Shown here: positions 1 to 26,781 of the stretch, piece by piece
How positions within the stretch are numbered: the first letter of the stretch is position 1
Layout: every line of letters starts with the position of its first letter
Virus record (IMG/VR): IMGVR_UViG_3300000255_000144
Location: 1 to 26,781 of that record
DNA: 26,781 bases
Source: a virus
Strand: one strand, 5' to 3'
Position numbers and translations under genes: made by a program
Notes under the pieces: generated by a model
Databases searched by the model: none
The model's input: only the letters and a program-made list of their open reading frames with translations
Told to the model about the DNA's origin: nothing

Positions 1-98
1 GATTGTCATATGTTACAGAGGGGTTAAAGTTTTATGTTCGTGAGTATGATGGGTATGAAGATATTGTAACGGAGGAAGATTTAAAGTTAAAAGCATAA
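1..98 (+). CDS. 3' end of an unidentified gene (partial)
   Basis: An open frame enters from the left edge in phase with base 3 and ends at TAA 96-98. The visible 31 residues are rich in acidic and hydrophobic residues and end in DLKLKA. The other two forward frames stop within the first 42 bases, so this is the only frame that can be coding. Too little remains to name a family. It ends just before the acceptor half of the tmRNA, so the tmRNA may be co-transcribed with it or driven by a promoter inside it. No convincing promoter was seen in these 98 bases. Confidence 0.55.
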   Translation, partial: LSYVTEGLKFYVREYDGYEDIVTEEDLKLKA

Positions 99-100
99 TA

Positions 101-155
101 GTTTGAAGTATATTTTATGTATGTTGGACGTGGGTGCGATTCCCACCTCTTCCAC
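101..155 (+). ncRNA. ssrA: Permuted tmRNA, acceptor piece (T arm and 3' acceptor strand)
   Basis: Bases 130-146 form a T arm: stem GTGGG/CCCAC (130-134 with 142-146) closing the 7-base loop TGCGATT, preceded by GGAC as in tmRNAs. The next seven bases CTCTTCC (147-153) pair fully with GGGGGAG at 433-439, more than 270 bases downstream, as G-C, G-C, G-U, G-U, G-C, A-U, G-C. The third pair is G-U, the alanyl-tRNA synthetase identity element. Upstream, GTATGTT (119-125) pairs with AATGTAC (452-458), and GTATAT (108-113) with GTATAT (465-470), as in helix P2. A154 would be the discriminator; CCA is not encoded. The order acceptor-then-coding is that of a circularly permuted gene giving a two-piece RNA. 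The 5' end is approximate. Confidence 0.85.
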
Positions 156-432
156 ATAAATTGTCTAGTGTAGATGTATAATGCATATATACGGAATGTG
201 TGACACACGGTATACTTAGTAGAATAGATGGAGCGTACGAAAGATGGTGAGGGGGAATTCCCCCAGAGCCAACGGGTTCATTTAACTTAGCACCAAACCA
301 GCGATGATGGGTTCTACAATGTATATATGGACGTATGTGAACACGGGACAACAAACTCCCGGGTATCCTTAGCCGCAAGTGGCGTTCATGAAGTTCTGCA
401 GGACTTTTGGGTTGTGACTAGACAATTTTTGT
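156..432 (+). other. Intervening segment between the two tmRNA pieces
   Basis: This roughly 277-base segment lies between the acceptor 3' end and the coding-piece 5' end, and would be removed by processing. I see no credible protein gene in it. It is rich in local structure: a perfect 14-base palindrome GGGGGAATTCCCCC at 251-264; a stem GTGAAC/GTTCAT (337-342 with 384-389) enclosing CGGGA/TCCCG (344-348 with 357-361) and GCC/GGC (372-374 with 381-383); and GTGTG/CACAC near 199-210. These may guide processing or form a separate structured RNA. No tRNA or known riboswitch was recognised. Confidence 0.7.
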
Positions 433-596
433 GGGGGAGAACAGATTCGACAATGTACTATATTGTATATGGACTATTCATCAAGAAAGATGTAAAAATC
501 AAAAAAATAAATGCAGATGATAATTTTGCGGTTGCAGCTTAGTATATAAGTATGCGGAGTTTGGGGATACTTGGCAACAGAAATCCTCTTATATAT
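433..596 (+). ncRNA. ssrA: Permuted tmRNA, coding piece with tag reading frame
   Basis: The segment opens with the 5' acceptor strand GGGGGAG (433-439), followed by GATTCGAC (444-451), the nearly universal tmRNA 5' signature (E. coli has GGATTCGACGGG). P2 follows at 452-470. A small CATC/GATG stem (479-482 with 489-492) lies where pseudoknot 1 is expected. An A-rich run leads into the tag frame ending GCAGCTTAG at 542. After the tag, TATATAAG (543-550) pairs with CTTATATA (588-595), enclosing G-rich bases that can pair with ATCCT, as in downstream tmRNA pseudoknots. The far 3' boundary is uncertain and may be set by the terminator that follows. Confidence 0.87.
510..542 (+). other. tmRNA proteolysis tag frame, (N)ADDNFAVAA-stop
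   Basis: Codons from AAT 510 or GCA 513 to TAG 540-542 read (N)-A-D-D-N-F-A-V-A-A. Bacterial tags typically end in hydrophobic-A-A (E. coli ...ENYALAA; Caulobacter ...EEFAVAA), which ClpXP recognises. Both the DNF core and the AVAA end resemble the Caulobacter tag, but this tag is shorter. The most likely resume codon is GCA 513, because tags usually begin with alanine at or near the charged residue; AAT 510 cannot be excluded. Confidence 0.85.
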
Positions 597-634
597 ATAA
601 TGTGGGTGTTGGAAAATACCCACATTATGTTTCA
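597..634 (+). terminator. Hairpin terminator after the tmRNA
   Basis: Bases 597-607 pair perfectly with 618-628 (11 bp, including GTGGGT/ACCCAC) around a 10-base loop. A T-rich stretch follows (GTTTCATTTTT). Position and shape fit a rho-independent terminator or the 3' processing hairpin of the coding piece. The U tract is interrupted, so termination may be partial. Confidence 0.7.
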
Positions 635-660
635 TTTTTACAACAAAGAGGAAAAAAAAT

Positions 661-978
661 ATGAAGAAGGTATTAATTTTATTAACTGTATTATTTGCAT
701 TTACAACAACGGTGGCTGTTGCAGATTCATTTTCAATGAAAATGAAGGATGCTGGTTTTCGTTGGACTCAAGATATGGATAACTTAGATAATTTTTGGAG
801 TGGTGATCAAGATACTAATGGTCTACGATTATTCACTACTGCTTATGTTGGTTCAAAATCACATGAAGTTACCATGATGTATAATAGACAACAAATGTCT
901 GGACCTTGGGATTTATTTGAAGGGAATGATCAACATCTTGAAAATGTAGCGGTAGAGTACCGATATAATTTCAATTAA
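661..978 (+). CDS. Small secreted protein with signal peptide
   Basis: The protein has 105 residues. It begins with a classic signal peptide: MKK, a hydrophobic core at residues 4-16, and a likely cleavage AVA-D near residue 21. The mature part of about 84 residues is polar and aromatic, has no cysteine, and ends in alternating aromatic residues (YRYNFN), recalling the last strand of outer-membrane or periplasmic beta proteins. AGAGG lies nine bases before the ATG. It has its own hairpin downstream and follows the tmRNA terminator, so it looks like a small independent unit. No family was recognised; an envelope role (superinfection exclusion or lysis) is only a guess. Confidence 0.8.
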   Translation: MKKVLILLTVLFAFTTTVAVADSFSMKMKDAGFRWTQDMDNLDNFWSGDQDTNGLRLFTTAYVGSKSHEVTMMYNRQQMSGPWDLFEGNDQHLENVAVEYRYNFN

Positions 979-990
979 TATATTTATTAT

Positions 991-1021
991 GAATAATTCC
1001 GCCAATTTGACGGAATTATTC
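991..1021 (+). terminator. Hairpin after the secreted-protein gene
   Basis: Bases 991-1001 pair with 1011-1021 as a perfect 11-bp stem (GAATAATTCCG) with a 9-base loop. No clear U tract follows (TAACC), so it may be a weak terminator, an RNA-stabilising hairpin, or active on the opposite strand. Confidence 0.5.
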
Positions 1022-1051
1022 TAACCAGAAGATATATGTGCGGGGTGGTAT

Positions 1052-1180
1052 ATGAAAAAGTTAGTTAAAGTGAATTTGATATTATTAATTATTATTTCGT
1101 CTATTGGGTGTTCTAATATGTCCCCAATAAGAATATCGGCTTCACAAACATTAGAAGGTAAAATTATAATAGGAGAGTAA
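1052..1180 (+). CDS. Very small lipoprotein, paralogue of the next gene
   Basis: This 42-residue protein has a basic start MKKLVK, a hydrophobic stretch at residues 8-16 and the lipobox SIGC, so the mature lipidated part is only about 23 residues. Its leader and first mature residues (GCSNM) match those of the downstream protein (GCSKM). The two genes are one base apart and look like a tandem duplication in which this copy lost its C-terminal domain. GGGGTGG precedes the ATG. Small phage lipoproteins can act in lysis (Rz1-like spanins) or exclusion, but nothing here decides the role. Confidence 0.7.
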   Translation: MKKLVKVNLILLIIISSIGCSNMSPIRISASQTLEGKIIIGE

Positions 1181-1181
1181 T

Positions 1182-1388
1182 ATGAAAAGGTTAGTTAAGT
1201 TGAGTTTGATAATGTCAATTATTATCATGTTGTATGGTTGTTCTAAGATGGATACAGTAAAATTGGCGGCATATCATACAGTAGAACAATATTGTTCTAT
1301 TAGTGATATGGGCAGAGTTGCCCTTCGTGAACAAGTAAGTGAGGCTGTGGCGCCAAATTCAATAAAAGTTAATTGTTCTGGAGATTGA
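1182..1388 (+). CDS. Small lipoprotein (conserved phage type)
   Basis: This 68-residue protein begins MKRLVK, has a hydrophobic segment at residues 8-17 and the lipobox LYGC with Cys20. The mature part, containing QYCSI, ALREQV and APNSIKVNC, resembles small lipoproteins I associate with phage genomes, of unknown function. Two further cysteines (38 and 65) could form a disulphide in the periplasm. GGAG overlaps the end of the preceding gene and serves this ATG; the stop lies one base before the lipase start, so the three genes are likely translated together. Confidence 0.78.
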   Translation: MKRLVKLSLIMSIIIMLYGCSKMDTVKLAAYHTVEQYCSISDMGRVALREQVSEAVAPNSIKVNCSGD

Positions 1389-1389
1389 T

Positions 1390-2172
1390 ATGTTAAATAG
1401 GGAATTTAGTTATAAAAATGCAACGTTTTTTTCTGGATTGTCTATGAATGCTTATTTGGATGTTGCAGATTTCTCAGAAATATATTCAGAGAAATATGAT
1501 ATTAAGTTTTTTAATAATGGGTCTACTCAATGTTATGGATTATGGGATGATGAAGATATTATATATGTATTTCGGGGGACGGAACCGACACAATTGTCAG
1601 ATATTGAGGCAGATATAAAATTTAGAAAGGTTGAATCAGACAGTATTGGTAGTGTTCATAGGGGGTTTAAGGGTGCATTAGACTTGATATATGATGATTT
1701 GTTTCAACATTATGTAGATTATTCAATAGTCGGAGATAAACACAGGAATGTATATTTTACAGGTCATAGTTTGGGAGCTGCTTTATGTACTTTAGCCTCA
1801 TCACGATTTGGTGGAAAAGATTCTATAGGATATACTTTTGGGTCGCCTAGAGTGGGTGATTCTGATTTTGCATCTTCGTTTACTCCAACATTTTATAGAT
1901 TTAAAAATAATTGTGATATAGTTACACGACACCCATTAGAACTTGTTGGATTCAGACATATTGGATTATTAAAATATTTTGATTGTAATGGTAGGGTTGT
2001 TTCTGGATATTCTAGAATGTATTTGATTGGACAATATATATGGGGTATGTGTGGTGGATTATTGCAATTTGAAATAGATTCTTTTAATGATCATTCATCA
2101 TCAGGGTATCATGACTGTTGTGCGTGGGCTGAACATTTAGAATCGACAAGGGGTAATCCAGAAGAACTATAG
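1390..2172 (+). CDS. Class 3 lipase-like alpha/beta hydrolase
   Basis: This 260-residue protein has the class 3 lipase pattern. VFRGTE (60-65) matches the region of the oxyanion hole. GHSLGAAL at 125-132 carries the nucleophile elbow with Ser127. FGSPRVGD (150-157) and YRFKNNCDIVTRHP follow, with Asp176 as the likely second triad residue; His235 or His241 is the candidate third. No signal peptide is visible, so it probably acts inside the cell unless released at lysis. Substrates would be acylglycerols or phospholipids. It follows the lipoprotein genes with GGAG before its ATG. A role in membrane remodelling, lysis or fatty-acid supply is possible; the last would fit the acyl-CoA dehydrogenase further along. 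Confidence 0.82.
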   Translation: MLNREFSYKNATFFSGLSMNAYLDVADFSEIYSEKYDIKFFNNGSTQCYGLWDDEDIIYVFRGTEPTQLSDIEADIKFRKVESDSIGSVHRGFKGALDLIYDDLFQHYVDYSIVGDKHRNVYFTGHSLGAALCTLASSRFGGKDSIGYTFGSPRVGDSDFASSFTPTFYRFKNNCDIVTRHPLELVGFRHIGLLKYFDCNGRVVSGYSRMYLIGQYIWGMCGGLLQFEIDSFNDHSSSGYHDCCAWAEHLESTRGNPEEL

Positions 2173-2215
2173 AGATGTTAGATATTATGTAATACTTTTA
2201 AATAAAGGTGGTTGT

Positions 2216-3946
2216 ATGAATTTAGGACATTTTTTAATAGAACAATTAAAGTTATATGGTGCAGGTCATATATTTGGTATACCAGGAGATTACACGTTAA
2301 ATTTTATGCGTGAAATTGAAGAACATTCTGATATGGAATATGTTGGAGTGAGTAGAGAAGATTCTGCTGGATATGCCGCAGATGCATATGGTAGATTACG
2401 TGGTTGTGGTGTGGTATGTGTCACGTATTCAGTTGGTGCTATGAATATTATGAATTCGGTTGCTGGTGCCTATGCGGAAAGGTCACCAGTTGTTATTCTT
2501 GTTGGTAAACCATCATCTGATGATTTATTGGTAAATCCAAATAGACATCACACAATCAATAATGCAAATACACAAAGGGATATATTCAAGAATATAACCA
2601 CTAATACTTATTCGTTAGATTCTGAAGATATGTTTTTTAATATGTCTATGATTCATTTGGCATTGAATAAAATGCGAAAACATTCTAGACCAATTTATAT
2701 TGAATTTTCAAATAAAGATATAGTACGTTCAGTTGATGAATATTTGAAGAAATTTCAAACAGTATATGGGGATGATGTACCATCAAAAATCTTTCCAGCA
2801 TATGTGAAGGATTCTAATAATGTCATTGTTAAGGATACTCCATTTTCTAAAGAATGCAAATCTATAAATTTACCATATGATAATTTGAATAAATTTAAAT
2901 CTGCAAGTAATAGGGTTTTAATTATTGGTCATGAGGTATTTCGTAATTCATTAGAAGATCATATTCTTAATTTTGCAAAGAAGTTTAATATTCCAATATT
3001 TACAACTTTGCTTGGTAAATCCACCATTTCAGAGTTTAGTCGAAATTCTATTGGGTGTGTTTCTGGTTTATTTTCTGATTCGTCAGTTATTGATGAGATA
3101 AAAAAATCAGACTGTATTGTTACTATTGGTATGGTTAATACGGATATTGAATCATTTGATTTTGCTGCTGATATTTCTATTAATATGGATGATGGTATCA
3201 TGTTTGAAAATAAACATGTTAAAACATTAAAATCTACAACTTCTAGTTTTTATGAGATGGTTCGTTCATTTTTGGTATATTTAGATGATTCTGAGATTCA
3301 ATCTGATAATTCTATAAGTAGATGGACTAATATTGTAGATACCAGTAAATTGTCATTTAAGTCACATGACATGACGAATCCTACTAAATTGGAATATGTA
3401 TTTGATACTATAGGTGAATTGATAAGTGAGGATCATATAGTAATATCAGATATAGGTGAATCGTTATTTGGTATTATTGATGTTCCTATGAGGAAAGGAC
3501 AATTTTTATGTATGGCATATTATACATCTATGTCATTTTCGGTTCCTGCCGCAGTTGGTGTTAAGTATGCAAAACCACATAAAAGACCAATAGTCATTGT
3601 TGGTGATGGTGCCTTTCAAATGACGGGTTCTGAATTTTCATCCCACATTCGTAATGAGTTGAATACTGTTATTCTTATACTTAATAATAGGGGATATTCT
3701 ACTGAAAAGGCAATTATGGAAGGTGAGTTCAATGATATTCATAATTGGAGATATGATAAAATAACAGATTTAATGGATGGTGGTGTTGGGATGTATATAT
3801 CAGATTCTTCTCAATTCAGGAATGCATTAGAAACTGCATTAGATGATGGGTCACAATCTTATGTATTAAATATAGAGATTGCCCCAGATGATCAATCTAT
3901 TGCAATGAAAAATATAATTGAAACATTATGTAAAGATAATTTATGA
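2216..3946 (+). CDS. ThDP-dependent 2-oxo-acid decarboxylase (pyruvate/indolepyruvate decarboxylase family)
   Basis: This 576-residue protein is full length for the family. The N-terminal pyrimidine-binding domain has FGIPGDYTLNF (20-30) and the cofactor-activating Glu48 within SREDSAGYAADAYGR. The double histidine at 111-112 (NRHHT) is the pyruvate decarboxylase signature and argues against acetolactate synthase. A central domain covers about residues 190-350. The C-terminal pyrophosphate domain has the ThDP/Mg motif from GDG (463-465) to NN (490-491), followed by Glu497 in GYSTE, equivalent to the catalytic glutamate of NNxGYTIE. Expected reaction: 2-oxo acid to aldehyde plus CO2. The substrate cannot be read from sequence. 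AAAGGTGG precedes the ATG, and its stop overlaps the prs start, so the two are translationally coupled. Confidence 0.88.
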   Translation: MNLGHFLIEQLKLYGAGHIFGIPGDYTLNFMREIEEHSDMEYVGVSREDSAGYAADAYGRLRGCGVVCVTYSVGAMNIMNSVAGAYAERSPVVILVGKPSSDDLLVNPNRHHTINNANTQRDIFKNITTNTYSLDSEDMFFNMSMIHLALNKMRKHSRPIYIEFSNKDIVRSVDEYLKKFQTVYGDDVPSKIFPAYVKDSNNVIVKDTPFSKECKSINLPYDNLNKFKSASNRVLIIGHEVFRNSLEDHILNFAKKFNIPIFTTLLGKSTISEFSRNSIGCVSGLFSDSSVIDEIKKSDCIVTIGMVNTDIESFDFAADISINMDDGIMFENKHVKTLKSTTSSFYEMVRSFLVYLDDSEIQSDNSISRWTNIVDTSKLSFKSHDMTNPTKLEYVFDTIGELISEDHIVISDIGESLFGIIDVPMRKGQFLCMAYYTSMSFSVPAAVGVKYAKPHKRPIVIVGDGAFQMTGSEFSSHIRNELNTVILILNNRGYSTEKAIMEGEFNDIHNWRYDKITDLMDGGVGMYISDSSQFRNALETALDDGSQSYVLNIEIAPDDQSIAMKNIIETLCKDNL

Positions 3947-4896
3947 AAAAATCTATAATAATTTCAACACGGTCTAATACAAAGTTGGCCAAAGAAGTTG
4001 CTGAGAATCTTGGTATGAGATTGACCAAGGTGAAAATTAGAGATTTTCCTGATTCAGAGATTTATGTAGAGATTAAGGAGAACATTCGGTTAGAGGAAGT
4101 TTTTATTATAGCTGGATTTAAATCTGGGGTAGGTTCTAATAGAAACAATGATATAATGGAATTGATGTTACTTATTGATGCAGTTAGACGTTCAAATCCA
4201 TCTGTTATTAATGTTATATTCCCATATTATGCATATGCTAGACAAGATAGACGTACTAATAGAAGTCCTATATCTGGTAAGGTGTTTGCTAATATGCTCT
4301 GTTATTCTGGTATAAATTCAGTAATCTGTATGGATTTACATTCTTTACAAACACAAGCATTTTTTAATAACAATGTTGTTTGTGAACATATATCAGCTTT
4401 AAAAACTATGAGGGATTCTATTGTTGCCGCAATTGTTCCTTCTTATTGGGATGTTGTGGTTGCTGCTGATGTGGGTGGTTCTGGTCGTGCAAGGTATTTT
4501 GCAAAGGAATTAAATTTACCAATCGCAATTATTGATAAACGTCGACCAGAGCCGGGTATGTCTGAAGTTATGAATGTTATTGGTGATGTTGAAGGTAAAA
4601 AATGTGTTATAGTAGATGATATGATTGATGGTGGGGGAACATTGGTTGGTGCTGCAGAGGCATTAAAGTTGTCTGGATCGGTGAGGGTTGATTGTGTTGC
4701 AGTTCATGGTGTTTTTTCTGGAAAGTCTATTGAACGAATAGAACAGTCTGATATCGGGACTTTGTATATTACAGATTCCATAGAACATACTTCTGAGTTG
4801 ACATCAAAGATAAAGGTAATAAGTGTAAAGGACTTGGTATCGGAGACGATACGAAGATTTCGTAATGGTGAATCATTAAAGGCGTTAGTATCATGA
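3943..4896 (+). CDS. prs: Ribose-phosphate pyrophosphokinase (PRPP synthetase)
   Basis: This 317-residue protein matches bacterial PRPP synthetases (about 315) end to end. It converts ribose 5-phosphate and ATP to PRPP and AMP, feeding purine, pyrimidine and NAD synthesis. Visible motifs: FPDSEIYVEI (35-44), the ATP loop FPYYAYARQDRRT (93-105), DLHS (131-134), ADVGGSGRA near 176-183, and the PRPP-binding loop VIVDDMIDGGGT (222-233). It overlaps the decarboxylase by ATGA and the next small gene by ATGA. Phage prs genes are known, for example with nicotinamide phosphoribosyltransferase in vibriophage KVP40. No such partner lies in this window, but pyrD, a purN-like gene and pyrophosphatase do. 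Confidence 0.95.
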   Translation: MKKSIIISTRSNTKLAKEVAENLGMRLTKVKIRDFPDSEIYVEIKENIRLEEVFIIAGFKSGVGSNRNNDIMELMLLIDAVRRSNPSVINVIFPYYAYARQDRRTNRSPISGKVFANMLCYSGINSVICMDLHSLQTQAFFNNNVVCEHISALKTMRDSIVAAIVPSYWDVVVAADVGGSGRARYFAKELNLPIAIIDKRRPEPGMSEVMNVIGDVEGKKCVIVDDMIDGGGTLVGAAEALKLSGSVRVDCVAVHGVFSGKSIERIEQSDIGTLYITDSIEHTSELTSKIKVISVKDLVSETIRRFRNGESLKALVS

Positions 4897-4997
4897 AAGA
4901 GAAATTTAAATTTTTAGGGTTATTATTTGCTATTTTTATTTGTGCAAATGCAATATTAATAGGTATTGGGTATATTATAAATGTCAGTTTAAATTAA
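4893..4997 (+). CDS. 34-residue single-span membrane protein
   Basis: The start ATG overlaps the prs stop as ATGA, the arrangement used repeatedly in this genome, and the frame stays open to TAA 4995-4997. The peptide is MKEKFKF followed by one hydrophobic segment (residues 8-30) and a short polar tail. It ends just before a strong promoter. No family was recognised. The short length makes it uncertain, but the coupling and clean membrane-span composition support it. Confidence 0.5.
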   Translation: MKEKFKFLGLLFAIFICANAILIGIGYIINVSLN

Positions 4998-5005
4998 AAT
5001 ATGAC

Positions 5006-5034
5006 TTGACATTTGGTTAAAAATCTGTTATAAT
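5006..5034 (+). promoter_or_regulatory. Consensus sigma-70 promoter
   Basis: TTGACA (5006-5011), exactly 17 bases, then TATAAT (5029-5034): a perfect match to the housekeeping consensus at both boxes. The start would be near 5041, about 20 bases before the ATG at 5062 with AGGAGA between. It probably drives the run from 5062 to about 9921. Confidence 0.9.
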
Positions 5035-5061
5035 GGTGTTAAATATTAAAAGGAGAGTTTT

Positions 5062-5202
5062 ATGAGTAAAAGAGCTAAACCATTTAGAAGTGATCAAAAG
5101 AATGCCCGTGGGAAATCATTTGGTAAACAAAGTGGGCATGGGTCATATACAAAGAAACGACATCCTACTTCTAAATGGGTATTAAATGGGGCATTGACAT
5201 GA
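5062..5202 (+). CDS. Small basic protein, 46 residues
   Basis: First gene after a consensus promoter, with an excellent ribosome binding site (AGGAGAG, seven bases before ATG). The product is strongly basic (about 12 Lys/Arg/His clustered in the first 35 residues) with glycine and serine, and no hydrophobic core. Such early-transcribed basic phage peptides often bind nucleic acids or host polymerase/ribosome components, but that is inference. Its stop overlaps the next start as ATGA. Confidence 0.72.
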   Translation: MSKRAKPFRSDQKNARGKSFGKQSGHGSYTKKRHPTSKWVLNGALT

Positions 5203-5492
5203 GAGAAAGTGAAACAATGGAATTGCCATATTCTGAAGGATATGATGAAACTAGAGTTTTATCAGAGATAAGAGATTATATCGGATCTACTTATGTGTCA
5301 CATTACACTAATGATAATAATGATATACAAGTACTTGATATATATCGTGCTAGGGGAACTATGACTAATACGTGTATTGATAATTCATTGAAATATTTAA
5401 TGAGGTATGGTAAGAAGAATGGTTCTAATAGAGATGATTTGCTAAAGGCTGTTCATTATATAATATTGGCATTGGGGAATGAATCGCATTAG
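5199..5492 (+). CDS. DUF3310-like small phage protein
   Basis: The 97-residue form starts at ATG 5199, which overlaps the previous stop; an in-frame ATG at 5175 would add eight residues but lies deep in the preceding gene. The C-terminal half carries CIDNSLKYLMRYGKKNG and DDLLKAVHYIILALG, the pattern of DUF3310/SaV-like proteins (N-x-x-KY-x-x-R-x-G-K-x-x, then LxKAxxYI). These are common in phages next to nucleotide-metabolism genes, and their biochemical role is unsettled. Its position upstream of ppa and pyrD fits that association. Confidence 0.75.
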   Translation: MRESETMELPYSEGYDETRVLSEIRDYIGSTYVSHYTNDNNDIQVLDIYRARGTMTNTCIDNSLKYLMRYGKKNGSNRDDLLKAVHYIILALGNESH

Positions 5493-5501
5493 GAGTATAT
5501 T

Positions 5502-6143
5502 ATGGAATTTGGGGATTATTTTTTACCGTCATTAAGTAGTTCTTTATTTATTATTGTTAGAGAAGGTATAGAGATATTATTACTTTTGATGATAATATTA
5601 AAGTTGACGGAATATGAACATAAGAGATATGTATATTTGGGTTCATTTTTAGGTATACTGTCATCAATCTTGGTTGCTTATTTATTTGTTGATATATTTG
5701 AACATTCTGATTTAGAGTTATTTGAGGGTTATGTACAGGTTATAACTGGGTTGATGTTATTATATATTTCTGTTTGGTGTGTTAATGCAAATAAACATAT
5801 TAACGAACATTTACAATATAATAATTCCATGGCATTTGTCTTAGTATCGTTTTTTACTATATTGAGAGAAGGTGTAGAAGTTGTGTTATTTTATTTCTCA
5901 TTATATACATCAGTATTATCAGATGTTATTGGTATGTTATTTGGATTTCTGATTGGTATTGGTATATTAGTATATATTGGAACACGTATTAACAATTTTA
6001 ATACGAAATATATATTTAAAGCTTCATCATATGTATTTCCGATATTTGCTTTGTATTTTTTATCTTCTGGAATACACGAATTTGCAGAATACTATGAGGT
6101 TGAATGGTTACATAACATTCTTATAATATATCATGACTCCTAA
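5502..6143 (+). CDS. FTR1-family iron permease-like membrane protein
   Basis: This 213-residue, very hydrophobic protein has about six or seven spans. It carries two REGxE motifs inside membrane segments, REGIE (20-24) and REGVE (122-126), the iron-binding REXXE signature of FTR1 high-affinity iron permeases, and a C-terminal SSGIHEFAEYY resembling the conserved GxHExxE element. It is shorter than typical FTR1/EfeU (about 270-280), with short loops. The family moves ferric iron across the cytoplasmic membrane, usually with an oxidase partner or EfeO/EfeB; none is seen here. AGGAG precedes the ATG. Confidence 0.85.
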   Translation: MEFGDYFLPSLSSSLFIIVREGIEILLLLMIILKLTEYEHKRYVYLGSFLGILSSILVAYLFVDIFEHSDLELFEGYVQVITGLMLLYISVWCVNANKHINEHLQYNNSMAFVLVSFFTILREGVEVVLFYFSLYTSVLSDVIGMLFGFLIGIGILVYIGTRINNFNTKYIFKASSYVFPIFALYFLSSGIHEFAEYYEVEWLHNILIIYHDS

Positions 6144-6151
6144 ATATAGAT

Positions 6152-6316
6152 ATGGAAGATATAATATGGATATTTTTATTAGGAATATGTGCTGGGTTTT
6201 CATTCAGGGCAGGGTTTAGACATGGTTGGTATTTAGCTGTAAATGTCACATTACATGAATTGTATAAAATGGGCATTATTAATGAAAAGGTATTAAATGA
6301 ATATACAAAAAAATGA
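6152..6316 (+). CDS. 54-residue membrane-anchored protein
   Basis: Starts at ATG 6152, eight bases after the permease stop, and ends with the ATGA overlap to the pyrophosphatase gene. It has one hydrophobic segment (residues 4-17), then a basic patch (FRAGFRHGWY) and a polar tail. No family was recognised. The coupling to ppa and the uninterrupted frame support it. It could be an accessory subunit of the permease, but nothing shows this. Confidence 0.62.
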   Translation: MEDIIWIFLLGICAGFSFRAGFRHGWYLAVNVTLHELYKMGIINEKVLNEYTKK

Positions 6317-6798
6317 ATATTGACGTATTGATTGAAATGTCTATGGGAACTTCACATATTAAATATGAAGTTGATCATAAAACGGGTGTGCTTAGATTTG
6401 ATAGATTTTTACACACATCAATGCACTATCCTTGCAATTATGGTTGTCTGCCAAATACAATAGGTGGTGACAATGATGCTGTTGATGTTTTGGTAATAAC
6501 ACCATATCCACTAATACCTAATTGCAAAGTATTATGTAATGTCATTGGGGTTCTCCATATGGTAGATGAGTCGGGTGACGATCCTAAAATATTGGCAGTA
6601 CCTGTTGATGAGGTATATTCTGATTGGTATGATATTATAGATGTTCCGATTGAACAGTTGGAGAGTATATATCATTTCTTTGAACATTATAAGGATTTAG
6701 ATGAAAACAAGTGGGCAAAAGTTAATGGGTGGGGTGATAATTCAGAGGCTAAGAGAGTAATTGATGATGGTATTTATAGATATAATAACAGATGTTAA
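6313..6798 (+). CDS. ppa: Inorganic pyrophosphatase, family I
   Basis: This 161-residue protein is slightly shorter than E. coli PPase (about 176). It hydrolyses pyrophosphate to phosphate, pulling DNA, RNA and nucleotide synthesis forward. Seen: IKYEVDHKTG (15-24, matching NKYEVDK), MHYPCNYGCLPNT (37-49), and the metal-binding DNDAVDVLV (53-61), keeping the three aspartates of DxDPxD but with Ala for Pro. MVDESGDDPKILAVP and WAKVNGWGD also match family blocks. It is coupled by ATGA to the small gene upstream. Together with prs and pyrD it fits a nucleotide-supply programme. Confidence 0.93.
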   Translation: MNIDVLIEMSMGTSHIKYEVDHKTGVLRFDRFLHTSMHYPCNYGCLPNTIGGDNDAVDVLVITPYPLIPNCKVLCNVIGVLHMVDESGDDPKILAVPVDEVYSDWYDIIDVPIEQLESIYHFFEHYKDLDENKWAKVNGWGDNSEAKRVIDDGIYRYNNRC

Positions 6799-6807
6799 GG
6801 AATAATT

Positions 6808-7056
6808 ATGTTTAAATTTGGTAAAGATAAAGAACCAAGTGAAGAAGAATTGCAAGTGATTCAAGATAAGCTTGAAGTTGATTTTTTTAATACACATGCA
6901 GTTAAAGTGGGTATGTCGTGTTTGGCATTTAAGGATTGGGATAGTAATAGTGGAAGTGGTGGTGTTATTAAACGAATACTTGATGAAAATAATGTGTTGA
7001 TTGAATTTGAGAAAACTAATGGGGTTTATCATATTGATAATTTGAAAAGAGGTTAG
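6808..7056 (+). CDS. 82-residue protein with a possible SH3-like fold
   Basis: AAGGAATA precedes the ATG. The N-terminal third is charged and helical (KDKEPSEEELQVIQDKLEV). The rest alternates strand-like segments with glycines (VGMSCLAFKDW, GGVIKRI, NVLIEF, VYHIDNLKRG), which looks like a small KOW/SH3-type barrel. Its closing strand (YHIDNLKRG) is similar in layout to that of the protein at 26451 (WHFENLELL). No annotated family was recognised. Confidence 0.72.
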   Translation: MFKFGKDKEPSEEELQVIQDKLEVDFFNTHAVKVGMSCLAFKDWDSNSGSGGVIKRILDENNVLIEFEKTNGVYHIDNLKRG

Positions 7057-7058
7057 TC

Positions 7059-7409
7059 ATGAAAAAACGAAATAAGGTGTTATTAACGGTAGGTACGTTA
7101 GTTGGTGTATATGGTGCATATGATATTAATTGGAATTCTTTAGTTGGAGAGTATATTCAACGTGGAGTTGACGTTACAAATAATGTAAAACAAACTGAAA
7201 TAGATATGTCTGCTATTGAAGCAAAACTCAAGAATGATATTAAGAATGTTAAGGACATAACGACACAAAGATTGGGCGAATATACATTTACTGGTGAATT
7301 TGGTTGTGGCGCTAACCACCATATAGAGGGTGGATGTGGTGGAAATCATATGCCAGAAGAGAAATATGAAGAATTGCCGTCAGAGCATAATCCAGGAAAT
7401 AAATTATAA
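7059..7409 (+). CDS. Membrane-anchored protein with Cys/His-containing tail
   Basis: This 116-residue protein begins MKKRNK plus a hydrophobic segment (8-21), a signal anchor or uncleaved signal peptide with no lipobox. The middle (about 35-75) is polar and probably helical. The C-terminal region FGCGANHHIEGGCGGNH concentrates two Cys and three His with glycines, a candidate metal-binding patch, and ends in an acidic tail. It starts two bases after the preceding stop. No family was recognised; being near the iron permease makes a metal role tempting but unproven. Confidence 0.68.
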   Translation: MKKRNKVLLTVGTLVGVYGAYDINWNSLVGEYIQRGVDVTNNVKQTEIDMSAIEAKLKNDIKNVKDITTQRLGEYTFTGEFGCGANHHIEGGCGGNHMPEEKYEELPSEHNPGNKL

Positions 7410-7418
7410 AGGAATATT

Positions 7419-8585
7419 ATGAAGTATAGAATGCAAAGGATTGTTTATAAGTGGTTATTACGACCTATATTGTTTAAATTGTGTCCTGAAACGGCACACG
7501 ATGTAGTTAAAAATATTATAGGATGGGTTCAACGTATCCCATATAGTAAAAAGTTATTGAGATATTTATATAGGTATGATAATACTATGTTATCTCAAGG
7601 TGTAAATGGTGTTCATTATAGTAATCCATTGTTGATTTCTGCTGGATTTGATAAGTATGGGGTATTGCCACCTGTCATACGTGATTTAGGATTTTCTGGT
7701 ATTGAACTTGGTTCATTTTCAAAAGAACCACATGATGGTAATCCACCGGTTAGATTATGGAGAGCGGTTAAGTCACAATCTATTAATGTTTGGTATGGGT
7801 TGAATAATTCTGGTTCATTACATGTGGCAGACCGTGTTGCCCCTGATTGGAAACATGCCGATGGTGTTTGTGGTGTATCAGTTTCTGCAACAAACGGTGT
7901 ATCTGATAAGGATGATGTTATAGATGATTTATTAACTTCATTTAAACGATTGTCTCCATATGGAGATTATACTACTATTAATCTTAGTTGTCCTAATTTG
8001 GGGGTATCTAATCCCTTTTTTGATATGGAAAATTTAACAGAATTGTTAGTAAAGGTTAAGAGTGTAAGAGAATTGATGGGGTTGAATGAATATCCTGTAT
8101 ATTGTAAGATTGGTCCAGATCATACAGATGAAGAAATCTGTCAGATGATAGATGTTATGCATACGTATGGTATTAATGGTATTTTGACTTGTAATCTTAC
8201 AGTAAAACGTGAATTGATACCCGATGATGATAAGGTTACATATGTCATACATGGTGGTAAGATAGAAAAACGAGTTATGCCAGATGACCGTGGTGGTTTA
8301 AGTGGACATATATTACGTCCTATGACTAATCATATAATTAAGGTATGTGGACAACATGTTAAAGATAATGAATATAAATTTATAGTTATAGGTATAGGTG
8401 GGTGTGATACTGCTGAAGATGCTTATTTGAAAATAAGAAGTGGTGCGACATTAATACATTTGATTACTGGTATGATATTTCACGGACCTCAAATTTCAGC
8501 TGAAATTAATATAGGACTTGTAGAATTACTTAGACGTGATGGTTATAATAATATATCTGAAGCAATTGGCGTGGATTTACGTTGA
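7419..8585 (+). CDS. pyrD: Dihydroorotate dehydrogenase, class 2-like
   Basis: This 388-residue FMN enzyme of pyrimidine synthesis oxidises dihydroorotate to orotate. The architecture is class 2: an N-terminal helical extension with FKLCPETAHDVV (19-30, membrane/quinone side), then AGFDK (75-79), GIELGSF, GNPPVRLWR (107-115), the active-site loop INLSCPN (187-193), YCKIGPD, NLTVKR, GGLSG and a phosphate-binding IGIGG. Unusually, the loop has Cys191 where class 2 enzymes normally use Ser as catalytic base (SSPN); Cys is typical of class 1. NVWYGLNN also departs from the usual NRxGxxN. GGAAT precedes the ATG. Fed by PRPP from prs, it would help make UMP. Confidence 0.92.
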   Translation: MKYRMQRIVYKWLLRPILFKLCPETAHDVVKNIIGWVQRIPYSKKLLRYLYRYDNTMLSQGVNGVHYSNPLLISAGFDKYGVLPPVIRDLGFSGIELGSFSKEPHDGNPPVRLWRAVKSQSINVWYGLNNSGSLHVADRVAPDWKHADGVCGVSVSATNGVSDKDDVIDDLLTSFKRLSPYGDYTTINLSCPNLGVSNPFFDMENLTELLVKVKSVRELMGLNEYPVYCKIGPDHTDEEICQMIDVMHTYGINGILTCNLTVKRELIPDDDKVTYVIHGGKIEKRVMPDDRGGLSGHILRPMTNHIIKVCGQHVKDNEYKFIVIGIGGCDTAEDAYLKIRSGATLIHLITGMIFHGPQISAEINIGLVELLRRDGYNNISEAIGVDLR

Positions 8586-8591
8586 GTGTAA

Positions 8592-8960
8592 GTGGTATCG
8601 TATGACGATGACGTTAATGATTATTATGTGTCTGTATTTAAGGCAGTCATTGAGTGGGTATGTTATCGTTTAGATATACCAGATGATATTGAAATTAAAA
8701 TTTATGTTGATGATTTAAGTAATGAACCCGGTGGACCATTACGTGGATATGCATTATGCGACCCAGATGATAGGAGTTCATATGATATATACATTGATCG
8801 TGATATGGATAGGGGTACAATAATTAGTACGGTTATGCATGAGATGGTTCATGTATATCAGTATATAAATTTAAGAGAATTAGATGAAGATTATGCTTAT
8901 TCGTTTGAATATGTATTATATTATGATTTTATGATTGAACAAAATGGGAGTGTGATATGA
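8592..8960 (+). CDS. Small HExxH metalloprotease-like protein
   Basis: The frame is closed by TAA at 8589-8591, so GTG 8592 is the most upstream start; a later start cannot be excluded because no strong binding site is seen. The 122 residues include MHEMVHVYQ with the zinc motif HEMVH at 83-87, and an acidic helix after it (Glu/Asp candidates 97-106) that could provide the third ligand. Resembles minimal gluzincin or SprT-type folds without a recognisable family. The stop overlaps the next start (ATGA). Peptidase activity is inferred from the motif only. Confidence 0.7.
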   Translation: MVSYDDDVNDYYVSVFKAVIEWVCYRLDIPDDIEIKIYVDDLSNEPGGPLRGYALCDPDDRSSYDIYIDRDMDRGTIISTVMHEMVHVYQYINLRELDEDYAYSFEYVLYYDFMIEQNGSVI

Positions 8961-9394
8961 AGAAAGTTGTGTTGGTATTTATGGTATTATTTTTGGTTGG
9001 GTGTTCTGAAAACAAAGATAAGTATGAAGATGCCGTATATAAATTATTTGAGAATGAACAAGACCTTATAGATTATTCAATTGAGCCTAGGTCATTTAGT
9101 AAGTGTGTGGTTGATGTATCTGGGAAGAATATGTCTGGATATGTTACGTTTGATCCAAGACGTGGTAAAGAATATGGATTATATTCAGATTTAGTTAAAT
9201 TTAAAACAGTTACCGAGAACTATTCTTCTAAATTTAATAAAGAACTTCATACTATGGAAGAACTTACTCCTAAAGATATGTGGTATAGATTAAAGCGTGA
9301 ATTTGGTCAAAAGGGGTTAAGTGATGCTCATAGGAATTTTAGTGAGAGTGTATTAACGTGTATGGAATCGTTTGTTAGTCGGGCGGTTGGATAA
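8957..9394 (+). CDS. Lipoprotein, unknown function
   Basis: This 145-residue protein has MKK, a hydrophobic core at 4-14, and the lipobox LVGC with Cys16 as the lipidation site. The mature domain is soluble, mixed-charge, with Cys50 and Cys135 that could pair in the periplasm. ATGA overlap with the zincin gene couples their translation, but the predicted compartments differ. It shares only the generic leader style with the lipoproteins at 1052 and 1182. No family was recognised. Confidence 0.75.
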   Translation: MKKVVLVFMVLFLVGCSENKDKYEDAVYKLFENEQDLIDYSIEPRSFSKCVVDVSGKNMSGYVTFDPRRGKEYGLYSDLVKFKTVTENYSSKFNKELHTMEELTPKDMWYRLKREFGQKGLSDAHRNFSESVLTCMESFVSRAVG

Positions 9395-9396
9395 TT

Positions 9397-9921
9397 ATGG
9401 AAATACAGATATTAAAATCAAAAATACACGGTGCAACAATTACAGAATGTGATATTGATTATGAGGGTTCTTGTGGTATTTCCAATGATATATTAGAGAA
9501 GGCTAATATATTACCTTATCAACAAATAGAAATATATAATATTAATAATGGTGAGAGATTCACAACATATGCAATCCCCGATGAAAGATCTTTTACTATT
9601 TCAGTGAATGGTGCCGCAGCAAAATTATGTGATGTTGGTGATAACGTTATAATAGTTGCATATGGTACAGTTACTTGGGAATATCATTTGCAGTTAATTG
9701 AAAGTGGGTATTTCCCCACAGTAGTTACTTTTCTTGATACGGTAGACCCTGTTAATCAAATGGCATATGGTGAACGGTGGTATGATAATGGGAGTCAGGT
9801 GGGGAAATTGCCACCAAGACAAACCTGGCCTTACCCGGGAGAAGTCACGATTGAATCATTAACGTGTGTGAAGGAAACGGTGGATGTTCATGCATCTAAG
9901 GGTGTAAGGTGTAAAACTTAA
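9397..9921 (+). CDS. panD: Aspartate 1-decarboxylase with C-terminal extension
   Basis: This 174-residue protein. Residues 1-92 align well by eye with PanD: KSKIHGATIT, YEGSCGIS with the self-cleavage site Gly24-Ser25 at the canonical position, GERFTTYAIP (catalytic Arg in the RFxTYAI block) and ISVNGAAAKLCDVGDNVII. PanD is made as a proenzyme; Ser25 becomes a pyruvoyl group that decarboxylates aspartate to beta-alanine for pantothenate and CoA. Bacterial PanD is about 126 residues; here about 80 residues follow the core, ending in a Trp/Pro-rich segment and a Cys-containing tail that I cannot assign. Coenzyme-A supply would fit the acyl-CoA dehydrogenase downstream. Confidence 0.9.
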   Translation: MEIQILKSKIHGATITECDIDYEGSCGISNDILEKANILPYQQIEIYNINNGERFTTYAIPDERSFTISVNGAAAKLCDVGDNVIIVAYGTVTWEYHLQLIESGYFPTVVTFLDTVDPVNQMAYGERWYDNGSQVGKLPPRQTWPYPGEVTIESLTCVKETVDVHASKGVRCKT

Positions 9922-9922
9922 A

Positions 9923-10243
9923 ATGAAAAGAAATAAACGTAAAGAGGATTATGAAAAACAAGAAAGACTTTTGATGATGGAATTTGAGAAAAAATCAGAA
10001 GATAGAGAAGAAAAACGCCGATTAGAAAAAAAGGCAAAGAGACATAATCCAATATATGAACGAGATTGGAACACACCAGGTGCTGGTGGTTATGGGTCGG
10101 GTGGATACTCAACCTCATATCAAGATTATGAGGAAAGAAGAAAAAGAGAGCAAGATCCGACAGGAATGAATTATGAGAGTTTAGACAATAGAATTAAATC
10201 TTTGCGTAAAATAGAGTCAGAAATAAAAAGAAAACTTAAATAA
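9923..10243 (+). CDS. Highly charged coiled-coil protein
   Basis: This 106-residue protein starts one base after the panD stop. Residues 1-42 are almost wholly charged and helical (KRNKRKEDYEKQERLL...), followed by a Gly/Tyr/Ser linker (about 52-68, GAGGYGSGGYSTSY), then a second charged helix to the end. The composition suggests an extended scaffold or nucleic-acid-associated protein. No family was recognised. It ends four bases before the next promoter's -35 box. Confidence 0.7.
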   Translation: MKRNKRKEDYEKQERLLMMEFEKKSEDREEKRRLEKKAKRHNPIYERDWNTPGAGGYGSGGYSTSYQDYEERRKREQDPTGMNYESLDNRIKSLRKIESEIKRKLK

Positions 10244-10247
10244 AAGC

Positions 10248-10276
10248 TTGACAATTCTGACGCAATGTGTTATTAT
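10248..10276 (+). promoter_or_regulatory. Sigma-70-type promoter
   Basis: TTGACA (10248-10253), 17 bases, TATTAT (10271-10276), preceded by AAAAGC as in the other promoters of this window. It lies about 40 bases before the ATG at 10319 with AGGAG between. The leader lacks the GTTGGGGTTATT block. Confidence 0.82.
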
Positions 10277-10318
10277 AGTATAAATACTAATACAACTTTA
10301 TAAAAAAAAGGAGTATTT

Positions 10319-10525
10319 ATGATTACACGGACGAAAAATAATCGAATACATTATATTGATTCTGATATGGGGTGGGGTGATTATAAGTTAATAATTATAC
10401 TTTCTTTATTTTTATCATTAATAATTTTAGTAGTTTGGACTTCTAGATTGTTGGAGAAGATTCCTAGTTTTAGTAATACAGATATAGTATATCCATTAGT
10501 AAAGAAGACACAAATTAAAATATGA
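10319..10525 (+). CDS. 68-residue single-span membrane protein
   Basis: AAAGGAG lies six bases before the ATG. The N-terminal 22 residues are polar/basic, one strong hydrophobic segment spans about 23-40 (KLIIILSLFLSLIILVVW), and a polar tail follows, ending in KKTQIKI. First gene behind its own promoter, so probably expressed early. No family was recognised. Confidence 0.7.
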   Translation: MITRTKNNRIHYIDSDMGWGDYKLIIILSLFLSLIILVVWTSRLLEKIPSFSNTDIVYPLVKKTQIKI

Positions 10526-10535
10526 CAGGTGAAGT

Positions 10536-10715
10536 ATGGGAATGATGATACAACCAATAATTGAAGGTGAAGGTGGTGGTAAATTGACAGAGGATATTTT
10601 ATGTATGAAGTGGGATGATTATAAAAAATGTGGACATAAATTTGATGACAGATATACGTGGAGACAAGAAAACACAGTAAAGGTTATTGAGGGAAATGTG
10701 ACGGTGTTAAAATAG
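10536..10715 (+). CDS. 59-residue soluble protein
   Basis: AGGTGA lies five bases before ATG 10536. The frame is open for 59 codons to TAG 10713-10715, whose last base is the first of the next gene's GTG. The product has ILCMKWDDYKKCGHKF, with Cys23, Cys32 and His34, and a short strand-rich end. No family was recognised. Coupling to the methylase start supports it as real. Confidence 0.6.
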   Translation: MGMMIQPIIEGEGGGKLTEDILCMKWDDYKKCGHKFDDRYTWRQENTVKVIEGNVTVLK

Positions 10716-11590
10716 TGAGATCGTTAAATAACTATAAAACACCACTAAGGTATCCGGGTGGTAAATCAAAGGCAATGAAGTATCTGTTTCATGATACCAA
10801 ACTTCCATCCAACATACAGGAAATTACACAGTACCGAGATGCTTTCGGTGGTGGGGGTTCTCCTGCCTTGGCATTTGCACGTTTATTCCCAAATATTCCC
10901 ATTCATATAAATGATAAGTATCAGAATCTATATTATTTCTGGATTACTTTGCAGAGTGATACCGAACAATTAGTCAATATTTTAAAGAAAAAGAAGGAAT
11001 CAGTAGGAGATGATGTGGACAAGAGTCGTGAATTGTTCAATGAAATGAAAGCGGAGATAGGAGATCAGACAGACCCATTTGAGGTTGGATGGAGATGGTA
11101 TGCTATGAATAGAATGTCTTTCTCTGGTTTAACTGAATCTGGTACTATGTCAACATGGGCAATGAGAGATTGTTTCAACTTTAGGGTAATAGAATCGTTA
11201 ACAATATTCGGAAAGATTATCAAGAATTGGAAAATCACGAACCTAGATTATTCTGAATTAATTGATGATGACCCGAATGTATTTTTGTTTCTGGATCCGC
11301 CATATGATATCAAGGATTCTTTATATGGAAAGGATGGTTCGATGCATAAAGGATTTAATCATAGAGAATTCTATGAAAAGGTATCAAAGTCTGGTAATAC
11401 GTGTATGATTACATATAATTCCAATCCAACTCTCCGTGAATGGTATAGTGAATGGACTCAAGAGGAATGGGAACTCACATACACCATGAATAATCAGTCA
11501 TCGGCATATGTGGAGAATCAAAAGAAAAGAAAGGAATTGTTATTGATGAATTATAAGAGTAACGTATCAACATTGGATGAATTTTTATAA
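10715..11590 (+). CDS. D12-class (Dam-like) DNA N6-adenine methyltransferase
   Basis: The 291-residue product starts at GTG 10715, overlapping the previous stop by one base. TPLRYPGGKSKAM (9-21) and FGGGGSPALAF (45-55) form the SAM-binding region, and FLDPPYD carries the catalytic DPPY at 194-197. This order (FxGxG first, DPPY later, with a recognition region between) is the D12/alpha class that includes Dam and T4 Dam, which methylate GATC; the target here is not proven. No endonuclease is coupled to it, so it looks like an orphan protecting phage DNA or altering gene control. Its end runs into another promoter. Confidence 0.9.
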   Translation: MRSLNNYKTPLRYPGGKSKAMKYLFHDTKLPSNIQEITQYRDAFGGGGSPALAFARLFPNIPIHINDKYQNLYYFWITLQSDTEQLVNILKKKKESVGDDVDKSRELFNEMKAEIGDQTDPFEVGWRWYAMNRMSFSGLTESGTMSTWAMRDCFNFRVIESLTIFGKIIKNWKITNLDYSELIDDDPNVFLFLDPPYDIKDSLYGKDGSMHKGFNHREFYEKVSKSGNTCMITYNSNPTLREWYSEWTQEEWELTYTMNNQSSAYVENQKKRKELLLMNYKSNVSTLDEFL

Positions 11591-11598
11591 AATAAAGC

Positions 11599-11627
11599 TT
11601 GACAATTAGATGAAAGTATGAGATAAT
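11599..11627 (+). promoter_or_regulatory. Promoter of the shared phage type
   Basis: TTGACA (11599-11604), 17 bases ending AGTATGA, then GATAAT (11622-11627). TGA directly before the -10 box makes an extended -10. Preceded by AAATAAAGC. The leader reads AGTCTGTTGAGTT, nearly identical to that of the promoter at 23959. Drives the endonuclease/methylase pair. Confidence 0.85.
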
Positions 11628-11662
11628 ATAGTCTGTTGAGTTAATTGAGATAAAATATTGTT

Positions 11663-12289
11663 ATGATTATAAATGAAGATAAAATTTACATTATGGACTT
11701 GGTTAAGAAACTAACTCCTGATATTCTTAAAGAAATAAATTTTAATCCAAATGTTAAAGAAGTAGGTCATTCGTTTAGTGGTCTTTATGAAGCTGTACTT
11801 GTAAAAAAACTACTTGTCTTAGATAATAATTTCGCAAAACCAACAGGAACACGGTCTAGTGATGACATTAAATATAAGGACAATTACGTAAACATAAAAT
11901 TCGGTTACAAAAAGGATGGCCAACCAAATACATGTTCTATGAAAAGATTGTTTAATTATTTACATAATGATTTAATTGACTCATATTATGTTTTCAGTGT
12001 TGATGCAAATGGTCCTGTATATAAGTTCTTTGATGTTTATGACTATTTGGACTATACCAATTTTAATTACGGTACAGGACAGTTAATGTTATGTGAAAGT
12101 AAAATGGAAAAAGTATACACATTTAATGAATCTTTTGACTTGACAAAAGAACAAAAGATATGTAAAATGGGTAAGATGATGAAAGAAGAATTAGAAAGAC
12201 ATATTACTCTTAAAAAAAGACAACAAGATAAAATAGATAGGATAGTAGATGGATATCAAAATATATTGTCAGAGTTCTGTACAACTTAA
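11663..12289 (+). CDS. Candidate restriction-type endonuclease
   Basis: This 208-residue protein sits directly before, and overlaps by 41 bases, a beta-class DNA methylase behind one promoter, the classical layout of a type II restriction-modification pair. A possible PD-(D/E)xK core is D67/D68 followed by VNIK (76-79), with Asn in place of the usual Glu, and Glu43 upstream; SSDDIKYKDNYVNIKFGYKK fits strand-turn-strand geometry. The C-terminal 40 residues form a charged helix. The family is inferred from motif and neighbour rather than recognised similarity. Start ATG 11663 is the first in frame after the promoter; the binding site is weak. Confidence 0.6.
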   Translation: MIINEDKIYIMDLVKKLTPDILKEINFNPNVKEVGHSFSGLYEAVLVKKLLVLDNNFAKPTGTRSSDDIKYKDNYVNIKFGYKKDGQPNTCSMKRLFNYLHNDLIDSYYVFSVDANGPVYKFFDVYDYLDYTNFNYGTGQLMLCESKMEKVYTFNESFDLTKEQKICKMGKMMKEELERHITLKKRQQDKIDRIVDGYQNILSEFCTT

Positions 12290-13208
12290 ACTAGATTATC
12301 AAGTTGATGCAATAATTACAGACCCACCTTATGGCATTAATTATGATGCTTGGGATAAGTATGATAATTGTGTTTCTTTTGATAAAGATACTTGGAAAAA
12401 TATTTCACAAAACCTAAAGCCTGGTGGATATCTTGCAATATTTGGTGCAGCACGAACATTTCATAGATTAGTAGTTGCAGTTGAAGATGCTGGATTGGAT
12501 ATTCGTGACCAACTCTTGTGGTTATATTCTATGGGTATGCCTAAGAGTAGTAATATAGGTAAAAAACTACCAGAATGGGAGGGTTGGGGTACAGGACTAA
12601 AACCTTGTTATGAACCTATATTACTTGCACAAAAACCATTAACAGAATCTAGTGTGTCAAAAAATATTGAAAAACATGGTGTAGGTGCAATTAATATTGA
12701 TGCAAGTAGATTGCCGTGTGGTAGATGGCCTGGCAATGTTTTGCATGATGGAAGTGATGAGATAGAAGAAGAATTTGCAAAATATGGTGAAAGAGGTAAC
12801 GGTTGGTCGAGAAATTATGGAACAGAAGATTATCAAGGCAGACAATATAAGGGTGGTGTATTTGGTGGTGGTAGATTTTTAGGAAACACTACTTATGCAG
12901 ATAGTGGAACTGCATCAAGATTTTTCTATAATGTAAAGTCTTCAGTTAAAGAAAGAACACATAATAGAACAGTTGAAAATTCTCATCCAACTGTTAAACC
13001 AATAGATGTAATGAAATATCTTATTAAAATGATAACACCAGAAGATGGCATAGTTTATGATCCTTTTGTTGGAAGTGGAACTACATTAGTAGCTTGTAAA
13101 GAGTTGGGTTATAAATATGTTGGTTGTGAATTAGAACAAAAATATGTACATATCGCAAATGAAAGATTAAAAACAATAAATAATCTTGAAAGTTTTTTGA
13201 CTAAATAA
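12249..13208 (+). CDS. Beta-class DNA methyltransferase (N6-adenine or N4-cytosine)
   Basis: The 319-residue product starts at ATG 12249 inside the end of the preceding gene. The N-terminus IYCQSSVQL...VDAIITDPPYGINYDAWD (catalytic DPPY at 26-29) directly matches the usual family start, so no upstream residues are missing. The SAM-binding motif follows near the C-terminus: YDPFVGSGTTLVACKELGYKYVGCELEQKYV. This DPPY-then-FxGxG order defines the beta class (PF01555). The glycine-rich middle (about 150-230) would be the recognition domain. It would protect phage DNA against the overlapping endonuclease or mark it against host enzymes. The TDPPY form favours adenine. Confidence 0.9.
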   Translation: MDIKIYCQSSVQLKLDYQVDAIITDPPYGINYDAWDKYDNCVSFDKDTWKNISQNLKPGGYLAIFGAARTFHRLVVAVEDAGLDIRDQLLWLYSMGMPKSSNIGKKLPEWEGWGTGLKPCYEPILLAQKPLTESSVSKNIEKHGVGAINIDASRLPCGRWPGNVLHDGSDEIEEEFAKYGERGNGWSRNYGTEDYQGRQYKGGVFGGGRFLGNTTYADSGTASRFFYNVKSSVKERTHNRTVENSHPTVKPIDVMKYLIKMITPEDGIVYDPFVGSGTTLVACKELGYKYVGCELEQKYVHIANERLKTINNLESFLTK

Positions 13209-13214
13209 ATGAAA

Positions 13215-13242
13215 ATAGTTCTTGACATATGTCAAGAACTAT
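13215..13242 (+). promoter_or_regulatory. 28-bp perfect palindrome over the CobT-like promoter (operator candidate)
   Basis: Bases 13215-13228 are the exact reverse complement of 13229-13242 (half-site AATAGTTCTTGACAT). The palindrome contains the -35 hexamer and most of the spacer, so a dimeric protein bound there would block polymerase. None of the other promoters in this window has such symmetry. Confidence 0.75.
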
Positions 13243-13250
13243 GATATACT
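13222..13250 (+). promoter_or_regulatory. Promoter of the CobT-like gene
   Basis: TTGACA (13222-13227), 17-base spacer, TATACT (13245-13250). Upstream AAATAAATGAAAATA is shared with the promoters at 22412, 22889, 23292 and 23959. ATG 13282 follows by 31 bases with AAAGAGG between. Confidence 0.85.
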
Positions 13251-13281
13251 CTCTATATAAGTTAATAAAGAGGTAAATTAA

Positions 13282-15462
13282 ATGTTAAACACTTCCCTAC
13301 TTTCCAAATTAATGGCAAGAGAAGATTTAGAAGTTATTGAGGGTAATTTTAGAACTGCTTCATTTGACCCTACTAATCGTATTCTTAGATTGCCATTATT
13401 GAAAGAAGAACATAAAGATGCTGCCACTCTGTTCATTGGACATGAGGTTGGTCATGCATTATATACACCTAGTATTTTCAGTCATGATGAAAGTATAAAT
13501 AAGTTATTACCTGATATTGAAGATATACCACATTCTATTTTAAATATTGTTGAAGATGTTCGTATTGAACGTCTTGTTCGTGAATTTTATCCTGGATTAA
13601 TTAATGATTTCCTAAAAGGATATCGTCATTTAGTTGCAGATAATTTCTTTGGTATTAAAGATGTTGATGTTGATACTTTGGGATTTCTTGATAGATTGAA
13701 TTTGAAGGCTAAGTTATCAAAAACTATTGATATTAAGTTTTCATTTAAAGAATCTGTTATGATGTCTAAAGTATTTCAAATTGATACTTGGGATGATACA
13801 GTTAGAGTTTCACGTGAATTGATGGAGTTTCTTGACGAACAACAGGAACAGCAGCAGCAACAGCAGCAACAATCAAGTGATGGTTCTGGTGATTCAGAAG
13901 AATCTGAAGAATCTGAAGATTCTTCAGGATTGTCTGAAAGTTTAAATTCTGATGTTGGTGATACTGAAGCTTCAGAAGATGGTGATGACTCATTAGAATC
14001 TGGTTCTTCTGATACTGATGCTGATGCTAATGCTACTGATGATAATAGTGTTGAAGAAGATAATGTTTCTTCCTCTTCTGGTGGTGGACTTTCTGATACT
14101 GGTGATACTACTGGTGAAGATCCATATCATTCTGTTACTGATGATGCATTTAGAAAGAATGAAAATAAGATGATTAATGAGGGTGATGGTACTTCATATC
14201 TTAAATTCACAAAGGAACAATTGGTTAATGAGTTTTTATATACTGATGAAGAGGTGGAGAGAAGTTATACTGAATTCTTAGAAATGAAGAATAATCAACC
14301 CGCTATGCAAATTTATCATGATGAGTTCATTAATGTAAGATATAAAGAGTTTATTCGTGATGTTAAACCCGCAGTAAATGCTATGGTTCAACAATTTGAA
14401 CTTCGTAAATCTGCAATGGAATCAAGAAAGGCAAGACAGTCTACAAGTGGTTCAATTGATGTGGATAAATTGTGGCAATATAAGTTAGACGATCATATTT
14501 TCAAGTCAATCATGTCATTTCCTGATGCTAAGAATCATGGATTATTGATGTATGTTGATTTCTCTAGTTCTATGTGGGGTCGTTTATATGAAACCGTAAA
14601 ACAGTCTGTTATTTTGATTATGTTTGCGAAACGTGTTGGTATTCCATATGAATTATATACATTTACTACTAATGGTAAAAAATGGAAAGATAATGGCAAA
14701 AGAAACATGTTTGGTAAAGGTGAAGATTATGGTAAATATGACCTTGCCAATTATGCATTAGGAATGATTAAAATTGCCGATTCTAGTTGGACAACGAGTA
14801 AACAGAACAAAATGACTCAACGAGTTATGTTTTCTTCTGAAACATTGACAGGTGGTAATGCTTGGATGAAAGAGAAACTGTTTTCAATGGGTGGAACACC
14901 ATTAATTGAAACTGCTGCTTACTCATTAATTCTTGCGGATGATTTTGTTAAGAAACATAATACTGAAAAGATGAATGTGGTTTTCCTGACTGATGGTCAG
15001 GCACAAGATATCAGAACTAAAAGTTTGGGTTATGGTGATCAAAAGGTTGTAGTTTTTGATGTTGAAGGTTATGGTAGACTTGAGGCGAACGTGGGTGGTA
15101 TTTATTCATATTATTCAAGAACTAAATTATATCAAAAGGCGATGTTTGATGCATTACGAAAACGATATAATGTAATTGGTTTTTTCTTAACATCATATCG
15201 TAAATTGGTTAATCCAAAAGTGGGATATATTGTTCATGATAAAATTGATTCGGATAATGAGTTTTATGACCGTTACATTGTGGTTCATGATAAACGGTTA
15301 CAGGCAGAAGATGATGAATTTGTAACAGTTGCTGATGATGATCCTTTGTTTACAACAGACCGTAAGAGAATGAATACAATCAAACGTGATTTTAAAAAGT
15401 TCCAAAAGAACAAGAAATCTAACAAGTTGATTGCACAAGAATTTGCAAGAATGGTTGCTTAA
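13282..15462 (+). CDS. CobT-like VWA protein with N-terminal HExxH domain
   Basis: This 726-residue protein. An N-terminal domain has FIGHEVGHALYTP with HEVGH at 54-58 and NIVEDVRIE near 88-96, giving a plausible third zinc ligand (Glu91). A long low-complexity segment follows (about 189-290): Glu/Gln run, then Ser/Asp/Glu-rich, as in CobT. The C-terminal von Willebrand A domain has the MIDAS motif DFSSS at 426-430, GGTPLIETA and FLTDGQAQD. CobT with CobS forms the cobalt chelatase ATPase pair; many T4-like phages carry similar pairs without cobalamin synthesis, and the role there is unknown, perhaps protein remodelling. The partner ATPase lies at 25102. Confidence 0.88.
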   Translation: MLNTSLLSKLMAREDLEVIEGNFRTASFDPTNRILRLPLLKEEHKDAATLFIGHEVGHALYTPSIFSHDESINKLLPDIEDIPHSILNIVEDVRIERLVREFYPGLINDFLKGYRHLVADNFFGIKDVDVDTLGFLDRLNLKAKLSKTIDIKFSFKESVMMSKVFQIDTWDDTVRVSRELMEFLDEQQEQQQQQQQQSSDGSGDSEESEESEDSSGLSESLNSDVGDTEASEDGDDSLESGSSDTDADANATDDNSVEEDNVSSSSGGGLSDTGDTTGEDPYHSVTDDAFRKNENKMINEGDGTSYLKFTKEQLVNEFLYTDEEVERSYTEFLEMKNNQPAMQIYHDEFINVRYKEFIRDVKPAVNAMVQQFELRKSAMESRKARQSTSGSIDVDKLWQYKLDDHIFKSIMSFPDAKNHGLLMYVDFSSSMWGRLYETVKQSVILIMFAKRVGIPYELYTFTTNGKKWKDNGKRNMFGKGEDYGKYDLANYALGMIKIADSSWTTSKQNKMTQRVMFSSETLTGGNAWMKEKLFSMGGTPLIETAAYSLILADDFVKKHNTEKMNVVFLTDGQAQDIRTKSLGYGDQKVVVFDVEGYGRLEANVGGIYSYYSRTKLYQKAMFDALRKRYNVIGFFLTSYRKLVNPKVGYIVHDKIDSDNEFYDRYIVVHDKRLQAEDDEFVTVADDDPLFTTDRKRMNTIKRDFKKFQKNKKSNKLIAQEFARMVA

Positions 15463-15463
15463 T

Positions 15464-15703
15464 ATGAAAACAAAGATACATGTAAATCAACATGTAATTA
15501 AACGTAATGATAAAACTGGGTCACGTGACCCAGTTTTAACTTGTAAGACATATAAAGATAATAAATATGCTCATGAGGTTGATGTATTGGGACCCTGTAG
15601 AGTAATATATCGTCCGGACAATCCTTTGCCATGTGGGGCAAAGGTATGGATTGAAACTGAATCGGGGGTAACAATATATGAAAAAAGAAATTTGGATAGA
15701 TGA
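15464..15703 (+). CDS. Conserved small phage-type protein with internal palindrome
   Basis: The 79-residue form starts at ATG 15464, just after the VWA stop; longer in-frame starts lie inside that gene. It has KIHVNQHVIKRN, then GPCRVIYRPDNPLPCGAKVWIET, a compact beta-rich pattern with two cysteines that looks like a conserved phage protein, function unknown. No good ribosome binding site is visible, so translation may be coupled to the VWA gene. Codons 17-25 contain a 28-bp palindrome. The stop overlaps the next gene's GAGGAGG. Confidence 0.68.
   Translation: MKTKIHVNQHVIKRNDKTGSRDPVLTCKTYKDNKYAHEVDVLGPCRVIYRPDNPLPCGAKVWIETESGVTIYEKRNLDR
15511..15538 (+). repeat. 28-bp perfect palindrome inside a coding region; possible terminator
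   Basis: Bases 15511-15524 are the exact reverse complement of 15525-15538, with CACGTG at the centre and ACTGGGTCAC arms, flanked by AAAA and TTTT so that either strand would yield a stem followed by U residues. It lies 49 bases after the VWA stop. It could be a bidirectional-type terminator or attenuator, or a binding site for a dimeric protein. Confidence 0.7.
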
Positions 15704-15713
15704 GGAGGAATTT

Positions 15714-15986
15714 ATGGCAAATAGATATTTTTGTACTGTGATAGATGAAATGCGTTCTTGTTATAAAACACGAAACTTTTCAATTGTTATGGGATTACTG
15801 GAGGAATTACAGAGCATTGGTAATCGTATGGAGGCTAAATGTGGTGATATAAATGATGCAAACCGGTATTTGGATGATGTGAGAAACTTAAAACGTGAGA
15901 TTAAATCTCTTAAACGGAATCGCGACAAATTAAACAGAAAAATAGAAAAATTAAACAGAAAAATAGAAAATGACGACGAAGAATGA
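15714..15986 (+). CDS. Coiled-coil protein, 90 residues
   Basis: Start ATG 15714 was chosen because GAGGAGG lies six bases before it and it immediately follows the preceding stop; an in-frame ATG at 15678 would overlap the upstream gene and lacks such a site. The N-terminal half is a mixed helical region with Cys residues, and from about residue 45 the sequence is a charged heptad-rich helix ending in two copies of KLNRKIE and an acidic tail. Probably a self-associating coiled coil. No family was recognised. Confidence 0.7.
   Translation: MANRYFCTVIDEMRSCYKTRNFSIVMGLLEELQSIGNRMEAKCGDINDANRYLDDVRNLKREIKSLKRNRDKLNRKIEKLNRKIENDDEE
15927..15968 (+). repeat. 21-bp direct repeat, two perfect tandem copies
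   Basis: Units 15927-15947 and 15948-15968 are identical and in frame, each encoding KLNRKIE three heptad turns from the end of the coiled-coil gene. Likely a recent slippage duplication; an earlier degenerate copy (SLKRNRDKLNR) precedes it. Confidence 0.9.
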
Positions 15987-16137
15987 TATAACAGGAGATT
16001 CTATAAAATCTAAAATAAATAACAAAAAATATAGAGATAATTGGGATATCATATTTAATAATAAACAAAAAACGGAGAAGAAAGAAAGTGAACGAAATAG
16101 TACAGTCAAGTATGGAGAGAGTACGGGAAAAGATTAA
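15970..16137 (+). CDS. 55-residue basic protein, phage-conserved type
   Basis: ATG 15970 overlaps the end of the coiled-coil gene by 17 bases and the frame is open to TAA 16135-16137. The sequence ITGDSIKSK followed by YRDNWDIIF is reminiscent of very short proteins I associate with marine T4-like phages (TGDxLxSK...F/YRxxWDxIF); the function is unknown. The second half is Lys/Glu-rich and probably disordered. It overlaps the start of the next small gene. Confidence 0.6.
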   Translation: MTTKNDITGDSIKSKINNKKYRDNWDIIFNNKQKTEKKESERNSTVKYGESTGKD

Positions 16138-16258
16138 TTATCAATGTAATGGGTTGTGTAAATCTGTTACTAAGTCGGTTTGGATGTCTGTATTGACATT
16201 TGGTATGCCATTAATGTTATATATAATAGTATGGGTGGTAGATTTTATTTTATTTTAG
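16088..16258 (+). CDS. 56-residue membrane protein (GTG start)
   Basis: GTG 16088 follows GGAGAAG at a suitable distance; ATG 16112 is an alternative. The first 30 residues are polar with two cysteines (YQCNGLC), then a strong membrane segment (about 33-56) runs to the C-terminus (TFGMPLMLYIIVWVVDFILF). Overlap by 50 bases with the previous small gene in another frame makes it less certain, but the composition is typical of real small phage membrane proteins and it fills the space before the acyl-CoA dehydrogenase. Confidence 0.5.
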   Translation: MNEIVQSSMERVREKINYQCNGLCKSVTKSVWMSVLTFGMPLMLYIIVWVVDFILF

Positions 16259-16269
16259 AGGTATGATAT

Positions 16270-18393
16270 ATGATGAATGAATATGGTATGAAATTATTCC
16301 AAAAGATATTACCAAAGATATCAAATACTGAAAGAGAGGCTTTAGATGCCGGTACAGTATGGTGGGAATCTGAGTTATTTGGTGGTAGACCAAACTGGGA
16401 TATACTATTAAATACAGAACAAACTAAATTAACACAAGAAGAACACGATTTCATTAATTCTGAAGTTGATACTGTTTGTGAAATGGTGTCTGATTGGGAA
16501 GTTAATGTTATACATAAAGATTTACCAGTTGATGTGTGGAATTATTTAAAAGATAATGGTTTTTTTGCACTTAATATCAAGAAAGAATATGGTGGTTTGG
16601 AATTTTCAGCATATGCACAATCGTGTATCATATCAATTTTAGCATCAAGAAGTATATCATTAGCAATTACTACTATGGTTCCAAATTCTTTGGGTCCTGG
16701 TGAATTACTGTATGAGTTTGGCACACAAGAACAAAAAGATAAATGGTTACCTACATTATCATCAGGTAAAGATATACCGGCATTTGCATTAACAGGACCA
16801 TATTCTGGTTCAGATGCTGCGGCGATGGAAGATTATGGTGTTGTTGAATATGGGGAATATGACGGTGAAAAGGTATTAGGTATTAGATTAAATTGGGAAA
16901 AACGATATATCACACTTGGACCAGTATCTACATTACTTGGTGTTGCGTGTCATATTGTGGATCCTGATGAGTTATTGAAAGAATCTGAGCATTCGCCTCC
17001 TGTTGAGGGTATAAGTTTAGTATTAGTTCCAACTGATACTAAGGGTGTTCGTATAGGTCGCAGACATTACCCTGCCAGACAAGCATTTATGAATGGACCA
17101 AATTATGGTAAAGATGTATTTTTACCATTGAATCATGTTATAGGTGGAATTGATGGGGTAGGAAAGGGTTGGAGAATGTTAATGGCTTGTCTTGCGGCTG
17201 GTAGGGCAATATCATTACCATCATTATCTATGGCTGGTATCAAACATACATTAAAAGTTACTACTGCATACTCTAAAATACGAAAACAATTTAAAATCCC
17301 AATTTCTAAGATGGAGGGTATTGAAGAACCATTGTCTAGGATAATTGGACAAGCATATGTTGTAGAGTCTGCATGTAATCTCACTACTACTGCAATAGTA
17401 AATGGTGAAAAACCATCTGTTATTTCTGCCATGTTGAAATATCAATGTACTGAAAGGATGCGACAATGTATTATTGATGGTATGGACATTTTGGCTGGAA
17501 AGGGTATATCTGATGGTCCTAATAATTTATTATTGAATTATTATATAACACAACCTATTGCTAATACTGTTGAGGGTGCGAATATATTAACGAGATCTCT
17601 AATTGTATTTTCTCAAGGATCTTTACGGTGTCATCCATTTATAAAAGATGAAGTAACTTCTGCTGAATGTGGTGATGCGATTGCATTTAATAAGGCGTTA
17701 ATGGGTCATCTTAAATATACTATTGGTAATATATTTGGGTCATTATATCATAATATTACTGGTGGTATGTTTATATCTAAACCAAAAGACGCATCATGTG
17801 AAATTGGTAAGTATTATAAACGTATTGAATTGGAATCAAAGAACTTTGCATTGTTATCTGATATAAGTATATCGGTGTTGGGTGCTGATCTTAAGAAACG
17901 ACAAAGAATAACTGGTAGATTTGCAGATGCATTTTCAGAGTTGTATATGACATCTGCGGTATTAAAACGTTACGAAGATACTGATGATATGGATAAGAAG
18001 AATGATATATTATATGTTACATGGGGTGCTGAGTCTGGATTATATAATATACAGAAATCGTTTGAGGACATTTTAGACAATTATCCTTCAAAGTTCATTG
18101 GGTTTATATTAAGACGTTTGATATTTCCATTTGGTAGAAGATATAAGGGTCCATCAGATAAGTTGAATAGTAGAATGGTGAAGTCGGTGGTCAATGTTCC
18201 TAATTCAATTAAATCTGCATTAGGATTTGATGCAAGGTCTAGGTTGACAGATAAAACTTTTACATCATCTAATACAAAGGATGCATTAAATATTTTAGAA
18301 AGGGCATATGAGTCTAATCTGAAAGGCGAATTAGATGGAATTTTAGAACATGAAGCAATTATGGTAGATGATTTTGATAAAGATTTGAGGTGA
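16270..18393 (+). CDS. fadE: FadE-like acyl-CoA dehydrogenase
   Basis: This 707-residue protein resembles FadE/YafH (about 814 in E. coli), lacking FadE's N-terminal membrane region. FALTGPYSGSDAA near 172-184 is the FAD/substrate signature (LTxPxxGSDA). GGIDGVGKGWRMLMACLAAGR precedes the C-terminal flavin helices. NTVEGANILTRSLIVFSQG contains the block with the likely catalytic base Glu435, and RCHPF follows as in FadE; about 250 further residues correspond to the FadE-specific C-terminal domain. It oxidises acyl-CoA to trans-2-enoyl-CoA in beta-oxidation, normally passing electrons to an ETF. AGAGG lies before ATG 16270 (16273 also possible). No other beta-oxidation gene is in the window. 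All recognised motifs are intact, so it looks functional. Confidence 0.92.
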   Translation: MMNEYGMKLFQKILPKISNTEREALDAGTVWWESELFGGRPNWDILLNTEQTKLTQEEHDFINSEVDTVCEMVSDWEVNVIHKDLPVDVWNYLKDNGFFALNIKKEYGGLEFSAYAQSCIISILASRSISLAITTMVPNSLGPGELLYEFGTQEQKDKWLPTLSSGKDIPAFALTGPYSGSDAAAMEDYGVVEYGEYDGEKVLGIRLNWEKRYITLGPVSTLLGVACHIVDPDELLKESEHSPPVEGISLVLVPTDTKGVRIGRRHYPARQAFMNGPNYGKDVFLPLNHVIGGIDGVGKGWRMLMACLAAGRAISLPSLSMAGIKHTLKVTTAYSKIRKQFKIPISKMEGIEEPLSRIIGQAYVVESACNLTTTAIVNGEKPSVISAMLKYQCTERMRQCIIDGMDILAGKGISDGPNNLLLNYYITQPIANTVEGANILTRSLIVFSQGSLRCHPFIKDEVTSAECGDAIAFNKALMGHLKYTIGNIFGSLYHNITGGMFISKPKDASCEIGKYYKRIELESKNFALLSDISISVLGADLKKRQRITGRFADAFSELYMTSAVLKRYEDTDDMDKKNDILYVTWGAESGLYNIQKSFEDILDNYPSKFIGFILRRLIFPFGRRYKGPSDKLNSRMVKSVVNVPNSIKSALGFDARSRLTDKTFTSSNTKDALNILERAYESNLKGELDGILEHEAIMVDDFDKDLR

Positions 18394-18397
18394 TATT

Positions 18398-19045
18398 ATG
18401 AAGACACCAATTATTAGTTTTTTGGCGTCAGATGGTGGTACTGCGGCTAGGGATGTTATAGGAGCAATTAATTCATGGAGAATTGTAGCTGAAGTTGGTG
18501 TTGTTATATGTAATAATAAAGATGCTCCTATAGTTCAATGGTGTCATGATAATGGTATTAATGTTTCTATAATATCTGGTAAAACTAATCTACATGACGA
18601 AGATAATGCTATTTTTAATAAATTAAAATCAGTTGCAACTGATCTGGTAGTGTTGTCTGGATACAGGAAACATGTTAATAATATAGTATTGAATGGGTAT
18701 GAAAATAGAATATTAAACATCCATCCATCATTATTGCCTAAACATGGTAATATGTTTGGTGATGATATATATAAATCAGTCTTAGAGTCTAATGATAAGG
18801 TTACAGGAGTTACTGTACATATTGTTACTGATGAATATGATTCTGGACCGATATTGAAACAGAATTTAGTTTTAGTTAGAGATAATGATGATGTGCAATC
18901 GTTAGGTGATGCTTGTCGTGCTACTGAATCTGAATTGTATATAGGGGTTATTAATGAAATTCTTCCTAGATTGATGGAAGTTGAATCAGTGAGGACTAAA
19001 TATGAAAATTGGATTAATCAAAGAAATAAAGGAAAACGAACATAG
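18398..19045 (+). CDS. purN: PurN-like formyltransferase
   Basis: This 215-residue protein matches glycinamide ribonucleotide transformylase (E. coli PurN 212) in length and core. RILNIHPSLLPKHG carries Asn107 and His109, GVTVHIVTDEYDSGPI carries Asp148: the catalytic Asn-His-Asp triad and 10-formyl-THF site. The N-terminal phosphate loop is ASDGGTAARDVI instead of SGNGSNLQ. The expected reaction is GAR plus 10-formyl-THF to FGAR in purine synthesis, using PRPP from prs upstream in the pathway; another formyltransferase substrate is possible given the altered loop. It starts four bases after the acyl-CoA dehydrogenase stop and overlaps alanine dehydrogenase by 44 bases. Confidence 0.85.
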   Translation: MKTPIISFLASDGGTAARDVIGAINSWRIVAEVGVVICNNKDAPIVQWCHDNGINVSIISGKTNLHDEDNAIFNKLKSVATDLVVLSGYRKHVNNIVLNGYENRILNIHPSLLPKHGNMFGDDIYKSVLESNDKVTGVTVHIVTDEYDSGPILKQNLVLVRDNDDVQSLGDACRATESELYIGVINEILPRLMEVESVRTKYENWINQRNKGKRT

Positions 19046-20111
19046 GGTAGCAATTACCCCAAATGGTGTGCGTGAATTGGTTGATAGAGGTCACTCTGTA
19101 TGTGTAACATTTGAAGCTGGGGTTGGTTCTGGTTATTCGGATGATGATTACATATCATCCGGTGCGACAATATGCCACGACTTTTATGCATGGGATTCGG
19201 ATCTTGTGGTTAAAGTTAAAGAACCTCAAGTGGAAGAATACAAATATTTTAATGGGCAAATATTATTTACTTATCTTCATCTTGCGGGTGTAGATAAAGA
19301 ACTGACACTTAAATTATTATCCACCAATACTACTGCCATAGCATATGAATCAATAACAGATAATTTTGGTAATTTACCGTTGTTGTCACCTATGTCTGCT
19401 ATTGCTGGTAATATGGCGGTTACTATTGGTAGTTATTATCTTCAGTATACAGATAAGTCAATGTTTTTTGATGGGTCTGGTGTCCAACTGGGAAAAATCA
19501 ATGGTGTTAATTCTGGTAATGTGGTAGTTGTTGGTGATGGTGTTGTGGGTAGACATGCGGCTGAGATGGCAAATGGGATGGGTGCTAATGTTATTATTTT
19601 AGGGTTGGAAACCGATTATCGTTGGGAGTATTTGAGTAGAGGTCATATGAATACTTCTATTGAATATAAGTGTTCCACTTCATGGAATTTGGAGCCTGCT
19701 GTTAAAGATGCTGATTTAGTTATTGGTGCAGTTTCAATACCAGGAAAGAAATCTCCTATTGTTGTTACTGAAGATATGGTAAAAAGTATGAGGAAAGGTT
19801 CAGTGGTGGTTGATGTGTCTATTGACCAAGGTGGTTGCATTGAAACGTCACATATTAGGAATCATCAGAACCCTGTATTTATGCACCATGGGGTTATTCA
19901 TTATTGTGTGTCTAATATGCCTGGTGCATATCCTAAAAGTGCTACTAACATACTTACTAAGGCGACATTACCATATATAGCTGTTTTGGCTGATATGGGT
20001 CTTGATAACGTGGATCCTAATTTCACAAATGGTATATATACACATAATGGTAGAATCACTAATTTAATGGTTGCTGAATCATTAGAACTTATGGAGTATT
20101 ATGAGGAATAA
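19002..20111 (+). CDS. ald: Alanine dehydrogenase
   Basis: This 369-residue protein has the length of the family (about 370). It interconverts L-alanine and NAD with pyruvate, ammonia and NADH. Seen: MKIGLIKEIKENEHRVAITP (1-20) with Arg15, VKVKEP with Lys73, YLHLA with His93, the NAD loop GDGVVGRHAAEMA (178-190), VDVSIDQGGCIET (270-282) with the catalytic aspartate, and CVSNMPGAYP with Asn. Start ATG 19002 lies inside the preceding gene but has AGGA before it and matches the universal family N-terminus, so the 44-base overlap is real. Direction in infection is unknown: pyruvate/NADH supply or ammonia assimilation. Confidence 0.94.
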   Translation: MKIGLIKEIKENEHRVAITPNGVRELVDRGHSVCVTFEAGVGSGYSDDDYISSGATICHDFYAWDSDLVVKVKEPQVEEYKYFNGQILFTYLHLAGVDKELTLKLLSTNTTAIAYESITDNFGNLPLLSPMSAIAGNMAVTIGSYYLQYTDKSMFFDGSGVQLGKINGVNSGNVVVVGDGVVGRHAAEMANGMGANVIILGLETDYRWEYLSRGHMNTSIEYKCSTSWNLEPAVKDADLVIGAVSIPGKKSPIVVTEDMVKSMRKGSVVVDVSIDQGGCIETSHIRNHQNPVFMHHGVIHYCVSNMPGAYPKSATNILTKATLPYIAVLADMGLDNVDPNFTNGIYTHNGRITNLMVAESLELMEYYEE

Positions 20112-20115
20112 ACCT

Positions 20116-20223
20116 ATGTTATATATTTTAAGGTGTAATAAGACTACATTTTTATCCCATTTTATAATCACATTACCTTTCATAGTATGGTGGGTTTTGG
20201 GGTATTATATTCAGAATTCCTAA
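20116..20223 (+). CDS. 35-residue membrane peptide
   Basis: ATG 20116, four bases after the ald stop, opens 35 codons to TAA 20221-20223, which overlaps the next ATG as TAATG. The peptide has a short basic start and one hydrophobic segment (about 15-31, FIITLPFIVWWVLGYYI). No good binding site is visible apart from AGGAATA near the ald stop. Weakly supported, but coupling to the next gene favours it. Confidence 0.45.
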   Translation: MLYILRCNKTTFLSHFIITLPFIVWWVLGYYIQNS

Positions 20224-20378
20224 TGAGAATAATGCCTGATAAGACTAATTGGGAGATTTTGGTTTTATTTGTATCAGAAATGACATTTTTAGAAGCCGTT
20301 AGTTATATATTGTTATTCCCTATTATGGTTGTCTTTGCATTGTATATATTTTATAATATATATACAAATAAATCTTGA
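20223..20378 (+). CDS. 51-residue membrane protein
   Basis: ATG 20223 overlaps the preceding stop (TAATG). An in-frame ATG at 20187 would add 12 residues but lies inside the other reading frame. The product has a polar start (MRIMPDKTNW), then hydrophobic segments at about 12-20 and 26-46, and ends YTNKS inside the -35 box region of the next promoter. No family was recognised. Confidence 0.55.
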   Translation: MRIMPDKTNWEILVLFVSEMTFLEAVSYILLFPIMVVFALYIFYNIYTNKS

Positions 20379-20403
20379 CATTTATACAAAAGTATGAGAT
20401 AAT
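20375..20403 (+). promoter_or_regulatory. Promoter of the shared phage type with conserved leader
   Basis: TTGACA (20375-20380), 17 bases ending AAAGTATGA, GATAAT (20398-20403) with TGA just upstream. The leader contains GTTGGGGTTATTGAGTTTA (20414-20432), then TTGGAG as ribosome binding site for ATG 20449. The same leader block occurs at 22451, 23330 and 24911. Confidence 0.88.
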
Positions 20404-20448
20404 ATTACTGTGAGTTGGGGTTATTGAGTTTATTTTTTGGAGTATATT

Positions 20449-20559
20449 ATGTTGGTACGATTGATTGATGGTAGAGTTGAGGTTGTTGTTGATTATGAAT
20501 TGTTAACACTATGGTCTATTGGTGCTTCAGTTGCATTAGTAGTTAATATTTTAAGTTAA
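20449..20559 (+). CDS. 36-residue membrane peptide
   Basis: First ATG after the promoter leader, with TTTGGAG at good spacing. The 36 codons encode a charged first third (LVRLIDGRVEVVVDYE) and one hydrophobic segment (about 18-35). The clear promoter, leader and binding site make it a credible gene despite its size. No family was recognised. Confidence 0.6.
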   Translation: MLVRLIDGRVEVVVDYELLTLWSIGASVALVVNILS

Positions 20560-20571
20560 TAGGTGGTTGTT

Positions 20572-20898
20572 ATGGATATGATTGAATTGAGAAAAAAACG
20601 TGATGAATTATTGGAAGAAAGTGATTGGATTGGCGTAGATGTAAGTGTTAAATTACCACGTCCATATACGGTGCTTGGTAAGACATATACAGATAATGAG
20701 ATTCATATTAGAGATAAGGATGATGCTAAATTTCGTGATCCTTATGCGAGATATTCATCTGTTCATGAATATTTAAATGAATGGATGGAGTATAGACAAG
20801 AATTGAGAGACTTACCCAATGAAATTTATGAAGAAGAGTTGGCAACTGGTCAGCCGACTGAAACTGTTTTTTGGCCAGAATCTCCGGAGGGGTATTAA
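20572..20898 (+). CDS. 108-residue soluble protein with FRDP motif
   Basis: Start ATG 20572 has AGGTGG six bases upstream; an in-frame GTG at 20563 overlaps that site. The protein is acidic with a helical start (MDMIELRKKRDELLEES). The segment AKFRDPYARYSSVHEYLNEW resembles SEFRDPTEKYEGVNQYFIDKHW in the protein at 22487, so the two may share a small domain. The C-terminal part is acidic and proline-rich (FWPESPEGY). Function unknown. Confidence 0.72.
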   Translation: MDMIELRKKRDELLEESDWIGVDVSVKLPRPYTVLGKTYTDNEIHIRDKDDAKFRDPYARYSSVHEYLNEWMEYRQELRDLPNEIYEEELATGQPTETVFWPESPEGY

Positions 20899-20919
20899 GT
20901 TATAAATGGTGAATATATT

Positions 20920-21552
20920 ATGAATGATGTTAAACGTGTTATAAAAGATAATATTGAAGAAATTATTAGAGATATGAATGAAGAATTAATTCTTGATAGA
21001 ATAATTAGGTATTGGAAAAAGAAAGGGAGTCATAGGACTCTGAATGAGCATCGTGCTACTTATTGGGATGCCAAATCAGCCGCAGAATTCGGAGTTGATA
21101 TTGGGGTATCATTTGGTAAGATATTTGAATTATATTTACCAGAGAAATTAAAAGAATTGGGGTGTGATGTTGAACCTAAATTTTCGTCTTTTGGTGACAT
21201 GATTGATGGTGATACTCATTGGGAACTTAAAACTGGACAAGGGGAGTGTATACAAGGTGCGACACATTCACCAAAGGAGCATAAAAAAATGAACCTTATC
21301 CAAGTTTTGTGGGATAAGTTTGAAGACAAATCATTGGACGATATACTTAAAGATAGGAAGTTCATATCTTCGATAAATTTTTGTGTTTTTGAGGGTATTG
21401 AACCAAAATCTCTAGGAACACCTTCTAAAAACAATTCTCGTACAAGTCTTAAAATTTCAAGAGACTATTACGATGTAGCTGTTGATTCGTGTATCTATGG
21501 TCAAATTAAGAAAAATCGAGTATGGTGTGGATTTACTAAAGTAGGAGTATAA
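20920..21552 (+). CDS. Candidate type II restriction endonuclease
   Basis: This 210-residue protein lies directly before an N4-cytosine-type methylase that begins on the very next base. A PD-(D/E)xK core is visible: Glu70 on an upstream helix, FGDMIDGDTHWELKTGQG with Asp93/Asp96/Asp98 and the catalytic ELK at 102-104 at the end of the second strand. IQGATHSPKEHKKMNLIQ follows as a likely helix. Length and gene order are typical of type II endonucleases. The recognition site and family cannot be read by eye. It differs from the candidate at 11663, so the window has two independent endonuclease/methylase pairs. Confidence 0.72.
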   Translation: MNDVKRVIKDNIEEIIRDMNEELILDRIIRYWKKKGSHRTLNEHRATYWDAKSAAEFGVDIGVSFGKIFELYLPEKLKELGCDVEPKFSSFGDMIDGDTHWELKTGQGECIQGATHSPKEHKKMNLIQVLWDKFEDKSLDDILKDRKFISSINFCVFEGIEPKSLGTPSKNNSRTSLKISRDYYDVAVDSCIYGQIKKNRVWCGFTKVGV

Positions 21553-22398
21553 TTGGAAACTAATAAGATATATCTAGGGGATTGTATAGAACTTGCTAAG
21601 ACAATCCCTGATGATTTTTTAGATTTGGTAGTAACATCACCACCATATGCAGATACATTAACATATGGGAAGGAGATACCTATATTCCGTCCTGATAATT
21701 ATGCAGATTGGATATTACCTTTATTTAATGAAACATATAGAGGGATGAAAGACTCTGGTAGCTTTATTTTCAATATAAATGATAAAATTATAGGATCCGA
21801 ACGATCTATTTATGTGTATGACTTAATATGTAGAGTGGTTAGGGAAACCGGATTCACACTCCATGATAGGTATATCTGGCATAAAAAATCAGGTATGCCG
21901 TCTACTGGTGTACGCAGACTTAATGATAGAATGGAATATATATTCCATTTTGTTAAAACTAAGAACAAGTTTAAATCAAATATAGATGGTATTCGTGAAC
22001 CTTATGCGGAGATATCTCTAAAGAGGTTTAAGAATGCCATGAATGGGCAGGATAAAATTAACCATGATGGTTCTACTGAGTTGACTAAAAGAGGAACTTC
22101 TACACCACATCCTAAAGGCACTAAACCAACAACTGTGTTTAGGTTTGATAGTTGTTCTGCTATACGAGGATTAAATCATCCTGCTCCATTCCATCCACAA
22201 ATTCCAGAAAAATTCATCACTTGGTTGACTGATGTGGGTGATGTGGTACTAGATCCTTTTATGGGTTCTGGAACTACTGCAATAGTGGCTCACGACTTGG
22301 ATAGGAAATATATAGGATTTGAGTTAAATGAACTTTATAAAAAAGATGCAGAAGAACGAATTCTGTCGGTATCACCGATGAATGAATTTTTAAAATAA
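21553..22398 (+). CDS. DNA methyltransferase, N4-cytosine type (SPPY)
   Basis: This 281-residue protein starts at TTG 21553, abutting the endonuclease stop, with AGGAG five bases upstream deciding the start. The family N-terminus KIYLGDCIELAKTIPDDFLDLVVTSPPYADTL contains catalytic SPPY (30-33); Ser before PPY favours N4-cytosine methylation. The SAM motif is C-terminal: LDPFMGSGTTAIVAHDLDRKYIGFELN, so beta-class order. The middle (about 95-215, GMPSTGVRRLNDRMEYIFHF and HPKGTKPTTVFRF) would hold the recognition determinants. It would protect phage DNA from the adjacent endonuclease. The gene runs to within 14 bases of the next promoter. Confidence 0.9.
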   Translation: METNKIYLGDCIELAKTIPDDFLDLVVTSPPYADTLTYGKEIPIFRPDNYADWILPLFNETYRGMKDSGSFIFNINDKIIGSERSIYVYDLICRVVRETGFTLHDRYIWHKKSGMPSTGVRRLNDRMEYIFHFVKTKNKFKSNIDGIREPYAEISLKRFKNAMNGQDKINHDGSTELTKRGTSTPHPKGTKPTTVFRFDSCSAIRGLNHPAPFHPQIPEKFITWLTDVGDVVLDPFMGSGTTAIVAHDLDRKYIGFELNELYKKDAEERILSVSPMNEFLK

Positions 22399-22411
22399 AT
22401 GAAAATAAAGC

Positions 22412-22440
22412 TTGACATTTATATAAAAGTATGAGACAAT
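22412..22440 (+). promoter_or_regulatory. Promoter of the shared phage type with conserved leader
   Basis: TTGACA (22412-22417), 17 bases, GACAAT (22435-22440), preceded by AAATAAATGAAAATAAAGC and followed by AGTACTGTGAGTTGGGGTTATT; the leader block is at 22451-22462. TTGGAGAAG precedes ATG 22487. Confidence 0.87.
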
Positions 22441-22486
22441 AGTACTGTGAGTTGGGGTTATTTATTTTTATTATTGGAGAAGTTAG

Positions 22487-22870
22487 ATGGCATATATAAG
22501 TGCTGAAGAAGTTAGAGAGATTCGTAAAGAGTTAAAGAAAGAATTCCCAAAGTATAAATTTTCTGTTCGTAAACGACAACATGCCGTATCTGTTAATATA
22601 TTGAAGTCTGATATTGACTTTCGTTCTGAATTCCGTGATCCTACTGAGAAATATGAAGGAGTTAATCAATACTTTATTGATAAACATTGGTCAAAGAAAC
22701 CCGCAAAGGTTCTGAATAAAATTCTAGAAATCATTAAGACTGCACCTGCCAATGCAGAGAATGGAGAAGCTTGGTTTGATGAGTCTGACATTATGACTGA
22801 CTATTTTCATACTGCATTTTATATTGATTTGCAGATAGGAACTTGGGAAAAACCATACGAGTTAATTTAA
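22487..22870 (+). CDS. Conserved phage protein (LPD29-like), 127 residues
   Basis: SAEEVREIRKELKKEFPKYKFSVRKR at the N-terminus resembles the LPD29 'large polyvalent protein associated' domain and small proteins known from many large phages, including the C-terminal pattern DESDIMTDYFHTAFYIDLQIGTWEKPY. Function is unknown. FRDPTEKYEGVNQYF in the middle is similar to a segment of the protein at 20572. It stands alone between two promoters, typical of single-gene early cassettes. Confidence 0.8.
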   Translation: MAYISAEEVREIRKELKKEFPKYKFSVRKRQHAVSVNILKSDIDFRSEFRDPTEKYEGVNQYFIDKHWSKKPAKVLNKILEIIKTAPANAENGEAWFDESDIMTDYFHTAFYIDLQIGTWEKPYELI

Positions 22871-22888
22871 AATAAATGAAAATAAACC

Positions 22889-22917
22889 TTGACATGGATG
22901 TCGATATTTGTTATAAT
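22889..22917 (+). promoter_or_regulatory. Consensus sigma-70 promoter
   Basis: TTGACA (22889-22894), 17 bases, TATAAT (22912-22917): perfect at both boxes. It shares the AAATAAATGAAAATAAACC upstream block with its neighbours but not the -10 variant or the GTTGGGG leader. It contains GACATGGATGTC, a short imperfect palindrome over the -35/spacer. Confidence 0.88.
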
Positions 22918-22948
22918 AAGTTATAGTAATTAGAAAGAGGTGAGAAAG

Positions 22949-23278
22949 ATGAGTTTTTATAGAACTACACATGCAGAACATAGAATGTCTAATCGTGCTG
23001 TAACACAAGAAGCATATGATGCTACGTGGTTATTTGCAAAGAGTACGTATAGTAAGTATGAACATAGTAAATCTTATTATTTTGATAACGAATCGTTAAG
23101 AGACTTAAAGGATGCTTATCCGGATGTATATAATAGAAATTTTAAGACACTTAAAAACATTGAGTTGAGAGCTTCCGTCACATTAGAGGATGAGGGTATT
23201 CTTACTGTTATTAGAAAATCTAGACGATCATCTAAAAGACATCTTGCAAGGGGATCTTCAAGACGAAATGTGAAATAA
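22949..23278 (+). CDS. 109-residue basic protein
   Basis: ATG 22949 has AGAGGTGAG eight bases upstream; an in-frame GTG at 22940 lies inside that site. The N-terminal THAEHRMSNRAVTQEAYD resembles the helix-rich start of DUF4258-type phage/toxin-like proteins (HxxxRxxxR then alpha/beta), and ILTVIRKSR forms a late strand. The C-terminus is strongly basic (RRSSKRHLARGSSRRNVK), suggesting nucleic-acid contact. Single gene between two promoters. The family link is weak. Confidence 0.72.
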   Translation: MSFYRTTHAEHRMSNRAVTQEAYDATWLFAKSTYSKYEHSKSYYFDNESLRDLKDAYPDVYNRNFKTLKNIELRASVTLEDEGILTVIRKSRRSSKRHLARGSSRRNVK

Positions 23279-23291
23279 ATGAAAATAAACC

Positions 23292-23320
23292 TTGACATTA
23301 TAACCATAGTATGAGACAAT
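23292..23320 (+). promoter_or_regulatory. Promoter of the shared phage type with conserved leader
   Basis: TTGACA (23292-23297), 17 bases ending ATAGTATGA, GACAAT (23315-23320). Leader block GTTGGGGTTATTGAGTTTA at 23330-23348, then TTGGAG before ATG 23365. Nearly identical to the arrangement at 20375-20449. Confidence 0.87.
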
Positions 23321-23364
23321 AGTACTGTGGTTGGGGTTATTGAGTTTAATTTTTGGAGTTTATT

Positions 23365-23721
23365 ATGAGTGAAGTGAATAGAGAAGTGATTGAGAGTGTT
23401 CTTAACAAGATGGCATCTGATTATGCCAATTGGGCACAAAGAGCACAAAAAATTGCCCAATATGACCATAATAAAGACAAGGTGTGGGTGCATTGGTATG
23501 ATGAATACAAGGTTGACACCGAATTTAAGATAGGAAGAAACTATGTTAAATTGATACACAACGGTTCCGTAAAGGGATTTATTGTGATATCCAAAAAAGA
23601 TAAGAAGTTTGCTTATGGAGATCTCCTTAAAGCATCATCTTGGACATCACCGGCACGTAATTTTGATCGTGGTAATGTTCTTACTAATATGCCTGATGTT
23701 ATACAATGGACGGGAATCTAA
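23365..23721 (+). CDS. Conserved phage protein, 118 residues
   Basis: TTTGGAG precedes ATG 23365. The C-terminal half, YVKLIHNGSVKGFIVISKKDKKFAYGDLLKA then SWTSPARNFDRGNVL, is a pattern I associate with small proteins of T4-like phages (GDILKAAxWxxPAxNxARGN), function unknown; it looks like a compact beta domain. The N-terminus is helical. The stop overlaps the next start (TAATG). Confidence 0.78.
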   Translation: MSEVNREVIESVLNKMASDYANWAQRAQKIAQYDHNKDKVWVHWYDEYKVDTEFKIGRNYVKLIHNGSVKGFIVISKKDKKFAYGDLLKASSWTSPARNFDRGNVLTNMPDVIQWTGI

Positions 23722-23939
23722 TGAAAGGTTTAAAATGGTTGTCAACGTTTCTTTTAGTGGGAGGTGGTATTATAATTGCTCTCCATATACCGGAGTCTAA
23801 ATGGGGGTTTATTTCATTTTTAATTGGTCATATGGTGTTAATATGGATATTTGTAAAAGAAAATGAAACGGCTCTTTGGACACAGGCTGTCGGGTTTTTA
23901 TTGATTGATTTTTTAAGTATTTACTATTGGTTTCAATGA
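23721..23939 (+). CDS. 72-residue membrane protein with about three spans
   Basis: Start ATG 23721 overlaps the previous stop. Hydrophobic segments at about 8-22, 29-47 and 53-70 with short charged loops (PESK, KENET), ending IYYWFQ. Small multi-span proteins like this can be holin-like, anti-holin or exclusion proteins, but no family was recognised. It is co-transcribed with the soluble protein before it. Confidence 0.68.
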   Translation: MKGLKWLSTFLLVGGGIIIALHIPESKWGFISFLIGHMVLIWIFVKENETALWTQAVGFLLIDFLSIYYWFQ

Positions 23940-23958
23940 AAATAAATGAAAATAAAGC

Positions 23959-23987
23959 TTGACTTTCTGGCCATAGTATGAGATAAT
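23959..23987 (+). promoter_or_regulatory. Promoter of the shared phage type
   Basis: TTGACT (23959-23964), 17 bases ending ATAGTATGA, GATAAT (23982-23987), preceded by AAATAAATGAAAATAAAGC. The leader AGTCTGTTGAGTTGATAAGG matches that of the promoter at 11599 rather than the GTTGGGG type. Confidence 0.86.
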
Positions 23988-24043
23988 ATAGTCTGTTGAG
24001 TTGATAAGGTTGTTTGGAAAAATACTACTAAATAAGGATTAAA

Positions 24044-24211
24044 ATGAAAAATCAATTAAAGTTAGTTACACTTGAATCAAATACTAAACGACGTTTAAAT
24101 GATGTTACCCCTAATGAATGGGATAGAGTGTATTCTGCACTTGCCAATGAATATGAACAAAATCGTTCATTATTATCCACCGATGTTAAAACAAAGAAAG
24201 TTTTACATTAA
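24044..24211 (+). CDS. 55-residue basic protein
   Basis: AAGGATT precedes ATG 24044. The product is mixed-charge and helical (NTKRRLNDVTPNEWDRVYSALANEYEQNRSLL) with a basic tail (KTKKVLH) and no membrane span. First gene behind its promoter. No family was recognised. Confidence 0.65.
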   Translation: MKNQLKLVTLESNTKRRLNDVTPNEWDRVYSALANEYEQNRSLLSTDVKTKKVLH

Positions 24212-24229
24212 TTGAGAGAAACCTATATT

Positions 24230-24517
24230 ATGAATAATTACGAAATACAAAATGAATTGAAAATGTTGATGAAGGATGCTACGGCAAATCATTATCGTCA
24301 AGTATCTACTACTGACTTGATTAAAAGAAATTTCATTGAACGATTAAGGGTTTATAATCCAAAGGAAGTTATTGATCTGGATGCATTTGAACAGAGTCTA
24401 TATGAGATGGGTTTAACTGATGATGAACCATATGATGATACTATGGTAGATGATGTTGCTGATGTTTATCCTGATGTGTTATATGCTAAAAATAATTATA
24501 GAGAAGAGATGAGATGA
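24230..24517 (+). CDS. 95-residue acidic protein
   Basis: ATG 24230 was chosen; the in-frame TTG at 24212 is less likely. Residues 1-40 are helical with mixed charge; from about 46 on it is very acidic (DLDAFEQSL, LTDDEPYDDTMVDDVADVYPDV). Such acidic phage proteins sometimes mimic DNA or inhibit host nucleases; that is only a composition-based thought. The stop overlaps the next ATG (ATGA). Confidence 0.68.
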   Translation: MNNYEIQNELKMLMKDATANHYRQVSTTDLIKRNFIERLRVYNPKEVIDLDAFEQSLYEMGLTDDEPYDDTMVDDVADVYPDVLYAKNNYREEMR

Positions 24518-24627
24518 AAAGATTACTTGTGATTATAGAGGTGTTGGTTACTAAATTAATAACTGTTACTGCGGTAATTGTATTACTTAGGGTGGCTTAC
24601 GTTAATGAATTATACTTAACATTATAG
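24514..24627 (+). CDS. 37-residue membrane peptide
   Basis: Coupled to the preceding gene by ATGA. MKR followed by a largely hydrophobic segment (about 4-27, with EVLVTK in the middle) and a short polar end. No family was recognised. Confidence 0.52.
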   Translation: MKRLLVIIEVLVTKLITVTAVIVLLRVAYVNELYLTL

Positions 24628-24635
24628 GATCTATT

Positions 24636-24863
24636 ATGATTATACCAATGGAAACTGTACTTAAAATTATTAAGACTGAACGAAAACAGAAGTCTAAATT
24701 CACCATTTCAGATGATATGCTTATGTCTGCATATGATAAGATAAAATGGATGGTGTCTGTGCTGCCTTCTCCTGTTTCGGATGAGGCGTTTATTGAAAAT
24801 ACTGAACATCTTGCTTTAATTTGGATTAAACAAGAGATTGAAAAAATGGATGAAATAAAGTAA
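24636..24863 (+). CDS. 75-residue soluble helical protein
   Basis: AGGATC precedes ATG 24636 at close spacing. The sequence is helical with basic N-terminal half (LKIIKTERKQKSKF) and acidic C-terminus (KQEIEKMDEIK). A Pro-containing turn (LPSPVSD) separates two helices. It ends nine bases before the next -35 box. No family was recognised. Confidence 0.68.
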   Translation: MIIPMETVLKIIKTERKQKSKFTISDDMLMSAYDKIKWMVSVLPSPVSDEAFIENTEHLALIWIKQEIEKMDEIK

Positions 24864-24871
24864 AATAAAGC

Positions 24872-24900
24872 TTGACTTTTATATCAAAGTATGAGATAAT
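24872..24900 (+). promoter_or_regulatory. Promoter of the shared phage type with conserved leader
   Basis: TTGACT (24872-24877), 17 bases ending AAAGTATGA, GATAAT (24895-24900). Leader GTTGGGGTTATTGTGTTTA at 24911-24929, one base different from the blocks at 20414 and 23330. Drives 24949 and the CobS-like gene. Confidence 0.87.
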
Positions 24901-24948
24901 ATATATGAAGGTTGGGGTTATTGTGTTTAATTATGAAAGGTGAAAGAA

Positions 24949-25089
24949 ATGTTTGATTTTGATGAGTTTATTACTGCTGAAGAGATTAATGAAGAATATA
25001 CCAGTTGGTTTGCGGATGATTCGTCATCTGATCCTACCGTTACTGAAATTCCATTAGAAGATTCAGAAATTGAGAAACAAATTAAATAA
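24949..25089 (+). CDS. 46-residue acidic protein before the CobS-like ATPase
   Basis: AAAGGTG precedes ATG 24949. About 17 of 46 residues are Asp/Glu (MFDFDEF, AEEINEEY, ADDSSSD); one Trp. It is followed 12 bases later by the ATPase gene under the same promoter. It could be a small regulator or adaptor of the ATPase, but only position supports that. Confidence 0.65.
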   Translation: MFDFDEFITAEEINEEYTSWFADDSSSDPTVTEIPLEDSEIEKQIK

Positions 25090-25101
25090 AAAAGGTATAT
25101 T

Positions 25102-26256
25102 ATGAATAAAGTTGAAAAAGTAAAAGATTATCTTTTATCAGAAAACCCAGAGAAAAATGAATATACATTAAAGGAATTGTCCGAGGCTGCATTAAAAATT
25201 GGTTATGCTAACGGACAAGGTGTTAATAAAGGATTGGATAAGGTTAGTCATGGTGTTTATAATATTACTGGTGTAGTGGTTCCATTAAAACGTGAACCAG
25301 TATTGCCTGTTAATACTGTTGGTCCTGAACCAGTTGTTGAACGTGTTCAACAACCACCATTGCCTGTATTTAAAACGTCATATGTTCCACAAGTAGATCC
25401 TAACTTTGTTAAGTGGGGTGCTTATAAAGACATATTGAAGATTATTAAATCAAAGTTTTTCTATCCTATCTTTGTTACTGGTTTGTCTGGTAATGGTAAA
25501 ACTATGATGGTAGAACAGGCTGCTGCTAATGCTAAACGTGAATTCATTCGTGTTCAGATTTCACCAGAAACAGATCAAGATGATTTGATTGGTGGTTTCC
25601 GTCTGGTTAATGGTGATACTGTTTTTGAAAAAGGTCCAGTAGTAAAGGCTATGGAACTTGGTGCCATTCTCTTGATTGATGAGATTGACCGTGGTTCTAA
25701 TAAGATTATGGCTCTTCAAGGTGTTCTTGAGGGTAAACCCATTGTTATTAAGAAAACTGGTGAATTGATTGAACCGAAACGTGGTTTTAATGTGATTGCT
25801 ACTGCAAACACAAAGGGTCAAGGTTCTGAATCTGGTAAGTTCTCTGCTGCTACAATTATTGATGAGGCGTTTCTTGAACGATTCACGATTACAGTAGAAC
25901 AACCATTTGCTCCAGTTGTTACTGAAGAAAAGATTTTAATGAACCACATGAAGGCGTTTGGTAAGGTTGATGTAGAGTTTGCTAAACTGTTGGTGTCATG
26001 GGCAGATGGTATTCGTAAGACGTTTTATGATGATGGTGTTGATGATGTTATTTCAACTCGTCGTTTAGGACATATTGTTCAGACATATGCAATTTTTGAA
26101 GATCGTATGAAGTCTATTAACTTAGCCATTTCACGATTTGATGAAGATACCAAAAATACTTTCATGGAATTGTATACTAAGTTTGATGCATCAAGTACTA
26201 CTGATGATGTAGAAGAAGTTAATGCTCCATTTAATACTAATTTAGAAGTAGGATAA
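25102..26256 (+). CDS. CobS-like AAA+ ATPase (MoxR type)
   Basis: This 384-residue protein. The N-terminal 60 residues look like a small helical or winged-helix domain (YTLKELSEAALKIGY, GVNKGLDKVSHGVYNI), then a Pro/Val linker to about residue 100. The ATPase has Walker A GLSGNGKT (127-134), Walker B LLIDEID (190-196), sensor-1 ATANT (234-238) and DEAFLERF with the arginine-finger region, as in CobS/MoxR proteins of many T4-like phages. CobS-type rings act with VWA/CobT proteins; the CobT-like partner is at 13282. There is no cobalamin gene nearby, so a remodelling role in phage assembly or takeover is more likely. Confidence 0.92.
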   Translation: MNKVEKVKDYLLSENPEKNEYTLKELSEAALKIGYANGQGVNKGLDKVSHGVYNITGVVVPLKREPVLPVNTVGPEPVVERVQQPPLPVFKTSYVPQVDPNFVKWGAYKDILKIIKSKFFYPIFVTGLSGNGKTMMVEQAAANAKREFIRVQISPETDQDDLIGGFRLVNGDTVFEKGPVVKAMELGAILLIDEIDRGSNKIMALQGVLEGKPIVIKKTGELIEPKRGFNVIATANTKGQGSESGKFSAATIIDEAFLERFTITVEQPFAPVVTEEKILMNHMKAFGKVDVEFAKLLVSWADGIRKTFYDDGVDDVISTRRLGHIVQTYAIFEDRMKSINLAISRFDEDTKNTFMELYTKFDASSTTDDVEEVNAPFNTNLEVG

Positions 26257-26278
26257 GGTTTTCTCCGAGGGTGTGTTT

Positions 26279-26341
26279 ATGGGAAAAGGTAATGATATAT
26301 AAGTTGTATGTATTAATTGTTACACTTTTCCCATTTTTTTT
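26279..26341 (+). terminator. Long-loop hairpin with U tract after the CobS-like gene
   Basis: ATGGGAAAAG (26279-26288) pairs perfectly with CTTTTCCCAT (26325-26334), followed by a run of T. The 36-base loop is large for a simple terminator and contains the start of a small open frame, so it may be conditional. Confidence 0.5.
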
Positions 26342-26369
26342 AATATATGTGTTGTATATTCATGTATAA
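26292..26369 (+). CDS. 25-residue hydrophobic peptide (possible)
   Basis: ATG 26292, with AAAAGG just upstream, opens 25 codons that are almost wholly hydrophobic (YVLIVTLFPFFLIYVLYI). It overlaps the next tiny frame by eight bases (CATGTATAA). The region is very T-rich, which by itself yields hydrophobic codons, so support is weak. Confidence 0.35.
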   Translation: MIYKLYVLIVTLFPFFLIYVLYIHV

Positions 26370-26448
26370 AATATATTGGACTTTGTTGTTTATGTTTATT
26401 TTTATTTTGTATATGACTGTTACGTTTACAATTAGATTTGGTGTATAA
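26362..26448 (+). CDS. 28-residue hydrophobic peptide (possible)
   Basis: ATG 26362 opens 28 codons (MYKIYWTLLFMFIFILYM...) to TAA 26446-26448, two bases before ATG 26451. Hydrophobic throughout. The tight spacing to its neighbours follows the style of this genome, but size and T-rich composition leave doubt. Confidence 0.35.
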   Translation: MYKIYWTLLFMFIFILYMTVTFTIRFGV

Positions 26449-26450
26449 TA

Positions 26451-26780
26451 ATGAAATTATTTGATTGGTTTGGATTTAAATTAGAGATAGAGAAGGTAGA
26501 AACAAAGGTGCCTGTTTTGACAGTTCCTGAATTAGATTTTGAAGTTGTTGGTAATGGTAATGTTGGTGCTTTAGTAACTCCTGTTCATGAATCTGATTCT
26601 AAATATGGTGTAGTTGGTATGGTTACATCTGAAGATGATGTTATGGTTCGTGTTTTATTTTTTGAAGATGGTTCACACACCACTTGGCATTTTGAGAATT
26701 TAGAATTACTTGAAGATATGAAGGATTGGATTCCGTTGATGAGTAAATCTAATCAGGAAGGATTGAAGGAACTATTATAA
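26451..26780 (+). CDS. 109-residue protein with a possible SH3-like domain
   Basis: The gene is complete, ending one base before the window edge. An N-terminal amphipathic start (MKLFDWFGFKLEIEKV) is followed by a beta-rich core: VGALVTPV, YGVVGMVTSEDD, VMVRVLFFEDGSHTTWHFENLELL, a layout like small SH3/KOW barrels; the C-terminal 20 residues are helical. A similar closing pattern is seen in the protein at 6808. No ribosome binding site of note (TAATA before ATG). Function unknown. Confidence 0.68.
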   Translation: MKLFDWFGFKLEIEKVETKVPVLTVPELDFEVVGNGNVGALVTPVHESDSKYGVVGMVTSEDDVMVRVLFFEDGSHTTWHFENLELLEDMKDWIPLMSKSNQEGLKELL

Positions 26781-26781
26781 T

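Follow-up and report, generated by a model that had tools for sequence, protein, structure and literature searches.

The window analyzed here, the whole 26,781-nucleotide stretch (positions 1–26,781) of the 26,794-base IMG/VR virus contig IMGVR_UViG_3300000255_000144, carries a permuted (two-piece) tmRNA gene in a phage genome, and the segment separating the two pieces, an unusual location, holds an RNA that is supported by covariation and belongs to no known family. This segment (154–432) fell within the coordinates of a first-pass annotation of the same DNA, which left it unnamed; it is a conserved structured RNA. We think it probable that an independent phage RNA is housed in the excised tmRNA segment, is released at tmRNA maturation, and acts by itself. 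The coordinates of all features are collected in Table 1.

A permuted tmRNA gene in a marine phage

The first-pass annotation, which worked from the letters alone, proposed a circularly permuted tmRNA and suggested searches with permuted Rfam models and ARAGORN. The proposal is borne out by the Rfam family tmRNA_permuted (RF04321), which matches positions 97–542 on the plus strand above its cut-off (89.9 bits, E 2.4e-16; cut-off 47), and by the features themselves: the T arm, the acceptor strand, and full pairing between 147–153 and 433–439 with a G-U third pair (G435-U151) can all be read from the sequence, and the P2 helix, GATTCGAC, and a tag ending in FAVAA lie at the positions claimed for them. 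The fourth acceptor pair (G436-U150) is also G-U. The alpha_tmRNA model (RF01849) is matched along its entire length (model positions 1–355 of 355) across 60–591 at 47.5 bits, just below its cut-off of 50, a shortfall that the long insert probably explains. ARAGORN called no tmRNA in the window, and the tmRNA of a relative (L126) was likewise missed. The gene is closest to the alphaproteobacterial type. The CCA end is absent from the DNA, which has ACA at 154–156, and an open frame entering from the left edge of the window stops at 98, the start of the tmRNA match.

Although the presence of a permuted phage tmRNA stands, the novelty attached to it does not, given that 53 of the 133 unique phage tmRNAs in the counts given in PMC9004378 are two-piece (402 of 18,146 phage genomes there have a tmRNA). 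The phage two-piece tmRNA as such is already known, and that part of the locus is ordinary. RF04321 also matches phages HTVC008M, Mosig, and Melnitz, which like the source of the window are related marine phages; the permuted tmRNAs of RF04321 and RF01849, including these three, share with the window the gene order, acceptor, T arm, P2, and tag. However, the intervening sequence of the window is 279 nt long and contains a conserved RNA, whereas the RF04321 matches in HTVC008M and Mosig span only 210–215 nt in all.

The source of the window is a marine phage related to the T4-like Kyanoviridae. Matches to its CobS protein include Kyanoviridae phages, among others, and a T4-type Gp23 capsid gene is present in one of nine records searched (relative G002, 96.8 kb). 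An SmpB gene was not found in any of eight phage records of this group, which could be incomplete; any ribosome rescue during infection would therefore rely on the SmpB of the host. By Pfam, window regions 3943–8585 and 16270–20111 hold genes for PRPP synthetase, an FTR1-type iron permease, dihydroorotate dehydrogenase, acyl-CoA dehydrogenase, a formyltransferase, and alanine dehydrogenase, metabolic functions in a phage.

Table 1. Features of the permuted tmRNA locus and of the RNA in its intervening sequence (window coordinates).
Feature	Position	Strand	Basis or detail
tmRNA 3′ piece, encoded first	97–153	+	RF04321 match and sequence
P2 helix, GTATGTT with AATGTAC	119–125 with 452–458	+	7 pairs, 2 of them G-U
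T arm	130–146	+	stem GTGGG 130–134 / CCCAC 142–146
Acceptor 3′ strand, CTCTTCC	147–153	+	read from sequence
Intervening sequence, 279 nt, conserved structured RNA without an Rfam family	154–432	+	alignment, fold, relatives
Helix 1, terminal stem, extends the acceptor stem	154–169 with 417–432	+	one U-U mismatch, 157/429
Helix 2, hairpin	176–192 (176–180/188–192)	+	1 pair changed on both sides
Helix 3, hairpin	198–208 (198–201/205–208)	+	weakest-supported; 91.7% of cells paired, 0 both-side changes
Helices 4–9, long branched arm (model R1)	210–326	+	both-side changes in 4, 6, 8; none in 5, 7, 9
Tip hairpin of long arm, GGGGG-AATT-CCCCC	251–264	+	within the arm of helices 4–9
Helices 10–13, second arm (model R2)	329–396	+	both-side changes in 11, 12; none in 10, 13
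Second-arm hairpin, CGGGA-CAACAAAC-TCCCG	344–361	+	within helices 10–13
Helix 14, hairpin	399–416 (399–405/410–416)	+	invariant
tmRNA 5′ piece (acceptor strand, GATTCGAC, P2 strand, tag, 3′ domain)	433–591	+	sequence, RF04321, RF01849
Acceptor 5′ strand, GGGGGAG	433–439	+	read from sequence
GATTCGAC	444–451	+	read from sequence, tmRNA 5′ piece
Tag reading frame ADDNFAVAA and TAG	513–542	+	GCA513 to TAG542; sequence and RF04321
Terminator-like hairpin 3′ of the tmRNA	595–630	+	consensus scan only

Fold of the intervening RNA

The fold of the insert RNA is shown by covariation. Our alignment (A3) contains six distinct sequences (the window, L109, L123, L126, L176, and a partial L118), and a fold of 14 helices and 83 pairs was obtained with RNAalifold from five sequences, all within the six later counted; in the five, 10 of the 83 pairs have changes on both sides. 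Across the six rows, 99.1% of 440 cells are paired, a percentage that is biased towards the fold because five of these sequences were used to build it, and the four unpaired cells are found in L176 (three) and L118 (one). More weight attaches to the both-side changes, which affect 10 pairs and 13 cells, compared with shuffled means of 3.2 and 3.4, and neither value is reached in 500 shuffles. Similarly, the covariation score is 0.129 versus 0.080 when shuffled (0 of 500), and slid controls have 34–49% of cells paired and 0–2 both-side-changed pairs. The number of further pair types shows no excess (19 versus 18.1 shuffled, a value reached by 163 of 500 shuffles). Seven of the ten both-side changes originate in L176 alone, two in L126 and L176, and one in the window and L123. 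They fall in helices 1, 2, 4, 6, 8, 11, and 12, including three of the 15 pairs of helix 1, all from L176; the other seven of the 14 helices (3, 5, 7, 9, 10, 13, and 14) have none. Helix 14 never varies, and covariation is therefore silent on it either way.

The 5′ strand of the terminal stem reads ACAUAAAUUGUCUAGU in the tmRNA form and AGGGAAAAUGUUUAGU in L176, and the partner strands match in both, with a single U-U exception in the tmRNA form only. Folding energies lie only slightly below those of shuffled sequences (z −1.97, −2.09, and −1.97, with 3, 6, and 4 of 200 shuffles folding equally well), and the single-sequence minimum-energy folds disagree in the interior of the insert. The G+C content of 170–416 is 45.7% versus 32.5% for the whole window, a level reached by 0.2% of windows of the same size. 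The longest reading frame in the window insert is 22 aa, to be compared with the small frames in other phage tmRNA inserts described below.

At the Rfam cut-offs, tmRNA_permuted is the sole family matched over 154–432; at E ≤ 10 in window 1–1000, PhrS (414–530) is the only model apart from those for tmRNA that touches the insert, with 15 bits versus a cut-off of 37. Known RNA classes (introns, riboswitches, ribozymes, GOLLD, and ROOL) were considered for the insert and gave no meaningful Rfam match at E ≤ 10. The insert thus adds a covariation-supported phage RNA outside all Rfam families. GOLLD and ROOL, as presented in PMC12286853, are also large structured phage RNAs of unassigned function that are often located near tRNA genes, and the GOLLD linker sometimes holds tRNAs; however, many GOLLD RNAs exceed 800 nt, whereas the insert RNA is approximately 280 nt and has no Rfam match to either. 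The group I introns of tmRNA genes, in the account of PMC11915505, resemble the insert in being structured RNAs of similar size within a tmRNA gene, but they sit in the T-loop, whereas the insert occupies a segment that is discarded anyway and has no group I match.

Relatives, a free-standing copy, and a model of release

The insert RNA occurs in at least nine other records, seven times in the same tmRNA and also in L118 and L176, with one copy per record in each of the nine relative records. The inserts of L031, L122, L124, and L125 are identical to that of the window, and those of L109, L123, and L126 are 97%, 98%, and 92% identical to it. RF04321 matches in all five relatives on which it was run (L109, L122, L123, L124, and L126). 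The L118 contig breaks off 137 nt into the insert, which follows a T arm and an acceptor strand; RF04321 does not match this cut contig, and it is because the T arm and acceptor strand are present that its insert looks to be sitting in a tmRNA cut by the contig end. The tmRNA part and CobS lie at opposite ends of this 7.9-kb contig. Further pattern scans of viral contigs, including one for long intervening sequences, revealed no holder of the insert RNA beyond the nine records, and a BLAST search with the RNA as query, covering the window plus 193 loci, gave a next best match of E 0.008 over 39 nt (L178). Two genome-contig scans gave 0 and 3 matches, the three having the short pattern only, and BLAST against phages and plasmids gave only a 29-base match (E 0.4) in two records of one phage. 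Models R1 and R2 found no new member over 134 of 212 sources, and R1, run without a positive control, found none over 15 whole records. Among the matches listed in open-access PMC papers, the matching passages describe no counterpart of the insert RNA in tmRNA intervening segments.

The insert RNA also occurs outside a tmRNA gene, in one record: the free-standing copy is known from the 10.4-kb L176 only. This copy (8034–8313, minus strand) comprises the whole RNA and has a perfect 16-bp terminal stem, the outer bases of which differ from the tmRNA form; RF04321 has no match in the locus, and a tmRNA was not detected. The RNA starts inside the stop codon of a 72-aa ORF that is a relative of window 15431–15703. 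Given that R1 and R2 gave no second copy over the window (one R2 match at 19027–19101; 15.7 bits, E 1.3), the site after the corresponding window ORF is without the insert RNA. The L176 copy argues that the insert RNA has value apart from the tmRNA. Just downstream of it, L176 7936–8001 is 75% identical to window 23940–24005 and contains a promoter-like site, TTGACG-17-TATAAT.

The insert RNA is conserved above the genes shared with the same relatives. Between the window and L176, the RNA is 82% identical over 274 nt versus 65–75% for other shared stretches (65–72% for coding), and between the window and L118 it is 86% identical over 137 nt versus 68.6% for the sole shared gene in that search. 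CobS protein identity is 57% between the window and L176, 59% between the window and L118, and 69% between L118 and L176; same-strand ORFs common to L176 and the window have 30–65% protein identity. A passive spacer retained through recent shared descent would be consistent with the close similarity of three of the six sequences (the window, L109, and L123 are 96–98% alike, and L126 is 90–93% like these) and with flanks that are nearly invariant too: in L126, L123, and L109, positions 1–96 and the tmRNA pieces have 0–3% mismatch, so the zero mismatches in 306–432 are weak evidence by themselves. Nevertheless, the covariation excess (10 both-side-changed pairs versus 3.2 shuffled), conservation across three lineages with CobS only 57–69% identical, and the contrast between RNA and gene identity make such a spacer very improbable.

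Gene neighborhoods differ among the window, L118, and L176, and the fold is compact and self-closed, as could be the case for a mobile ribozyme or intron-like element that is able to self-cut or splice and settles in harmless places. We consider this quite unlikely: group I, group II, and self-cleaving families are unlisted at E ≤ 10 in window 1–1000, and Intron_gpI is also unlisted at that threshold in L176 7800–8500, where the only two weak Rfam matches (14.3 and 13.8 bits) fall outside the RNA. Moreover, no ORF is interrupted by the RNA in L176, and window 22487–22870, a relative of one L176 neighbor, matches only PHROGs of unknown function.

We instead prefer an independent RNA freed from the tmRNA precursor, for which we infer that the locus is transcribed and cleaved and that the RNA is released and acts in trans. 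According to the relevant text of PMC11915505, tRNA-processing enzymes cut the transcripts of permuted tmRNA genes into two pieces. Here, a single transcript would carry the tmRNA pieces and the inner RNA, whose terminal stem continues the acceptor stem as one unbroken helix (147–169 with 417–439). Cleavage ahead of G433 would fall to RNase P; at the other end, a 3′ tRNA-processing nuclease would act near A154, and CCA would then be added. With no encoded CCA, this addition is required, which would suit an endonuclease cut after A154. The two tmRNA pieces would stay together by pairing, and because the ends of the insert are paired onto the acceptor stem, the processing cuts would free a closed inner RNA of approximately 280 nt, its two ends secured by its terminal stem. 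Once free, this RNA would work on its own during infection, and we favor a trans-acting RNA that binds a host or phage protein or RNA over a catalyst. The presence of the insert RNA alone in a related phage suggests that one gene makes two RNAs.

Intervening sequences of other phage tmRNAs

Of 194 sources (the window and L001–L193, which include three loci from bacterial genomes), 88 were found by a pattern script to have permuted tmRNA-like genes, 88 in total, with RF04321 checked on only some of the 88; on ten long-insert loci, RF04321 matches nine and does not match L172. The 71 distinct intervening sequences, among them the long gap of L172 that fails RF04321, are 8–282 nt (median 72), with 17 of at least 100 nt and 9 of at least 200 nt, a length distribution that is not unbiased given that one scan selected long inserts and L172 fails the model. 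An acceptor-extending stem is found in 44 of the 64 intervening sequences of at least 26 nt of phage permuted tmRNAs (shuffled, 1%), so the stem of the window is not special by itself. A terminal stem that continues the acceptor stem, as is thus common, fits an insert that acts only in cis, holding the precursor ends or timing tmRNA maturation before it is degraded. However, great length is dispensable, as 54 of the 71 distinct intervening sequences fall below 100 nt, and the same RNA is present in L176 without a detected tmRNA. We regard an exclusively cis role as unlikely and retain the released, independently acting RNA as our preferred reading.

Seven loci (L045, L060, L078, L081, L106, L156, and L162) have a frame of 34–73 aa in the intervening sequence of an RF04321-verified tmRNA; a purine-rich stretch precedes its start, which lies 13–18 nt inside the insert. 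Four of these loci (L045, L060, L156, and L162) were submitted to ARAGORN, which reports a permuted tmRNA in each. Over 28 codons, the L045 and L060 frames have 14 synonymous and 6 non-synonymous differences, as protein selection predicts. PHROGs yielded no clear match for the seven frames (best E 0.032), and two of the seven gave no match when searched against phages by tblastn. L045 and L060 encode related hydrophobic peptides, and the intervening sequence of L165, L167, and L175 is that of L162. L170 has a tRNA-Asn gene (6697–6772) in the segment between the pieces of its cyano-type permuted tmRNA. In Melnitz (MZ577097; L215 1572–1748), an unannotated frame of 54 aa, or 58 aa if counted from a TTG farther upstream, lies partly in the intervening sequence and extends into the tmRNA 5′ piece. 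The tmRNA intervening sequences with a tRNA-Ala or a repetitive element mentioned in PMC11915505 likewise have extra sequence in the excised segment; their cargo is a tRNA or a repeat, whereas that of the window is an RNA of no named family that is also free-standing.

We posit, as an idea to which we give even chances, that permuted phage tmRNA genes use their excised segment as a cargo bay for a second product. Since ordinary tRNA-processing enzymes would excise the segment, phages could load it with a second product, a structured RNA here and small proteins or a tRNA elsewhere, and a single promoter with a single set of host nucleases would yield the rescue RNA and its passenger together. 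If this is true, an otherwise discarded part of permuted tmRNA genes gains a use, and phages gain a reason to favor the split tmRNA form. The idea is open to testing in Melnitz, described in PMC9004378 as a phage isolate with a cultured host, given the frame in its intervening sequence.

A glutamine riboswitch in the insert, in parallel to Melnitz, was considered and rejected: the Melnitz riboswitch (46398–46446) lies after the tmRNA match (46013–46345), and the parallel also fails in Mosig, where the riboswitch is approximately 19 kb from the tmRNA. By eye, the short intervening sequences of L001, L004, L017, L066, L093, and L097 have a common motif, ACnAnCCGA...AGCAAACAC.
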